The notes below the pieces were generated by a model, which was given only the letters and a program-made list of their open reading frames with translations, was not told where the DNA came from and searched no databases. The position numbers and the translations under genes are program-made. Positions 1 through 64,000 of a DNA stretch of 64,000 nt are shown in pieces; within the stretch, counting starts at the first letter, position 1; each line of letters starts with the position of its first letter. Source of the DNA: Rhizobium sp. SSA_523 (GTDB lineage: Bacteria; Pseudomonadota; Alphaproteobacteria; Rhizobiales; Rhizobiaceae); the NCBI RefSeq assembly GCF_030435705.1, contig NZ_CP129382.1, forward strand, positions 2,970,501-3,034,500. The letters run 5' to 3'.

Positions 1-103
1 GTCCGGAATCGAGATGCTGGAAGCCGTAAGCTTCCGCGATTTTACGCGAAAGTGTTCCTTTGCCCGCCGCGGCAGGTCCGTCGATGGCGATGATGAAGCT
101 CAT
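1..103 (-). CDS. cmk: Cytidylate kinase, N-terminal part (runs off window)
   Basis: Cytidylate kinase phosphorylates CMP and dCMP with ATP in pyrimidine salvage. Only the first 34 codons lie in the window and the gene continues past the left edge. The protein begins [17 protein letters not shown], where residues 9-17 form the P-loop of the NMP-kinase fold. The ATG at 103 is preceded on the minus strand by a GGA-containing stretch. In Rhizobiaceae cmk normally follows aroA, and here an AroA-like ORF lies directly upstream in the same direction. The identification is firm for so short a piece because the P-loop sequence is characteristic of Cmk. Confidence 0.85.
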
Positions 104-176
104 AAAATCATTCCTTCGTCCTGAAAAATACGCATCCTGCTCGACATGCCTGCACGGTCTTCCCAGCCGATGTCCG

Positions 177-944
177 CTAGGAGCGCCTATCCTCAAATCC
201 GATCCGGCAGGGTTTCGCGACTTGCCGCCCGTCCAGAATGAGCATCGGCCGGCCGGACGCGTCCATACCCGCCTCGCAGGTGAGGCCGAAGGCGTCGAAC
301 ATCGTGGTGAAGCCGGAAGGCGGCGTGGCGGGATCGAGAACGATGCGCGTGATCCCGCTGGTGTTCAGGGCGGAGAGCAGAATGGCCGTCACCTCGAGCG
401 GATCCGCGACGGGGACCTGCCAGGTCAAGGGTGGAGCGGCCCGTGGCCCGCAAAGGCTGAGCGCCGCCTCCTCGGACATGGTCACTTGGAGACCGATGGG
501 CAGAAACGGCTGTGCCCGCCTTTCCAGCGCCTCGCCAAGAAAGGTCACCGGCAGGCAATGGGAGGAGACAAGCCCGATCAGGAGTGCCGCGGCGACAGGC
601 GCGCCCGACACATCGATCGGACCCTGAGGCTGGAGCAGCACACCGCTGCCAAGGCCGCGGATCACAAGCTCGTCGCCCTCTTCCGCGACATTCGCCCCCA
701 GCGCCGCCAGGGCGGCAAGAGTGGCCGCGACCTCGGCAGAACGCGGGACGCCACGCAATCGGCTGGGGCTGCTCGTCAAGGTGGTGAGAAGGAGCGCGGT
801 GACGGCAAGAAGCTCGCCAGGCAGCGGCAAAACGGGCGCAAAGACGGTGCGAGACGCCTCGACGCTTTGCTTTTCCGGCTTCTGCTGGTGCGACAGTGAC
901 AAGTTTGACGGGCCCTTCATCATGCGTCGCGACGCTACTAACAC
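177..944 (-). CDS. AroA-like (EPSP synthase) protein, one domain only
   Basis: This 255-residue frame resembles the central domain of 3-phosphoshikimate 1-carboxyvinyltransferase (EPSP synthase). Recognisable parts are the ALAALGANV helix region, the [14 protein letters not shown] segment where family members read GNGGLL..PLDFGNA, the [11 protein letters not shown] segment matching LLAGLNTPGIT, and a final DGRQVA. EPSP synthase is usually about 430-450 residues; the other half is absent because cmk starts only 73 bp downstream. The GDKS(I/V)SHR motif with the catalytic Lys-Ser is replaced by PGELLAVTA. The gene sits where full aroA normally sits in this family. It cannot be a normal enzyme; it is either a decaying remnant or a retained single-domain protein. 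The GTG start at 944 is a guess, and ATG at 923 is an alternative. Confidence 0.6.
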
Positions 945-1114
945 AGGAAAGGCGCGAGGTCACCGACCGGAAGCTCTGGAAATGCTGGGCTTTCCCGGCC
1001 AAGTTTGCCTTTGACATGCCTTTGGACAAGGATTAAGGGGACCGGCTAATTCTTTTGTAGCGCCGCGCACGCGGCACCGCCGAGACAATCGGCCATTTGC
1101 ACGGGGCATCGACA

Positions 1115-1501
1115 GTGGCAAAAGCGGAACTTGGTACCAAGCGCACCGACCCGGATACGGGCAAGAAGTTTTACGACCTCAACCGGGACCCGGTTGTGTC
1201 TCCTTATACCGGCAAGTCCTGGCCGCTTTCCTTCTTCGAGGAGAACACGGCCCAGATGAAGATGGAACAGGCCGAGGAAGAGGAGGTCGCGGAAGTCGAT
1301 ACCGAGAACCCGGATGTGGAACTCGTATCGCTGGAAGAAGGCGATGATTCCGCCAGCGGCGACGATATTCCGGATATCGGCGATGACGATGTCGAAATCG
1401 ACGGCGATGATGACGATACCTTCCTCGAAGCGGACGAGGATGATGATGACGACGACGTATCCGGCATTATCGGTGTCGGCGGCGACGAAGACGAAGTCTG
1501 A
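1115..1501 (+). CDS. TIGR02300 family acidic protein
   Basis: This is a conserved alphaproteobacterial protein of unknown function. The GTG at 1115 gives MAKAELGTKRTDPDTGKKFY, the usual N-terminus of the family; an upstream TTG at 1097 would add six unconserved residues. The first 50 residues carry the conserved part, with FYDLN and SPYTGKSWP. The remaining 75 or so are overwhelmingly Asp and Glu with few hydrophobics and should be disordered and very acidic. It diverges from the AroA-like gene, the standard arrangement in this family, and is followed by a good intrinsic terminator. No function can be read from the sequence. Confidence 0.85.
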   Translation: MAKAELGTKRTDPDTGKKFYDLNRDPVVSPYTGKSWPLSFFEENTAQMKMEQAEEEEVAEVDTENPDVELVSLEEGDDSASGDDIPDIGDDDVEIDGDDDDTFLEADEDDDDDDVSGIIGVGGDEDEV

Positions 1502-1516
1502 TTTCGCACCCCTTCA

Positions 1517-1555
1517 CAGGCCCGGATGAAAAAAACACCGGGCCTGGCATTTTTA
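1517..1555 (+). terminator. Intrinsic terminator after TIGR02300 gene
   Basis: A perfect 9-bp stem (caggcccgg at 1517-1525 with ccgggcctg at 1538-1546) is followed by a short T-rich run. It lies 15 bp beyond the stop codon. Confidence 0.75.
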
Positions 1556-1656
1556 GGCTTGCACTCCGAAACGACCGGACGTATTAAGCCGCCACCCCGA
1601 CGGAAGCGGTGCTTTCGAAAGGGTTCCCGGAACCGGAAACTGCCCGGTACCCTGAT

Positions 1657-1732
<76 letters not shown>

Positions 1733-1907
1733 AATTTCCCACCATAATCCGTACCGAAAGTCACGAAGCTCGCGCATCAAGAGCGGGCTCGCAAGGATCA
1801 ACGCCGGCAAGGCTGAGACAATGGCGTCTTCCGGCGCTTTTGGGCCGCATTGGCGACAAACCCTCGTGCGCCGCCCACATGGGCGCCGCCGAGGCTGTCA
1901 AAAAAGA

Positions 1908-2387
1908 TTAGTCGCGCTCGTCATAGGAGAACGCCGGAGCGTTCGTGAGCTCATCCTTGGATGTGTTGACGAAGGCGCGCAACGTATCGTTCTGCATGTT
2001 CAACACGATGCTGGAGGGGTCGAGGAGAACATAGCGGTCGCCAATGTCGAGAAAGCCTCCCACGCTCACGACGACGCCGCTGATCGTCTTGCCGTCCTTG
2101 ATCACCAGGTCTTCGATTTCACCGATGTTCTCATTCTGGTTGTTGTAAACATCCAGGTCTTCCAGTTTGGAAGCCATAACGTCTGCTTTGGAAAGCTCAA
2201 CGAATTTGAGCGCGACGGATGCTGTATCACCCATCATCATCCCGCCGGAGGATGCCGGAGACGTTTGAGCAGTCGCGGCTCCCGTTGTTGCAGATCCTGC
2301 GGGCGCTGGAGTCTGGGTTGCGGTCTGGGCAAAGGCCGAGGACGTGGCGAGGGCGGCTGCAAAGGCAGAAAGAATTACGGTTTTCAT
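1908..2387 (-). CDS. PRC-barrel domain protein, secreted
   Basis: The 159-residue protein begins with a clear signal peptide (MKTVILSAFAAALATSSAFA, cleavage after residue 20). An Ala/Thr/Pro-rich linker reaches about residue 55. The rest is a PRC-barrel-like domain, recognisable by VYNNQNENIGEIEDLVI followed by a GVVVSVGGFLDIGDRYVLL strand pattern. Such proteins are common in Rhizobiaceae, where they are periplasmic and of unknown role. The gene ends 175 bp from the tRNA and faces it. Upstream is an empty stretch of about 370 bp. The class is safe; the function is unknown. Confidence 0.75.
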   Translation of the reverse strand: MKTVILSAFAAALATSSAFAQTATQTPAPAGSATTGAATAQTSPASSGGMMMGDTASVALKFVELSKADVMASKLEDLDVYNNQNENIGEIEDLVIKDGKTISGVVVSVGGFLDIGDRYVLLDPSSIVLNMQNDTLRAFVNTSKDELTNAPAFSYDERD

Positions 2388-2756
2388 GAAGTCTCCATTT
2401 CAGGCCCGGGCATCGGGTCGCCCGGGCTGAGGAGAGAACTTCTGGAAACGGAATTGGTTCATCATCTTCTCGAAATCGGTCTCCAGGTCGATGGCCTCCG
2501 CCCGCTCGAGACAACCGGTCAGGCTCGCGCCGTTCTGCACCAGGATGCCATCCAAATCCCTTGAAGAAAGCGGACATGCTCGGCTTAAGGAGGCCAGACA
2601 GCCGATCCATGTTCCCGGTATGGTCGCAATGACCAGAGGTGCTCGTTCAGGAACGGATCCTGCTGTGCAAACACCCCCGCGCGAGGACCCAGTTCGGCAG
2701 CGGAACGAAAAGCGGTCGAGCAGGGTTTTGTCTGATCGAACACTGGAGCCGCCGCC
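2388..2756. other. Intergenic stretch without a recognised gene
   Basis: About 370 bp between two divergent secreted-protein genes. Open frames here look like shadows with no family resemblance and no ribosome binding site. The right end holds a near match to an EcfG promoter (see separate entry). Confidence 0.5.
2702..2727 (+). promoter_or_regulatory. Possible EcfG-type promoter (one mismatch)
   Basis: GGAAC at 2702-2706, a 17-nt spacer and GGTT at 2724-2727 resemble the alphaproteobacterial general stress promoter GGAAC-N16/17-CGTT with one mismatch in the -10 element. It lies 29 bp before the start of the next gene. Weak evidence. Confidence 0.3.
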
Positions 2757-3260
2757 ATGAAACTGCTTGTTGCTGCTATCCTCGGACTGTCCTCGCTTTC
2801 AGCGTCATCCGCTTTCGCTTCGGAAGAGCAGTTTCTCAAATCCATTGAAGGGCGATGGACGGGGGGAGGGCTCGTGCTGCGCGAGTTGGGTGGCCAGAAG
2901 GTCAATGTCACCTGCAATATGCAATCGAAGGCCAATGCCTCCCGCTTCAGCATGGATGGCTCGTGCCGGGCGCTGGTGGTCATTTCGCGCGGCTTCAATG
3001 CCAATGTGACTGCCAAAGGCACGCGCTATTCCGGCACCTATGTCGGCGTGTCCGGCAAGCCGTCCAGGCTGGTCGGTTCGCGGCGCGGTGATACGATCAG
3101 CTTCGACGTCACCTGGGCCAACCAGGTCTATGGTGACCGCAAGGCGATCATGGAAATCCGCAAGGTTGGTGAGAACGGTTTGCAGATCAGCACGATCGAC
3201 AAGGATCCGAAATCCGGCAAGACCATCGTGACAACCCAGTTGCGGCTGAAGAAAAGCTGA
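2757..3260 (+). CDS. Secreted protein of unknown function
   Basis: The 167-residue protein starts with a signal peptide (MKLLVAAILGLSSLSASSAFA, cleavage near residue 21). The mature part looks all-beta: it opens with FLKSIEGRWTGGG and continues through alternating strands with GTRYSGTYVG and GDTISFDVTW, a lipocalin- or avidin-like pattern used by many small periplasmic proteins that begin with a G-x-W strand. It resembles hypothetical proteins common in rhizobia, but I cannot assign a role. GGAG lies nine bases before the ATG. It may be stress-controlled if the box just upstream is real. Confidence 0.7.
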   Translation: MKLLVAAILGLSSLSASSAFASEEQFLKSIEGRWTGGGLVLRELGGQKVNVTCNMQSKANASRFSMDGSCRALVVISRGFNANVTAKGTRYSGTYVGVSGKPSRLVGSRRGDTISFDVTWANQVYGDRKAIMEIRKVGENGLQISTIDKDPKSGKTIVTTQLRLKKS

Positions 3261-3297
3261 GACAAGGCCGTTTCGCTCTGAACGCGCGGCCTGGAGG

Positions 3298-3552
3298 CTA
3301 GCGCCGCGGCTCGCCGCCCGGTGCGTAGACGCTTCTACGTTCGAACCGGAATTTGTGGCCGCACTGGCAATGCAGCATGTATTTGCGCGGGTCACGCGAG
3401 GCAAATTCGGTGAAAAACCCCCTCGGCATCTCGTCGATCTGAAAGCCCGGATCCTTGCGGCGCGGGTCGTCGTCCTCGGAAACCTCGGCAAAGCCTGAGT
3501 GTCCGCATTGAGGGCATTCGAGTTTTCGGGAATATCGGTCGCGTGCAGCCAT
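3298..3552 (-). CDS. Small zinc-ribbon-like protein
   Basis: An 84-residue basic protein with two cysteine pairs: CPQCGHSGFAE near residue 13 and CQCGHKF near residue 63. This is the spacing of a zinc ribbon, as in many short nucleic-acid-associated proteins of rhizobia. The ATG at 3552 gives MAARDRYSRKLECPQCG; longer frames upstream lack family-like sequence and overlap the region leading to the glycosylase gene. It diverges from that gene with about 135 bp between starts. No function can be stated beyond probable zinc binding. Confidence 0.65.
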   Translation of the reverse strand: MAARDRYSRKLECPQCGHSGFAEVSEDDDPRRKDPGFQIDEMPRGFFTEFASRDPRKYMLHCQCGHKFRFERRSVYAPGGEPRR

Positions 3553-3688
3553 GGTCCTGAAGTAGTGGCTTCGCTTCGTGCTGGCAAGTCTCGGAAGGGC
3601 GGGCGCCGCGCACAAGGACGCCTGGCCAGGGCGAGGCGGTGGAGGCTGCTTGCATTCCGGATGGAGTGGCCTTGCCGGACAGCTTTCA

Positions 3689-4297
3689 ATGGACAAGATA
3701 ATGGGCATGGTCACGACAACCGCGCCACCCTCGCATCTTCTCGCCTTTTTCGACCGCAGCGCCGTAGCGGTCGCACATGATCTCATCGGTGCCGAGTTCA
3801 GCGTCGCCGGCGTCGGCGGGCTGATCGTCGAGACGGAGGCCTATGAGCCCGACGATCCGGCATCGCACAGCTTTCGCGGCCCGACGCCGCGCAACCGCAC
3901 CATGTTCGGCCCGCCTGCCCATGTGTATGTGTATCGCTCCTATGGCATTCACTGGTGCGTGAATTTCGTCTGCAGGCCCGGCAGTGCGGTGCTGATCCGC
4001 GCGATCGAGCCGCGGACGGGGCTGCACATCATGAAGGAGCGGCGGGGTCTTGAGGATCCACGCCGCCTGTGCGCCGGCCCTGGACGACTGGCCGCGGCTT
4101 TGGCGATCAATGCCTCGCATGACGGATCGGCTCTTGTGGGGCCGCCTTTCGTGCTCCGGCCGGCGACAGAGGCCAGCTTGATCGTCACCGGGCCGCGCAT
4201 CGGGATCAGCAAGGCCATCGACCGGCCATGGCGCTTCGCCCTTTCGGGCTCCGCCTATCTCAGCAAGAAGATGAAGCCTGTGGCCCTATCGGAATGA
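3689..4297 (+). CDS. DNA-3-methyladenine glycosylase (AAG/MPG family)
   Basis: The 202-residue product excises alkylated purines in base excision repair. Family hallmarks are LLAFFDRSAVAVAHDLIG at the start, then GGLIVETEAYEPDDPASHSF with the catalytic Glu, followed by RTMFGPPAHVYVYRSYGIHW, the nucleotide-flipping region, and the GPGRLAAALAI helix. The length fits the bacterial family. ATG codons at 3689, 3701 and 3707 are in frame and none has a strong ribosome binding site; 3689 was taken. The longer frame from 3578 adds low-complexity sequence and is rejected. It is a single gene. Confidence 0.88.
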   Translation: MDKIMGMVTTTAPPSHLLAFFDRSAVAVAHDLIGAEFSVAGVGGLIVETEAYEPDDPASHSFRGPTPRNRTMFGPPAHVYVYRSYGIHWCVNFVCRPGSAVLIRAIEPRTGLHIMKERRGLEDPRRLCAGPGRLAAALAINASHDGSALVGPPFVLRPATEASLIVTGPRIGISKAIDRPWRFALSGSAYLSKKMKPVALSE

Positions 4298-4509
4298 ATC
4301 TTCAAGCGATTCCCGCCCGCGGCCCGCTCGCAGCGCAAATGTCGCATCCGGCAAATCTCTGAACCGGCCCACGAGAGGGGCCGCAAACATGAGGAACGGG
4401 CGAGAATCTAGTTTAAACCTCAAATAAGCTTGATATTGTACGGGCAGGATGTTCAAGCCGCCCTTCCGTCGGGACGGATGTAAGAGCGAGTTTGCGAGGG
4501 GTTCTGCCG

Positions 4510-5715
4510 ATGACGGATTTCACAACGACGCGTTCACTGTTCCATTTGCCGGACGGAATCATCTATCTGGATGGCAATTCGCTCGGCCCCTTGCCGAAAG
4601 CGGCAAGCCAACGGGTCGCCGGCATGATGGCCGATGAATGGGGCACCATGCTGATTCGCGGCTGGAACGAAGCCGGCTGGATGAGCCTGCCGCGGCGCAT
4701 CGGCGACCGGATCGGCCGCCTGATCGGCGCGCCCGAAGGACATGTCGTGATGGGCGATACATTGTCGATCAAGGTCTATCAGGCGCTTGCCTCGGCGCTC
4801 GACATCGTCCATGAGCGGGATGCCTCCCGCCGGGTCATCCTCTCCGACAGCGGCAATTTCCCGTCCGATCTCTATATGGCCGAAGGCCTCATCCGCACCC
4901 TCGACCGCGACTACGAGCTGAAGGTCGTGGCGCCGGAGGATGTGGAGGCCGCCATAGACGAGCGTGTTGCCGCAACTTTGCTGACGGAAGTGGATTACCG
5001 AACGGGCCGTCTGCATGATATGAAGGCGCTGACCGCAAAGGCGCATGCCATGGGCGCGCTGACGGTGTGGGATCTCGCCCATTCCGCGGGTGCCATTCCG
5101 GTCGATCTCTCAGGGGCCGATGCGGATTTCGCCGTCGGCTGCACCTATAAATACCTGAACGGCGGCCCCGGCGCGCCGGCTTTCATCTATGTTTCGCCGC
5201 AATGGGCCGATCGTGCGCGTCCCGCTTTGTCGGGCTGGCTGGGCCATGAGCAGCCCTTCGCCTTCGACCAGAGCTACCGGCCCGGACAGGGGATCGACCG
5301 CATGCGGGTCGGAACGCCGCCGATCCTCGCCCTCGCCGCTCTCGATGCTGCCCTCGACGCCTGGGAGGGCGTTGACCTTGGCGAAATCCGGAGGCAATCG
5401 ATCGCCCTGTGTGATCTCTTCATTGCCGAGGTGGAAGGGCGCTGCAAGGATCTCGTCCTGGGCTCGCCCCGCGAAGGTGCTCGCCGCGGAAGCCAGGTCT
5501 CCTTCCTGCATGACGAAGGCTATGCCATCATGCAGGCCCTGATCGCCCGCGGCGTGATTGGCGATTTCAGGGCACCCAACGCGATCCGTTTCGGGTTCAC
5601 GCCGCTCTATATCGGCAAAGAGGATGTCCTGGCCGCCGTGGACATTCTGTCCGACATCGTGAAAAACCGGCTCTGGGATCAACCGCAGTTCAAGAAGAAG
5701 GCGCTCGTGACGTGA
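4510..5715 (+). CDS. kynU: Kynureninase
   Basis: A PLP enzyme that cleaves L-kynurenine to anthranilate and alanine. The 401-residue protein shows the fold-type-I layout: [13 protein letters not shown] near the N-terminus, [15 protein letters not shown], the PLP-contacting Asp in [11 protein letters not shown], and [15 protein letters not shown] with the Schiff-base lysine at about residue 214. A C-terminal [13 protein letters not shown] segment is typical. ATG at 4510 follows GAGGGG by a proper distance; the ATG at 4492 lacks this. It is the first gene of a tight kynUAB operon, and its stop overlaps the start of kynA. Confidence 0.93.
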
Positions 5716-6551
5716 CAGCCAAGCCCTATGATCCGACGGAGGAAGGCGCCGAAATGTCCTTCCGCGAGCGCATGTCCTATACCGACTATCTGCAGCTCGA
5801 TCCCATTCTGTCAGCGCAGAAACCGCTCTCTACGGCGCATGACGAAATGCTGTTCATCATCCAGCACCAGACGTCGGAGCTGTGGATGAAGCTCGCCATC
5901 CACGAGATCACCTCCGCCATCGCGGCGATCCGGCGCGATGCGCCGCAACCGGCCTTCAAGATGCTGAGCCGCGTCGCGCGCATTTTCGAGCAGCTGAACG
6001 GCGCCTGGGACGTGCTGCGCACAATGACGCCGAGCGAATATACCGAATTTCGCAATGCGCTCGGCCAGTCCTCCGGCTTTCAGTCCTACCAGTACCGCGC
6101 TATCGAGTTTCTGGCCGGCAATCGTAACCTCGCCATGCTCGGCCCGCACAGCCACAGACCGGATCTGATGCAGCATCTGGAAGCCATCCTGGCAAAGCCG
6201 AGCCTCTATGACGAGGCGATCCTGCTGCTCGGGCGCAATGGGTTCGACATAGGAGCGGATGGCGAGCGGCAATCCTGGCGCGACAAGCGCGGCGAAAGCG
6301 AAACGATCCTGGAAGCCTGGCGAACCGTCTATGCCGATCCCGGGCGCTATTGGGACCTTTACGAGCTGGCGGAAAAGCTGGTCGATTTCGAGGATTATTT
6401 CCGCCGCTGGCGTTTCAACCATGTCACGACCGTGGAGCGGGTGATCGGCTTCAAGCGGGGGACAGGCGGCACGTCCGGCACGCATTATCTGAAGAAAATG
6501 CTGGAGGTGGAGCTCTTTCCGGAACTGTGGCGGGTGCGGACGGTGCTCTGA
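5712..6551 (+). CDS. kynA: Tryptophan 2,3-dioxygenase
   Basis: A haem enzyme that opens the indole ring of tryptophan to N-formylkynurenine, the first step of the pathway. The 279-residue length is normal. Family motifs are [29 protein letters not shown] with the distal His, [12 protein letters not shown], the haem-ligand region [16 protein letters not shown] and [15 protein letters not shown]. The GTG start at 5712 overlaps the kynU stop by four bases (GTGA), implying translational coupling. The gene is intact. Confidence 0.95.
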
Positions 6552-6603
6552 AGGGCTCGACTATCCGATCCCATGACGACAAGACGCTGAGGCAGGAACG
6601 ATC

Positions 6604-7431
6604 ATGCTGTTTTACCGGATTACCGATTGGAACGACGCCTATACCAATGGCGCCAATATTCCGCGGGGCGAGGCCTGGCCGGATGCCTGGGTCGAGCCTG
6701 CCAGAGCGCTGCGCGATCGTCTCGCGGTGGAAGGGCGCTGCCGGATCGATTTGTCCTATGGCGACAAGCCGCGCAATCGCTTCGACCTGTTCCTGCCCGA
6801 TGGCATGCCGAAGGGTCTCGTGGTTTTCGTGCATGGCGGCTATTGGCAGGCGCTCGACAAATCCTATTGGTCGCATCTGGCGCAGGGCAGCCTCCACCAT
6901 GGTTTTGCGGTGGCCATGCCGAGCTATACCTTGGCCCCGCAGGCGCGCATTGGCGAGATCGTGCAGGAGATCGCCGCAGCGATCACCGATGCGGCCGGCG
7001 AAATCGACGGGCCCATTCATCTGACGGGGCATTCGGCCGGCGGCCACCTGGTGACGCGCATGGTCGCATCCCAGACACCGCTTGCACCTGCCGTGCGGGA
7101 GCGCGTGCGCACGGTCGTCTCCATTTCCGGCGTGCATGACCTGCGGCCGCTCGTCCAGACCGGGCTCAATGCCAAGCTGCGGCTTAACGATGAGGAGGCG
7201 GCAGCCGAAAGCCCGGTCCTGATGAGGCCGTCGGACGGAACACGTCTCTTCTGCTGGGTTGGCGGCAATGAGCGCGCCGAATTCATCCGGCAGAACGCCC
7301 TGATGGCCAGCCTCTGGCTGGGGCTTGGCGCGGAGACCGGCGCCTATGTCGAGCCGGACCGCCACCATTTCAACGTGATCGACGGGCTTGCCGATCCGAC
7401 GCATCCCCTAACGCTGACCTTGCTGTCCTGA
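6604..7431 (+). CDS. kynB: Arylformamidase-like alpha/beta hydrolase
   Basis: Probably hydrolyses N-formylkynurenine to kynurenine, filling the step between kynA and kynU. The 275-residue protein is an alpha/beta hydrolase: the oxyanion motif HGGYW at about residue 78, the nucleophile elbow GHSAGGHL near residue 142, and a late His in RHHFNVID. HGGYW is the signature of animal-type arylformamidase, not of the cyclase-type KynB found in many bacteria. It is 52 bp after kynA on the same strand. The substrate is inferred from operon position; a generic esterase is the alternative. Confidence 0.8.
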   Translation: MLFYRITDWNDAYTNGANIPRGEAWPDAWVEPARALRDRLAVEGRCRIDLSYGDKPRNRFDLFLPDGMPKGLVVFVHGGYWQALDKSYWSHLAQGSLHHGFAVAMPSYTLAPQARIGEIVQEIAAAITDAAGEIDGPIHLTGHSAGGHLVTRMVASQTPLAPAVRERVRTVVSISGVHDLRPLVQTGLNAKLRLNDEEAAAESPVLMRPSDGTRLFCWVGGNERAEFIRQNALMASLWLGLGAETGAYVEPDRHHFNVIDGLADPTHPLTLTLLS

Positions 7432-7470
7432 TCCCGGCGCGCCCACGGCCATTGGCCGGCGGCAGGTGAA

Positions 7471-8403
7471 TCAGCCGGCGCTTGGTGCGGCGCCGGTCGC
7501 CCGCGGCCGGGTGAAGGCATGAACGGCGAGAGAGACACCGGCAATCTGCAGGGCTGCGCCGGCTCCCTCCACAGGGGTTGGAAAGCGACCGTCGAGGCAC
7601 AGGCCGAAGATGAGGCCGAATATGGTCTCAGCCACGATCAACTGGGCCGTCAGGGCGAGCGGCAGGCGCTGGGAGGCCACGCTCCAGCACCAGGTGGCAA
7701 GCCAGGAGGCGGCCATTCCCAGCACCACGGCCCATAGCAGGAAGCGCAGCAGGATCTCCTGCGGAACCGTCGCATAGGTGTCGGAGGCCATCGGCAGGAG
7801 CGCTATGGCCCCGAGGAGCGCGCCCATGCCGTGAAGATTGGTCCAGTCCATGGCGCTGGGCGGCTGGCTCGCCCGCATGATCCTGGCATTGATGATGCCG
7901 TAGAGGACCCAGACCAGGAGGGCCGCGACCGCGCAGCCGGCTCCGGCAAGCATCATGCGCTGGCCATCGAGGTCCAGCCGGGAGACCAGGTCGAGATTGA
8001 CCGCGGCGATGCCTGCGGCGATCATTGCGAGCGGCAGGAGCAGCTTCCGCCAGGCGATCGTCTGCTCCATCAGATTGGCGATCGCCGGCAATATGACCGG
8101 CATGATGCCGATGATCAGCGGCGGCACCACGGGGCCTGCCAGAATGACCGCCTGAGACGCAAGCACGAAATAGCCGACATAGCCGATGATCCCGAGCATC
8201 ATGCCGGTGATGATGCGCGAAGCCCCGATGCCCCGCAGCCGCAGCCGGGGATGAAGCATGGTCAAGAGACAGGTCAGGCCGAAAACGGCGTAGCGGCCGA
8301 TGGTGATGTCGAACAGGCTGAACGGGTGGACCAGGCGCGCCGCCACGAAGGTCAGGCCCCACAGCGCGCAGGTGGTCAGCCCTGCGAGTATGCCAAGCAA
8401 CAT
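7471..8403 (-). CDS. EamA/DMT-family transporter
   Basis: A 310-residue inner-membrane protein of the drug/metabolite transporter superfamily with about ten hydrophobic helices in two EamA repeats. The opening LAGLTTCALWGLTFVAARLV is a typical first EamA helix, and WLATWCWSVASQRLPLALTA followed by FGLIFGLCLDG marks the second repeat. GGAGGAGG lies just before the ATG at 8403. The gene is 92 bp downstream of pheA in the same direction and could be cotranscribed. The substrate is unknown; amino acid or metabolite export is common for the family. Confidence 0.82.
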   Translation of the reverse strand: MLLGILAGLTTCALWGLTFVAARLVHPFSLFDITIGRYAVFGLTCLLTMLHPRLRLRGIGASRIITGMMLGIIGYVGYFVLASQAVILAGPVVPPLIIGIMPVILPAIANLMEQTIAWRKLLLPLAMIAAGIAAVNLDLVSRLDLDGQRMMLAGAGCAVAALLVWVLYGIINARIMRASQPPSAMDWTNLHGMGALLGAIALLPMASDTYATVPQEILLRFLLWAVVLGMAASWLATWCWSVASQRLPLALTAQLIVAETIFGLIFGLCLDGRFPTPVEGAGAALQIAGVSLAVHAFTRPRATGAAPSAG

Positions 8404-8495
8404 GATGCCTCCTCCATGGGGAGCAGCGGACAGACGATCGGTGCCGCGGGAATGGATCGATCAGCAGGTCGCCGGCCGGGGCCGGGGATGAAAGC

Positions 8496-9371
8496 TCAAC
8501 CGCCCTGCAGCGACCGGCGCATGGGATGTCCGAGATAGGTGCCGAGAATGCGGACCTTTTCCGAAAAGAACTCCAGTTCTTCCAGCGCCCGGTGAACCGG
8601 GGCGTCATCGGGATGACCCTCGATATCGGCATAGAACTGAGTGGCGATGAACTTGCCGCCGATCTGATAGCTTTCGAGCTTGGTCATGTTGATGCCATTG
8701 GTGGCAAAGCCGCCGAGCGCCTTGTACAGGGCGGCGGGAATGTTGCGGACGTTGAAGACGAAGGTGGTGACGATCAGGTCGCTGTCACTCTCGCGTTTCA
8801 TCAGCGCCTTGTCGCGGGACAGGACGACGAACCGCGTGACATTGCTTTCGGAATCCTCGACATTTTCCTGCAGGATATCGAGACCGTAGAGCCCGGCCGC
8901 CAGGCGCGGCGCCAGCGCCGCCATGGAACGGTCCTCCTGCGCGGCGACCAGCTTGGCGGCGCCGGCCGTATCCCCGGCCACCACCGCCTTCCAGCCGTTC
9001 TGGCGGATGATCTTGCGGCATTGGCCAAGCGCGTGGATATGGCTGTGAACCGTCCGGATTTCCTCGTGGCGAACACCCGGCAGGACCATCAGCTGGAACC
9101 GGATGGGCATGAAATACTCGCCGATGATATGCAGGCGCGATTCCGGCAGCAGGTGATGGATATCGGCAACCCGGCCCGCAAGCGTGTTTTCGATCGGGAT
9201 CATCGCCAGGTCCGCGTCACCGTTTTCCAGCGCCGTGAAAGCATCCTCGAAGGTCGGGCAGGGCAGCGGCTCCATGCCGGGAAACATGTCCCGGCAGGCC
9301 ATGTCGGAATTGGCGCCAAAATCGCCTTGGAAGGCGATGCGATTGGTCTTCGTAACCATGTCAGGATCCAT
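8496..9371 (-). CDS. pheA: Prephenate dehydratase
   Basis: Converts prephenate to phenylpyruvate in phenylalanine synthesis. The N-terminal 190 residues form the catalytic PDT domain, with RIAFQGDFGANSD, IPIENTLAGRV, VHSHIHALGQC and the catalytic NVTRFVVLSR. The rest is an ACT domain with NIPAALYKALGGFATNGIN and the phenylalanine-binding ESY motif, so feedback inhibition is expected. There is no chorismate mutase domain, as usual in alphaproteobacteria. The ATG at 9371 overlaps the kdsB stop (TAATG). The internal ATG at 9359 would give a start more like other family members and cannot be excluded. Confidence 0.93.
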   Translation of the reverse strand: MDPDMVTKTNRIAFQGDFGANSDMACRDMFPGMEPLPCPTFEDAFTALENGDADLAMIPIENTLAGRVADIHHLLPESRLHIIGEYFMPIRFQLMVLPGVRHEEIRTVHSHIHALGQCRKIIRQNGWKAVVAGDTAGAAKLVAAQEDRSMAALAPRLAAGLYGLDILQENVEDSESNVTRFVVLSRDKALMKRESDSDLIVTTFVFNVRNIPAALYKALGGFATNGINMTKLESYQIGGKFIATQFYADIEGHPDDAPVHRALEELEFFSEKVRILGTYLGHPMRRSLQGG

Positions 9372-10126
9372 TAGAGGGAGCGGCCGGCGATGATCGCACG
9401 CGCCTTGTCGAGGTCTGCGGGAGTATCGACGCCCAGCGGCACCGAGTCAACGATCTCCACATCGATGCGCATCCCCGCTTCGAGAGCACGCAATTGTTCG
9501 AGCCTTTCGCGCTGTTCGAGCGGCGAGGGGCCAAGCGCCACGAAGCGCTCCAGGGCGCTGCGCCGATAGGTGTAAAGGCCGATGTGATGGTAGAGCGGGC
9601 CATCTCCGTAAGGGGCCGTCGCCCGGGTGAAATAGAGCGCGCGCTGGCGCGTCTCGCTGAGGGGCGATCCCACCACCTTCACCACGTTCGGATTATGCCT
9701 TTCCTCCTCCTCGCGGATCTGGACGGCAAGCGTCGCAATATCCACCGAGGCATCCTCCAGGGGGCGCAGCGAAGCCAGAACCGTCTCCGGCTCGATGGTC
9801 GGCAGGTCGCCCTGGACATTGATGATCTTGTCGAAGCGCCGCTCCGGATCGGCGGCCTGCAGCGCCTCGTGGATGCGGTCGGAGCCGGATTGATGATCCT
9901 GCCGCGTCATGACGACGTCGAAGCCCGACGCCTCGACCGTTCTGAACACCGCCTCATCATCCACGGCGACAATGACGCGGCCGGCATCCGCCTCGCGTGC
10001 CCGCCTTGCCACCTGGACGATCATGGGCGCGCCGCAAATATCCGCCAGCGGCTTGCCGGGCAGGCGCGTCGACGCCATGCGGGCAGGAATCAGAACGAGT
10101 GTCCTGTCGAATTCCGGATTGCGCAT
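9371..10126 (-). CDS. kdsB: CMP-KDO synthetase (3-deoxy-manno-octulosonate cytidylyltransferase)
   Basis: Activates KDO with CTP for lipopolysaccharide inner-core synthesis in the cytoplasm. The 251-residue protein starts near [20 protein letters not shown], the nucleotide-binding signature, and contains [24 protein letters not shown] and [10 protein letters not shown], all typical of KdsB. The ATG at 10126 has GAAAGGA upstream; the longer frame adds unrelated sequence. It is coupled to pheA by a one-base overlap, a pair conserved in Rhizobiaceae. Confidence 0.93.
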
Positions 10127-10276
10127 AGACGTCCTTTCAATTCCCCCAGGATGGCAAAAGGTCTCAGGGGGAGCACACTGATTCAGGTTGCACCGATCTC
10201 GCAAAAGACATAGCTTTCAAGGGATTTCAAGGTGGGACACCCGTGATTCCAACGGGTGGGAAGGAGCTTTTAGCGA

Positions 10277-10858
10277 ATGAACGCCTATACGAACATGGCT
10301 GTGGGGGCCTTGCTCAGTACTGTTTTCGTGATGATGTCTGTCTCTATCGCGTCGGAAGGCCTGTTCCATTCCGAAGCGCCGGAGAAGCCGGGTTTCGAAA
10401 TTGTAGCAGAAGAGGCTCCGGCCGAAGGTGGCGCGGAGGCAGCTGCTGCGGCGGCCGTTCCGATCGCACAGCTTATGGCCACTGCCGATCCGGCCGCAGG
10501 TGCAAATTCCTTCAAGAAATGCGCAAGCTGTCATTCGGCCGATCCGAGCAGTCCCAACAAGGTCGGTCCCGGCCTTTGGGAAATCGTCAATCGGCCGATC
10601 GCGCATCATGAAGGTTTCAGCTACTCGGCTGCGATGAAGGAATTTTCCAAGGATGGTACGGTTGTTTGGGATTACGAGCATCTGAACCACTTCCTGGCAG
10701 CGCCCAAGGCTTACATTCCGGGCACGGCCATGGGCTTTGCGGGTCTGAAGAAGGACGACGAACGGGCGAATGTCATTGCCTATCTCCGTTCGCTCGCGCA
10801 AACCCCGGCGCCCCTGCCGGAGCCGACGACGGAGCCGGCGCCGCCTGCGACGAACTGA
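10277..10858 (+). CDS. Membrane-anchored cytochrome c (CycM-like)
   Basis: A 193-residue c-type cytochrome with one N-terminal membrane anchor (about residues 5-25) and no obvious cleavage site, so it should stay tethered to the periplasmic face and carry electrons to a terminal oxidase. A Glu/Ala-rich linker precedes the haem domain. Haem is attached at CASCH (residues 82-86), and [11 protein letters not shown] supplies the axial Met. The tail is Pro/Thr-rich. This is the layout of rhizobial CycM (cytochrome c552). GGAAGGAG precedes the ATG. It is divergent from kdsB. Confidence 0.85.
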
Positions 10859-10912
10859 TCCGTTCTGCCTTCCCTCGGGGACGGCATGGCGCTCTTGAAC
10901 ATCACGTGAGGC

Positions 10913-10945
10913 AAAGCCCGGTCGTTTCGGCCGGGCTTTCTTTCG
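10913..10945. terminator. Bidirectional terminator between cytochrome c and AEC genes
   Basis: Perfect 9-bp stem aaagcccgg (10913-10921) and ccgggcttt (10931-10939). It has T-rich flanks in the forward direction and A-rich in the other, between two convergent genes. Confidence 0.75.
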
Positions 10946-10952
10946 TTGCCTC

Positions 10953-11900
10953 TCAGGCCAGCAGCCAGGCCCAGAAGCTGACCGAGACAATGCCAAGCAC
11001 TGTGGTGATGCTGATGACCGATGCGGCGAGGCTGCCGCCGGACTGAAACCGGGTCGCGATGATCCAGGCATTGATGCCGGTGGGGACGGAGGAGGTCAGC
11101 ACCATGGCTGAGGTCCAGGCGGGCGAGAGGCCGAGAAGCCGCGACAGGACGAAGACGCAGGCCGGCAGCAGGAGAAGTTTCAGCACCGCCATCACCACCG
11201 CCAGGGAGAGGTTCCCCTTCACGGGATATTTGCGCAGGGTCATGCCAAGCGAAATCAGGGCCGCGCCCGCCGTGACGCTGGCGATCTGGTCGACGACGCT
11301 TTTGAGCACGGGGGGCAGGGCGCCCAGCCCCGCAAGATTGTAACCGAGACCGGCGGCAAGCGCGATCACCAGCGGGTTGCGGACCAGATTGATGGCGACC
11401 TGGCGCAACACTGCGGCGAGGCTGCGCTGCGCCGTGCCGTCCACCTTCGCGCTTGCATGTTCCATCAGAATGGTTCCGGCCACCATCATCAGCGGCAGAT
11501 GGATGGCCAGCAGGATCGACAGCGCGACAATGCCGTCGTTTCCGACAGATCGACCGACAAGCGGAAGGCCGATGAAGACATTATTGGCGAAGGCGGAGGA
11601 CATGCCGGCAATGACGCCGATCTTGGCGTCCCTGCCGAACATGAACCGCGCCACCAGATGCCCGGCTATCCAGGTGACAGCAACGCCGCCGAAATAGGCG
11701 ATCCAGAGGCGGAAGGGCGATGCGCCCTCAAAATGCGCCTCTGCAAGGGTGCGGAAGATGAGGGCGGGCAGGGCCACCTTGAAGACGAATTCAGCCAGCG
11801 CATCCCCCGTCTGCTCTCGCAGAAGACCGACGCGGGCGGCAACCCAACCAATCAGGATCAGGAGAAAGACGGGCAGGACATTGACGAAGACGGCAGACAA
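10953..11900 (-). CDS. AEC family transporter
   Basis: A 315-residue membrane protein of the auxin efflux carrier family, found in bacteria as malonate, malate or other organic anion carriers. About ten helices are visible in two five-helix halves. Characteristic pieces are VFKVALPALIFRTLA in the first half, SAFANNVFIGLPLVG with the functional Asn-Asn, and SSVPTGINAWIIA in the second half. It is convergent with the cytochrome gene and separated by a shared terminator. The substrate cannot be predicted. Confidence 0.82.
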   Translation of the reverse strand: MSAVFVNVLPVFLLILIGWVAARVGLLREQTGDALAEFVFKVALPALIFRTLAEAHFEGASPFRLWIAYFGGVAVTWIAGHLVARFMFGRDAKIGVIAGMSSAFANNVFIGLPLVGRSVGNDGIVALSILLAIHLPLMMVAGTILMEHASAKVDGTAQRSLAAVLRQVAINLVRNPLVIALAAGLGYNLAGLGALPPVLKSVVDQIASVTAGAALISLGMTLRKYPVKGNLSLAVVMAVLKLLLLPACVFVLSRLLGLSPAWTSAMVLTSSVPTGINAWIIATRFQSGGSLAASVISITTVLGIVSVSFWAWLLA

Positions 11901-12444
11901 ACGCGAAGGCTTTCAGCAGGAGAATACCTTCGACTTACTCTATAAGCGCGAGCCGCACAAACAGCATGAGCGCCGACTGACTCTGCATCCATACGGGCAA
12001 AGGGAATGTGCCTGACGCGGACGCCGCAAAGGAAGCGGATCCGCGCTCGCAAAAAGGCACCGGAACCGCCCTCCGCCAGTTCATCCGTGGTCGGTGGGCG
12101 ATCCGACAGGCGTTTTCTAGCAAGGCTGGATGACGGCAGGATGACGAAATCACATCGCGGCCGTTGCTCGGCCGTGCCGCGCCCCGCGTGACGCCTTCTC
12201 CAGGCGATTACTGGCTGCGCGAGGCCTTGCGCTTGCCGACCTCGAGACGCTAATGGAGGACGGACGATAAAGGAGCTCGAACGGGCAAGCGCGTTATCCT
12301 CCCCTTTCGTCGAAGCTGACACCCTGATTTGCTCCCATTTCGCATGGCAGCGATGAGCATTCGGCCTTGCGACCCCGGTAGCGGCGACGGCGCTATTGCG
12401 GTTGGCAGCGCCAACCTTGTAGGACATAGGAGATTGGAAGCCTG
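11901..12444. other. Intergenic stretch, no gene recognised
   Basis: About 540 bp between the divergent AEC and adenosine kinase genes. Open frames on both strands (for example minus 11858-12427) are Arg/Ser-rich shadows without ribosome binding sites or family resemblance. I see no RNA gene or strong hairpin. Confidence 0.5.
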
Positions 12445-13437
12445 ATGAGCAAGTTCGACGTCCTGACGATCGGCAATGCGATCGTTGATATTCTGTCGCG
12501 GTGCGATGACAGTTTCCTGACCGAGAACGGCATCATCAAGGGCGCCATGAACCTGATCGACGCGGAGCGGGCGGAACGCCTCTATGCGCTGATGGGTCCC
12601 GCCCACGAGGCCTCCGGAGGCAGCGCCGGCAATACGGCGGCCGGAGTGGCGAGTTTCGGTGCCTCCGCGGCCTATTTCGGCAAAGTGGCGGAGGACGAGC
12701 TCGGCAAGATCTTCGGACATGATATTCGCGCGCTCGGCGTGCATTACACCACGAAGCCGGAAGGGACAGCTCCGCCCACGGCCCGCTCCATGATCTTCAT
12801 CACCCCGGACGGGGAGCGCTCCATGAATACCTATCTCGGCGCCTGCGTGGATCTGGGTCCCGAACATGTCGAGCCGGATGTGGTTGCCGAAGCGAAGGTC
12901 ACCTATTTCGAAGGCTATCTCTGGGATCCGCCGCGCGCCAAGGAAGCCATTCTGGAATGCGCGCGCCTTGCCCATGCCAATGGGCGCGAAGTGTCGATGA
13001 CGCTTTCGGATTCCTTCTGTGTTGATCGCTATCGGGGAGAGTTTCTCGAACTGATGCGGTCCGGCACGGTGGATATCGTCTTCGCCAACAAGCAGGAAGC
13101 GCTGTCGCTTTACGAGACCGAGGATTTCGACCTGGCGCTCGACACGATCGCCGCCGACTGCAAGCTTGCCGCCGTCACCTTGAGCGAGGAGGGCGCCATC
13201 ATCGTCCGGGGCAGCGAGCGCATCAAGGTGGATGCCATCGACATCGACAGGCTGGTGGATACCACCGGCGCCGGAGACCTCTTCGCCGCCGGCTTCCTCT
13301 ATGGGTACACGACCGGAAAGCCGCTCGACATCTGCGGCAAGCTGGGTTGCCTGGCGGCAGGCATCGTCATCCAGCAGATCGGGCCAAGGCCGATGACCTC
13401 CCTCAAGGAGGCCGCCGCAGCAGCGGGTCTTATTTGA
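12445..13437 (+). CDS. Adenosine kinase (PfkB family)
   Basis: A 330-residue cytosolic sugar/nucleoside kinase that most likely phosphorylates adenosine to AMP. N-terminal FDVLTIGNAIVDIL and the substrate-lid motif SGGSAGNTAAGVASFG are typical of the adenosine kinase branch. The C-terminal PfkB signature DTTGAGDLFAAGFLYG contains the catalytic Asp and anion hole. Ribokinase-like paralogues are the alternative, but MNTYLGACVDL and the overall length fit rhizobial adenosine kinases. The ATG at 12445 has GGAGATTGGAAG upstream. Its 3' end overlaps the convergent SH3 gene by eight bases. Confidence 0.85.
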   Translation: MSKFDVLTIGNAIVDILSRCDDSFLTENGIIKGAMNLIDAERAERLYALMGPAHEASGGSAGNTAAGVASFGASAAYFGKVAEDELGKIFGHDIRALGVHYTTKPEGTAPPTARSMIFITPDGERSMNTYLGACVDLGPEHVEPDVVAEAKVTYFEGYLWDPPRAKEAILECARLAHANGREVSMTLSDSFCVDRYRGEFLELMRSGTVDIVFANKQEALSLYETEDFDLALDTIAADCKLAAVTLSEEGAIIVRGSERIKVDAIDIDRLVDTTGAGDLFAAGFLYGYTTGKPLDICGKLGCLAAGIVIQQIGPRPMTSLKEAAAAAGLI

Positions 13438-13996
13438 ACGCTTCGCCCGGATAGGCGCCCCAGATCTCGCTCTGGCTTACCCAGCCTTCCGCGGAACCGG
13501 CTTCCGCACGACACCAGGTGCCGTTGCATTCCTTGATCCGCACGATCACGCCGGGCTCCAGCCGCGCGGCAATTGCCGCGCTGGTTTGCGGCTCGCGCCG
13601 CATGTTGACGAAGATATCCTTGCCCTTGCCCTTCATCCATGGTGCGGCAACCGCAGTGCGCTCGCCGGACAGAAGAGCCTGGTTCACCCAGCCTTCGGTC
13701 CCGTCCGCATCCCGCACGCGTCGCCAATTGTCGTATTCCTGGATGATCTCCATTGGCAGACCTTCCTTGAGATACATCCATGCCACCGCATAATCGGTGC
13801 TGGGGCCGATGCGGATATTGACCCTGCGCGACTTCAGGCTGACGAAGCGCGGCAGGGGCAGGCCGCTGGCGCCTTTCGACGTGCCTTGGGCATGAACGGG
13901 ATAGACGTCGCCGATCGCGCCGAAGACGGTGGCGGTCAGCGCAAGCAGCAACGCAACAGAGGAAACACGCAGAGTGCGACGCATAGGAGGTCTCAT
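13430..13996 (-). CDS. Secreted SH3-domain protein
   Basis: A 188-residue exported protein with two bacterial SH3-like repeats. The signal peptide covers about residues 5-37. The first repeat holds VNIRIGPSTDYAVAWMYLK and GTEGWVNQALLSG; the second holds IFVNMRREPQTSAAIAARLE and AEGWVSQSEIWGAY. Such domains usually bind cell wall peptides. The frame stays open far upstream to 15271 but that extension is antisense to the dehydrogenase gene and is not protein-like, so the ATG at 13996 was chosen (13984 is an alternative). It diverges from the dehydrogenase. Confidence 0.75.
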   Translation of the reverse strand: MRPPMRRTLRVSSVALLLALTATVFGAIGDVYPVHAQGTSKGASGLPLPRFVSLKSRRVNIRIGPSTDYAVAWMYLKEGLPMEIIQEYDNWRRVRDADGTEGWVNQALLSGERTAVAAPWMKGKGKDIFVNMRREPQTSAAIAARLEPGVIVRIKECNGTWCRAEAGSAEGWVSQSEIWGAYPGEAFK

Positions 13997-14161
13997 CGAT
14001 TTTTCGAACGTAAGCCAGCCGCGCCTTATGTGGCACGGTAGCGGAACAGGCAGCCGCGAGGTTTTGTTTGTCTTCGTCGACGGGTCTGGTAGAAAACGCC
14101 TGATCCGCCGAATGTCGCCGATCTTGGTTAACGAGTTCTGAACGAGCTTTGAAGGACGCCC

Positions 14162-15166
14162 ATGACCGCCAGGAAAAAGCCCAAGGTCTACATCACCCGA
14201 AAGCTGCCGGATGCGGTCGAGACGCGCATGCGCGAATTGTTCGACGCAGAGCTGAATATCGACGACGTACCGCGCAGTGAAGCCCAGCTGATGGAAGCCC
14301 TGCGGCATGCGGATGTTCTCGTGCCCACCGTGACGGACCGGATCGATGCCGCCCTGCTGGCCTCGGCGGGCCCGCAGCTCAAGCTGATTGCCAGCTTCTC
14401 GAATGGCGTCGACCATATCGACGTTGATGCGGCCGCCCGCCAGGGCATCACGGTGACCAATACGCCCAATGTCCTGACGGAAGATACGGCTGACATGACC
14501 ATGGTGCTGATTTTCGCGGTCATGCGGCGACTGATCGAGGGCTCGCGGGTTCTGACGGAACATGCCTCGGACTGGGCCGGCTGGTCGCCGACCTGGATGC
14601 TCGGCCGCCGGATCGGCGGCAAGCGGATCGGCATTGTCGGCATGGGACGAATCGGGACGGCGGTTGCGCGCCGCGCCAAGGCCTTCGGTCTTGCCATTCA
14701 TTACCATAACCGCAAGCGCGTCAGCCCGGCGACGGAGGAAGAGCTCGAGGCCACCTATTGGGACAGTCTCGACCAGATGCTGGCGCGGGTCGATATCGTC
14801 TCGGTCAATTGCCCCTCCACCCCGGCCACCTTCCACCTCCTCTCGGCGCGCAGGCTGGCTCTGATGCAGCCGAGCAGCATCATCGTCAACACGGCGCGCG
14901 GCGATATCATCGACGAGAGCGCCCTCATCCAGCTTCTCAAAGAGGATAAGATTGCGGGCGCCGGCCTGGATGTGTTCACCAATGAACCGCTCGTCAATCC
15001 GAAGCTTCTGAAGCTTGCCAAGGAAGGGAAGGCGGTTCTCCTGCCGCATATGGGATCGGCGACCACGGAAGGGCGGATCGATATGGGAGACAAGGTGATC
15101 ATCAACATCCGTACCTTCTTCGACGGCCATCGTCCGCCCAATCGGGTTCTGCCGAGCCGGCTCTGA
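14162..15166 (+). CDS. D-isomer-specific 2-hydroxyacid dehydrogenase
   Basis: A 334-residue NAD(P)-dependent oxidoreductase, probably a glyoxylate/hydroxypyruvate reductase. The Rossmann motif GIVGMGRIGTAVARRAKAFG lies near residues 158-177. The catalytic Arg is in NTARGDIIDESAL, the Glu lies about 28 residues later, and the His is in LLPHMGSATTEGR. FSNGVDHIDVDAAARQGI is the usual substrate-domain motif. Its close relatives in Rhizobiaceae are annotated as glyoxylate reductases; the exact 2-keto acid is not determinable. Confidence 0.87.
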   Translation: MTARKKPKVYITRKLPDAVETRMRELFDAELNIDDVPRSEAQLMEALRHADVLVPTVTDRIDAALLASAGPQLKLIASFSNGVDHIDVDAAARQGITVTNTPNVLTEDTADMTMVLIFAVMRRLIEGSRVLTEHASDWAGWSPTWMLGRRIGGKRIGIVGMGRIGTAVARRAKAFGLAIHYHNRKRVSPATEEELEATYWDSLDQMLARVDIVSVNCPSTPATFHLLSARRLALMQPSSIIVNTARGDIIDESALIQLLKEDKIAGAGLDVFTNEPLVNPKLLKLAKEGKAVLLPHMGSATTEGRIDMGDKVIINIRTFFDGHRPPNRVLPSRL

Positions 15167-15433
15167 TCTTGTTTGGACCCTGGTCCTGTCCCTCCTTTCA
15201 CCGCCTTTTGCGCGCTCTGCCTTGATGCTCCCGCCTGGAGCCCGGGTCGCCACGCCGCCTTGCATGCTCATGCGGTCTTCACGCGGTCTTGAAGGCCCCT
15301 GAAGCCATGGCGGCCGCGATCTCGGCAGGCTGGTCCGATCCAGTCGGCAGCAGACCGCGTAGTCCCCCGCATGACCGATACCCGTTTCCGCCCTCGTTCT
15401 TGCCGGGCGGCAGCCGGTATGAGGGAGGCTGGC

Positions 15434-15934
15434 ATGTGGACGGGTCTTTTACGGCTGACGATGGGGCTGACGATGGCGATGGTGATGCAGACCGCGCAGG
15501 CCGCGGATCTGGTGCTGGAGAGCTATTTTTCGGGAAAGACAAGGGCAACCGGCGCCTTCGGCGCCATCAACGGCGTGAAGCGCACCTTCACCGTCGATTT
15601 GACCGGCCGTTTCGACGGGAGGACCCTCGTTCTGCGAGAAGATTTCGTCTTCGCAGACGGCGAGCGGGACACCAAGACCTGGCGGTTCACCAAGACGGCA
15701 CCCGGCCGCTATTCCGGCACGCGGGAAGATGTGATCGGAACCACCCATGTGGCGATCTCGGGGCGGGTGGCGCGGTTCAATTATCTCGTCAACCTTGGCA
15801 CCGCAGCCAAACCGAACATAGTCCGCTTTCACGACAGGATGGTGCTGAAGGACGATGGACGTTTGATCAACACGGCCTGGGTGACGAAGTTTCTGTTCCC
15901 CGTCGCGCGGACCAAAGTCATCTTCCAGCGGTAG
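15434..15934 (+). CDS. DUF3833 family secreted protein
   Basis: A 166-residue protein of the DUF3833 family, function unknown. After a signal peptide (residues 1-23, ending MAMVMQTAQA) comes the conserved core: ESYFSGKTRATGAFGAING, the VDLTGRFDGRTLVLREDFVF strand pair, DTKTWRFTKT and GRYSGTREDVIGT. The internal ATG at 15434 was chosen because GGGAGG lies six bases upstream and it begins a proper signal peptide; the ATG at 15371 would bury it. Probably periplasmic. It is followed by convergent GNAT. Confidence 0.75.
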   Translation: MWTGLLRLTMGLTMAMVMQTAQAADLVLESYFSGKTRATGAFGAINGVKRTFTVDLTGRFDGRTLVLREDFVFADGERDTKTWRFTKTAPGRYSGTREDVIGTTHVAISGRVARFNYLVNLGTAAKPNIVRFHDRMVLKDDGRLINTAWVTKFLFPVARTKVIFQR

Positions 15935-15987
15935 CCGACAGTGCCGCGATCCGCAAAGTCGGCAACGGCCCCTTTGGATCACCAGGT

Positions 15988-16464
15988 CTACGCTTCGAGC
16001 TGCTTGGTCATCTCGATATAGGTGATCCGGTCATAACCGGCATGCGACCGCTCTGCCGTGCGGGAAAAACCCCATCGGGCAAATCTCTCATGGTTCTCGA
16101 TGAGCTCGATCCGGGTTTCCAGGCGCAGGCGGGAAAGGCCAAGCCTTCGCGCCTCCGCTTCGGCAGCGGCGAGCAGGCGCAGACCAAGCCCGCGGCCCTG
16201 CGCGCCCGGCAGAACGGCAAGCTTGCCGATATAGAGGCTTCCGGTTTCCGGTTTGCAGAAGATGCAGCCCAGTAATGTTCCATTCTCCTCGGCCAGAAAG
16301 CCAATCTCGGCGCCTGCCTTGTCCTTCAGGAGCATTGGCGTCAACCGGTGAGCGGATGATGGTGGATCGATCCTGTCATCCATGAAGGCGAATGCAGACA
16401 GGATGAGCGCCAGGAGGTCCTCAAAGCGGTCGAACTGGTCGGAGACGGGAGCGATGGTCACCAT
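15988..16464 (-). CDS. GNAT family N-acetyltransferase
   Basis: A 158-residue GCN5-type acetyltransferase. The acetyl-CoA pyrophosphate-binding motif is GAQGRGLGLRLLAAAEAEAR, preceded by the strand LYIGKLAVLP. The C-terminal part holds ELIENHERFARWGFSRT, the NxxxxxxYxxxGF-like motif. It begins three bases after moeB ends, so it is the last gene of a recF-moeB-GNAT unit seen in other rhizobia. The substrate is unknown. Confidence 0.85.
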   Translation of the reverse strand: MVTIAPVSDQFDRFEDLLALILSAFAFMDDRIDPPSSAHRLTPMLLKDKAGAEIGFLAEENGTLLGCIFCKPETGSLYIGKLAVLPGAQGRGLGLRLLAAAEAEARRLGLSRLRLETRIELIENHERFARWGFSRTAERSHAGYDRITYIEMTKQLEA

Positions 16465-16467
16465 GCG

Positions 16468-17226
16468 TCAGGCCTTGCGGCGGCGGCGATAGCGAATCGT
16501 CTCGAATTGCGCGCCAAGCGAATCATAACTCAGCAGGCGACCGATCAGCGGCGTCCCGATGCCGGTGATCACCTTGAGAGCCTCCATGGCCATCATCGTG
16601 CCGATGACGCCTGTGAGCGCGCCGATGACGCCGGTCTCCGCACAATTGGGCAGGAGTCCCTGCGGAGGCTTGACGGGGAACAGGTCGCGATAGGTCGGGT
16701 TCAAGCCTCCCTCATCGTCGGTTTCAAAAGGGGCCAGGACCGTTACCGTTCCATCGAATCGGCCCACCGCGCCTGTCACCAGCGGAATGCGCGCCGCCTC
16801 GGCCGCGTCCGCCGCCGCATAGCGCGTGTCGAAATTGTCCGACCCGTCGACCAGCAGATCGAAGCCGCTCAGCTGCGAGGCGGCAAAGGTCTCGTCGAAC
16901 CTTTCCTCGAAGCGGATGACGCGAACATGCGGGTTGAGCCTCGCAATGGCCTTTGCCGCACTCTCTGTCTTCAGGTCGTTCAAGGTGCCGCTGTCATGGA
17001 TGACCTGCCGCTGCAGATTGGAAAGCGAAACCCGGTCATCATCCACAATGCCCAGTGTGCCGACCCCTGCCGCAGCAAGATATTGCAGGACGGGCGCTCC
17101 CAGTCCGCCTGCGCCGATGACCAGCACCCTTGCCGCCTTCAGCCGCTGTTGCCCGGCGCCCCCCACTTCCGGAAGGAGGATATGGCGCTTGTAGCGTTCG
17201 ATCTCGTCGGGTTTCAACGGTTCCAT
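16468..17226 (-). CDS. moeB: MoeB/ThiF-type adenylyltransferase
   Basis: An E1-like enzyme that adenylates the C-terminal glycine of MoaD (or ThiS) for sulfur transfer in molybdopterin synthesis. The 252-residue protein has the ATP motif VIGAGGLGAPVLQYLAAAGV near residue 35, then DDDRVSLSNLQRQVIH, SAAKAIARLNP and DLLVDGSDNFDTRY with the catalytic Asp. LPNCAETGVIGALTGVIG carries the conserved Cys. The two CxxC zinc pairs of E. coli MoeB are not visible; many alphaproteobacterial MoeB proteins lack them. It lies between recF and the GNAT gene. Confidence 0.85.
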   Translation of the reverse strand: MEPLKPDEIERYKRHILLPEVGGAGQQRLKAARVLVIGAGGLGAPVLQYLAAAGVGTLGIVDDDRVSLSNLQRQVIHDSGTLNDLKTESAAKAIARLNPHVRVIRFEERFDETFAASQLSGFDLLVDGSDNFDTRYAAADAAEAARIPLVTGAVGRFDGTVTVLAPFETDDEGGLNPTYRDLFPVKPPQGLLPNCAETGVIGALTGVIGTMMAMEALKVITGIGTPLIGRLLSYDSLGAQFETIRYRRRRKA

Positions 17227-17253
17227 GCAGGTTCGTCCTGGTTGCTCGAAAGG

Positions 17254-18375
17254 TCAGGGCAGGATTTTGCCCTGGCTGACGGTGAAGAATTGCGCGCGGG
17301 GTCCCAGCGCGTCGAACATGGCACGATCCGTGCCGGTCATGAAGGCCTGGCCGCCCAGCCCGTCGACGAGATCAAAGAGCGCCGCTCGTCTGCCTTCGTC
17401 GAGATGGGCAGCAATCTCGTCCAGCAGCAGCACGGGCGCATAACCGGTCATATCGGCCGTCAGACGCGCATGCGCCAGGACGAGGCCGACCAGCAGGGCC
17501 TTCTGCTCGCCGGTCGAGCATCGTTCCGCCTCGATATCCTTGTCGCGGTGACGGACCAGGAGGTCGACCCGGTGCGGCCCGGTCAATGTGCGCCCGGCGG
17601 CCGCGTCGCGGTGGCGCGTATCGCGCAGGATCTCCACAAATGCGTCCTCCAGCTCGGCAAAGGGCCGTTCAGCCTCCTCGTCGAGGAAGCCGGACAGCGC
17701 CAGAGCCGGAGAGGGGAAGGGTGATTCGCCGGTTCGGGCGATCAGCGCCGTAAGAAGCCCTAGCATTTCGCGACGGGCCGCGGCCATGGCAATTCCGAGT
17801 TCGGCCATCTGCACCTCGATCGCCGACAGCCAGGCGGGATCGAAGCGGCCTTCGGAAAGGAGGCGATTGCGGCTGCGCATGGCTCTTTCATAGTCGGCGG
17901 CGCGGCGGCCATGCGCCGGGTCGAGCGACAAGACAAGCCTGTCGAGGAAACGCCGCCGATCGGATGCGCTGCCGGTAAACAATCCGTCCATCGCGGGCGT
18001 GAGCCAGAGAACGTTGAGATGATCGGTCAGTTCTTCGACCGACCGCGCCGCTGTGCCGTTCAACCGCAGCCGTCGCGCCGAGACCTCGTCGCCGGCATCG
18101 ATTCCGGTGCCGATGGCGACATCGCCCTCGCGCCCCACCACCTGTGCGAAAACGGAAAATCCCCCCGGCGCCCCAACCCGCGTGACATCCGAGAGAACGG
18201 TGCGCCGGAGACCGCGCCCCGGCGAGAGGAAGGAGACCGCTTCGAGAAGATTTGTCTTGCCTGAGCCGTTATCGCCGGTCAGCACCACATGTCGCTCATC
18301 GATAGCCAGCGTCGCTTGCGCATAATTGCGAAAGTCCGTCAGCGTCAGTTTCGTGAGATATGTCCTGTCTGCCAT
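17254..18375 (-). CDS. recF: DNA replication and repair protein RecF
   Basis: A 373-residue SMC-like ATPase that helps load RecA at single-strand gaps with RecO and RecR. Walker A is LTGDNGSGKTNLLEAVSFLS near residue 33. The QxxLL-type region, the ABC signature STGEQKALLVGLVLAHA and Walker B APVLLLDEIAAHLD follow in order, with a D-loop at LDEGRR. Length and architecture are standard. The ATG at 18375 begins MADRTYLTKLTLTDFRNY, the expected N-terminus. moeB follows after 27 bp. Confidence 0.95.
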   Translation of the reverse strand: MADRTYLTKLTLTDFRNYAQATLAIDERHVVLTGDNGSGKTNLLEAVSFLSPGRGLRRTVLSDVTRVGAPGGFSVFAQVVGREGDVAIGTGIDAGDEVSARRLRLNGTAARSVEELTDHLNVLWLTPAMDGLFTGSASDRRRFLDRLVLSLDPAHGRRAADYERAMRSRNRLLSEGRFDPAWLSAIEVQMAELGIAMAAARREMLGLLTALIARTGESPFPSPALALSGFLDEEAERPFAELEDAFVEILRDTRHRDAAAGRTLTGPHRVDLLVRHRDKDIEAERCSTGEQKALLVGLVLAHARLTADMTGYAPVLLLDEIAAHLDEGRRAALFDLVDGLGGQAFMTGTDRAMFDALGPRAQFFTVSQGKILP

Positions 18376-18548
18376 GGTGCCTTATCAGGTGTTGAACATG
18401 CAGCTAGCGGCTCGCCGCAGCGATGGCAAGCTGTGCAAGCTGCCGGAGGCAAGAGAATCCTGTAATGCTCTGTCAAAAGAATCACTGCAGCTCTCCGCTC
18501 GGAATTATGTTAGTCTTGACTTCGGTTCACCTGTTCCGGGAGGCGGAA

Positions 18549-18836
18549 ATGAGCAGGCATGAGGAACTGACGCCGGAGGAGGCCCGCGCCGACCATTGGC
18601 ACATGCTGCGTTTCCTGGCCACGAACGCGGTCTTCGGCTTTCTGCTGGGGCTGATGATTGCCATGGCAATGATCTGGTTTGATTTCGCGGATCTGGGAAC
18701 GCGTATCGCGCGCGCTCGAAACCCATGGCTGGTGATGTTCATCCTCGCGACACCCCTGTGCTTCACCTTTGCCGGTGCCGTCACGGCCTCCGCCGTGATG
18801 CTGATGCCCTATCGGCGCAAGAAGGATCTCCCCTGA
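18549..18836 (+). CDS. Small two-helix membrane protein
   Basis: A 95-residue protein with two hydrophobic segments (about residues 24-46 and 60-83), a charged N-terminus rich in Glu and His, and a positively charged C-terminus (YRRKKDLP). It resembles conserved hypothetical inner-membrane proteins of Rhizobiaceae. GGGAGGCG precedes the ATG. It heads a short forward run with slyX and the DUF924 gene and diverges from recF. No function can be assigned. Confidence 0.7.
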   Translation: MSRHEELTPEEARADHWHMLRFLATNAVFGFLLGLMIAMAMIWFDFADLGTRIARARNPWLVMFILATPLCFTFAGAVTASAVMLMPYRRKKDLP

Positions 18837-18890
18837 TAGGCAGTGCATCCGATCTTTTCAGCCCTTGGCCACTCAGATAGGAGAGAGACC

Positions 18891-19112
18891 ATGACCGAAA
18901 AATCGACATCCGATCTCGACCGCATCATCACGCTCGAAGAAACCGTGGCTTATCAGGCCAAGACCATCGAAGAACTCTCGGAACAGATTGCCGAGCAGTG
19001 GAAGGTGCTGGACCAGACGCGCCTGAAGCTCGACCGGTTGACGGAACGGTTCCTGTCATTGGAAGAGGCCTCGCTCGAAGCGCCGGCCGTCACCAAGCCT
19101 CCGCATTATTGA
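18891..19112 (+). CDS. slyX: SlyX family coiled-coil protein
   Basis: A 73-residue SlyX-like protein. It is one long amphipathic helix with heptads (DRIITLEETVAYQAKTIEEL) followed by QWKVLDQTRLKLDRLTERF and the usual C-terminal P-P-H-Y end. SlyX is a short coiled-coil protein of unknown role. AGGAGAGAGACC stands right before the ATG at 18891; the frame start at 18843 has no such site. Confidence 0.85.
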   Translation: MTEKSTSDLDRIITLEETVAYQAKTIEELSEQIAEQWKVLDQTRLKLDRLTERFLSLEEASLEAPAVTKPPHY

Positions 19113-19121
19113 GCCCCAACG

Positions 19122-19670
19122 ATGACGCAACATCATGACGCCGCAGACGAAGTCCTGTCCTTCTGGAAACGGGCGGGACCGGAGAAATGGTTCGACAAGG
19201 ATGCCGAGTTCGACGCATCCTTTCACGACCGGTTTCGGGATCTGCATTTTGCCGCGGCCCGGCAGGAACTGGTCCCTTGGCTGGACGGCGCGGAGAGTGC
19301 GCTTGCGCTGATCCTGCTGCTCGACCAGTTTCCCCGCAACTGCTTCCGGGGCACCGCGCATATGTATGCGACGGATCCGCTGGCGCTGAATTACGCCCGT
19401 CAGGCTCTGGAAAAACAATGGGATGGCAGCGTCGAGGACGCGCTGAAGGTCTTCTTCTACCTGCCCTTCATGCATTCGGAAGTGCTGGCCGACCAGGAAC
19501 TCTGCTGCCGTCTCTGTGAGCCGCTGGATGAGAAGACGATTCGGTTCGCGATCGAGCACCGCGATATCATTCAGCGTTTCGGTCGCTTTCCGCACCGCAA
19601 TGCCATCCTCCTGCGCGAGACGACGCCGGAGGAGGCGGCCTATCTGCAGGCTGGTGGTTTCTCCGGTTAA
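19122..19670 (+). CDS. DUF924 family protein
   Basis: A 182-residue soluble helical protein of the DUF924 family, distantly TPR-like. Conserved features are VLSFWKRAGPEKWFDKDAEF, then LILLLDQFPRNCFRGTAHMY, FYLPFMHSEVLADQELCC and a C-terminal RFGRFPHRNAILLR. The function is unknown. It starts nine bases after slyX stops and is convergent with dnaJ. Confidence 0.85.
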   Translation: MTQHHDAADEVLSFWKRAGPEKWFDKDAEFDASFHDRFRDLHFAAARQELVPWLDGAESALALILLLDQFPRNCFRGTAHMYATDPLALNYARQALEKQWDGSVEDALKVFFYLPFMHSEVLADQELCCRLCEPLDEKTIRFAIEHRDIIQRFGRFPHRNAILLRETTPEEAAYLQAGGFSG

Positions 19671-19680
19671 AGCGACCCGA

Positions 19681-19706
19681 AAAGCAAACGCCGGCGGAGC
19701 CGGCGT
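19681..19706 (-). terminator. Terminator of dnaJ
   Basis: An 8-bp stem acgccggc (19688-19695) and gccggcgt (19699-19706) with a 3-nt loop. Read on the minus strand it is followed by TTTGCTTTT. It lies between the convergent DUF924 and dnaJ genes. Confidence 0.65.
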
Positions 19707-19740
19707 CTGACCTGATGACGTCATGGCGTTCGGAGAGGCC

Positions 19741-20880
19741 TTAGCCTTCGAAGAATTCCTTCATCCGGGCAAAGAAGCCGGTGGATTCCGGATTATTTTC
19801 TTTCGACGAGATCTCCTCGAACTCCTGCAGCAGTTCGCGCTGGCGCTTGGTCAGCTTCTGCGGGGTCTCGATCTGGATCTGGATGTAGAGATCGCCTGTC
19901 TGGGCGGAGCGCAGCACCGGCATGCCCTTGCCCTTCAGGCGGAACTGCTTGCCCGGCTGCGTGCCTTCCGGCACCGTCACGCGGGATTTGGTACCGTCGA
20001 GGGTCGCCACGTCGAACGTGCCGCCGAGCGCCGCCGTCGTCATCGAGATCGGCACGGTGCAATAGAGATCGGCGCCGTCGCGCTGGAAGAACTGGTGCGG
20101 CTTCACCGAGAGGAAGATGTAGAGGTCGCCGGCCGGCCCGCCGCGCGCGCCCGCTTCGCCTTCGCCCTGCAGACGGATGCGCGTGCCATCCTCGATCCCC
20201 GACGGGATGTTGACCGAGAGGGACCGCTCTTCCGTGATCCGGCCCTGGCCGTGACACTTGGTGCAGGGATCCGGAATGATCTGGCCGCGGCCGTGGCATG
20301 TCGGACATGTCCGCTCGACCGAGAAGAAGCCCTGGCTGGCGCGCACCCGGCCGGAACCCTGGCAGGTGCCGCAAGTTTTCGGCTGCGTTCCGGGCTTGGC
20401 GCCCGAGCCGGAGCACACGTCGCAGGTGACGGCTGTCGGCACCCGGATCTGAGCCGTCTTGCCGCCGAAGGCCTCTTCGAGAGTGATTTCCATATTGTAG
20501 CGCAGATCGGCACCGCGCTCGCGGCCACCCGAGGAGCGCCGCGCACGGCCGCCGCCCATCATCTCGCCGAATATGTCTTCGAAAATATCGGAGAATCCAC
20601 CGGCACCGAAACCACCGGCTCCGCCACCAAAGCCGCCGCCGCCCATGCCGCCCTGTTCGAAGGCCGCGTGACCGAAGCGGTCGTAGGCTGCTCGCTTCTG
20701 GGGATCCTTCAAGGTCTCGTAAGCCTCGTTGATCTCCTTGAACTTCTTTTCGGCTTCCGCATCACCCGGGTTCTTGTCCGGATGATACTTCATCGCGAGC
20801 TTGCGGAAGGCGCTTTTCAGCTCCTTCTCGTCAGCGGATTTGCCGACACCCAGCGTTTCGTAAAAATCTGCTTTTGCCAT
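19741..20880 (-). CDS. dnaJ: Chaperone DnaJ
   Basis: A 379-residue type I J-protein that stimulates the DnaK ATPase. The J-domain spans residues 1-70 with HPD at 33-35. A Gly/Phe-rich linker follows, then the cysteine-rich zinc domain with four CxxCxGxG repeats ([32 protein letters not shown]), then the C-terminal substrate-binding domains. It is downstream of dnaK with an 82-bp gap containing a hairpin. Confidence 0.97.
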
Positions 20881-20905
20881 GGAGGTAACGGCTCCCGAAA
20901 GGGTT

Positions 20906-20926
20906 CCGGCTGCACGAGGCAGCCGG
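20906..20926 (-). other. Hairpin in the dnaK-dnaJ spacer
   Basis: Perfect 8-bp inverted repeat ccggctgc/gcagccgg with a 5-nt loop in the 82-bp gap between dnaK and dnaJ. There is no U-run after it on the minus strand, so it is not a strong terminator. It could be an attenuator or a processing or stability element for dnaKJ mRNA. Confidence 0.4.
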
Positions 20927-20962
20927 ATACTCTACGCGATTACATGAGGACCAGTGAAAGCA

Positions 20963-22864
20963 TCAGGCCGACTTCTTGTCGTCCTTGATTTCTTCATAGT
21001 CGGCATCGACAACGCCGTCTTCAGCCTTGCCACCTTCGGCACCGGCTTCCGCCTGCTGCGCCTCATAGATGGCCTGACCGAGCTTCATGGAAACTTCCAT
21101 CAGCGTCTGCGTCTTGGCCTGAATATCGTCCGCGTCCGGCTCGGAAGCCTCGACGGCGGTCTTCAGGTTGGCAACGGCATCCTCAATGGCCTTGCGATCC
21201 TCTTCGGAAACCTTGTCGCCATATTCCTTGAGCGACTTTTCCGTCGAATGGATCAGGCTTTCGGCCTGGTTTTTCGCTTCCACCGCAGCACGGCGCTTCT
21301 TGTCTTCTTCAGCATGCGATTCGGCGTCCTTCACCATCTTCTCGATGTCGGCGTCCGACAGGCCACCGGAGGCCTGGATGCGGATCTGCTGTTCCTTGCC
21401 CGTGCCCTTATCCTTGGCAGAGACCTGAACAATACCGTTGGCATCGATATCGAAGGTGACTTCGATCTGCGGCATGCCCCGCGGAGCCGGCGGAAGACCG
21501 ACGAGATCGAACTGGCCGAGCAGCTTGTTGTCTGCCGCCATTTCACGCTCGCCCTGGCTGACGCGGATCGTCACGGCCTGCTGATTGTCTTCGGCCGTCG
21601 AGAAGACCTGGCTCTTCTTCGTCGGGATCGTCGTATTGCGATCGATCAGACGGGTGAAGACACCACCAAGCGTTTCGATGCCGAGCGACAAGGGCGTGAC
21701 GTCGAGCAGCAGGACGTCCTTGACGTCACCCTGCAGAACACCGCCCTGAATGGCAGCACCCATGGCAACCACTTCATCGGGGTTCACACCCTTGTGCGGC
21801 TCCTTGCCGAACAGCTGCTTGACGGTTTCCTGAACCTTCGGCATGCGGCTCATGCCACCGACCAGAACGACTTCGTCGATCTCGGCAGCGGTGATGCCGG
21901 CATCCTTCAAGGCCGCCTTGCAGGGCGCCACGGTGCGCTGCACCAGGTCATCCACGAGGCTCTCGAACTTGGCGCGCGTCAGCTTCATGGTCAGATGCTT
22001 CGGACCCGAGGCATCGGCCGTGATGAAGGGCAGGTTGATTTCCGTCTGCTGCGACGAGGACAGCTCGATCTTCGCCTTTTCGGCCGCTTCCTTCAGCCGC
22101 TGCAGCGCGAGCTTGTCGGTCTTCAGGTCGATGCCGTTGTCCTTCTTGAACTCGGCCGCGAGATATTCGACGAGACGCATGTCGAAATCTTCACCGCCCA
22201 GGAAGGTGTCGCCATTGGTCGACTTCACTTCGAAGACGCCATCGCCGATTTCCAGAACCGAAATATCGAAGGTACCGCCACCAAGGTCGTAGACGGCGAT
22301 CGTCTTGCCGTCCTTCTTGTCCAGCCCGTAGGCCAGGGCGGCTGCCGTCGGCTCGTTGATGATGCGCAGAACTTCAAGACCTGCAATGCGGCCGGCATCC
22401 TTGGTTGCCTGGCGCTGCGCGTCGTTGAAGTAAGCCGGCACGGTGATGACGGCCTTTTCGACCTTTTCGCCGAGATAGGCTTCTGCCGTTTCCTTCATCT
22501 TCTGCAGGATCATGGCGGAGATCTGCGAGGGCGAGTAGCCCTTGCCATTCGCCTTGACCCAGGCATCGCCGTTGTCACCGCGGGAAATGTCGTAGGGAAC
22601 GAGGCCCTTGTCCTTCTCCACCGTCGGATCCTCGTAACGACGACCGATCAGACGCTTGACGGCAAACAGCGTATTCGTCGGGTTGGTCACCGCCTGGCGC
22701 TTGGCCGGCTGGCCCACCAGGCGCTCACCATCATCGGTGAAGGCGACCATGGAGGGCGTCGTGCGAGCGCCTTCGGCGTTTTCGATGACCTTCGCATCCT
22801 TGCCATCCATGATGGCGACGCAGGAATTGGTTGTGCCGAGGTCGATGCCAATTACTTTTGCCAT
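20963..22864 (-). CDS. dnaK: Chaperone DnaK (Hsp70)
   Basis: A 633-residue Hsp70 ATPase. The start [17 protein letters not shown] is the canonical N-terminus; the 49 codons further upstream are promoter sequence. Phosphate loops, [27 protein letters not shown] and [13 protein letters not shown] mark the ATPase domain, followed by the linker [18 protein letters not shown], the substrate domain and a helical lid. The C-terminus is acidic and ends [11 protein letters not shown]. It is transcribed from a sigma-32-type promoter about 110 bp upstream. Confidence 0.98.
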
Positions 22865-22971
22865 TTTCTTCTCTCTCCTGAAAGCGAACTGTCGGAACCC
22901 CGCATGAAGGCATTCCCTTGACAGTTCCTCGACTGGGATATCATCGCAGCATGCACTGCTGTCATGCGGCG

Positions 22972-23001
22972 TATATAAGGACCGCTCTTTTCGACTGCAA
23001 G
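22972..23001 (-). promoter_or_regulatory. Sigma-32 (RpoH) heat-shock promoter of dnaKJ
   Basis: Read on the minus strand, CTTG (22998-23001) is followed after 18 nt by CTTATATA (22972-22979). This agrees with the alphaproteobacterial RpoH consensus CTTG-N17/18-CYTAT. It sits about 108 bp before the dnaK start, leaving a long 5' leader. Confidence 0.75.
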
Positions 23002-23062
23002 GCGCGATCAAGCCCTCGCATCAGCAAAAATAAGCGGTTGCGGCCGGTTATCGTGGAAAGCC

Positions 23063-25456
23063 TCATTGCCCCATGATGATGTCGAGAAGCGTGGTATGGC
23101 GCGGCGCGCCACGCCCTCCGACCTCGCCGGGAGGAACCGGCCCTTCGCCGATCCCCGCGGGCGGGATCGGCCCGCCATAAGGGTCCTCCTGAGGGCGGTA
23201 TTCGCGGTAATCGCGATAGACGCCGTCGCCGGCGAGATCGCCCGGAGGTGCTGTCGGGGGTGCTGTCGGGGGTGCCGTCGAGGGCGTTGTCGGCAAGGCT
23301 GCCGGAGGATAGGGGTCAGCCGAGCCCTGCTGCGCCGGCGCCAGGTCGGATGAGGGCGCGGCGGGCGCTGCCGGATAGTCATCGGCGCCGTGGCCTGAAA
23401 ACACGCCGGAAATAATGTCGCCAATGCTCGGCGTCGTCAGGTCTTCCGCCGGCAAAGCGGGCTGCACGCCAACCCCCAGCAGGGGTGTCGGGCGGTAGCC
23501 ATCAAGCGCCGCGGTCATGAATTCCTTCCATGTCTTTGCCGGAAGATTTCCGCCAGTCACCTTCTTCATCGGCGTGCCGTCATCATTGCCGAACCAGACC
23601 CCGGTGGTCAGCGTGCTGGTATAACCGACAAAGATGGCGTCCCTGAAGGATTGCGTCGTTCCGGTCTTGCCTGCCGCCTGCCATTTCGCCAGCCGTGCCG
23701 ATCGGCCGGTCCCCGAGGTGAGGACGCCGTTCAGCATGGAATTCATCGTCGCCACGATCTGCTCGCTCAGGACGCGGGGAGGGCTGGAGAAGTCCGCATC
23801 GTAAAGAACCTTGCCGTCGGTGTCGGTGATGCGGGTCACGAGATGGGGGGTGGCCTTCAGGCCGCCATTCATGAAGGGAGCATAGGCTGCGGTCAGCTCG
23901 ACGAGCGAGACCTCGGACGTGCCGAGCGCAATGGAGGCATTCGGCTGCATGTCCGATTCGACGCCCAGGCGATGCGCCATGCTGATCACCGTTTTCGGCC
24001 CGAGCTGCACGACGAGCTGCGCTGCAACCGTGTTCAGCGAGTCCGCCAGGGCCTTGCTCAGCGAAACCGGGCCACTGTATTTCCCCTCGTAGTTTTCAGG
24101 CGTCCAATTGCCGATCCTGATCGGCTTGTCCATCATGACCGTATCCGGCCGGTAGCCGGCCTCGAGCGCTGCGGCATAGACGAAGGGCTTGAAGGCGGAA
24201 CCCGGCTGCCGCTTCGCCTTGAAGGCGCGGTTGAACTGGCTTTGCGTATAATCGCGTCCGCCGACAACGGCCCGGATGGCCCCGGTGGAATCAATGGAGA
24301 CAAGCGCCGCCTGCGAGGCATTCAGCTTGGCCCCGTCCTTTTCCAGAACTGCGCTGATGGCCTTTTCGGCATCCTTTTCCAGCCGGAGGTCCAGCGTCGT
24401 CTGGACGGTGACGTCGGTTTTGACCTCGCCGATCAGCGACTTCACCTCATCCATGACCATATCCGCGGCATAATGTTCGGCCCCGGACCAGTAACTGCGC
24501 GCCTTGGTGGGCGGCTGCGACATGGCGGTCTTCACTTCGTCATCGGTGATATAGCCTTCCTCGCGCATCGCGCCGAGTACGACCTGCGCCCGCTCCTCCG
24601 CCGCCTTCGGATCGCGCGCCGGCGACAGGCGGGTCGGCGCCTTCAAGAGCCCGGCAAGGGTCGCAGCCTCCGCCAGATTGACGTCGCGCGCCGACTTATG
24701 GAAGTAGCGCTGCGAAGCGGCCTCCACGCCATAGGCGTTGGACCCGAAGAACATGCGGTTCAGATACATGGCAAGGATCTGATCCTTGGTGAACTTGTGC
24801 TCGAGCCAGAAGGATAGCAGCACTTCCTGGATCTTGCGCTCGAAGGTGCGCTCCGGCGACAGAAACAGGTTCTTCGCCAATTGCTGGGTGATCGTCGAGC
24901 CGCCCTGGATGCTTTCGCCCAGCACGTTGTTGACGACGGCGCGCGCCAGGCCCAACGGGTCCACGCCGAAATGCGAATAAAAGCGCCGGTCCTCGATGGC
25001 CATCACGGCCTGCGGAATGAAGGGAGACATCTCCTCCAGCGCGATCGCCTCTCCGCCCGTCGTCCCCCGATTGGCGATCAGGGTGCCGTCCAGGGCGGTG
25101 ATTTTCAGATTAGGCGGGCGGTTGGGAATAGTCCAGCTGCTCGCGCTCGGCATCTGGGCACCGTAATAGAGAACGAGGCCGCCAATGCCGATCCCGCCCC
25201 AGATCCCGAGGACGATGCACCAGTAGATCAGGCCTTTCAACGCGCCGAACAGCCCGCCGCGGTTTTGCCGGCCGCGTCTCGCCCGGCGGTCCCGCCGGGC
25301 ATGATCTTCTGCCGGCACCGGTTTGCGAACACGCTCGCCGCGCTTCGTCCGTCCGCCGATCCGATCGCCGGCATCGACAACCAGTTCGTCATCCGTCGAT
25401 TGATCATCATCGAAAGACGGTTCCACCCGGTGTCGTGATCTGCGTGCCGATGCCAT
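23063..25456 (-). CDS. Class A penicillin-binding protein (PBP1A type)
   Basis: A 797-residue bifunctional peptidoglycan synthase anchored in the inner membrane. A basic, disordered cytoplasmic N-terminus of about 65 residues precedes one transmembrane helix (around residues 75-97). The GT51 transglycosylase domain has AIEDRRFYSHFGVD and QGGSTITQQLAKNLFLS. The transpeptidase has PGSAFKPFVYAAALE (SxxK), SLNTVAAQL and AGKTGTTQSF (KTG). The last 110 residues are Pro/Ala-rich with TAPP repeats. The ATG at 25456 was preferred over the upstream TTG at 25477; neither has a well-spaced Shine-Dalgarno. The left repeat of the integrase island lies about 160 bp upstream of its start. Confidence 0.9.
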   Translation of the reverse strand: MASARRSRHRVEPSFDDDQSTDDELVVDAGDRIGGRTKRGERVRKPVPAEDHARRDRRARRGRQNRGGLFGALKGLIYWCIVLGIWGGIGIGGLVLYYGAQMPSASSWTIPNRPPNLKITALDGTLIANRGTTGGEAIALEEMSPFIPQAVMAIEDRRFYSHFGVDPLGLARAVVNNVLGESIQGGSTITQQLAKNLFLSPERTFERKIQEVLLSFWLEHKFTKDQILAMYLNRMFFGSNAYGVEAASQRYFHKSARDVNLAEAATLAGLLKAPTRLSPARDPKAAEERAQVVLGAMREEGYITDDEVKTAMSQPPTKARSYWSGAEHYAADMVMDEVKSLIGEVKTDVTVQTTLDLRLEKDAEKAISAVLEKDGAKLNASQAALVSIDSTGAIRAVVGGRDYTQSQFNRAFKAKRQPGSAFKPFVYAAALEAGYRPDTVMMDKPIRIGNWTPENYEGKYSGPVSLSKALADSLNTVAAQLVVQLGPKTVISMAHRLGVESDMQPNASIALGTSEVSLVELTAAYAPFMNGGLKATPHLVTRITDTDGKVLYDADFSSPPRVLSEQIVATMNSMLNGVLTSGTGRSARLAKWQAAGKTGTTQSFRDAIFVGYTSTLTTGVWFGNDDGTPMKKVTGGNLPAKTWKEFMTAALDGYRPTPLLGVGVQPALPAEDLTTPSIGDIISGVFSGHGADDYPAAPAAPSSDLAPAQQGSADPYPPAALPTTPSTAPPTAPPTAPPGDLAGDGVYRDYREYRPQEDPYGGPIPPAGIGEGPVPPGEVGGRGAPRHTTLLDIIMGQ

Positions 25457-25615
25457 CGGTTCGGTGCTACTCCTCAATGCGGTTGCATATCTTCCCGGCC
25501 GCGGGGCTCGATCTGCCGGTCCGTCCAGGCAGTTTCCCGGTCCGGACGGGTCCGGGCAGCGAAAAGAACCTTCCCACCGGTGTTCTCGCGTCCCTGCAGG
25601 GTAAATGCGGCGATT

Positions 25616-25678
25616 TAAGGGGGCGTTAATTACGCCGAACCGGATTGTTTTTGTTATCCAATCACTTGAACGTCATCC
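25616..25678. repeat. Left direct repeat of the island (putative att site)
   Basis: This 63-bp stretch matches 29851-29913 in the same orientation. The first 15 bases are identical, a middle part differs with a one-base shift, and 28 of the last 31 bases match, including an identical caatcacttga. It lies between the PBP gene and the 3' end of the integrase gene, where an attachment site is expected. Confidence 0.65.
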
Positions 25679-25706
25679 GTTACCGCACGTTACCAGGGGT
25701 GTTACC
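25679..25706. repeat. Three gttacc direct repeats, possible integrase arm sites
   Basis: The hexamer gttacc occurs at 25679, 25689 and 25701, spaced 10 and 12 bp, roughly one helical turn each. It lies between the att-like repeat and the integrase stop. Arm-type binding sites of tyrosine recombinases often look like this; this is inference. Confidence 0.35.
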
Positions 25707-25736
25707 GCGGGTGTTTTCGGTCCGTTCTCGCGGTGC

Positions 25737-26954
25737 TTAAGCCCCTTCCGCCTTGCCCTTTCGTCCCTTGATCCGGGCATCGGCGAAACGCTCTGCTGCC
25801 TCGATCGCAGCCCGGTCGTAGACAGACGACGTGGTACGTTTGCTGGAGTGTCCAGCTACCTTCGCGGCATCATCGGTTTCGACGCCGGCCGCTCGGCCCT
25901 CGGTGATTCCTGATGCTCGCAGATCTCGCGCCCATGCTTTCGAGCTGATGCCGGCGGCTTTCCGGTCGGCCTCCCACCGCTCTGTGACGACACGGTTGAT
26001 ATAGGGTAGGCCAGTCTCTTCTGAGACTATAACGGGTCCTGTTCGCTTCTCCGCGGGCCAGTGCTCCATCTCCTCCAGCACCATCGGTGCCTTGATCAAT
26101 GGATAGACGATCGATTTGCCAGTAGTGCCGTCTGTCTTCGATGGGCGGTAGCGGAGCACCAGGCCATCATCAATATTCTCCCACCGCAGCCCGAACCACT
26201 TTGTTTCTGCACCCGGATTGATGACGTCTGATATCCCGCCCCTGTCGAGAGGCCACCACTGGCCAATCACGTCCCAAAGGCGAAGCGTCGTTTCATAAGC
26301 CAAGGCATAGGCCAGTGCCGACGACGGCCGGCCAGCAGCGTGTGCTGCTAAGCGTGCGGCAATAACCTCCTCGGCCGTGATCACCATTTCCCGCGGCCGC
26401 GGTTTTGGCAGCTGACCCCGCGCAGTCACAAGGATCTCGCGCAACTCTATGCAGCCGGGATATCTTCGAAGGATTCCATGCTTGATGGCCGCCTCCAAGA
26501 CCGCACGGCAGGTCGCTGCAGCGGCTAGATGCTTTCCGCTGTCGGACCAAACCTTGTGCCAACGCAGAACATCGATGCCATCGATTTGGTCGACCCGCCG
26601 CGGGCCAACGTGGTCTTCGATCTTCTGGAGGTAGTGATTGTACGGTACTAGCGATCCTGGCTTCAGTCTTTGGTACGAGCTTTCCGGATCGCGCTGGTAG
26701 ATATCCAGAAGGGAGCGGATTGTACCGTCGAACTTCATCACCTCCCGGCGAAACCCGGCGCGCCAGAGCATCATCTCCGCCTGAAGGAGATTGCAGCGCG
26801 CGACCAGGATATCCGGCTGGTCCCGAAGCCTGTCGAGATTGACAGTCTTAGGTGTGTAACCATTCTTTACGTCTGCCTCGTCTGCCACCCAATACGGGAC
26901 ACGACGACTGGCGCGCTTGATCCATTTCAAGCCCTCTGCCTGGATCTCTTCCAT
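25737..26954 (-). CDS. int: Tyrosine-type site-specific integrase
   Basis: A 405-residue phage-type integrase. The N-terminal half is a core-binding region (YIYQR/SYQRLKPGS-like segment near residue 90). The catalytic C-terminal half shows ETTLRLWDVIGQWW with the first Arg (around residue 225), RDLRASGITEGRAAG with the second Arg (around 343), then GHSSKRTTSSVYDR with His and the nucleophilic Tyr (around 380). The position usually His before DLR is Arg here, a known variation. The start overlaps the preceding small gene by 28 bases. It lies at the left end of the island next to the att-like repeat. Confidence 0.85.
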   Translation of the reverse strand: MEEIQAEGLKWIKRASRRVPYWVADEADVKNGYTPKTVNLDRLRDQPDILVARCNLLQAEMMLWRAGFRREVMKFDGTIRSLLDIYQRDPESSYQRLKPGSLVPYNHYLQKIEDHVGPRRVDQIDGIDVLRWHKVWSDSGKHLAAAATCRAVLEAAIKHGILRRYPGCIELREILVTARGQLPKPRPREMVITAEEVIAARLAAHAAGRPSSALAYALAYETTLRLWDVIGQWWPLDRGGISDVINPGAETKWFGLRWENIDDGLVLRYRPSKTDGTTGKSIVYPLIKAPMVLEEMEHWPAEKRTGPVIVSEETGLPYINRVVTERWEADRKAAGISSKAWARDLRASGITEGRAAGVETDDAAKVAGHSSKRTTSSVYDRAAIEAAERFADARIKGRKGKAEGA

Positions 26955-27217
26955 GCGCCTTCGTTCTCCTCGCCATCGGGCATGCCCCTGCCGCTTGTCG
27001 GTACCTTTAGATACGTATCATAAAACAGCTTAACGAGCGGCACAGGCCTGCCGCCGTGCATAGGGTCCACCTTCGGAAACCCCGGCGCCTTTTCGATGGC
27101 TGGAAAGCGATTCCTGAGCCAGTCATTCGCTGCCTTCTTCCCTACGAGTGCGACAGCGATATCATGATCACTGGCGAACATGGGCAGATTTTCGAATGGT
27201 GAGTAGCCGCTGTTCAT
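26927..27217 (-). CDS. Small DNA-binding-like protein, probable excisionase
   Basis: A 96-residue protein encoded directly before and overlapping int. The core DHDIAVALVGKKAANDWLRN followed by FPAIEKAPGFPKVDPMHGGR and VPLVKLFYDTYL has the form of a short winged-helix or AlpA/Xis-like domain that reads target DNA: helix, recognition segment, G-G-R wing, helix. AGGAG stands eight bases before the ATG. Overlap with int and small size fit a recombination directionality factor. The assignment is from context and pattern. Confidence 0.6.
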   Translation of the reverse strand: MNSGYSPFENLPMFASDHDIAVALVGKKAANDWLRNRFPAIEKAPGFPKVDPMHGGRPVPLVKLFYDTYLKVPTSGRGMPDGEENEGAWKRSRQRA

Positions 27218-27285
27218 GTTGCTGCTCCTGCGACTTTTTTCGAACCTTTTTGCAACTTCTGCTTCGGATGTTTGTCTGACCCGAA

Positions 27286-27480
27286 ATGACGAAAGAGGGC
27301 GCTCAGAATCGCTTTATTGCCGTCCGTGAAGAGGGCGAGTGCTGGTCTGTCGCAGATGCCCGGACGGGTTTGGAGGTTTTGGTCCGTGGCGTCCCACTGG
27401 TTCTCCTTCCTGAGAACAAGGCAAAAGCAATCGCACTGTGTCTGAACGCCTCTCAGGTTGTGAACTTCAACCTGCACTGA
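27286..27480 (+). CDS. Small island protein, unknown function
   Basis: A 64-residue protein. The pattern CWSVADARTGLEVLVRGVPL and AKAIALCLNASQV recalls short rhizobial hypothetical proteins with a W-x-V-x-D-x-x-T-G motif and a final helix. It diverges from the probable excisionase gene with 68 bp between them. The ribosome binding site is poor, so the start is uncertain. No role can be given. Confidence 0.5.
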   Translation: MTKEGAQNRFIAVREEGECWSVADARTGLEVLVRGVPLVLLPENKAKAIALCLNASQVVNFNLH

Positions 27481-27501
27481 TGTCAGAAAGCTACGGGGCG
27501 C

Positions 27502-27526
27502 GGAACTTCCCCACGCAGGCCCGGTT
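27502..27526 (+). promoter_or_regulatory. Possible EcfG-type promoter (one mismatch)
   Basis: GGAAC at 27502-27506, a 16-nt spacer and GGTT at 27523-27526 match GGAAC-N16-CGTT except for one base. It lies 26 bp before the DUF6894 start, a correct distance. DUF6894 genes are frequently stress-induced in this order, which makes the site credible but not proven. Confidence 0.4.
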
Positions 27527-27552
27527 CGGCAATCTTTCAATGAGGTCGATCT

Positions 27553-27789
27553 ATGCCCCGTTATTTTTTCCACCTTTGTGATGAGGGCGCACTCGACCAA
27601 GATGAAGAGGGGACCGACCTTCCTAATGACGACATCGCCTTCCAAGAAGCTGTTTTGGCAGCGCGAGAGATGGTCAGCGAGGAAGTGCGAGGCGGCAACG
27701 TTATTCACGACCGCGTCTTCGTAGTTGTATCGTGGGACGGGCGGACAGTCTTCAGCTTCCCCTTCCGCTCTGTCATTCGCTTCGACTGA
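27553..27789 (+). CDS. DUF6894 family protein
   Basis: A 78-residue protein that begins MPRYFFHLCDEGALDQDEEG and continues LPNDDIAFQEAVLAAREMVS, the typical DUF6894 pattern (P-R-Y-F-F-H, D-x-E-G, then A-x-x-E-A-x-x-x-A-R). These short proteins are abundant in Rhizobiaceae and Bradyrhizobium; their function is unknown. A possible stress promoter lies just upstream. It is one of a set of small forward-strand genes inside the island. Confidence 0.75.
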   Translation: MPRYFFHLCDEGALDQDEEGTDLPNDDIAFQEAVLAAREMVSEEVRGGNVIHDRVFVVVSWDGRTVFSFPFRSVIRFD

Positions 27790-28027
27790 AGGATGTTCGC
27801 GGGTCGATGAGGCAGACAATTGTTTACCCGTCACAGCCGACAGCCGGAGTGTCCGATCACCGAACGCTCTCCGCACGAGACGCCGCCTTTCGAAGGGTAC
27901 GCTGGCAGACAAAGACTCGCCATATATTACGTGTATAGTGAATGAATCGTCACCAACCGAATTTGTAGGCGGTGACGGCTGAGGGTTCTTACGTACTCCC
28001 GCCTGCGAATACAGGAGGGGTGCAACT

Positions 28028-28297
28028 ATGTTGACCTCAAACCGACTTCCGCAATCGTCAGACCTCAAAAACCTGCTGTGCTCATGGGCGCAGCGGTACA
28101 CGCCTGATTGCAGGTTGAGTGACCGAATTGCCACGCGAGCGCTGAGCATCGCCGTCATGCAGCCGGACATCTTGCTTGATCTGGACGGCGAACTAGGGTC
28201 AGAGCTTTTCAAGCTACTGCACAATATCGCGTGCGAGGAACTCAGAGGGTGCGCTGTGCCGCCGGAGCTCAACCCCGGGTTAACTCTCATCGAGTAA
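28028..28297 (+). CDS. Small protein resembling sigma factor region 2
   Basis: An 89-residue protein. The central part LKNLLCSWAQRYTPDCRLSD followed by RIATRALSIAVMQPDIL and FKLLHNIACEELRG follows the pattern of ECF sigma region 2 (L-x-x-x-A-x-x-x-T-x-D, D-x-x-x-x-A-L-x-x-A, L-F-x-I-x-x-N-x-x-x-E-L-R). There is no region 4. The gene has an excellent AGGAGGGG site before its ATG, so it is probably expressed. It could bind an anti-sigma factor or be a relic. A response regulator gene follows 185 bp later. The resemblance is by eye only. Confidence 0.55.
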   Translation: MLTSNRLPQSSDLKNLLCSWAQRYTPDCRLSDRIATRALSIAVMQPDILLDLDGELGSELFKLLHNIACEELRGCAVPPELNPGLTLIE

Positions 28298-28482
28298 TAT
28301 TGTTTCGTAGCAGGCAGAGGAGGTGGATGAGCAAAGTCGCAGCTCTCACCGATCTTGGAAGCCCATGCGTGGATAGGGTCATTCAGCGTACGCTTTGACT
28401 CCTTCAGGAGATCCGAAGGTACAAAGACGGCGTAGACCCTGCCAGCTTGACGCCGCACTTCACCAACCACAGGACCAAATGA

Positions 28483-28884
28483 TTGCCTGGATCTGATGTT
28501 CAAATCGTTCTTGTCGCCGAGGATGATCCAATTCTCCGTATGGAGATAGAAGACATCCTTGAGGAAGCTGGCTTTCAGGCGAAGGTAACTATTGATGCTA
28601 GCGAGGCGCTGGCCACACTGGAAGCTGCCTCTGAGAATTTCTGCGCCCTGCTTACCGATATCCGGATGCCCAACGAGGGCGAGGGATGGGGTGTGGCGCG
28701 ATTCGCGCGAGAACTTCAGCCGTCTCTTCCGATCATCTACATGACCGGCGACAGTGCGGAACATTGGAGGGCGCAAGGGGTGCCGGGAAGCATATTGCTT
28801 CAGAAGCCCTTCGCCCCGGCACAATTGATCACGGCGCTTGCGGGCTTGCTCAACGAAGCGGCCATGATGGATATTCCGCGGTAG
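28483..28884 (+). CDS. Single-domain response regulator
   Basis: A 133-residue CheY-like receiver without an output domain. The acidic pocket is in VLVAEDDPILRMEIEDILEE, the phospho-acceptor Asp in ALLTDIRMPNEGEGWG, the switch Thr in IIYMTGDSAEHW and the Lys in ILLQKPFAPAQLI. This receiver type is common in rhizobia. It starts at TTG (28483) with AGGA upstream; no ATG is available in frame before the conserved core. No cognate kinase is nearby in the island. Confidence 0.8.
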   Translation: MPGSDVQIVLVAEDDPILRMEIEDILEEAGFQAKVTIDASEALATLEAASENFCALLTDIRMPNEGEGWGVARFARELQPSLPIIYMTGDSAEHWRAQGVPGSILLQKPFAPAQLITALAGLLNEAAMMDIPR

Positions 28885-29064
28885 GCACATTCAAAGTCCG
28901 CGGTACACCTCGTCGTGCACGAGGTGAGTTTCCTCAGCACCTGCAAAGCTTATCAGCGCAGCGTGACAATCGATTTTCATCTGACGGCTCCTCCACGATA
29001 GCGCCCCGTTGCATCTTTCTTCCGTGTCTGTAGTTCGGACCCCATCACATGAGGAGACTTCGAC

Positions 29065-29232
29065 ATGACGGAGCAGACGATCAAAGACGCTGACAAGACC
29101 ATGATCAAGAACGAGGGTCCGAGGCGTTTCAACGAGAGCCTCGACATGAGCAAGACCCCTGAGCAGGAGGTCAAGGAGGGCGAGAAGCATCGCGCGATCC
29201 GGCCAAAGAGCTCATACGGCACCACAAAGTAG
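29065..29232 (+). CDS. Short hydrophilic protein, unknown
   Basis: A 55-codon gene supported mainly by its start: GAGGAG stands eight bases before the ATG. The product (MTEQTIKDADKTMIKNEGPR and onward) is highly charged, with many Lys and Glu and no hydrophobic core, so it is likely disordered. No family is recognised. It sits inside the island between the response regulator and the cupin gene. Confidence 0.45.
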   Translation: MTEQTIKDADKTMIKNEGPRRFNESLDMSKTPEQEVKEGEKHRAIRPKSSYGTTK

Positions 29233-29358
29233 GACAGGCTCGGCATCAGCCTTCCTCCCCCTTTGAGGTGATGAGTGTGCGGTCTGCACGAACGTACAAG
29301 ACTGAGGCCACGCGTCCTTGTAGACCGTCGTCTCACCTTTCATCGAGACTTCGCCCCT

Positions 29359-29727
29359 ATGATCGTCGCAACTAAATTTCTTCAAGAGCTCGAGTCGGTT
29401 ACGGAGCTCTGGTCGCCGAAAGTCGTCGGCCGGGTCAACGATCAGTTCATCAAGGTAGCGAAAATTAAAGGCCAAATCGCTTGGCACAAGCACGACGACG
29501 AAGATGAGTTGTTCCTGGTCGTTAAAGGTCATTTGAAGATCCAGTTTGAAGCTGGGCTGGAAACAGTGCTTCGGGAAGGTGAGTTCTGCGTCGTTCCTAA
29601 GGGCGTGCTCCACAATCCGGTAGCAGATGAAGAATGCTGGATCGTTCTGATCGAAACCGTCACAACGAAGCACACGGGCGATGTTGTCACGCCTATGACG
29701 AAGTCGATCGAGAGCCAGTTGGTTTAA
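29359..29727 (+). CDS. Cupin domain protein
   Basis: A 122-residue single-domain cupin. The first cupin motif is KGQIAWHKHDDEDELFLVVK with the metal-binding His-x-His and Glu; the second is EGEFCVVPKGVLHNPVADEE with the late His. A mononuclear metal site is therefore complete. The catalytic or binding role is unknown; such proteins may be small-molecule isomerases or binding proteins. The ATG at 29359 was chosen because the upstream part of the frame is not cupin-like. It is the last gene before the right att-like repeat. Confidence 0.8.
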   Translation: MIVATKFLQELESVTELWSPKVVGRVNDQFIKVAKIKGQIAWHKHDDEDELFLVVKGHLKIQFEAGLETVLREGEFCVVPKGVLHNPVADEECWIVLIETVTTKHTGDVVTPMTKSIESQLV

Positions 29728-30165
29728 CGCCATCTTCCCTTCCCAGAATCGATTGGGGTGCTGGGTTTTGGATCTTGCTCATTCGCAGGCTCCCCATTGA
29801 TTGCACACAGTGTTGAAGTCGCGAGCGAGCAGGGAATAAGCACTTGGTGGTAAGGGGGCGTTAATGCGCCGAATTCAGATTATTTTTGATATACAATCAC
29901 TTGACCGTCATCCCGAGCCGAACCGGATGGAGCGTGAGCCGCTGCATCCTGCCCGACCGCGCAACGCATGGTCATATCTTCTCCCGCAACGGATCATGGC
30001 TTCAGCAATCGCAGCACGCGAAATCGTTTTCGGCGCTTAAGCCATCATTCATCATCTCCCAAGCGCGGGGAAGCCGGAGGGATGGCGGCTGCAGTATTTT
30101 AACTGAAGCTAAAACAATGCCGGTCACGTTGGGTCCGAAAAAAATCGAACGGGCAAGGGGCTGTT
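29728..30165. other. Intergenic stretch containing the right island boundary
   Basis: About 440 bp from the cupin stop to the EAL gene. It holds the right att-like repeat (29851-29913) and otherwise no recognisable gene. AAGGGG lies just before the GTG start at 30166. Confidence 0.5.
29851..29913. repeat. Right direct repeat of the island (putative att site)
   Basis: This is the partner of 25616-25678 in direct orientation, 63 bp. It shares an identical 15-base left end and caatcacttga near the right end. The divergence between the copies suggests an old or degenerate integration event, or that only a short internal core was exchanged. Confidence 0.65.
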
Positions 30166-31932
30166 GTGACCTACGAAGAGAAGCGCCTTCTTGCGCTGAG
30201 AAATCTCAATCTGCTCGATACGCCGGCCAGCGAGAGCTTTGATCGCATTACCCGCATGGCCAGCCAGATCTTCCAGCTTCCCATTGCGGCCGTTTCGCTG
30301 ACGGATACGGACCGGCAATGGTTCAAGTCCAAGGTCGGGGTGGATCATGACACGATTCCGCGCGAGAACGCGCCCTGTGGCGAGGTATCCGATAGCTGCG
30401 ATCTTCTGGTGATCGAGGATTTCACGCTCGATCGGCGCTATTGCAGCAGCCTGTTGGGCGAAAGCGGCATCCGCTTCTATGCCGGTGCGCCGCTTACGAC
30501 CAGGGAAGGATATTGCCTTGGCGCCTTGTGCGTGCTTGGCACCGAGCCGCGCAAGATCACCCAGGCGGAAACCTCGGCCTTGCAGGATCTGGCGCTGATG
30601 GTCATGACGCAGATCGAGCTTCAGCACGCCTTCGGCCGTATCGACCCGATCAGCGGGCTTCCGAACCGGGTCCAGTTCAGCGACGATCTTGCCGATATGA
30701 AGCGGGACGCGGCCAATGATCGGCGGGTCGTCGTCGCACTGGATCTTGCGCAACCTCACGAAATCGAGCGGCTGTCCGCGGTGCTGGGGCCGCATGCATT
30801 CGAGCAGGTTGTCGAGGATTCAGCACGCAACCTGAAAGCCTTCCTGACGCAGGGTGCGAATGTCTATCACGTCTCGCACAACCAGTTCGTCTTCGTCACC
30901 CCCGCCGGCACGGATGAGGACGAATACAAGGATCGTCTCGTGGAGCTGCTGGCCTCCAGTCTCGTCGCCGACGAGATAAAATATGCTGTCACGCCGGCCT
31001 GCGCGGTCCTGACGGTTGACCTGCGCGCGATGTCGGCGGCTGACTGCCTGAGAGCCCTGTCGAGCGCTGTGCACAAGACGCGGTCTCTGAACGAAAGCGT
31101 CGGCTTCCTCTCCGAAAGCCATGATCTCGATTATCAGCGCAAATTCCGGCTGCTGAACGATTTCGCTCTCGCTCTTAGCGCGCCGGACCAGCTACGCGTG
31201 GTGCTTCAGCCGCGGGTTGACCTCCGTGATGCGCGAATGGTGTCTGCCGAGGTCCTGCTGCGCTGGCGTCATCCGGAACTGGGCGAGATCTCGCCCGGGG
31301 AGTTCGTCCCGATCATCGAGCACAGCGCTCTCGCCTGGCCACTGACAAAATGGGTGATGGCGACGGCCTGCGGCCAGCTGGGACCATGGTTGAGGCAGGG
31401 GCACATCATTCGGTTGTCGGTCAATTTTACCGCAAGCAATCTCAAGGAGGATGCGGTCGGCGAAGTACTGCGTATTCTGGACGAGAACGGCGTTCCGCCG
31501 CAGGCGATCGAGATCGAGCTGACGGAGACATCCTTGATGCAGGATGACCCGCAGGTCCTGACAAAACTCGATGAACTGGTGGAGCGCGGGATTTCCATCG
31601 CGATCGATGATTTCGGCACCGGCTACAGCAGCCTCTCCTATCTCCAAAGGCTTCCGGTCGACACAGTGAAGATCGATCGCTCCTTTGTCAGCGTTCTCTG
31701 CAAAGGCCCGCGCGAGCAGAAGCTGGTTCAGTCCATGATAAGGCTGTCTCAGGACATGGGTTATCGCGTCGTTGCGGAAGGCATCGAGGTGCCGGAGGCT
31801 GCGGAAATGCTGCGGTCAATGCGCTGCGACGAGGGCCAGGGCTACTGGTTCTCGCGCCCGCTCGAACTTGAAGCCTTCGAAGAGTTTCTGCATGCCAATT
31901 CCACGGCCCGCGTTTTGGGCGCTGTCGCCTGA
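30166..31932 (+). CDS. GAF / degenerate GGDEF / EAL c-di-GMP phosphodiesterase
   Basis: A 588-residue cytosolic signalling protein. A GAF domain covers about residues 20-150 (RQWFKSKVGV, FYAGAPLTTREGYCLGALCV). A GGDEF-like domain follows (DPISGLPNRVQF), but its signature is SHNQF, so it should not make c-di-GMP. The EAL domain (about 335-580) retains the catalytic set: SAEVLLRW, SVNFTASNL, IELTETSLM, IDDFGTGYSSL, KIDRSFV and VAEGIEV, so phosphodiesterase activity is expected. The GTG start at 30166 has AAGGGG upstream. It is convergent with the bacteriophytochrome. Confidence 0.87.
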   Translation: MTYEEKRLLALRNLNLLDTPASESFDRITRMASQIFQLPIAAVSLTDTDRQWFKSKVGVDHDTIPRENAPCGEVSDSCDLLVIEDFTLDRRYCSSLLGESGIRFYAGAPLTTREGYCLGALCVLGTEPRKITQAETSALQDLALMVMTQIELQHAFGRIDPISGLPNRVQFSDDLADMKRDAANDRRVVVALDLAQPHEIERLSAVLGPHAFEQVVEDSARNLKAFLTQGANVYHVSHNQFVFVTPAGTDEDEYKDRLVELLASSLVADEIKYAVTPACAVLTVDLRAMSAADCLRALSSAVHKTRSLNESVGFLSESHDLDYQRKFRLLNDFALALSAPDQLRVVLQPRVDLRDARMVSAEVLLRWRHPELGEISPGEFVPIIEHSALAWPLTKWVMATACGQLGPWLRQGHIIRLSVNFTASNLKEDAVGEVLRILDENGVPPQAIEIELTETSLMQDDPQVLTKLDELVERGISIAIDDFGTGYSSLSYLQRLPVDTVKIDRSFVSVLCKGPREQKLVQSMIRLSQDMGYRVVAEGIEVPEAAEMLRSMRCDEGQGYWFSRPLELEAFEEFLHANSTARVLGAVA

Positions 31933-32028
31933 TCGCGGGGACCGATCCCCGAAGCCCATCAGAGGATGGTTCTGGGATCTCGTCCAAGGGCGCACTATAA
32001 AGATTTGCCGCAGAGACATGACCCCTGC

Positions 32029-32070
32029 GGCCTGATCTTCATGGCCTCATCTTCATGGCCTCATCTTCAT
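32029..32070. repeat. Three 14-bp tandem repeats
   Basis: Unit ggcctcatcttcat, with one substitution in the first copy. It lies in the gap between the EAL gene and the 28-residue peptide gene. No function is visible. Confidence 0.7.
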
Positions 32071-32090
32071 GGCATGTCGAAACCTGCGCT

Positions 32091-32177
32091 CTAGAAGATC
32101 AGCTTCAGGAGCAAGACGACGACGATAAGTCCGATCAGGAAGATGACGCCGACCGTTCCGCCGATGAACTTCAACAT
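32091..32177 (-). CDS. 28-residue single-helix membrane peptide
   Basis: A very short gene below usual cut-offs. The product starts MLKFIGGTVGVIFLIGLIVV and ends LLLKLIF, a single transmembrane helix with Lys at both ends. AAAGGA lies upstream of the ATG at a workable distance. I recall near-identical tiny hypothetical proteins from rhizobia, but could not check. It lies between the EAL and phytochrome genes. Confidence 0.55.
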   Translation of the reverse strand: MLKFIGGTVGVIFLIGLIVVVLLLKLIF

Positions 32178-32420
32178 ATGCCTGTATCCTTTACTGCCAG
32201 AGATTGCAGGAGCAAAGCGTCCCGCTCCTGCATGGGAAATCCCTCAAGGCGGACTTGGTTCCACCTTTGCCCGGTGAGGAGACGGCAGGCGATGATCGCC
32301 GTAAACAGGCGGCAGGGCGCAGCCTGTCAGTGGGTCGAGCGGGTCATGCACCCGGCATATGAAGTGGATGTTATGCCGGACCGCAGCGCTCAGCGGTCCT
32401 GCTAAGTGCAGACAGGCCGG

Positions 32421-34565
32421 CTACCCCAGTTTCTCCATCTGGATCGGCGCCGTCAGGATCACTCTGAGGCCGGGCATATTGTCCTCCTCGTCCAGATCGC
32501 CGCCCAACCGTTCGACGATTGCGCTGAGCATTCGCGAACCGAATCCGGCGGCCTTGGATTTCTGCTTGCCCTGGCCGCGATCGGACACGATCAGCCGCAT
32601 CATTCCGCGGTGCTGCTCGAGCTTGACGGTCAACGGACCGGTGCTGCCCTCATAGGCATATTTCTGGGCGTTGATCACGAGTTCGGTCAGAACGAGGCCG
32701 ATATTGACGGCGCGGTCGGTGGCGATCAGAACCGGCGCAAGATCCACCGTCAGCTGCTCCTTCCACCCCTGATCCATGCCCTGCAGCGTATCGACCAGCA
32801 GGGTCTCGATGTAGCGGGCGAGATCGATGACCTCGATACTGTCGTCCTGGTAAAGACGGCGATGGACAAGAGCCACGGCATTCAGGCGCTTCTGGGCCTC
32901 ATCCAGGCTCTGCTTGATGTCGGGCGACTTGGAATCGCGCGCCTGCAGGCGCAGAAAGGCGGAGACCAGCTGAAGCGAGTTCTGGACGCGGTGATTGACC
33001 TCCTTCAGAAGGAAGTCCTTCTGCTTCAGAAGTGTCTCGTTCTCGCGAACGGTGATCGACAACTCGCGATTGAGATCGCGCAGGCGCTTGTTGTTGCGCT
33101 GCTCCAGCATCAGTCGGGCAATGCGGGTCGCCGCTTCAATCTCGGCATGGCTCCAAGGCGGCGCCTTTCCCCTGACGCTTTCGACCCAGGTCTCGAACGA
33201 GGCTCGCGGCTGAAGCTGCGCGCCGGGGGTGACCTCCACATTCTTGTGGGGATTGCCGGCCCATTCGACCAGTTCCACCTTCTCGGCGCGAAACCACATC
33301 AGCACGGTGGGCACTTCCGTAGACATGGTGACGGCCAGGAGGCCGCTTGCCAATTGGCGGAACCCCTCGGCTTCCGGCCATTGCCGTGACAGGCTCGAAC
33401 TGGAAAAGGGCTGGGTGGCCGCGGGAATGCGCACGTGATCGGCAATCCGCCGGAGGTCGATCCTGTCCGGCGCGGTGCCGAATATAAAAAGATCCTTGCC
33501 CTGAACGGCGGCAAAGCCATCCGCAGTCAGAAGACTGGCAAGTTCGGCGCCTGACTTTTCGAGAAATGCATCAAGCGATCCGTCGCTGTCCGCCTTGGCC
33601 AGCACCAGATCCTCCTGGCTTCGCAGGCGCAGGCGCTCGCGATACAGTTCCGCGTCCTCCTTTGCCCTGATCTGTCGCGACAGGCCATTCGCCAAGGCTT
33701 GGCAGCCCAGGCGCGTCGTCAGCGGAATTGCCCTTGGCTGGCTATGATGGCAGGCGATGAGCCCCCACAATATGCCATCCTTGACGATGGAGATGGAGGC
33801 CGACGCCGCAACCCCCATATTTTTCAGGTACTGGATGTGCACTGGCGAGACGCTCCGCAGCGTGGAGTCGCTGAGGTCGAGCTGTCGAAGGTCGCGGTCG
33901 GATTGGATGGGACGCGGCTGATAATCGACATCCGGAATGACCCTCGACCGGTTGCGGATATAAAGCGCGCGCGCCTGTCTTGGAATGTCGGAGGCGGGGA
34001 AATGATGGTTGAGGAAGCTCGAAACGCCCGAAGAATGGCTCTCGGCAATCACCACGCCCGCATCATCATCGAGAAACTGGTAGATCAGAACCCTGTCATA
34101 GCCCGTCAGGCTGCGGAACATGTCCGCACCCTCGCGGCAAAGCTCGTTGACGCTGATGGTCCTTTCAAAGCGCATGGTGGCCGCATCCAGCGCCAGAAGG
34201 AAGGGTGCCGGTTCGACGGGCGCCGATTCGGCCTGTTCGAGTTCCACGATCAGATAGGCGCCGGACCGGTAGGCGACGGCATCCGTTTGGCCGGCGGAGG
34301 TCTGGATGCGGCCCAGAGCCGTAAGCTTTCCGGCGTCGGCATCCCTGGCTTCGTCGGCCAGAGCCTGTCCCAGAACCGCAACAAGGCTGAAGCCGCGGGC
34401 ATAATCGGGAATGAAACGGGCGATATCGCCGGCTTCTCCCACGGTCGTCATCAAAGCAGGATCAACGACCAACAGGATCCCATGCGGCTGGATTGATCCG
34501 GGAATATGAATCGGTTCTCGGTCACAAGCCGTGATGTCGGTCACTGTTTGGTCTGTATCGTCCAT
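32421..34565 (-). CDS. Bacteriophytochrome histidine kinase
   Basis: A 714-residue red/far-red photoreceptor kinase. The N-terminal PAS domain has CDREPIHIPGSIQPHG with Cys14 in the position that binds biliverdin. The GAF domain has the PASDIP motif near residue 190 and FLNHHFPASDIPRQARALY. A PHY domain follows, then a HisKA_2/HWE-type kinase with LLKEVNHRVQNSLQLVSAF (phospho-His near residue 522) and an N-box LVLTELVINAQKYA. All pieces for a functional photosensor are present. No haem oxygenase or response regulator gene is adjacent. ATG 34565 has GAGG five bases upstream. Confidence 0.92.
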   Translation of the reverse strand: MDDTDQTVTDITACDREPIHIPGSIQPHGILLVVDPALMTTVGEAGDIARFIPDYARGFSLVAVLGQALADEARDADAGKLTALGRIQTSAGQTDAVAYRSGAYLIVELEQAESAPVEPAPFLLALDAATMRFERTISVNELCREGADMFRSLTGYDRVLIYQFLDDDAGVVIAESHSSGVSSFLNHHFPASDIPRQARALYIRNRSRVIPDVDYQPRPIQSDRDLRQLDLSDSTLRSVSPVHIQYLKNMGVAASASISIVKDGILWGLIACHHSQPRAIPLTTRLGCQALANGLSRQIRAKEDAELYRERLRLRSQEDLVLAKADSDGSLDAFLEKSGAELASLLTADGFAAVQGKDLFIFGTAPDRIDLRRIADHVRIPAATQPFSSSSLSRQWPEAEGFRQLASGLLAVTMSTEVPTVLMWFRAEKVELVEWAGNPHKNVEVTPGAQLQPRASFETWVESVRGKAPPWSHAEIEAATRIARLMLEQRNNKRLRDLNRELSITVRENETLLKQKDFLLKEVNHRVQNSLQLVSAFLRLQARDSKSPDIKQSLDEAQKRLNAVALVHRRLYQDDSIEVIDLARYIETLLVDTLQGMDQGWKEQLTVDLAPVLIATDRAVNIGLVLTELVINAQKYAYEGSTGPLTVKLEQHRGMMRLIVSDRGQGKQKSKAAGFGSRMLSAIVERLGGDLDEEDNMPGLRVILTAPIQMEKLG

Positions 34566-35138
34566 CACGTCCTCAATTAAACCGCGGTGCAGAGCCCAAA
34601 TTCAAAGGTTAGCGTCTACTAAAGTGGCAATGGCAAGGCGATCAAGTCTAAGCATCAAATCTTGCCACGCTTCCGACTGGGTTTCGACCTGAGACGTCGT
34701 CACGATGACTTGAAATGCTGATGAAATTCACATTTTCGCAGCGCTGCTGACGTCCCCCACTTTCTCGTCTCCCGTTGCCAGACTACCCCAACGGCTTTCT
34801 TCAAAAATCGTTCAGTTTTGCTGTGCAAGACCGATTGAAATCTTTGGCAAGCGTGCGCGTGATCCGTCCTGCGGCCTTTTTTCAGCGCGCTTCCATGGTC
34901 TCTTTGTCTGCCGTAGTACCGTTTTTCGCTTTTTATTAAGAATATGCTAAATCATCAGTGAATATTGATAATTGCAGGCCCCGGCAGGCGAGCGCAGTAT
35001 GCCCATCATTTGTCGGATGCCGCGGTTGACCATCTCGCTGCCGTGTCTACGTCACAGGGGACGGCACGAAACGAAACACGGCGTCCCAGACGCCATCTTC
35101 AGAAATTACCGGCGACAGGGGAAACGGGGCTGTCGTTC
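34566..35138. other. Intergenic stretch, no gene recognised
   Basis: About 570 bp upstream of the phytochrome gene, AT-richer than its surroundings. It presumably holds the phytochrome promoter. I see no convincing ORF or RNA. Confidence 0.5.
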
Positions 35139-35363
35139 ATGGAGGATGTGGTGCGTAAAAAAGTCTTTCGACCGCCCGTGAACCCCGAGCAACTATCCTT
35201 GCTCCAGCAGGTCTTCGATGCGGCCTGTGCTCAACACCAGATCAGCAAGTCCAGCCCGGACGGCGAGGCCCTGGCCGTCATCCTTGTCAATTCCCTGCAA
35301 AAGGGCATGAGCGAGAAAGAGGCGCTGGCTTCGCTGGCGGAAGCGCTGGCCCAAAGCCGCTGA
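35139..35363 (+). CDS. Small helical protein, unknown
   Basis: A 74-residue basic then amphipathic protein: MEDVVRKKVFRPPVNPEQLS followed by helices ending EALASLAEALAQSR. It resembles conserved small hypothetical proteins of rhizobia. The start could also be GTG at 35151, which has GGAGG at a better distance. It lies 100 bp before the ElaB/YqjD-like gene, whose own promoter lies between them. Confidence 0.55.
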   Translation: MEDVVRKKVFRPPVNPEQLSLLQQVFDAACAQHQISKSSPDGEALAVILVNSLQKGMSEKEALASLAEALAQSR

Positions 35364-35395
35364 CAGCATGCCCCAGCTGATGCCGATTTTTGCCG

Positions 35396-35420
35396 GGAAC
35401 CGAATCCCGGTTCCGTCGTT
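35396..35420 (+). promoter_or_regulatory. EcfG general-stress promoter, exact match
   Basis: GGAAC at 35396-35400, a 16-nt spacer, CGTT at 35417-35420. This is an exact match to the EcfG/RpoE4 consensus GGAAC-N16/17-CGTT of alphaproteobacteria. It lies 43 bp before the ATG of the ElaB/YqjD-like gene, as a real promoter would. Confidence 0.75.
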
Positions 35421-35463
35421 GTCGCCGGTATCAAACTCCCGGCAGAACGATAAGGAGCAGGCT

Positions 35464-35817
35464 ATGGTGGAATCGGTCGGCAGCAATATGGACCAGCTGC
35501 GCGCTAACGAAACGGCACGCGAAGCCCGCGGTACAGTCGAGGCGGAAATCTCCGCACTGCGCTCGGAAGTGGCCAGCATCCGCTCCATGCTGTCCCAGGC
35601 TGGCGCGCAAACCCTGGACAAGGTTACGCAGGGCGCTGAACGCGCTGCAGATTATGTACAGGAAGAAGCCCTTTCGGTAGCCGGCGCAATTCGCGAACAT
35701 CCGGCGACAGCCACAACCTTGATGACCCTCATCGGCGGCATCGGCTTTGCCATCGGCTATCTTGTTGCATCCGCCCAGGCGGATCAGAAGCAGGCCTGGT
35801 ATCGCCGTTACTACTGA
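35464..35817 (+). CDS. ElaB/YqjD/DUF883-like membrane-anchored protein
   Basis: A 117-residue protein with a long charged helix (RGTVEAEISALRSEVASIRS) and one C-terminal transmembrane segment (TTLMTLIGGIGFAIGYLVA) ending in WYRRYY. This is the form of ElaB/YqjD proteins, tail-anchored inner-membrane proteins that bind ribosomes and are stationary-phase induced in E. coli. AAGGAG precedes the ATG at 35464. The exact EcfG promoter upstream fits stress induction. The end overlaps the convergent YbaK gene by seven bases. Confidence 0.75.
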   Translation: MVESVGSNMDQLRANETAREARGTVEAEISALRSEVASIRSMLSQAGAQTLDKVTQGAERAADYVQEEALSVAGAIREHPATATTLMTLIGGIGFAIGYLVASAQADQKQAWYRRYY

Positions 35818-36338
35818 TTTGGATCGCATCCGCCGGCGGTGGCTAAGCCGCCGGCGCTGACAGAGGCGCCTGGCGGAGGCGCCTGGCAGACATCCACCCA
35901 CTCGCCGTGCGTCAGTTCTGCCATACGGTCGGGGGAAAGCCGCACGGCCGCATTGGTGGCGCCCGCGGCGGGTACGACCAGATCGTGCCGGCGCAGCGAC
36001 TGGTCGAGATACACCTTCATGGGATTGGCAAGACCGAAGGGGCAGACGCCGCCGACCGGATGGCCGGTCTGCGCCACCACATCCTCTTGCCCCAGCATGC
36101 GCGGCTTTGCCCCGAACCGATCCCGAAATTTCCGATTGTCGAGCCTGCTGTCGCCGGAGGCTACGAGCAGGACCACATCTTCACCGGCACGCAGGCATAT
36201 GGTTTTCGCGATCTGGTCCGGAAGCACGTGATGCGCCAAAGCGGCGAGGGCGACGGTCGCCGAGCTCTGCTCGGTTTCGATGATCGTGATGTCCGGGGCG
36301 CGGGCGGCGAAGAAATCTTTGACGGATGTAAGGCTCAT
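35811..36338 (-). CDS. YbaK/EbsC-type aminoacyl-tRNA editing domain protein
   Basis: A 175-residue free-standing editing protein of the YbaK/ProX family, which deacylates mischarged tRNA such as Ala- or Cys-tRNA-Pro. It has AKTICLRAGEDVVLLVASGD with the conserved Lys, RMLGQEDVVAQTGHPVGGVC (the G-x-x-x-G-G-V/I motif that forms the active site), and PMKVYLDQSL. The ATG at 36338 begins MSLTSVKDFFAARAPDI; longer frames add sequence that is not family-like. The specific tRNA cannot be inferred. Confidence 0.82.
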   Translation of the reverse strand: MSLTSVKDFFAARAPDITIIETEQSSATVALAALAHHVLPDQIAKTICLRAGEDVVLLVASGDSRLDNRKFRDRFGAKPRMLGQEDVVAQTGHPVGGVCPFGLANPMKVYLDQSLRRHDLVVPAAGATNAAVRLSPDRMAELTHGEWVDVCQAPPPGASVSAGGLATAGGCDPNQ

Positions 36339-36455
36339 GCGGGCAAGGCTAGTGCGACAAGGGTGGCTACGCAAGCCTCGCACGCCGTTATGCAAATTTC
36401 GCATTGCTGCGCTGCGAAAAGCAGTCTGTTTTTTAAGCGAGGATCAGCTAGATTG

Positions 36456-36583
36456 ACATCATCGCAAGACGCACTCCTCCTCCCAGCGCCTTGCGACGGG
36501 ACCGGCAACACCTCCTCCTCCCGGTTGCTGGTCAGTTTTGAAAGCTCGGCGCACCTCCTCCCGCGCCGAGCTTTCTTCGTTTT
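36456..36583 (+). ncRNA. alpha-r14 / NfeR1-like trans-acting sRNA
   Basis: Three consecutive hairpins, each displaying a CCTCCTCCC-type anti-Shine-Dalgarno sequence in its loop. Hairpin 1 pairs 36463-36472 with 36486-36495 (one mismatch), hairpin 2 pairs 36500-36509 with 36524-36533 (one G-U), hairpin 3 pairs aaagctcggcgc (36541-36552) with gcgccgagcttt (36563-36574) perfectly and is followed by a T-rich run as terminator. This is the architecture described for the alpha-r14 family of Rhizobiales (NfeR1 of Sinorhizobium meliloti). It should repress many mRNAs by pairing to their ribosome binding sites. The exact 5' end is estimated. Confidence 0.85.
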
Positions 36584-36685
36584 AGCCCCCCCATTTTCTC
36601 GCATCAAGGCAAACGGAACGTGCCGATGGAGGGATCGGTGAGGAGCTTGGAACGAGCTTGGACGGGAGCTTGCCGGCGACTTCAC

Positions 36686-36714
36686 CTTGACACTGCAATG
36701 GCCCGACGCTACCT
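36686..36714 (+). promoter_or_regulatory. Possible cspA promoter
   Basis: CTTGAC (36686-36691), 17 nt, then CTACCT resembles the rhizobial housekeeping promoter CTTGAC-N17-CTATAT. It would give cspA a 5' leader of about 130 nt, normal for cold-shock genes. Moderate support only. Confidence 0.35.
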
Positions 36715-36849
36715 CCTACGCATCGATATTTGTTTGACAAGCGGCACTGCAGCGCTGACGGCGCTTACGACGATCTTTCTTCAAATACGAGCTAACCGTT
36801 CCGCTTCGGCTGGAACTAAAGTCAACGTTGCGAGCGAAAGGACGTCGTA

Positions 36850-37059
36850 ATGGCTACAGGTACTGTGAAATGGTTCAATGCTACCAAGGGTTTTGGTTTC
36901 ATTCAGCCCGATGATGGCGCTCAGGACGTTTTCGTTCACATCTCTGCTGTCGAGCGCGCCGGCATGGCGGGCCTCAAGGACGGCCAGAAGATCGCTTACG
37001 AGCTGGTGACGGACAAGCGTTCGGGCCGGGTTTCCGCCGACCGTCTGCAGGCTGCTTAA
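36850..37059 (+). CDS. cspA: Cold shock protein CspA family
   Basis: A 69-residue OB-fold RNA chaperone. [20 protein letters not shown] contains RNP1 (KGFGFI), and [10 protein letters not shown] is RNP2. The length is standard. AAAGGA stands eight bases before the ATG. It has a long leader, follows the sRNA gene on the same strand, and ends in a strong terminator. Alphaproteobacteria carry several paralogues, so the number in the family is not fixed here. Confidence 0.95.
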
Positions 37060-37091
37060 GCCCTTCTCGCCTCAAAGCGAGCGAGTTTTGA

Positions 37092-37130
37092 GAAATGGCG
37101 CCCTTGTAATCCGGGGGCGCCATTTCCATA
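37092..37130 (+). terminator. Intrinsic terminator of cspA
   Basis: Perfect 12-bp stem gaaatggcgccc (37092-37103) and gggcgccatttc (37115-37126), 33 bp after the cspA stop. Confidence 0.75.
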
Positions 37131-37330
37131 TTATGGCCAAGCGGCAAGACGACGCGATCTCCGGGCAGCAAAAGCGTTGCCAGTCTTTCGGAGGCCTGTT
37201 CCGTTAACGGAACATTAACCTTCTTGAGAGACGATGGAGATACTCAGTGCTGATCAATCAGCGCCGTCGACATGCCGAACCTGTTTCGGGCCCTGACCAC
37301 GGATGTACTGGCAGAGCGAGACAGGCGGAT

Positions 37331-37365
37331 AAAAGGTCGGGTTCAAGCCCGACCTTTTTGCTTTT
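37331..37365. terminator. Isolated strong terminator hairpin
   Basis: Perfect 11-bp stem aaaaggtcggg (37331-37341) and cccgacctttt (37348-37358) with a ttcaag loop and T-rich runs. It works in both directions by sequence. No annotated gene ends here, so it may end an unrecognised short transcript (see findings). Confidence 0.7.
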
Positions 37366-37504
37366 CATGCTAAGGTTCAAAAACAGCCGGCGCTTGTTTT
37401 TAGAGATCTCTCCTGCACAACCGAGCCTGTTGCGTATCCCGGAGCCTCCAGGCCGCACTGCCTGGTGTCATCAGGAGAGAATGCCGATAACCACGCCCCG
37501 CATA

Positions 37505-37536
37505 GCAAAAACCCCTCGTCGCGGGACGAGGGGCTG
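37505..37536 (-). terminator. Terminator of the M20 dipeptidase gene
   Basis: Stem cccctcgtc (37512-37520) and gacgagggg (37525-37533). Read on the minus strand it is followed by TTTTTGC. It is 26 bp after the dipeptidase stop. Confidence 0.75.
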
Positions 37537-37561
37537 TTTGCAATTGGCAAAGAGGCTCCGT

Positions 37562-38944
37562 TCAGAGCGCCGACAAGATGCGAATCCAGGAGCGGATCCC
37601 TTTGTGGAACGAGTTCAGGTCGTATTTCTCGTTTGGCGAATGAATTCGGTCGTCAATCAGGCCGAAGCCGACGAGCAGCGAATCCATGCCGAGATAGGTC
37701 TGAAAATCGCCGACGATCGGGATGGAGCCACCCATGCCAACCACGACGGCAGGCTTCGGCCATTCATCGGAAAGCGCTGTCTTGGCCTTGGTCAGAACAG
37801 GCGAGTCATAGGACAGCTGAATGGCCGGCGAACCGCCATGCTCGTGAAATTCGACGCTGCAATCGGCGGGAATGTGCGATCGCACATAGGACCGGAAACT
37901 CTCCCGGATTTTCGCCGGATCCTGGGCGCCGACGAGACGGAACGAGACCTTCGCCGATGCCTTTGCAGCGATTACGGTCTTGAAACCCTCTCCCGTATAG
38001 CCGCCCCAGATGCCGTTGACCTCACAGGTCGGCCGGGCCCAGGTGAGCTCCAGAACCGACCGGCCCTTTTCGCCGGATGGTTCCGAGAGGCCGACCTCGC
38101 CGAGAAAACCTTCCGCATCGCGGCCCAGCGTATCCCAGCTCGCCTTGATATTGGCCGGGGTTTCTTCGACTCCGTCATAGAAGCCGGGAAGCGTGATACG
38201 GCCCGTTTCGTCGCGAAGTCCGGCCAGGATCTGTGTGAGAATATGGATGGGATTGGCCGCTGCCCCGCCAAAAAGGCCCGAATGCAGGTCGCGATCGGCG
38301 GCCGTCACCGTCAGTTCCTCGCCCACAAGTCCCCGCAGCGTTGCCGCGATCGCCGGGGTTTCAGCATCCCACATGCTGGTATCGCAAACCAGTGCGTAAT
38401 CTGCCTTCAGCTCCCGGGCATTGGCCTCCAGGAATGGCTTCAGGGACGGCGACCCCGATTCCTCCTCGCCCTCGAACAGGATCGTCACTTTGACGGGCAG
38501 CGATCCGTGCACGTCCTTATAGGCACGGCAGGCCTCGACGAAGGTCATCAACTGGCCCTTGTCGTCCGACGTGCCGCGCCCGGTGAGGACCTTGCGGCCG
38601 TCGCCGAGGTCCTTGATCATGGGCTCGAAGGGGTCATTCTCCCAGAGGTTCAGCGGGTCAACCGGTTGCACGTCGTAATGGCCGTAGAAGAGCACATGCG
38701 GTGCGTCGGCCCTGCCGGCATCGTGATGGGCAACCACCATGGGATGGCCAGGAGTCGGCCGGACAGAGGCCTTAAAACCGAGTGCCGTCAATCGTTCAAC
38801 CAGCCATTCCGCTGCCTTCTGGCACTCCGCTTTATAGGCAGGGTCCGTCGAGATGGAGGGAATGCGCACCAGCTCGAAAAGCCGGTCCAGGCTGGAGGCG
38901 AGGTTGCGGTCGGCCTGGTCGAGCACAGGGGAAAGATCGGTCAT
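37562..38944 (-). CDS. M20 family metallodipeptidase
   Basis: A 460-residue cytosolic dinuclear zinc peptidase of the M20 dipeptidase group. The metal site is spread over FYGHYDVQPVDPLNLW (His and Asp), GRGTSDDKGQL (bridging Asp), ILFEGEEESGSP (catalytic Glu-Glu), CDTSMWD and the C-terminal DDRIHSPNEKYDLNSF (His). The dimerisation domain begins after LTVTAADRDLHSGLFGGAAA. Length and motifs match dipeptidases of the rhizobial ArgE/DapE/carnosinase-like type. It is a single gene and diverges from nothing nearby; MarR lies upstream on the same strand. Confidence 0.87.
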   Translation of the reverse strand: MTDLSPVLDQADRNLASSLDRLFELVRIPSISTDPAYKAECQKAAEWLVERLTALGFKASVRPTPGHPMVVAHHDAGRADAPHVLFYGHYDVQPVDPLNLWENDPFEPMIKDLGDGRKVLTGRGTSDDKGQLMTFVEACRAYKDVHGSLPVKVTILFEGEEESGSPSLKPFLEANARELKADYALVCDTSMWDAETPAIAATLRGLVGEELTVTAADRDLHSGLFGGAAANPIHILTQILAGLRDETGRITLPGFYDGVEETPANIKASWDTLGRDAEGFLGEVGLSEPSGEKGRSVLELTWARPTCEVNGIWGGYTGEGFKTVIAAKASAKVSFRLVGAQDPAKIRESFRSYVRSHIPADCSVEFHEHGGSPAIQLSYDSPVLTKAKTALSDEWPKPAVVVGMGGSIPIVGDFQTYLGMDSLLVGFGLIDDRIHSPNEKYDLNSFHKGIRSWIRILSAL

Positions 38945-39011
38945 CAGGAGGTCTGCCTTGCTAGTGAATATATGCAGACCCTAGAAGCTTTCGGCGCAAG
39001 ATGGAAGCGCG

Positions 39012-39452
39012 TCAACCCGGCAGGCTGGCACGGCCGTTCAGGATCGCCATGCGCATATATTCCTTCAGAAGTTCCCGCTCGAACCGTCGGAAGCCTTGAA
39101 ACATCTGATCTTCCGCTTCGGCGGCGGCATCTGTTGCAAGCGCTTCGAGCTCCCGGCCGCGTTCGGTCAGAACGATGATCTGCGCGCGCCGGTCCGTCGG
39201 GTGAGGCGTGCGGATGATCAAGCCGTCGCGCTCCATGCGGGCGAGCGTATTGGCAAGCGTCGCCTGCTCCACCTCCAGCCGGTCCAGCAATTGCCGCTGC
39301 GTCAACCCGTCTTCCTCCCAGAGTGCCAGAAGGACCGGGAACTGGCCGGGTGAAAAACCGAGAGCAGACGCTCGTTTCTGCAGCGCCCGGGAGAGGTTCT
39401 TCGCCAATTGATTGGCAAGATAGAAGGCTGAATCGGTGCGGTCGAAGCCCAT
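39012..39452 (-). CDS. MarR family transcriptional regulator
   Basis: A 146-residue winged-helix regulator. The recognition region GLTQRQLLDRLEVEQATLAN with the wing ERDGLIIRTPHPTDRRAQII is the MarR signature, and N- and C-terminal helices form the dimer interface. The ATG at 39452 gives MGFDRTDSAFYLANQLAKNL, a usual start; the longer frame adds low-complexity sequence. It lies upstream of the dipeptidase on the same strand, 67 bp away, and diverges from polA. The ligand and targets are unknown. Confidence 0.87.
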   Translation of the reverse strand: MGFDRTDSAFYLANQLAKNLSRALQKRASALGFSPGQFPVLLALWEEDGLTQRQLLDRLEVEQATLANTLARMERDGLIIRTPHPTDRRAQIIVLTERGRELEALATDAAAEAEDQMFQGFRRFERELLKEYMRMAILNGRASLPG

Positions 39453-40002
39453 GGCAGGCAAGATCCTGTGCCGGTGGCTGGTGGAACATGAAAATGCAGG
39501 CGCCGGCCGCGCATCTTGCGTCTGCTCGATTCGTGTCAGCATCACTTATATAGCATCGTATTTAATTAACAGAGAGTGACGAAAGGCTCAGGCCCGCGGC
39601 GCGGCGGGGCGCCTGTCCGGTCTCGAACCTGCACTGACAAAGGCTGGGGAGGGGGAGTGATCATGGGAGGTCCGCCACGACCGGGAGGGGGACCGGCCGT
39701 GGCGGGAAGAAATGGACAAAGGCCCGGAGAGGGGGGAAGGCCTTTGCCCGGTCTGACGCGGCGGGGGACAGGCCGGTCATCAGACTGCGGCGTGATCAAT
39801 CGCCGATGATCAGGAAATGGCCATGCGGGGGCGGGCTTTCAAGGAAGCCTGTCATTACAAATGAGTAACGTTCGGGTGATCGCGCGAGCCATCCCGGATA
39901 CGGCAGAGGGGCGACGAGGCGGGGCCGAAAGCGCGCGTGAAATATCGAAGGAGATGCGGGAAGCCGTAGACCTTCCGCGCCTGCCGCGCTATCCATCCTC
40001 TC
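39453..40002. other. MarR-polA intergenic region with two strong hairpins
   Basis: About 550 bp. No ORF is convincing. Two inverted repeats stand out: ccgccacg/cgtggcgg at 39672-39705 and caaaggcc/ggcctttg at 39717-39746, with loops that are C/U-rich when read on the minus strand. They may belong to an sRNA (see findings). Confidence 0.5.
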
Positions 40003-42990
40003 ATGAAAAAAGGCGATCATCTCTTTCTCGTTGACGGCTCCGGTTTCATCTTCCGGGCCTTCCACGCGCTCCCGGCGCTGACCCGCAAGACGGACGGCCT
40101 GCCGGTGGGCGCCGTGTCCGGCTTCTGCAACATGCTCTGGAAGCTGCTGACCAATGCGCGCGACACCAATGTCGGCGTGACGCCGACGCATTTTGCCGTG
40201 ATCTTCGACTATTCCTCGAAGACCTTCCGCAAAGAGCTTTACGCCGACTACAAGGCCAACCGTTCGGCGCCGCCGGAGGAACTGGTGCCGCAATTCGGCC
40301 TGATCCGCCAGGCGACGCGCGCCTTCAACCTGCCCTGCATCGAAACGGATGGCTTCGAAGCCGACGATATCATCGCCACCTATGCCAGGGCCGCCGAGGC
40401 AATCGGGGCGGATGTCACCATCATTTCGTCCGACAAGGACCTGATGCAATTGGTGACGGCCAATGTCCATATGTATGACAGCATGAAGGACAAGCAGATC
40501 GGCATTCCCGACGTCATCGAGAAATGGGGCGTCGCGCCGGACAAGATGATCGACCTGCAGGCCATGGTCGGCGATTCGGTGGATAACGTGCCGGGCATTC
40601 CCGGCATCGGTCCGAAAACGGCGGCGCAGCTTCTGGAGGAATTCGGCGATCTGGAGACATTGCTTGCGCGCGCCGGCGAGATCAAGCAGGTCAAGCGCCG
40701 CGAGAACATCATCGAACATGCCGAGAAGGCCCGCCTGTCCCGCAGGCTGGTGGAGCTGCGCACCGATGTGCCGCTCGATCTCGAACTGGATGCTCTGGTG
40801 CTTGAGAAGCAGGATGGGCCGAAACTCATCGCCTTCCTGAAGGCGATGGAGTTCGGGACGTTGACGCGCCGGGTTGCGGAAGCCTGTGATTGCGATGCCG
40901 CTGCCATCGAGCCTGCACAGGTCCAGGTGGAATGGGGTCCTGCCGCGCATGGACCGGATCTGGATCCCGGCAGCGAGCACAATCAGGATCTCCAGAGCCC
41001 GACGGCCCTGTCCGGTCAAATGGTCGCCAAAGCCGGCCAGGAGAATGGCGCAAAGGCAGCGGAGATCGCAGCGGCGCGTCACGAGAGCTTTTCGGCGCAG
41101 AAGATCGACCATTCCACCTATGTCACCATTCGCGACATGGACACGCTGCAGACCTGGATCCAGGCGGCGCGGGAAACCGGCCTTGTCGCCTTCGACACGG
41201 AGACCACCTCGCTGGATCCGATGCAGGCGGAACTCGTCGGCCTGTCCTTCGCAATTCAGGACAATGGTTCGGATCCGGCCTCGCCTGCCATCCGCGCCGC
41301 CTACCTGCCGCTCGCGCACAAGGCCGGCGGAGATGATCTCTTCAGCGAAGGGCTGAAGCTGGTCGACGGCCAGGTGCCGATGGCACCGGCGCTTGCTTTG
41401 GTGAAGGACCTTCTGGAGGATGAATCAGTCCTCAAGGTCGCGCAGAACCTGAAGTATGATTATCTCGTCATGAAGCGCCACGGCATCACGCTCGCCGGCT
41501 TCGACGATACGATGCTGATTTCCTATGTGCTGGAGGCCGGTGCCGGCAATCACGGCATGGATGCTCTGTCGGAGCGCTGGCTCGGTCATACGCCGATCGC
41601 CTACAAGGATGTCGCCGGTTCCGGAAAATCGGCCGTCACTTTCGACCGCGTGGATATCGACAAGGCAACGGCCTATGCGGCTGAGGATGCCGATGTGACG
41701 CTGCGGCTCTGGCTGGTCCTGAAGCCGCGCCTGGTCGCAAACGGCCTGACCCGCGTCTATGAGCGGCTGGAGCGGCCCCTGGTGCCGGTTCTCGCCCGCA
41801 TGGAGGAACGCGGCATCACCATCGACCGGCAGATCCTCTCCCGATTGTCCGGCGAATTGGCGCAGAAGGCAGCAGGCTTCGAGGACGAAATCTATACGCT
41901 GGCGGGCGAGCGCTTCAATATCGGCTCGCCGAAGCAATTGGGCGATATCCTGTTTGGCAGGATGGGCCTTCCCGGCGGATCGAAGACCAAGACCGGTCAA
42001 TGGTCCACGTCGGCGCAGGTGCTGGAGGATCTGGCGGCGCAAGGGGTGGAACTGCCGCGCAAGATCGTCGACTGGCGGCAGTTGACCAAGCTGAAGAGCA
42101 CCTACACCGACGCCCTGCCGTCTTACGTGCATCCGCAGACGCATCGCGTCCATACCTGCTATTCGCTGGCCTCCACCACGACCGGGCGCCTCTCCTCCTC
42201 CGAGCCCAATCTGCAGAATATCCCGGTTCGCAATGCCGAAGGGCGCAAGATCCGCACCGCCTTCATCTCCACTCCCGGACACAAGCTTCTCTCGGCCGAT
42301 TACAGCCAGATCGAGCTGCGGGTGCTTGCGCATGTGGCGGAGATTCCCCAGCTGCGCCAGGCCTTTGCCGATGGCATCGATATCCATGCCATGACGGCCT
42401 CCGAAATGTTCGGCGTCCCGGTGGAGGGCATGCCATCGGAAGTCCGGCGCCGGGCGAAGGCGATCAATTTCGGCATCATCTACGGCATCTCCGCCTTCGG
42501 CCTCGCCAATCAGCTTTCCATCGAGCGTTCGGAAGCTTCGGACTACATCAAGAAATATTTCGAACGGTTTCCCGGTATTCGCGACTATATGGAATCCACC
42601 AAGGCCTTCGCCCGCGAGCACGGCTATGTGGAAACCGTCTTCGGCCGCCGCGCCCATTACCCGGAAATCAAGTCGTCAAACCCCTCGGTGCGCGCCTTCA
42701 ACGAGAGAGCTGCCATCAACGCGCCGATCCAGGGCTCGGCTGCGGATGTCATCCGCCGCGCCATGGTGCAGGTCGAGCCCGCTTTGGCGCAAGCCGGACT
42801 GGCCGACAGGGTCCGCATGCTTCTGCAGGTGCATGACGAATTGATCTTCGAAGTGGAAGATGAGGCGATCGAGGCGGCGATGCCGGTGATCGTGACGACG
42901 ATGGAAAGAGCTGCTCTGCCGGCCCTGGATCTGCGCGTGCCGCTGAAGGTGGATGCACGTGCCGCGCATAACTGGGACGAGGCGCATTAA
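40003..42990 (+). CDS. polA: DNA polymerase I
   Basis: A 995-residue polymerase with all three activities. The 5'-3' exonuclease domain covers about residues 1-300 (LFLVDGSGFIFRAFHALPAL, GDSVDNVPGIPGIGPKTA). The 3'-5' exonuclease domain follows, with an intact LVAFDTETTSLDP and later AAEDADVTLRLW. The family A polymerase domain has LLSADYSQIELRVLAH (about residue 765), the O-helix RRRAKAINFGIIYGISAFG (about 815-833) and LLQVHDELIFEV (about 940). The ATG at 40003 gives MKKGDHLFLVDGSG. It is a single gene, intact. Confidence 0.97.
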   Translation: MKKGDHLFLVDGSGFIFRAFHALPALTRKTDGLPVGAVSGFCNMLWKLLTNARDTNVGVTPTHFAVIFDYSSKTFRKELYADYKANRSAPPEELVPQFGLIRQATRAFNLPCIETDGFEADDIIATYARAAEAIGADVTIISSDKDLMQLVTANVHMYDSMKDKQIGIPDVIEKWGVAPDKMIDLQAMVGDSVDNVPGIPGIGPKTAAQLLEEFGDLETLLARAGEIKQVKRRENIIEHAEKARLSRRLVELRTDVPLDLELDALVLEKQDGPKLIAFLKAMEFGTLTRRVAEACDCDAAAIEPAQVQVEWGPAAHGPDLDPGSEHNQDLQSPTALSGQMVAKAGQENGAKAAEIAAARHESFSAQKIDHSTYVTIRDMDTLQTWIQAARETGLVAFDTETTSLDPMQAELVGLSFAIQDNGSDPASPAIRAAYLPLAHKAGGDDLFSEGLKLVDGQVPMAPALALVKDLLEDESVLKVAQNLKYDYLVMKRHGITLAGFDDTMLISYVLEAGAGNHGMDALSERWLGHTPIAYKDVAGSGKSAVTFDRVDIDKATAYAAEDADVTLRLWLVLKPRLVANGLTRVYERLERPLVPVLARMEERGITIDRQILSRLSGELAQKAAGFEDEIYTLAGERFNIGSPKQLGDILFGRMGLPGGSKTKTGQWSTSAQVLEDLAAQGVELPRKIVDWRQLTKLKSTYTDALPSYVHPQTHRVHTCYSLASTTTGRLSSSEPNLQNIPVRNAEGRKIRTAFISTPGHKLLSADYSQIELRVLAHVAEIPQLRQAFADGIDIHAMTASEMFGVPVEGMPSEVRRRAKAINFGIIYGISAFGLANQLSIERSEASDYIKKYFERFPGIRDYMESTKAFAREHGYVETVFGRRAHYPEIKSSNPSVRAFNERAAINAPIQGSAADVIRRAMVQVEPALAQAGLADRVRMLLQVHDELIFEVEDEAIEAAMPVIVTTMERAALPALDLRVPLKVDARAAHNWDEAH

Positions 42991-43032
42991 GAGCATGATC
43001 CGACCGGAGCGCTGGCGCTGAAGGGACCGCCC

Positions 43033-43725
43033 TCAGGCGCCCGCGGCCGGGGCGAGGCTATGCGCCCTCAGCACGTGAAAGGGCTGGCCGCGCTCCGGCT
43101 CGCAGAACAGCGCCAGGTGGTCGATGGGCAGGGCCTGATCCACGAAGGATACGAAACGCCGGCGCAATATCTCCCGCATCTCGGCACGACTGTCCTCGGG
43201 GACCGGACCCGTCAGTGTCATATGGAAGCGGAACTCCTCGAACACGTAAGGATAACCCCACCGCTGCAAAAGCTCCCGCTGGCGTTCGGAGAGCAGTTCC
43301 GGTTTCCGGCGCGCCACATCCTCCGCCGAAAGGGGTGCGCGAAAGGGTTCAAACTCTTCCACGACACGGGCGCAAAGCGCGTTGAGGGCGGCAGCATCGC
43401 CTGAGGGGACAAGAGCGAAAAAGGCGCCAAGTTCGCGAAGGACGAGCCTGTCGATGGAAACGGCCGTCGTCATCGCGCAAAAAGCCTCGAAGGCTGCAAT
43501 CAATCCGGCTTCCGTGCGTCCCTCTGCCAGCGCAAACGGTGCCTTCAGCGTTGCGTGAAAACCGTAGCGCCTGGGATCTGCCGTCAGGTCGGCGAAACGG
43601 GCGGCCTCCGGATCGGCGGCAGGGTCTGCCGCACTGGCCGGGAAGGCATTGCGCCCGAGCCAGGCGGACGCTGCACGGGTGAGGGGATGCTGTTGCGGCG
43701 GCGTGGCATAGATGGCGTAACGCAT
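43033..43725 (-). CDS. DUF1045 family 2H-phosphoesterase-like protein
   Basis: A 230-residue protein of the DUF1045 family, usually linked to phosphonate metabolism genes. The first H-x-T is in YGFHATLKAPFAL, and the second, FRFHMTLTG, makes the two-His layout of 2H phosphoesterases. The N-terminal MRYAIYATPPQQHPLTRAA is typical. Here no phn genes are adjacent, so a phosphonate role is only inferred from the family. The ATG at 43725 was chosen; the longer frame to 44097 adds unrelated sequence. Confidence 0.8.
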   Translation of the reverse strand: MRYAIYATPPQQHPLTRAASAWLGRNAFPASAADPAADPEAARFADLTADPRRYGFHATLKAPFALAEGRTEAGLIAAFEAFCAMTTAVSIDRLVLRELGAFFALVPSGDAAALNALCARVVEEFEPFRAPLSAEDVARRKPELLSERQRELLQRWGYPYVFEEFRFHMTLTGPVPEDSRAEMREILRRRFVSFVDQALPIDHLALFCEPERGQPFHVLRAHSLAPAAGA

Positions 43726-43977
43726 GGCGTGATCCTTCAGATTTGTCGCATCCGGTCCCGGGGCGACGGCTAGCCGGTGGGAGACCCCTTGATGGCAGGT
43801 CCCGTGACGGGCATGCCGCTCAAGTGGCGATGGCGTCACCCCAAGCGGTCCAGGCGGCTTAGTTCGGTGTTGTGACAGGAATAATTCAGGCGGCGCATCC
43901 ATCGAGGATCGGGCTTCCTTGCCCCGATGCAACGAAATCAGGACTCGTTGCGTTGTCTGGTCAAAGGAGACACGATC

Positions 43978-44061
43978 ATGGATGCAACAGTTCTCTTCGC
44001 CACGTTCCTTTCGGTCTTTGCGGCAAGCGGTGTATTGACGGCCTACTGGTACGGTCGATAA
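43978..44061 (+). CDS. 27-residue single-helix membrane peptide
   Basis: A tiny gene with a strong ribosome binding site (AAAGGAG eight bases before the ATG). The product MDATVLFATFLSVFAASGVL plus TAYWYGR is one hydrophobic helix with a short basic end. It lies alone between the divergent-facing DUF1045 gene and gpmA. Similar tiny membrane peptides occur in Rhizobiaceae, but no family name can be given. Confidence 0.55.
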   Translation: MDATVLFATFLSVFAASGVLTAYWYGR

Positions 44062-44170
44062 GCCTCTGCCAAGGAGATGCTGCCTGCAAGGCAGCACCTG
44101 TTTCGCGATGCTTTGAGTTTCAGCCTTGCGAAATCTGGCGCCGTCTATGGGCGCCTTTACCGGGCACCCT

Positions 44171-44806
44171 TTAATGGGCGCCGGACATGTCCCCCAGAAC
44201 CTGCTTGGACTTGACTGTCGAATCCGCGTTCAGCGTGTAGACCATCGGCACACCTGTCGCGAGGTTCAGCTTGAGGATGTCTTCTTTCGAGAGACGGTCC
44301 AGAACCATCACCAGCGAGCGCAGGGAATTGCCATGCGCCGCAACGAGAACCGTCTGGCCCCGAAGCACGCGCGGCAGGATTTCCGTCAGGTAGTAAGGCC
44401 AGACGCGGGCGCCGGTATCGCGCAGGCTTTCGCCGCCGGGCGGCGGAATGTCGTAGGACCGGCGCCAGATATGGACCTGCTCCTCGCCCCATTTTTCCCG
44501 AGCATCATCCTTGTTGAGACCGGAAAGATCGCCATAGTCGCGCTCGTTGAGCGCGATGTCGCGGATCGTTTCCAGATCCGGCTGACCGACCTTTTCCAGG
44601 ACGATGCGGCAGGTGTCCTGCGCACGCTTCAGGACCGAGGTGAAGGCAATGTCGAACTTCAGCCCCGCATCGGCAAGCGCCTGACCGCCGGCCGTGGCTT
44701 CCTCGACGCCGAGTTCCGTCAGTTCCGGATCTTTCCAGCCGGTGAACAGGTTCTTCAGGTTCCAATCGCTCTGCCCATGGCGAACGAGGACGAGGGTTCC
44801 GCTCAT
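44171..44806 (-). CDS. gpmA: 2,3-bisphosphoglycerate-dependent phosphoglycerate mutase
   Basis: Interconverts 3- and 2-phosphoglycerate in glycolysis. The 211-residue protein has the phospho-His motif [20 protein letters not shown] near residue 9, the [15 protein letters not shown] loop, and [12 protein letters not shown] with the second active-site His. This short alphaproteobacterial form lacks about 30 residues of the E. coli enzyme. It is downstream of dapB (27 bp), a pair conserved in Rhizobiaceae. Confidence 0.95.
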
Positions 44807-44833
44807 TGCGTATCTCCAAACATCAAAGGGGGA

Positions 44834-45655
44834 TCAGTGAGAGAGCCCGAGGACATCGAGCATGGTGTAAAAGCCTGGTTTCTGCGCGCGCGCCCATAAA
44901 GCAGCCGTTACCGCGCCGCGCGCAAAAATGGTACGATCGAGCGCGGAATGCGAGAGCGTGAGCAATTCGCCTTCGCCGGCGAAGATGGCGGAATGCTCGC
45001 CGATCACGGAGCCGCCCCTCAAGGTCGCGAAACCGATCGTGCCGCCGGGCCGTGCGCCGGTATGTCCGTCGCGAACCCGCACCGATTGCGTTGCAAGGTC
45101 GATCGCCCGCCCCTTGGCGGCCGCCTCGCCCAGCAGCAGTGCGGTCCCGGAGGGGGCGTCGACTTTATGCTTGTGATGCATTTCGAGGATCTCGATGTCC
45201 CAGCCCTCGGCCGGCAAAGCCCGCGCCGCCTGTTCCACCAGAACCCCGAGAAGGTTGACGCCGAGCGACATATTGCCGGATTTCACGATCCGCGCGTGAC
45301 GCGCAGCGGCGGCAAAAGCCGCTTCGTCATCGGCGGTGCAGCCTGTCGTGCCGATCACGTGGACGATGCGCGCCTGCGCCGCAAGTCCGGCGAACTCGAC
45401 GCTGCTTGCGGGCGCCGTAAAATCGATGACGCCATCGGCATGCAGGAAGGCGGCAAGGGGATCGTCGGAAACCGGGACGCCGCAAAAGCCGGCACCGGCG
45501 ATCTCGCCGGCATCCTTGCCGATGAAGGAGGAGCCATTGCGCTCCACGGCCGCATGCAGTTTCACGCCCGGCGTCTGCTGTATGATGCGGATAATGGTCT
45601 GACCCATACGTCCGGCAGCGCCAACCACCACCAGCTTCATATCCTGCTCGTCCAT
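44834..45655 (-). CDS. dapB: 4-hydroxy-tetrahydrodipicolinate reductase
   Basis: A 273-residue NAD(P)H-dependent enzyme of the lysine and diaminopimelate pathway. The nucleotide-binding motif [16 protein letters not shown] is near the N-terminus. [34 protein letters not shown] and the catalytic [15 protein letters not shown] (His-His and Lys) are all present. The internal ATG at 45640 ([10 protein letters not shown]) is an equally plausible start. It is followed by gpmA. Confidence 0.95.
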
Positions 45656-45687
45656 GGCGTTTGGTGGCTCCTCTTTACTGGCAAAGA

Positions 45688-47484
45688 TCAGACGGGTGTC
45701 TGCAGATTGTTGAGGCGAGCGTAGAGCCCGTCCGGCCGGCGTGCAAGCGTCTCGTGATTGCCCTCTTCAACGACACGCCCTTCGGTCATCACGACGATCT
45801 TGTCGGCCTTGACGACCGTCGACAGGCGATGCGCGACCACCACAACGGTGCGGCCCTTCATCGCCGTCTCGAGAGCCTTCTGCACCGCAGCCTCGGATTC
45901 ATTGTCGAGCGCCGAGGTTGCCTCGTCGAGCAGCAGGATCGGCGCCTGGCGAACCAGCGCGCGGGCAATCGACAGCCGCTGGCGCTGGCCGCCGGACAAG
46001 GTTACGCCGTTTTCGCCGACAGGGGTTTCGTAACCCTGCGGCTGGGCCAGAATGAAGTCATGAGCATAGGCGAGCCTCGCTGCCTCTTCGACCTCGGCAT
46101 CCGAGGCTTGCGGACGGCCATAGCGGATATTGTCGCGGATCGTGCCCTCGAAGAGATAAGGCTGCTGCGAGACATAAGCGAGCTGCCGGCGCAGCGATGC
46201 CTTGGTGACATGCGAAATATCCTGGCCGTCGATCAGGATCGCGCCTTCGGCCGGATCGTAGAAGCGCGGGATGAGCGAGATGATGGTGGACTTGCCGGCG
46301 CCGGAGGGACCGACCAGGGCGGTCGTCTGGCCGCCTTCGGCAACAAGATCGACCTGTTTCAGGATGTGATCTCCCTCGCCATAGCGGAAGGTCACGCCCT
46401 TGAGCTCGATCTTCGCCTCGGTGATCACCAGATCCTTCGCATCCGGACGTTCCCGCTGCATCGGCTGGAGATCCAGAAGATCGTAGATCATCCTGGCATT
46501 GACGACGGCGCGTTCCAGCTGAACCTGCAGCTTGGCCAGACGCCGCGCCGGGTCGTAGGCCATCAGGAGAGCGGCCACGAAAGCGAAGAAGGCGCCAGGC
46601 GGAACGCCGTCATAGATCGAGCGGAAGGCCGCATAGGCGATGACGCTGGAAATCGACAGGCCGGCGAAGGTTTCGGTCAGCGGCGAGGTGCGTTCGGTCA
46701 GCCTGGCAATGCGGTTGGCGCGATTTTCCGCCGCGTGGATGATGAGGTTGACCTTCCGGCTGAGCTCGCCCTCCATGGTGAAGGCCTTGACGATGGAAAT
46801 GCCCTGCACGGTCTCCTGCATGGCGCCGACAACATGGCTGTTGAGCTCGACGGATTCTCGCGTTGCGCTGCGCAGGCGCTTGGACACGTAGCGCAAGGCA
46901 TAGAGAAGCGGCGGTGCCACGGCAAAGACGATCAGGGACAGGATCGGATCCTTGCTGACCATGACGCCGATCAGTGCGATCAGCGTCAGGGCATCGCGGG
47001 CGGTCGAGGTGACGGTCAGGTTCAGGACGTCGCGGATGCCGTTGACATTCTGGCTGATCTGGGCGGCCAGGTGGGCGGAGCGGGACTCGTTGAAGAAGCC
47101 GACCGATAGCGTCATGAGATGGGTGTAGAGGCGGCGCTGATACTGGGCGACGATGTTGTTGCCGATCTTGGACAGGGTCACCGCCTGGCCGTAGGTGGCA
47201 AAGCCGCGCAGCACGAAAGCCAGGAAGATCGTGCCGCAGATGACCCAGATGAGATCGGCCCGCTTGTTGGCAAAGGCTTCGTTGACCACCGATTCCATGA
47301 TCCAGGCGGTGAAGGCGGTCGACAGCGCCACAACCACAAGACAGAGGATGGCAAATGCATAGCCCCCGATATGCTCACGCCCGTTCTCAGCGATGATTCG
47401 CTTGAGCACGACCGTCAGCGTACCCGTATCCACATGGCGCTTGCGTTTGGCATTCCCTGTGACGTCCAATAAAGCAGTTCCCAT
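45688..47484 (-). CDS. MsbA-like ABC exporter (fused TMD-NBD)
   Basis: A 598-residue half-transporter with six transmembrane helices in the first 320 residues and an ATPase domain after it. Walker A is [17 protein letters not shown], the signature is [17 protein letters not shown], Walker B is [12 protein letters not shown], and the switch His is in [16 protein letters not shown]. Such proteins homodimerise; lipid A/phospholipid flipping or drug export are the usual roles. The ATG at 47484 was taken because the upstream extension is not conserved-looking. It ends 32 bp before dapB begins, so the two may be cotranscribed. Confidence 0.85.
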
Positions 47485-47693
47485 TTCCGATGCGGCATAG
47501 GCGCCGCATGAGGCGGTCTCGGACCGGTTCCGGTGACAGGCACCGAAACTGGTCTTAACCAGTCGCGCCAAGTTTGGCTAGAAGGGCCGGTCGATTCCGC
47601 CGGGATGTTGCAAACGCATCAGACAAGGGCGCGTTTGGTCCTTGTGCATTTGCATCCTGTCGCACGGCCTTCCGTGCCGACGCCACCTTGCTA

Positions 47694-48713
47694 TCAACGC
47701 AACCAGCGCCGACCGTCCGTTGCAAGTCCGAAACTCTCCGGCGCCCTCGCATAGGAGGCAAGCCCTACCAGCGCCGCCTGCGGATGCGTGACCACGAATG
47801 TCGGAATGTGGCGCATCATCAGGCTGTGAGGCGCCTTATCCTCGAAGGCGGCGCGAAATTCCGGCCGCTTCAGGGCCGGGACGATCTTCTGCGATATGCC
47901 GCCGGCGAGATAGACGCCCCCCTTCGCCATCATCACCAGCGCCATGTCTCCTGCCACGCGGCCGAGATAGGTCACAGAGAGAAGAAGCGTTTCCAGGGCC
48001 TGGGGATCCGTCCCGGCCAGGCCCTCGGCTGTCACCTCGGCGGGATCCGCAAAGCGCGGCTCCACGCCGTCGACATGGCAGATCGCCCGGTAGAGATTGA
48101 CGAGGCCGCGGCCGCACAGCACCTGCTCGGCGGAAACGCGGCCCTCCAGCTCTTCGATATGCGGGAAGATCTGGTAATCGCGCGGCGTGCGCGGACCAAG
48201 GTCGACATGGCCGCCCTCGCCGGGAACCGGAAACCATTTGCCCTGCGCGCGCAGCAGTCCTGCAACGCCGAGGCCTGTGCCAGGCCCCAGGACGACGCGG
48301 GAGGACAGGGGCGCAGAGGTCGCCGGGCCGATCGGCTCGCGGGCCTCTTCCGGCAGTGTCGCTATGGCCAGAGCCTGCGCCTCGAAATCGTTGATCACCA
48401 GGACGTCCTCAAACCCCAGCTCGTTGATCAGGACCAGGGGCCGGATCACCCAGTCGCAATTGGTCAACGGAATCTCGTCGCCTTCAATGGGGCCGGCGAC
48501 GGCAAGAATGGCCGATCGCGGTTTCAGCGACACTTTGCTCAGCACATCGCTTGCAAGCGCCTGCTCCAGGCCGCCGTGATTGGCCGTGCGCACATTGGCA
48601 AATTGCAGCGGCTCGCTTTGCGCATCGGTGAGGATCGAGAAACGGGCATTGGTTCCGCCAATATCCCCGATCAGGATCGGGAAGGCCGGATGGCGCTCGG
48701 CTGGATGGGGCAT
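47694..48713 (-). CDS. glk: Glucokinase
   Basis: A 339-residue ATP-dependent glucose kinase of the Glk (ROK-distant) type. It has the phosphate motif [13 protein letters not shown] (residues 16-28), [34 protein letters not shown] with the catalytic Asp, [14 protein letters not shown] and [13 protein letters not shown]. The C-terminal [17 protein letters not shown] is the adenosine motif. It precedes mgsA on the same strand by 95 bp relative to mgsA, which lies downstream. Confidence 0.93.
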
Positions 48714-48807
48714 AGGTCGGGCTCCGTGCCGTGAGGCTCAATCGCTCAAGGGAAGTGAAGGGTGTCTGGACGTCGAGGGTCTCTGAAATCGAGTCACTGC
48801 AATCGGG

Positions 48808-49182
48808 TTACTGGAAATCGATCAGTTTCTCGGCAGTGGCGCGGTTCAGGGCCATCGGAATATCATAGACGGTGGCGAGCCGCGTCAATGCCTTGACATC
48901 GACGTCGTGCGGCAGCGGCGTCAGCGGATCGGTGAAGAAGATCAGCATGGATACATCACCCGTTGCGATCATGGCGCCGATCTGCTGATCGCCGCCGAGA
49001 GGACCGCTTTTCAGCCGTCTGACGTCCAGCTGCGGCGCAGCCTCCTGCACCCGGGCTCCCGTAGTGCCGGTCGCCACGATGCGGAAACGCGACAGCGCCG
49101 CCTGGTGCTTCTGCGCGAACTCGGCCATTTCGGCCTTCTTCTGATCATGGGCGATCAGCGCGATGCAGGGCTTGTCCGGCAT
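48808..49182 (-). CDS. mgsA: Methylglyoxal synthase
   Basis: Converts dihydroxyacetone phosphate to methylglyoxal and phosphate, a bypass of lower glycolysis under phosphate limitation. The 124-residue protein has [45 protein letters not shown] with the catalytic Asp and [18 protein letters not shown]. The ATG at 49182 gives [13 protein letters not shown]; the longer frame is not conserved. It is upstream of glk on the same strand, so the pair may be coexpressed. Confidence 0.93.
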
Positions 49183-49317
49183 GGAACGGCTTCTCCAACC
49201 TCGGGAAATCACGCATTTCTATACTGAAGGCCAACGCGAAGGAAAAGCATTTAAATCGATTTATGAGGAGGAGGCGCAGCCAGGAAGCGCGCACCCTTAG
49301 CGGTTACCGGTCCTCTC

Positions 49318-50352
49318 TCATTCGGCATCTGGCCGGGCAACAGGAAAGGGGGCCGTATCCGGCAGAAGGGGAAAGGCGTCCGCGGCCGGTTGGGGTTCTG
49401 CGATGACCGGTGCCGCCACCGGCTGGATCGCGGAATAGGCCGCAGCGCTTGCCGGTGCGCTAATGAGACCGGCACAGGCCTTCGGAAGGTCCGAGACCAT
49501 CATGGGCCGCGGTGGCTTTGGCGGCGGCGCGTTCGGATCCTTCTTCGGCTTCGCCCAGGGCTCATCGGTGAACCACCAGGCCAGCGACTTATCGCATCCG
49601 TCGCCCGCCGCAACAGGTGCCTGCGGTTTGCAGCTGGCAAGGCCGGCAGGGCAGCCAAGGCGAATGTGGAAATGTTCGTCATGGCCATACATGGGCCTGA
49701 CCTTGCCAAGCGTCTCGCGATCGCCCGTCCAGGTTTCGCACAAGCGCTTCTTGATGGCCGGATTGACGAAGATGCGTTCCACCTGCGGATAGCTGGCCGC
49801 CGTCATCACCAGTCTGGCCGCCGTCGGGGTGAATTTGCGGCTGTCGACGGTCAGGAATTTGCTCTTGTCGAGCATCGAGGTGAAGGGCAGCTTCTCGCGC
49901 TCCTCCGGGCTCATCCGGCGCTCTGGCATGGGCGTGAACCACACATCCACATCCAGCCCGATCTGGTGGGAGGCATGGCCGAAGGCCATCGGGCCGCCGC
50001 GGGGCTGCGACATGTCGCCAACGAGAATGCCCTGGCCCCAGCCGAGCCGTGTTGCGTCGCGCGACAGCCGCTCCAGAAGCGCCACGGTCTGCGGCATGCC
50101 CCAGTGCCGGTTGCGCGACAGCCGCATCGCCTGCCAGTTGGGTCCGTCATCCGGCAGCGCGACGGCGCCGGACACGCAGCCTTTCGCATAGGAGCCGATC
50201 GGCGTCGGGGTTCCGGCGCTTGGCAGCGTCATCGATCCGAAGGCCTTCTTTGCCTCCTGATCCGCATGCAGGGAGAGGGGGGTCGACAGCACGAGGGCTG
50301 CGGCGATGGCGAAAGCAAGGGGCTTATCGAGGGGCAAGGCTTGTCTCTGCAT
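49318..50352 (-). CDS. mepA: Penicillin-insensitive murein endopeptidase
   Basis: A 344-residue periplasmic LAS metallopeptidase that cuts D-Ala-mDAP crosslinks. A signal peptide covers about the first 30 residues. Zinc ligands are in GHASHQIGLDVDVWF (H-x6-D) and MYGHDEHFHIRLGCP (H-x-H). CVSGAVALPDDGPNWQAMR and HWGMPQTVALLERLS are typical MepA segments. The C-terminal 80 residues are Pro/Ala-rich. The ATG at 50352 was chosen as the first that begins a plausible signal peptide. Confidence 0.9.
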   Translation of the reverse strand: MQRQALPLDKPLAFAIAAALVLSTPLSLHADQEAKKAFGSMTLPSAGTPTPIGSYAKGCVSGAVALPDDGPNWQAMRLSRNRHWGMPQTVALLERLSRDATRLGWGQGILVGDMSQPRGGPMAFGHASHQIGLDVDVWFTPMPERRMSPEEREKLPFTSMLDKSKFLTVDSRKFTPTAARLVMTAASYPQVERIFVNPAIKKRLCETWTGDRETLGKVRPMYGHDEHFHIRLGCPAGLASCKPQAPVAAGDGCDKSLAWWFTDEPWAKPKKDPNAPPPKPPRPMMVSDLPKACAGLISAPASAAAYSAIQPVAAPVIAEPQPAADAFPLLPDTAPFPVARPDAE

Positions 50353-50662
50353 CTGTTCCGGGGGCGTGAGCTGCGAGTAAAGGCACACACGTGATGGGCC
50401 TCAGGTGATGGCAGGGATTCTAGACTGATTTGCGGCCGAGGTGAATCCGCTCTGGTGGCGGGCCGTGCAAGCGCGTCTGGCAGGTCCCCGGGTGTGCATG
50501 GCCGGAAAGTGCTTGGCTGGAAAGTGCTTGGCTGGAAAGTGCGTGGCCAGGACGTACGCGTGCCACCTCGATTGCTGTCAAACGCTTGTGAAGGGCAAAG
50601 ACTGTTTTTCGTCGTATTTTACCCTATGCTTTCGCAAGCAATAGCAAAAACGGGAAATCTGG
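50353..50662. other. Intergenic stretch upstream of yejA
   Basis: About 310 bp between divergent mepA and yejA. It contains three 15-bp tandem repeats and a short cysteine-rich open frame (50498-50644) discussed under findings. Otherwise nothing recognised. Confidence 0.5.
50501..50545. repeat. Three 15-bp tandem repeats
   Basis: Unit gctggaaagtgcttg at 50501-50515, 50516-50530 and 50531-50545, with single substitutions in the first and third copies. The length is a multiple of three, so an open frame would repeat five residues (A-G-K-C-L). Confidence 0.8.
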
Positions 50663-52501
50663 ATGAACGTGACGCCGCTCCGCAAGACCTGTCTTCTTCT
50701 GGCCGCAGCAGCCATCGGCCTTGCGCCGGTCCCCAGCGCGGCGCAGGACCTGCAGTGGCGGCATGCGATTTCCATACTGGGCGAACCGGCCTTGCCGCCG
50801 GATTTTGCCCGCCTGCCTTACGTCAATCCGGACGCGCCGAAATCCGGCGAGCTTCGCCTCGCGCAGGAGGGGACATTCGACAGCACCAACCCGGTGATTG
50901 ATCGCGGCAATCCCGTGGTCGGCACCGGCCTTGTCTTCGAAACGCTTCTGAAGGCGTCGGAGGATGAGATCGCCACGTCCTACGGCATGCTGGCGGAAGC
51001 CATGACCTATCCGCAGGACATGTCATCGGTCACATTCCGCCTGCGCGGTGAGGCGAAATGGGCGGATGGACAGCCGGTGGTTCCGGATGACATCGTCTTT
51101 AGTTTCGAAAGCGCGAAGGCCAACAGCACCTTCCTCGCCAATTACTATCGCCATGTGACGGCGGTCGAGAAGAGCGGCGAGCGGGAGGTGACTTTCCGCT
51201 TCGACGAGAAGAACAACCGCGAATTGCCGGCGATCGTCGGCGATCTTCCGATCCTGCCGAAACACTGGTGGCAGGCAAAGGATGGCGCCGGCAATGCCCG
51301 CGACATTGCCAAGACGACGCTGGAGCCGCTGATGGGCTCGGGCCCTTACCGGATGGCCGGCCTGCAGCCCGGCGCCACCATACGCTACGAGTTGCGCGAG
51401 GATTATTGGGGCAAGGATCTTCCGATCAATATCGGTCGCAACAATTTCAAGTCGATCAGCTACACCTATTTCACCGATGCCGATGTCGAGTTCGAGGCTT
51501 TCCGGGCCGGTAACATCGATTACAATCAGGAAAACAGTTCCAGCCGCTGGGCAACGCGCTATGATTTCGACGCGGTCAAGGATGGCCGCATCCTCCGCGA
51601 GGCACTGCGCAATCCCTTCCGCGCGACGGGCATCATGCAGGCCTATGTGCCCAATCTCCGCCGCGACACGTTCAAGGATCCGCGGGTCCGCCAGGCCCTC
51701 AACTACGCCTTCGACTTTGAGGATCTGAACAAGAACCTCGCCTATGGCGGACTGAAGCGGGTCGACAGCTTCTTCTGGGGAACCGAGCTTGCCTCCTCCG
51801 GCCTGCCGAAGGGGCGCGAGCTGGAGATTTTGCAAGGATTGAAGGGCAGGGTGCCGGACAGCGTCTTCACCGAGCCCTACAGCAACCCGGTCGGCGGCGA
51901 TCCGCAGAAGGTGCGCGACAACCTGCGCCAGGCCATCGGCCTGTTCAAGCAGGCCGGCTGGGAGCTGAAGGGCACCCGCCTGGTCAACACGAAGACCGGC
52001 CAGCCGATGAGTTTCGAAATCCTGCTGAACAGTCCCTCGCAAGAGCGTTCCGTGCTGCCTTACGTTGCCAGCCTCAAGAAGATCGGCATCGATGCCCGCA
52101 TTCGCACCGTCGACTCCTCGCAATATGTCAACCGGTTGCGCAGCTTCGACTATGACATGATCTGGGCGGTCTGGGCGCAGACCATGAATCCCGGCAATGA
52201 ACAGGCCAATTACTGGGGCTCGCAGTCGGCCGGTCAGACCGGATCGCGCAATTACGCCGGAATTGCCGACCCCGCCATCGACGAACTCATCAAGATGATC
52301 ACGTTTGCGCCCAATCGCGAGGAACAGGTGGCGGCCGTCCATGCCCTCGACCGGGTGCTGCTCGCCAATCACTTTGTTATCCCGATGTTTTATGCCGGAG
52401 AGGCGAAGATCGCCTATTGGAACAAACTTGCCCATCCGGACCGGCTCCCGGAATACGGGATCGGCTTTCCCGATATCTGGTGGTCAAAGAACGGCCAGTA
52501 A
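50663..52501 (+). CDS. yejA: Peptide ABC transporter substrate-binding protein YejA
   Basis: A 612-residue periplasmic binding protein of the SBP_bac_5 family. The signal peptide ends around residue 27 (VPSAAQ). HAISILGEPALPPDFARLPY followed by VNPDAPKSGELRLAQEGTFD is the YejA N-terminal signature, and MIWAVWAQTMNPGNEQANYW is the typical ligand-pocket segment. With yejB, yejE and yejF it forms a peptide importer; in E. coli this system takes up microcin C and in S. meliloti it affects sensitivity to plant antimicrobial peptides. It is the first gene of the operon. Confidence 0.93.
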   Translation: MNVTPLRKTCLLLAAAAIGLAPVPSAAQDLQWRHAISILGEPALPPDFARLPYVNPDAPKSGELRLAQEGTFDSTNPVIDRGNPVVGTGLVFETLLKASEDEIATSYGMLAEAMTYPQDMSSVTFRLRGEAKWADGQPVVPDDIVFSFESAKANSTFLANYYRHVTAVEKSGEREVTFRFDEKNNRELPAIVGDLPILPKHWWQAKDGAGNARDIAKTTLEPLMGSGPYRMAGLQPGATIRYELREDYWGKDLPINIGRNNFKSISYTYFTDADVEFEAFRAGNIDYNQENSSSRWATRYDFDAVKDGRILREALRNPFRATGIMQAYVPNLRRDTFKDPRVRQALNYAFDFEDLNKNLAYGGLKRVDSFFWGTELASSGLPKGRELEILQGLKGRVPDSVFTEPYSNPVGGDPQKVRDNLRQAIGLFKQAGWELKGTRLVNTKTGQPMSFEILLNSPSQERSVLPYVASLKKIGIDARIRTVDSSQYVNRLRSFDYDMIWAVWAQTMNPGNEQANYWGSQSAGQTGSRNYAGIADPAIDELIKMITFAPNREEQVAAVHALDRVLLANHFVIPMFYAGEAKIAYWNKLAHPDRLPEYGIGFPDIWWSKNGQ

Positions 52502-52631
52502 GTTCTTGTTTTTCGCCCTCCGCACAGGCCAAACTGTGCCGAGTGATTCTGCCGTTGACGATGATCGAAGGGGCGCGTGTCGTGATGCCGAGAGACAAGA
52601 GCAGGTCTAACTGCCGAATGGGCAAGGCCTG

Positions 52632-53708
52632 ATGGGAGCCTATATCCTGCGTCGCCTGCTCCTGATGATTCCGACGATCGTCGGCATTATGGGCATTTCC
52701 TTCCTTGTCGTCCAATTCGCTCCCGGCGGTCCGGTGGAGCAGGTCATTGCCCAGATCCAGGGCTCGGATTCAGGTGACCGCCTGTCCGGCGGTTCGGATT
52801 TCCAGCAGGGCGGCGGCGACGATACCCGCTATCGCGGCGCCCAGGGGCTCGATCCGGAACTCGTCGCGCGGCTGGAAAAGCAGTTCGGCTTCGACAAGCC
52901 GCCGCTGACCCGCTTCCTGGAGATGATGGGGAATTATATCCGTTTCGATTTCGGCCAGAGCTTCTTTCGCGACACGCCGGTGATCGACCTGATCATCGAC
53001 AAGCTGCCGGTTTCGATCTCGCTCGGCGTGTGGATCATGATCGTCTCCTATGCCATCTCCATTCCGCTCGGCATCCGCAAGGCGGTGCGCGACGGATCGA
53101 GCTTCGATGTCTGGACATCGGGCATCATCATCATCGGCTATGCGGTGCCAAGCTTCCTGTTCGGCATATTGCTGATCGTGCTGTTTGCCGGCGGTTCCTT
53201 CTTCGACTGGTTTCCCTTGCGCGGTCTCGTGTCGGATAATTGGGCCACCCTGCCATGGTGGCAGAAGATCCTCGACTATTTCTGGCACCTGACGCTTCCG
53301 CTGATCGCATTGTCGCTGTCGGCCTTTGCCACAACGACACTTCTGACGAAGAATTCCTTTATCGACGAGATCAAGAAGCAATATGTGGTGACCGCCCGGG
53401 CCAAGGGCTTGTCCGAGCGACGGGTGCTTTACGGGCACGTGTTCCGCAATGCCATGCTGATCGTCATTGCGGGCTTCCCGGCCTCCTTCATTTCGGCCTT
53501 TTTCACCGGCTCGCTTCTGATCGAGAATATCTTCTCGCTCGATGGCCTGGGACGCCTCGGCTATCTGGCGGTGATCAACCGTGATTATCCGATCGTGTTC
53601 GGCACCTTGTACATCTTCTCGCTGCTCGGCCTCGTGGTTGGCCTTGTCTCCGACCTCATCTACACCTGGATCGACCCGCGCATCGATTTCGAAAAGAGGG
53701 AGGTCTGA
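52632..53708 (+). CDS. yejB: Peptide ABC transporter permease YejB
   Basis: A 358-residue inner-membrane permease. The N-terminus [20 protein letters not shown] is the usual first helix of DppB-type permeases. A long periplasmic segment rich in Gln and Gly follows, then five further helices. The EAA loop is [26 protein letters not shown] around residue 255. Its stop overlaps the yejE start by one base. The gap of 130 bp after yejA contains no terminator I can see. Confidence 0.93.
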
Positions 53709-54853
53709 TGTCCGCTGCCTCGCCGTCCCTCACCGCGCAGCCGCCGGCATCCCGTCGGCCATGGCTGTCGCCCACCAATCGCCGCCGCTGGCAGAATTTC
53801 TGCGCCAACAAGCGGGGCTACTGGTCGTTCTGGATCTTCATGATCCTCTTTGTTCTGTCGCTCGGCGCCGAACTCATTGCCAATGACCGCCCGATCCTCG
53901 TTTCCTATAAGGGCGAGCTCCTGTTTCCCGTCGTGGTGAATTATCCGGAAGAAAAATTCGGCGGCTTTCTGGCCACCACGGATTTCCGCTCCGACTTCAT
54001 CCAGGAAGAGATCAAGGCCAATGGCTGGATGGTCTGGCCGCCGATCCACTATTCCTACCAGACGGTGAATTCCGAGATCCCCCATTCGGCGCCCACGCCA
54101 CCCTTCTGGCTGATGGATGCGCAGGAGCGCTGCAGCGCCTATCCGCAAGGGGCAGACGATCCCAAGTGCAATTTCGGGAATCTCAACTGGCTGGGGACGG
54201 ATGACCAGGCGCGGGATGTCATGGCCCGGCTGATCTATGGTTTCCGGATCTCTGTCCTGTTCGGCCTGGCCTTGACCATTCTCTCGGCTCTGATCGGTGT
54301 GACAGCCGGGGCGATCCAGGGATTTTTCGGCGGCTGGACAGATCTCTTGATGCAGCGCTTCATCGAGATCTGGTCGTCCATGCCTTCCCTCTACATTCTG
54401 CTGATCATTGCAGCCATTCTGCCGCCCGGCTTTTTCGTGCTGCTCGGCGTCATGCTGCTGTTCCAATGGGTCGGCTTTGTCGGCGTGGTGCGGGCCGAGT
54501 TCCTGCGCGCACGCAATTTCGAATATGTTCGCGCCGCGCGGGCGCTGGGCGTCGGAGACTGGACGATCATGTTCCGGCATCTCCTGCCGAATGCCATGGT
54601 TGCCACGTTGACATTCCTGCCCTTCATTTTGTCCGGCTCGATCGCCACGCTGACTTCGCTCGATTTTCTCGGCTTCGGCATGCCGCCCGGTTCGCCGTCG
54701 CTCGGTGAGATGATCGCGCAGGGCAAGAACAATCTCCAGGCGCCGTGGCTGGGGCTCACCGCCTTCTTTGCCATGTCGGTCATGCTGTCATTGCTGATCT
54801 TCGTCGGCGAGGCCGTGCGCGATGCCTTCGATCCACGGAAAACCTTCCGATGA
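53708..54853 (+). CDS. yejE: Peptide ABC transporter permease YejE
   Basis: A 381-residue DppC-type permease. The cytoplasmic N-terminus has PTNRRRWQNFCANKRGYWSF, followed by the first helix and a large periplasmic loop containing PHSAPTPPFWLMD and NWLGTDDQARDVMARLIYGF, both typical of YejE. The EAA loop is YVRAARALGVGDWTIMFRHL. Start and stop overlap yejB (TGATG) and yejF (ATGA), so the three are translationally coupled. Confidence 0.93.
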   Translation: MSAASPSLTAQPPASRRPWLSPTNRRRWQNFCANKRGYWSFWIFMILFVLSLGAELIANDRPILVSYKGELLFPVVVNYPEEKFGGFLATTDFRSDFIQEEIKANGWMVWPPIHYSYQTVNSEIPHSAPTPPFWLMDAQERCSAYPQGADDPKCNFGNLNWLGTDDQARDVMARLIYGFRISVLFGLALTILSALIGVTAGAIQGFFGGWTDLLMQRFIEIWSSMPSLYILLIIAAILPPGFFVLLGVMLLFQWVGFVGVVRAEFLRARNFEYVRAARALGVGDWTIMFRHLLPNAMVATLTFLPFILSGSIATLTSLDFLGFGMPPGSPSLGEMIAQGKNNLQAPWLGLTAFFAMSVMLSLLIFVGEAVRDAFDPRKTFR

Positions 54854-56487
54854 ACCCGATGTCACAACCCCTCCTTTCGGTTCAAGATCTCTCCGTCGCC
54901 TTCCACCAGGGGGGAAGCGAGAGCCTGGCCGTGGATCGCGTCTCCTTCGACATCGCGCCCGGTGAGGTGCTGGCGCTGGTGGGCGAAAGCGGCTCCGGCA
55001 AGTCGGTCACGGCAAACTCCGTCCTGCAGCTTCTGCCCTATCCGTCCGCCAGCCATCCAACGGGCAGCGTGCTCTTCGAAGGCCGCGATCTGATGCGGGT
55101 ATCGGAGAAGGAGCTGCGCGCGGTGCGCGGCAACGACATCACGATGATCTTCCAGGAGCCGATGACCTCGCTGAACCCGCTGCACACGATCGAGCAGCAA
55201 TTGGGCGAGATCCTGGAGCTGCACCAGGCCATGGCGCCGGAGGCGGCGCGTGTGCGAACGCTCGATCTTTTGCGGCAGGTCGGAATTCGGGAGGCCGAGA
55301 AGCGCCTGAAGGCCTATCCGCACGAATTGTCCGGCGGGCAGCGTCAGCGCGTGATGATCGCCATGGCGCTGGCCAACCGCCCGAAGCTGCTGATTGCCGA
55401 CGAACCCACAACGGCGCTCGACGTGACCGTGCAGGCGCAGATCCTCGAACTGTTGAAGAGGCTGCAGCGCGAATACGGGATGTCGATCCTGTTCATCACG
55501 CATGATCTCGGCATTGTGCGCCGCTTCGCCGATCGCGTCTGCGTGATGACGAAGGGAAAGATCGTCGAAAGCGGCCCGGTGGAAACGGTATTCACTGATC
55601 CGCAGCATGCGTACACGCGCCATCTTCTTTCCTCGGAACCAAGGGGCGAGCCGCCTGCCGCCGATCCATCGCGGCCGGTCGTCATGGAAGGGCGGGAAAT
55701 CAAGGTCTGGTTCCCGGTGAAGGCCGGCTTCCTTCGGCGGGTCGTGGATCACGTAAAGGCGGTGGACGGCATAGACGTGACGCTGCGGGCAGGCGAAACG
55801 GTCGGCGTCGTCGGCGAATCAGGCTCGGGAAAGACGACGCTCGGCCTTGCTTTGGCCCGGCTGATCTCCTCGCAAGGGCGCATCAGTTTCATCGGCAGCG
55901 ACATCGCCAACTATTCCTTCAAGCAGATGCGACCATTGCGGGAGCGGCTGCAAGTGGTGTTTCAGGATCCCTACGGATCGCTCAGCCCGCGCATGTCGGT
56001 GGGAGAGATCATCGAGGAGGGATTGAAGGTTCACGAGCCGCAGCTGACGGCGCAGGCGAGGGACGCGGCGGTTGCCGCTTCTCTTGAGGAGGTGGGGCTC
56101 GATCCGTCGACGCGCTGGCGCTATCCGCACGAGTTTTCCGGCGGGCAGCGGCAAAGGATAGCGATTGCCCGTGCCATGGTGCTGAAACCGCGCTTCGTCA
56201 TGCTGGACGAGCCCACGTCTGCCCTCGACATGACGGTGCAGGCGCAAGTGGTGGATCTGCTGCGCGATCTGCAGAAGAAACATGATCTCGCTTATCTCTT
56301 CATCAGCCATGATCTGAAAGTGGTGCGGGCTCTGGCCACCCATGTCATCGTGATGCGATCCGGCAAGGTCATGGAGGAAGGATTATCGGCGGAGATCTTC
56401 TCCAATCCGAAGAGCGATTACACCCGCGCCCTGATGGCGGCCGCCTTCGATCTGAAAGCCGTCGATATCGCTGCCGTCAGCCAGTAG
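54850..56487 (+). CDS. yejF: Peptide ABC transporter ATPase YejF (two ABC domains)
   Basis: A 545-residue protein with two fused nucleotide-binding domains that powers YejBE. Walker A motifs GESGSGKS lie near residues 45 and 322. Signatures are [16 protein letters not shown] (about 160) and [15 protein letters not shown] (about 429), and Walker B motifs are [12 protein letters not shown] and [12 protein letters not shown]. The ATG at 54850 overlaps the yejE stop; the earlier frame start at 54745 lies inside yejE. All ATPase motifs are intact in both halves. Confidence 0.94.
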
Positions 56488-56493
56488 AGCCAG

Positions 56494-56518
56494 GGAACAA
56501 ACCGCTTTCATCACCGTT
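56494..56518 (+). promoter_or_regulatory. EcfG general-stress promoter, exact match
   Basis: GGAAC at 56494-56498, a 16-nt spacer and CGTT at 56515-56518, an exact consensus match. It starts seven bases after the yejF stop and lies 55 bp before the next ATG, so that gene has its own stress promoter and is not simply the end of the yej operon. Confidence 0.72.
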
Positions 56519-56573
56519 GCCTCTGCAAAACCGGGTTTTGCGGCGTGTCCGCGCCCGCAAGGAGGAGGCAGTC

Positions 56574-56918
56574 ATGACCGAGCAAGATCATACGCAAGAC
56601 AGGGTACAGAACAGGCCCGGCAACACCGCGGGTGCCGGACGGCTCCTAGGTCCCGGCGTGCCGGGGACGCCTATCCATCCGGCCGCCGGACCGACGCCGA
56701 CGGAAACGCCGATGAGCGCCACAGAAGCCCGCCAGGGTCGACGCGGCACGCCCGTCTTCATGGTTCTTGCCATCGGCCTCGTGCTGGCCATGCTGGCCTG
56801 GGGCGGCGTGGAATGGTGGGCGCAGACGAATGAGCCGCCGGCGGAGCAGACCGCGACCCCGCCGGCCGGCGATACCACGCCCGTCAATCCCAATGCCGCG
56901 CCGACGAGCAATCCCTGA
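56574..56918 (+). CDS. Small single-helix membrane protein, probable stress gene
   Basis: A 114-residue protein. A hydrophilic Gly/Pro/Thr-rich N-terminus of about 60 residues precedes one transmembrane helix (VFMVLAIGLVLAMLAWGGVE), and the C-terminal tail is rich in Pro, Thr and Asn. AAGGAGGAGG precedes the ATG. It follows yejF but has its own exact EcfG promoter. No family is recognised. Expected to be inner-membrane with a periplasmic tail. Confidence 0.7.
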   Translation: MTEQDHTQDRVQNRPGNTAGAGRLLGPGVPGTPIHPAAGPTPTETPMSATEARQGRRGTPVFMVLAIGLVLAMLAWGGVEWWAQTNEPPAEQTATPPAGDTTPVNPNAAPTSNP

Positions 56919-57079
56919 CGGGATCGATAGCAGGGCAAGCGGCCATCAATCGATTTGATGCTTGTGTCTCTGGACTTTGCCGCGGGTTTTTTCGATAACA
57001 CCCGCGGAGGTTTTCTGGCTGAAACCTTCTTGGTCAAGGGAAGGGGTCTTCCCCGCTTCGGGGCAAGGCAAAGGCAGAC

Positions 57080-58387
57080 ATGGCAGCAAAGACCGATATC
57101 GCCCGACGCGTGTATAACCACGCTTGGAAGCTTGATCCCATCGTTCGCAGCCTGATCGATACGGACTTTTACAAGCTGCTGATGCTCCAGATGATCTGGA
57201 AGCTCTATCCGCAGACTGATGTCACCTTCTCGCTGATCAATCGCACCACCAGCGTCCGCCTCGCCGATGAGATTGATGAAGGCGAGCTGCGCAGCCAGCT
57301 GGACCACGCACGCTCACTCAAATTATCCAAGAAAGAATTGATCTGGCTGGCCGGCAATAGTTTTTACGGCCGTTCGCAGATCTTCGAGCCTGAATTCCTG
57401 GCCTGGCTTGCCCATTACCGTCTGCCGGACTACGAATTGTCGAAGCGCGACGGCCAATATGAACTGACCTTCCACGGCCGCTGGACGGATACCACGATGT
57501 GGGAAATTCCGGCGCTCGCAATCATCAACGAACTCAGATCCCGCGCCGCGATGAAATCGCTCGGCCCCTTCACTTTGGATGTTCTCTATGCCCGCGCCAA
57601 GGCGCGGATGTGGGAAAAGGTCGAGCGCCTTCATACTCTGCCGGGTCTGCGCATCTCCGATTTCGGCACCCGGAGGCGCCATAGCTTCCTCTGGCAGAGA
57701 TGGTGCGTGGAAGCCCTCAAAGAAGGCATCGGCCCCGCCTTCACCGGCACCAGCAATGTTCTTCTCGCCATGGATTCCGATCTGGAAGCCGTGGGCACCA
57801 ATGCCCATGAACTGCCGATGGTGGTTGCGGCGCTCGCCGAAACCGACGAGGAACTGCGCGCTGCACCCTACAAGGTGCTCAAGGACTGGAACCGGCTTTA
57901 CGGCGGCAATCTCCTGATCGTCCTGCCGGATGCTTTCGGCACCGCAAGCTTTCTGCGCAATGCGCCGGAATGGGTGGCGGACTGGACAGGCTTTCGGCCG
58001 GACAGCGCTCCGCCGATCGAAGGCGGCGAAAAGATCATTGCCTGGTGGCAGAAAATGGGCCGCGATCCCAAGCAGAAGCTGCTGATCTTCTCGGACGGCC
58101 TGGACGTCGATGCCATTATCGATACCTATCGGCATTTCGAGGGGCGGGTGCGCATGAGCTTCGGCTGGGGCACCAATCTGACCAATGACTTTGCCGGATG
58201 CGCGCCGAGCGAAATCGACGGGCTGAAGCCCATCTCGATCGTCTGCAAGGTCAGCGAAGCCAATGGCCGGCCGGCCGTGAAGCTATCGGACAATCCGCGC
58301 AAGGCGACCGGTGATCCTCAGGAGGTTCAGCGCTATCTCCGCTTCTTCGGACAGGAAGACCGGGTGGAACAGCCGGTGCTTGTCTGA
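57080..58387 (+). CDS. pncB: Nicotinate phosphoribosyltransferase
   Basis: Salvages nicotinate to nicotinate mononucleotide for NAD synthesis. The 435-residue protein has [20 protein letters not shown] at the N-terminus, [56 protein letters not shown] and [10 protein letters not shown] with the His that becomes phosphorylated, then the phosphate-binding [10 protein letters not shown] and [13 protein letters not shown]. Length is usual for the proteobacterial form. It is a single gene ended by a strong bidirectional terminator. Confidence 0.95.
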
Positions 58388-58528
58388 TCTCGGGTGCTCT
58401 GATCTCGAATACTCTTATCCTGGGTGCTCTGATCCTGGCCTGGCTCTGGCGTCGTCATGGCTCTGCCTTTGATCAAGAGGCTGGAAATGCGTCGCAAGGC
58501 TCGTCCTGTCGCTCTGCCGTTCATTGGC

Positions 58529-58565
58529 AAAAGACCCTGGCGCGTTCGTCGCACCAGGGTCTTTT
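58529..58565. terminator. Bidirectional terminator between pncB and the glycine-zipper gene
   Basis: Perfect 12-bp stem aaaagaccctgg (58529-58540) and ccagggtctttt (58554-58565), with T-runs on both strands, between convergent genes. Confidence 0.8.
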
Positions 58566-58638
58566 GCTGTAGGGTCTTTTGCTGTTGCTACTTCATCGGG
58601 ACGACCGGCAGTCGCTCCCGATTTTGCGCGCGAATGCC

Positions 58639-59034
58639 TCAGTCGAGGACCTGGATGACCTTATGGGTCTGCGGATCGACGATAACCCGCTGTTCGTTCA
58701 CCACGGCATAGGCATAGTTCTGATGCTGCGGCACCGGCGTCAGAACAACAGTCTGCGGGATGGGCTCACCCACAACGACCTGACGCTCAAGGACGACCGG
58801 CTGCGGGGCCGGCTGCTCGCGCACATAGGTGACGACTTCCTGCGGCGGCGGATCGATGGCCGTGCCGAGTGCCGCGCCGGCAATGCCGCCCACCGCTGCG
58901 CCGACCGGACCGCCGACAATCGCGCCGGTAATGGCACCGCCGGCAGCACCGTTGACGGTGCCGTCCTGTGCCGAAGCCGAGGTGGCAAACAGAGCGGCGA
59001 CAGCTGCCGCCGAAATCAGAAAGGTCTTGACCAT
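58639..59034 (-). CDS. Glycine-zipper / DUF1236 secreted protein
   Basis: A 131-residue exported protein. The signal peptide ends near residue 22 (FATSASA). A glycine-zipper stretch follows (NGAAGGAITGAIVGGPVGAA), then a Pro/Val/Gln-rich segment and the C-terminal DUF1236-like part with YAYAVVNEQRVIVDPQTHKV. Such proteins are usual in Rhizobiales envelopes; the function is unknown. AGGAG precedes the ATG at 59034. A near-consensus EcfG box lies upstream. Confidence 0.8.
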   Translation of the reverse strand: MVKTFLISAAAVAALFATSASAQDGTVNGAAGGAITGAIVGGPVGAAVGGIAGAALGTAIDPPPQEVVTYVREQPAPQPVVLERQVVVGEPIPQTVVLTPVPQHQNYAYAVVNEQRVIVDPQTHKVIQVLD

Positions 59035-59070
59035 TGGTAGTCTCCTCTTCTTCAAAACTGATGGCCCTTC

Positions 59071-59096
59071 AACAGCATTGCGCCGCGTTTCGTTCC
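59071..59096 (-). promoter_or_regulatory. Possible EcfG-type promoter (one mismatch)
   Basis: On the minus strand GGAAC (59092-59096) is followed after 17 nt by TGTT (59071-59074), one base off the consensus. It lies 37 bp before the glycine-zipper gene, a proper distance. Confidence 0.4.
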
Positions 59097-59264
59097 GCAA
59101 AAGTGGTCACCTTGCGTGAGCGTTTGCAACAAAATGTAAGCAAGGGGCGACAGAGACCATGCGACGGGCGAGCAAGCTGGCATGTTGCGATCCACATCTG
59201 TAAAACACTAGTTGACGAGATAAACAAAAGTTTGTAGCGGTGACGAAAGCAGTGCGGAGACGAG

Positions 59265-60455
59265 ATGGGCGATCTGGGATCACAGGAACAGGCAGTCTTG
59301 ACCATCATCAAGGCCAATCCCTTTGCGGGTCAGCAGGAGATTGCCGATCAGCTGGGGCTGGCCCGCTCCACCATTGCGGCCCACATTGTCCAACTCATCA
59401 ACAAGGGCCATATCCTTGGCCGCGGCTATCTCCTTCCTTCGACATCGCGGGTGATGTGCATCGGCGGCGCCGTGTTCGACCGCAAATACCGTGCCCGTCA
59501 GGCCATCGTCCCGGAGACCTCCAATCCGGTCGATGGCGCCCGCAGCCATGGTGGGGTGGCCCGCAATGTCGCCGAAAACCTGTCTCTCCTCGGCGCCTCT
59601 GTCGGCTTCGTCTCCATCCTCGGAGAGGATGAGGCGGGGCAGGCGATCCTTGCGCATCTGCGGGGGCGTGGCATTGATACCGGCCAGGTGATCCTGACCG
59701 CCGAGCGGCCGACCGCGGAATATGCCGCTGTCCTCGATCCTTCGGGAGATCTGGTTCTCGGCCTTGCGGATATGGCGATTTTCGATCTGTTCCAGCCGGC
59801 CCATATCGATCGCGCCTGGTCACACCTGGCTTCGGCCGCTTTGGTCTTTGCCGATTGCAATCTTCCTGCCGAAACGCTGCATCATCTCGTCCGCCGTCGT
59901 CGGGATGCGAGGTTCCGTCTGGTCATCGATGCGGTCTCTGCCCCGAAAGTGGTGCGCCTGCCGCAGGATCTGGCGGGAGTCGACCTTGTCTTCATGAACC
60001 TCGATGAAGCCAATGCGCTGCTTGCCAGGCACGGCCATGAACGCGTGCAGGCACCACTCGAGGCCGCCCGCGCCCTCACCGGGCTTGGAGTCCGCGAGGC
60101 GGTGGTCAGCATGGGCGCTCACGGCATGGCCATCGCCACAGGGGAGCGTCTTGTGCATGTCCCGGCGGTCAAAGCCCGGCCGGTCGATATGACGGGCGCT
60201 GGAGATGCGATGATCGCCGCAACTCTCTACCGGCTGCTGGCGGGCGACGAAACCGTCGAGGCCGCCCGGATGGGAACGCTGGCGGGGGCCTTGACCACGG
60301 AGACGGACAAAAGCGTGCATGCGGAGCTCTCTTCGGCCTTTCTCGACGCCCACCGGCATCGCCTGGCGGATGAGGCGGCTGAGGCACCTGATGCAAAGGG
60401 CGAACATGACGCGCAGAGCGGTGAGCTGCGGTCCGACGAGATCACGCCAACCTAA
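59265..60455 (+). CDS. psuK: Pseudouridine kinase with N-terminal HTH (PfkB family)
   Basis: A 396-residue fusion. Residues 1-65 form a winged HTH (QEIADQLGLARSTIAAHIVQ). The PfkB kinase begins at VMCIGGAVFDRKYRA and has the N-terminal motif SHGGVARNVAENLSLLG and the catalytic DMTGAGDAMIAATLYRLLAG. Followed after 39 bp by psuG, it should phosphorylate pseudouridine to its 5'-phosphate. The HTH could make it self-regulating. The C-terminal 35 residues are acidic and unlike the rest. The specificity is taken from the adjacent psuG. Confidence 0.85.
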   Translation: MGDLGSQEQAVLTIIKANPFAGQQEIADQLGLARSTIAAHIVQLINKGHILGRGYLLPSTSRVMCIGGAVFDRKYRARQAIVPETSNPVDGARSHGGVARNVAENLSLLGASVGFVSILGEDEAGQAILAHLRGRGIDTGQVILTAERPTAEYAAVLDPSGDLVLGLADMAIFDLFQPAHIDRAWSHLASAALVFADCNLPAETLHHLVRRRRDARFRLVIDAVSAPKVVRLPQDLAGVDLVFMNLDEANALLARHGHERVQAPLEAARALTGLGVREAVVSMGAHGMAIATGERLVHVPAVKARPVDMTGAGDAMIAATLYRLLAGDETVEAARMGTLAGALTTETDKSVHAELSSAFLDAHRHRLADEAAEAPDAKGEHDAQSGELRSDEITPT

Positions 60456-60494
60456 CTTATGCCAATGAAGCCATGCCGAATGAAAGGGATGACA

Positions 60495-61421
60495 ATGAGC
60501 CTGCTGAAACCCCAACTGAGCCGCGAGGTCGCGGATGCGCTCGCCGCCGGCGGTCCCGTCGTGGCGCTGGAATCGACCATCATTACCCATGGGATGCCCT
60601 ATCCCGCCAATCTGGAAACGGCGCTCGGCGTTGAAACCGTGGTGCGGGACAATGGCGCGGTCCCTGCAACCATCGCCGTCATCAATGGCGCCTTGCGCGT
60701 CGGCCTCGAGCGGGATGAGCTGGAAATGCTGGCCCAGGCGAAAGACGTCGTGAAGGCGTCCGGACGCGACCTCGCCGTCGCCATGGTCCGCGGCCAATCG
60801 GCCGGAACCACCGTTTCTGCGACCATGCTTCTGGCCGATCTGGCCGGCATCGATATCTTTGCCACAGGCGGTGTCGGCGGCGTCCATCGTGGCGCCGAAC
60901 AGACCTTCGATATCTCCGCCGATCTGACGGAACTCGGACGCACCCGCACGGCGGTGGTCTGCGCCGGCGTGAAATCCATTCTCGATATTGCCAAGACGCT
61001 CGAATATCTGGAAACCCAGCGCGTGCCGGTGATTGCCTATGGCAGCGACGATTTCCCGGCCTTCTTCACCCGCAGCAGCGGATTCAAGGCGGATCACCGG
61101 CTGGACACGCCGGAAGATATTGCAAAAGCCATGCATCTGCACCACCAGCTGGGCACCGGGACCGGCCTTCTGATCGCAAACCCGATCCCGGAAGCAGCGG
61201 CGCTGCAGCCTTCGTTCATCGACAACACGATTGCGGATGCCGTGCGCGAGGCCGATGCCCGCGGCATTGGCCGCAAGGACCTGACGCCCTTCCTGCTCGG
61301 ACGCATCAACGAACTGTCGAAGGGGAAGAGCCTGGAAGCCAATATTGCTCTGGTGAAGAACAATGCCGCCCTCGCGGCCCGTATGGCAGTGGCCTATGCC
61401 GGCCTGAGAGCCCGCGGCTGA
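60495..61421 (+). CDS. psuG: Pseudouridine-5'-phosphate glycosidase
   Basis: Cleaves the C-glycosidic bond of pseudouridine 5'-phosphate to uracil and ribose 5-phosphate. The 308-residue protein has VVALESTIITHGMPYPANLE at the active site, VRGQSAGTTVSATMLLADLA, IFATGGVGGVHRGAEQTFDI and VCAGVKSILDIAKTLEYLET with the catalytic Lys. AAAGGG lies six bases before the ATG at 60495; the start at 60459 adds non-conserved residues. It is part of a kinase-glycosidase operon. Confidence 0.94.
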   Translation: MSLLKPQLSREVADALAAGGPVVALESTIITHGMPYPANLETALGVETVVRDNGAVPATIAVINGALRVGLERDELEMLAQAKDVVKASGRDLAVAMVRGQSAGTTVSATMLLADLAGIDIFATGGVGGVHRGAEQTFDISADLTELGRTRTAVVCAGVKSILDIAKTLEYLETQRVPVIAYGSDDFPAFFTRSSGFKADHRLDTPEDIAKAMHLHHQLGTGTGLLIANPIPEAAALQPSFIDNTIADAVREADARGIGRKDLTPFLLGRINELSKGKSLEANIALVKNNAALAARMAVAYAGLRARG

Positions 61422-61485
61422 TCAGGGTGCAGGCGACGGCCGGGCAGTCACGGAGTGGAATCCGTCGAAGCCGCCGCCGGTCCCG

Positions 61486-62427
61486 TCACGCCGGCAGCTT
61501 GGCAAGCCGCTCGGTCAGCAAGGCGTAGAACCCGTCGGCATCGACCGAGCGCATGAAGGTCGCATTCTTCGGCCGGTCAGTGACACCCCACCAGTCCGCC
61601 ACCGTCATGCCCTTGGTGAGGCTTGACTCCGTCTCGATCTCGACATTGCACAGTCGACCCTCATACAGGTCCGGCCGGATGAGATAGGCGATGACGTTGG
61701 GGTCGTGCAGAGGGCCGCCATCGGTGCCGTATTTCTGCTCGTCGAAACGCTCGAAGAATTCCAGCCACCCGACCACGGCGTCCGCGAGCGGCGTGTTCAG
61801 CGCCTTGATGGCGGCGACACGGCTGGCCGTGGTCAGCGTCTGGTGCGTGACATCGAGCGGCATCATGACGATCGGTGCGCCACAGGCAAAAACGATCCTG
61901 GCAGCCTTCGGATCGACGAAAATATTGAACTCGGCCGCCGGCGTCACATTGCCGCCTTCGAACAGGCCGCCGCCCATCAGCACGATCTGCTTAATCCGCC
62001 CGGCAAGGGCCGGCTCTCGTGTGAGAGCGGTGGCAAGATTGGTCAGCGGTCCGAGCGTGCAGATGGTCACGCTCGAAGCATCATGCGCCATCAGGGTTTC
62101 GATGATGAAATCGACGGCCGGCTGTTCCTGCAGCGGCATGGTCGGCTCCGGCAGGTCGGCCCCGTCCATGCCTGTCGCGCCGTGAACATATTCGGCGGTG
62201 AAGAGGCTGCCCTCCATCGGCCCTTCGCAGCCGGCATACACCTTCACATCCGGCCGGCCGGCGAGCTCGCAGATCTTGCGGATGTTGCGGGAGGTGAGGG
62301 TCACCGGCACATTGCCTGCGGCTGCCGTAATGCCCAGCACGTCGAGTTCGGGGCTCGCCAGGGCAAGCAGGATAGCCAGCGCGTCGTCCTGGCCGGGATC
62401 TGTGTCGATTATGATTTTCTGGGGCAT
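61486..62427 (-). CDS. Nucleoside hydrolase (IUNH family)
   Basis: A 313-residue calcium-dependent N-ribohydrolase. The N-terminal IIIDTDPGQDDALAILLALA is the family's Ca-binding signature. GITAAAGNVPVTLTSRNIRK, CTLGPLTNLATALTREPAL, VLMGGGLFEGGNVTPAAEFN and the late HDPNVIAYLIRPDLY complete the active site. It is convergent with psuG, and the region as a whole handles nucleoside breakdown. The base preference is not determinable. Confidence 0.9.
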   Translation of the reverse strand: MPQKIIIDTDPGQDDALAILLALASPELDVLGITAAAGNVPVTLTSRNIRKICELAGRPDVKVYAGCEGPMEGSLFTAEYVHGATGMDGADLPEPTMPLQEQPAVDFIIETLMAHDASSVTICTLGPLTNLATALTREPALAGRIKQIVLMGGGLFEGGNVTPAAEFNIFVDPKAARIVFACGAPIVMMPLDVTHQTLTTASRVAAIKALNTPLADAVVGWLEFFERFDEQKYGTDGGPLHDPNVIAYLIRPDLYEGRLCNVEIETESSLTKGMTVADWWGVTDRPKNATFMRSVDADGFYALLTERLAKLPA

Positions 62428-62633
62428 GAGAAGTCTCGTGGTCTGCGACGAATAAGCGGCCTGTATCAGCAAGCGCGATGGAAAACGTTCGACAGGCTTT
62501 CGCATGTCCTGTGTCAGCCGGCAAGCATGCCCTGCAGGCTCACAAGGCAGCCAGTGGGCGCCGTGCCCTCCTCTTCGGGATGAAGAGAACCAATCCGCCG
62601 CAATGGCGTAGTATCACCCGAATGGAGGCGACA

Positions 62634-63413
62634 ATGCGCACGACGAACACACCCGAAACGAACGGCGGCAGACTGGCCTGGATCACCGGCGCCAGCTCCG
62701 GAATCGGCGAAGCCACCGCCCGCAGGCTTGCCCGGGACGGGTGGCGGATCGCCGTCAGCGCACGCAGCCAGGACAAACTGGAGGCGCTCGCCGCAGCCTA
62801 TCCGGGTCAGATCTTCGGCTATCCGCTGGATGTCACCGATCGCGCTGCGGCAAGGCAGACGGCGGAGGCAATCCGTGCGGCCCATGGCGCGATCGATCTC
62901 GCCATCTTCTCGGCGGGCACCTACAAGCGCGACAGCGTTCGACGGTTCGACAGCGAGGATCTTGCCGCCACCATCAATCTCAACGTGCTGGGGACCGCCC
63001 ATTGCCTGGAAGCCGTGATGGCGGACATGATCACAAGGCGCCGCGGCAGGATCGCGGTCATCGCCTCGGTTGCCGGGCTCGTCGGCCTTCCGGGGGGCGG
63101 GTTCTACGGAGCCAGCAAGGCTGCGCTCAATACGCTCTGCCAGTCGCTCCGGCCCGAACTGGAAGCAGAGGGCGTGATAGTGCAGGTCGTCAATCCGGGC
63201 TTCGTCGATACGCCCCTGACCAAGAAAAACGATTTTCCCATGCCGTTCCTGATCTCGGCCGAGGCCGCCGCCGACAGAGTGGTGGAGGGCCTGAAGAGCG
63301 ACCGCTTCGAGATCATCTTCCCCTGGAAAATGGCGCTGTCCATCAAGCTTCTGGCGTCTCTGCCTTACGCGCTCCTGTTCCGCATCACCCGCAAGATGCT
63401 CAGGTCCTCCTGA
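62634..63413 (+). CDS. Short-chain dehydrogenase/reductase
   Basis: A 259-residue classical SDR. The cofactor motif is AWITGASSGIGEATARRLAR, with INLNVLGTAHCLEA, the catalytic Ser in VIASVAGLVGLPGG and YGASKAALNTLCQSL containing the YxxxK pair. The C-terminal KMALSIKLLASLPYALLFRI is hydrophobic, suggesting membrane association. GGAGG lies five bases before the ATG at 62634. In rhizobia such an SDR often precedes cyclopropane-fatty-acid-synthase-like genes, as here, though the neighbour is on the other strand. Substrate unknown. Confidence 0.85.
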   Translation: MRTTNTPETNGGRLAWITGASSGIGEATARRLARDGWRIAVSARSQDKLEALAAAYPGQIFGYPLDVTDRAAARQTAEAIRAAHGAIDLAIFSAGTYKRDSVRRFDSEDLAATINLNVLGTAHCLEAVMADMITRRRGRIAVIASVAGLVGLPGGGFYGASKAALNTLCQSLRPELEAEGVIVQVVNPGFVDTPLTKKNDFPMPFLISAEAAADRVVEGLKSDRFEIIFPWKMALSIKLLASLPYALLFRITRKMLRSS

Positions 63414-63438
63414 GCCGAGACGCAAGACGGAAGGCAGG

Positions 63439-63493
63439 GGGAAGCCAAGGGGAGGCCAAAGGGAGGCCAAAGGGAAGCCAAGGGGAAGCCAGG
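63439..63493. repeat. Five 11-bp tandem repeats
   Basis: Five consecutive units of gggaagccaag or gggaggccaaa in the gap between the convergent SDR and methyltransferase genes. Period is one helical turn. No function is visible. Confidence 0.75.
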
Positions 63494-63556
63494 AGAGAAG
63501 GCGGGAAAAGGGGCAGGCAGGTCCGGCCACCCGCCTCTTGTCTCACAAGCCTTCTT

Positions 63557-64000
63557 CTATTGCGCCGCGGTGTGCAGCCGGAACTGCGCGACATCGATCC
63601 GCCCGGTCCGGAACCCGGCAGCGCAATAGTGCAGGTAATAATGCCACATGCGCAGGAAGCGCGGATCGAAGCCCATTGGCGCAATGGCCGACCAGGCTGA
63701 GCGGAAACGCCTGTCCCAATCCAAGAGGGTGCGTTCGTAATCGCGTCCGAAGCGGAAACAGTCGCTGACGCTCAAGCCCGCCGATCTGGCGAGCGTATCG
63801 AAACCGGAAAGGGTAGGCAGCATTCCGCCGGGGAAGATGTAGGTCTGGATGAAATCCGCGTGCCGCCGATAATGGTCGAAGCGGCTTTCATCGATCGTGA
63901 TGACCTGGATCATGGCCTGTCCCGAGGGTATCAGGAGCCGCCGCACCTGGTCAAAATAGATCGACCAGTGCTCCTCGCCGACAGCTTCGAACATCTCGAT
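63557..64000 (-). CDS. Cyclopropane-fatty-acid-synthase-like methyltransferase, C-terminal part
   Basis: Only the last 148 codons are in the window; the gene enters from the right edge. The visible part IEMFEAVGEEHWSIYFDQVR, then GGMLPTLSGFDTLARSAGLS and LRMWHYYLHYCAAGFRTGRI matches the C-terminal half of CFA synthase-type SAM-dependent methyltransferases, including the conserved E-A-V-G and the Y-L-x-Y-C-A-x-G-F end. It presumably modifies membrane lipid acyl chains. The SAM-binding loop lies outside the window. Confidence 0.85.
   Translation of the reverse strand: MEMFEAVGEEHWSIYFDQVRRLLIPSGQAMIQVITIDESRFDHYRRHADFIQTYIFPGGMLPTLSGFDTLARSAGLSVSDCFRFGRDYERTLLDWDRRFRSAWSAIAPMGFDPRFLRMWHYYLHYCAAGFRTGRIDVAQFRLHTAAQ

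Follow-up and report, generated by a model that had tools for sequence, protein, structure and literature searches.

The genome of Rhizobium sp. SSA_523 carries a short segment, flanked by cspA and by a ybaK-type gene of divergent orientation, that folds into three adjacent hairpins, and the question is whether this segment encodes a small RNA (sRNA) in its own right or belongs to a neighbor, as part of the cspA leader or as an antisense transcript. We analyzed it within a stretch of 64,000 nucleotides, here called the window. The upstream gene encodes a YbaK-type aminoacyl-tRNA editing protein (35811 to 36404, minus strand; PF04073, E = 1.1e-24), which probably starts at 36338, because most homologs align from residue 22 or 23 on; the downstream gene is a cspA-type cold-shock gene (36850 to 37059, plus strand; PF00313, E = 6.1e-22). 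The original prediction had placed an α-r14-like sRNA directly before cspA, and this assignment was borne out by Rfam: the ar14 covariance model (RF02344) matches positions 36457 to 36578 of the plus strand with 109 bits (E = 3.2e-19; gathering cutoff, 58.8), over its full length from 1 to 123. The extent first proposed, 36456 to 36583, is slightly wider than the Rfam boundaries; including the U-rich tail, we place the gene at 36457 to 36583.

The sequence from 36457 to 36583 has a predicted folding energy of −54.9 kcal/mol, against a mean of −33.5 kcal/mol for shuffled sequences (z = −6.0; 0 of 200 shuffles as good). The three hairpins, all on the plus strand, lie at 36462 to 36496 (−13.4 kcal/mol; 0 of 200 shuffles as good), 36500 to 36533 (−15.9 kcal/mol; 2 of 200), and 36540 to 36575 (−25.3 kcal/mol; 0 of 200), adjacent to one another as had been claimed. 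They contain the anti-Shine-Dalgarno (anti-SD) motif CCTCCTCCC at 36476 to 36484, 36514 to 36522, and 36554 to 36562, respectively, and in the predicted fold CCUCCUCCC is unpaired in the loop of each. A longer motif, CUCCUCCUCCC, is present in loops 1 and 2. The earlier description holds in these respects and needs correction in two others: the third hairpin, which resembles a terminator, has a perfect stem of 13 bp, not 12, and the U-run behind it is interrupted (UUCGUUUU). These three occurrences of CCTCCTCCC are all that the window contains on both strands. Shuffles of the window gave a mean of 1.05 matches, and 6 of 100 reached three, so the count alone is weak; its weight comes from all three lying in loops within 87 nt. 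A simple scan for promoters and terminators returned no promoter and a single terminator-like site upstream of the sRNA (36411 to 36425; shuffle mean, 1.0); its loop limit was 8 nt, and hairpin 3, with a loop of 10 nt, was thus not listed.

To place the gene among its relatives, 69 public loci were collected via the divergent ybaK-type neighbor protein. In 53 of them, an ar14 sequence precedes cspA in the same orientation; two of these 53 (L073 and L093) have only two full motifs. The other 16 (L036, L041, L084, L086, L087, L089, L090, L091, L094, L095, and L097 to L102) include several from distant phyla, and L036 is a contig that stops at the place in question; one inspection took in L034 to L096 and the window, while L097 to L102 were covered by another only. 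When 20 of the 69 loci were scanned with Rfam models, ar14 exceeded its cutoff in 16, the exceptions being L036, L041, L086, and L091. Across sampled genomes of the family, 108 of 121 had an ar14 match above the cutoff (116 of 121 at E = 0.001), and among 14 control genomes there was none above the cutoff.

Counting the window, 52 of 54 sequences have three full copies of CCTCCTCCC, and the predicted folds leave each of the full motifs entirely unpaired. For covariation, 50 distinct relatives and the window were aligned. In these 51 sequences, pairing holds in 99.8% of the 1,121 cells that make up hairpins 2 and 3, and changes on both sides occur in 10 of 22 pairs (4 of 10 in hairpin 2 and 6 of 12 in hairpin 3); shuffles gave 3.5 such pairs on average, and none of 500 reached 10. 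The structure was itself derived as the consensus fold of this alignment, and the count is hence biased toward it. Structures slid along as a control were only 30 to 42% paired. Further pair types in the two hairpins were not above shuffles (70 of 500 reached the value). Hairpin 1 was unpaired in the consensus fold, we think because its stem was misaligned, and was excluded from the count. By single-sequence folding, all 54 sequences form 9 to 15 predicted pairs around its loop, with 29 different 5′ arms. Stems that vary while pairing is kept are therefore seen in the alignment for hairpins 2 and 3 and in single-sequence folding for hairpin 1. We conclude that the window copy of ar14 is a real, structurally conserved member of an already known sRNA family, in a conserved location.

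The ar14 family includes NfeR1 of Sinorhizobium meliloti, which has a role in osmoadaptation and nodulation. An LsrB box of the form TGCA-N6-GCAT has been described for the NfeR1 promoter (PMC10746234), and the same form occurs at 36391 to 36404 within an upstream element of the window copy (36390 to 36409, plus strand), recognized by pattern and position. It begins at −66 from the model start, inside the region near −72 to −60 in which the box is expected for NfeR1. A likely −10 hexamer, CTAGAT, is placed at 36448 to 36453 (plus strand) by its position and by comparison of upstream regions. A longer composite of the upstream element is kept in 53 of the 54 syntenic promoters, starting between −64 and −68. 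By pattern alone a shorter composite is not rare, appearing in 23 of 100 shuffles of the 64-kb window, so its weight derives from the fixed place. The exact TGCA-N6-GCAT was found in only 5 of 54 promoters and TGCA-N6-GCA[AT] in 25 of 54, which makes LsrB binding in the relatives less sure than the composite itself. NfeR1 has a further, NtrC-type element, TGC-N11-GCA, near −116 to −101; a search of 200 nt ahead of the window copy found none, and 3 of the 54 syntenic promoters have one between −140 and −70. The NtrC signature is reported to be limited to symbionts (PMC10746234), which fits its absence from this stretch.

A probable counterpart has been detected experimentally in Agrobacterium tumefaciens C58, where the published order is C1_109477F, the cspA leader C1_109596F, cspA (109823 to 110032), C1_110258F (123 nt), and C1_112676R (142 nt) (PMC3738593). 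The window has the same block. Downstream of ar14 and cspA, an ar35-like sRNA (37234 to 37363, plus strand; RF02346, 43.9 bits against a gathering cutoff of 45, E = 3.2e-6) corresponds in position to C1_110258F, and an ar7 sRNA of 142 nt on the opposite strand (39667 to 39808, minus strand; RF02342, 92.1 bits; gathering cutoff, 60) corresponds to C1_112676R; measured from the start of cspA, the spacings in the two organisms differ by no more than about 110 nt. The ar35 match, just below its cutoff here, is above it in 8 of 20 relatives scanned. Of the Sinorhizobium-type genomes, the two that were examined (L152 and L153) likewise have an ar7 match close to an ar14 copy. Given the matching order, C1_109477F is probably the positional ortholog of the window ar14, judged by coordinates and by Agrobacterium relatives with the same layout. 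It shares the strand, the place before cspA (Atu0106), and the matching size, order, and strand of the RNAs that follow; it is 118 nt long, with a Northern signal of about 120 nt, and its level shifts strongly with the medium, with RPKM values from 413 to 37950 over eight libraries (PMC3738593). A literature search, which did not extend to subscription papers, found no paper connecting C1_109477F to ar14.

The comparison with C1_109477F was made here by coordinates, and the published table differs from our assignment in one point, since it classes this RNA as antisense to Atu0105 (PMC3738593). The window copy could be read in the same way, as a cis-antisense RNA to a reading frame on the opposite strand: an open frame of 116 amino acids (36335 to 36685, minus strand) does run antisense to it. 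We regard this as extremely unlikely. Atu0105 mRNA is given as undetectable in all eight libraries (PMC3738593), the frame in the window crosses both the putative promoter of the sRNA and hairpins in which sequence variation respects base pairing, and copies of the ar14 family occur elsewhere in the same genome. The 116-amino-acid frame is perhaps the equivalent of Atu0105. At another locus (L155), the antisense strand of an ar14 paralog likewise lies within a long frame.

The position directly before cspA had also raised the question of read-through or joint stress control. Pressed furthest, the hairpins would be mainly part of a long cspA leader, with the sRNA promoter reading through into cspA and coupling the two. 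The shared strand and the adjacency in 53 of 69 loci are consistent with such a leader, as is the interrupted U-run after hairpin 3. In A. tumefaciens, moreover, the sRNA ends at 109594 and the annotated leader starts at 109596; this leader is 227 nt long and the cspA RNA about 500 nt (PMC3738593), which exceeds what initiation at the conserved promoter described below, with a leader of about 130 nt, would give. Against this stands the likely cspA promoter, CTTGAC-N17-CTACCT (36686 to 36714, plus strand), at a conserved position before the ATG, followed by a conserved leader (36721 to 36849, plus strand) beginning CATCGATATTTGTTTG. All 54 loci have CTTGAC 155 to 185 nt before the cspA ATG, 39 have the strict form CTTGA[CT]-N16..18-CTA, and 52 have the leader start ATCGATATTTGTTTG. 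The RNA levels in A. tumefaciens also vary independently: over four conditions, the sRNA ranges from 3009 to 37950 RPKM with TEX and from 413 to 24677 without it, a 12.6-fold and a 60-fold change, whereas the cspA leader stays within 1098 to 1443 (1.3-fold) and 377 to 868 (2.3-fold) (PMC3738593). Finally, tblastn (1e-5) detected no cspA in about 20 kb around the counterpart copy in two Sinorhizobium-type genomes (L152 and L153).

Because cspA has its own conserved promoter element and the A. tumefaciens levels are independent, joint control is not supported, and read-through does not appear to be the main arrangement; we consider the long-leader reading unlikely and infer that cspA forms a separate transcription unit. 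Some read-through from the sRNA into cspA is possible, and the published 227-nt leader and the RNA of about 500 nt are not explained by our placement of the cspA promoter. The Rfam model for the cspA leader C1_109596F (RF02762) matched 36633 to 36849 with 21.6 bits (gathering cutoff, 125; E = 0.001), and RF01766 matched 36728 to 37125 with 27.6 bits (gathering cutoff, 78), both below their cutoffs. Among 20 relatives scanned, RF02762 exceeded its cutoff in 3, and this family may, from the sequences compared, reach about 100 nt farther upstream than the conserved cspA promoter. In L045, L048, and L052, RF02762 matches abut or slightly overlap ar14.

The genome holds four ar14 copies, all above the cutoff: the window copy, which scores best (109 bits), and copies at C2:186522 (103 bits), C4:2963863 (100.4 bits), and C4:1352992 (95.1 bits). 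Which of these corresponds to NfeR1 was approached through a tandem ar14 pair found in five Sinorhizobium-type genomes. One of these genomes, G341, is 94% identical to pSymB of S. meliloti 1021 over 1051 positions; a plasmid search gave 358 records with partial matches, none covering 80% of the query, and only the match to S. meliloti 1021 pSymB was used. In four of the five genomes (L120, L122, L124, and L125), one member of the pair carries TGCA-N6-GCAT at −71, and L121 has TGCG-N6-GCAT instead. The −10 of this member is CTATAT in G341 and G257 and CTATCT in G302; box and −10 are as reported for NfeR1. A tRNA-Leu gene lies upstream of the pair in G341 and G302, the two genomes examined for tRNA, and in Rhizobium sp. 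SSA_523 the tRNA-Leu-linked copy is C4:1352992. In G302 the tRNA and the sRNA share a strand, whereas in G341 and in Rhizobium sp. SSA_523 they lie on opposite strands, and the positional match is accordingly approximate.

The window copy lines up with a different Sinorhizobium-type copy, the one beside an M20 peptidase gene, marR, and ar7, whose order is conserved in G341 and G302, at a distance of about 3 kb instead of 1 kb from the peptidase gene. Around that copy, a stretch of about 20 kb in each genome (L152 and L153) gave no tblastn hit (1e-5) to ybaK or to cspA, and ybaK was likewise not detected by tblastn at the C2 copy of Rhizobium sp. SSA_523 (L002/L157). By promoter motif and approximate coordinate in the Sinorhizobium-type genomes, the tandem is probably the NfeR1 locus. 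The window copy shares with S. meliloti NfeR1 (Smr14C2, SmelC397) the ar14 family, three anti-SD loops, and a TGCA-N6-GCAT box near −70 (PMC10746234, PMC7143759), but by its neighborhood it is probably not the positional counterpart: NfeR1 fits the tRNA-Leu-linked locus, and the window copy corresponds to the ar7-linked Sinorhizobium copy and to C1_109477F. The NfeR1 label, as first applied, is not supported in this narrow sense. A part in nodulation, suggested by the same analogy, is not expected in Rhizobium sp. SSA_523 either, because nifH and nodC models gave matches below their curated cutoffs only, in a genome rated 100% complete.

With four copies present, the window copy could be an unexpressed spare, kept while another does the work; in S. 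meliloti, one of six ar14 copies was reliably detected by Northern blot (PMC7143759), and the copy detected there is probably not the counterpart in position of the window copy. We nonetheless hold this to be very unlikely, since the window copy scores best of the four, its upstream composite is kept in 53 of 54 loci, and its probable A. tumefaciens ortholog is abundant (PMC3738593). It is conceivable, though we put it forward tentatively and would not favor it, that the main expressed copy has moved between lineages, the cspA/ar7 copy being the dominant anti-SD RNA in Rhizobium and Agrobacterium and the tRNA-Leu-linked NfeR1 in Sinorhizobium, with an LsrB-like box kept at both.

Other features of the paralogs were recorded. 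A second copy lies about 41 to 53 kb from the cspA-linked one (C4:2963863 versus C4:3006957 in Rhizobium sp. SSA_523), as also seen in G395, G396, G397, G047, G343, and G204. The copy at C2:186522 (L002, about 1480 to 1640) has a second loop that is degenerate and an additional anti-SD motif located 18 nt ahead of the position where the model begins. This layout, similar to that in L127 and L132, perhaps resembles the four-hairpin SmelA099 type. About 4 kb from the same copy is a match to the ROSE thermometer element (RF00435, 68.5 bits; L157, 4363 to 4455).

Beyond ar14, RNAs of the SmelA075/SmelA099 type are reportedly the subject of a 2015 paper on "cuckoo RNA." Several other families have a comparable design. 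The SmelA075 and SmelA099 families have three or four hairpins with CCUCCUCCC loops and several copies per genome (PMC3927594); the window copy differs in being fixed in place, in 53 of the 69 loci fetched by its neighbor. CcsR1 (RF02791) is a stress-induced sRNA with CCUCCUCCC loops according to its Rfam description, and its model gave 27.8 bits on the window copy, below the cutoff of 65.3. The AbcR sRNAs have CU-rich anti-SD motifs in unpaired regions (PMC7143759); they are set apart, by description, in having two such motifs as opposed to the three loops of the window ar14.

Taken as a whole, the locus very probably encodes a trans-acting α-r14 sRNA with its own promoter, whose anti-SD loops silence many mRNAs, and from which cspA is separate. 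We infer its expression, promoter, control by LsrB, and targets in Rhizobium sp. SSA_523. Transcription would begin at a σ70-type promoter with the LsrB-like box upstream and end at the third hairpin. Each hairpin would present CCUCCUCCC in an open loop, and any of the three loops could pair with the Shine-Dalgarno (SD) region of many mRNAs, so that translation initiation would be blocked; the sRNA might in this way tune nutrient uptake and nitrogen genes in poor medium or stress. Repression of translation initiation, the mode originally suggested, is likely by analogy: the anti-SD loop design has been shown to act in this way for NfeR1 in S. meliloti (PMC10746234, PMC7143759), which silences ntrB, an effect lost when its three loops are mutated, and also silences two ABC-transporter mRNAs (PMC10746234).

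Predicted duplexes were compared between 87 roughly called translation starts from the genome and 174 coding-sequence controls. The ntrB start ranked fifth of 87 by duplex energy, and one of the four stronger starts was an artefact (a frame on the antisense strand of an ar14 paralog); inspected by eye, the SD of ntrB (GGGAGG) can form six contiguous pairs with the loop motif. Duplexes of −18 kcal/mol or stronger were formed by 21 of the 87 starts and 33 of the 174 controls. As starts were hardly separated from coding sequence, no target list was drawn, and the rank of ntrB lends weak support. Repression of the neighboring cspA was considered and rejected, its start pairing no better than average (53 of the 87 starts were stronger).

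These comparisons link results that have stood under separate names: C1_109477F, catalogued as antisense, probably belongs to the ar14 family and shares the loops of NfeR1, and the biology of NfeR1 would therefore be testable in relatives that do not nodulate. They also suggest that one location of this multicopy sRNA, the one beside cspA, is fixed and vertically inherited.
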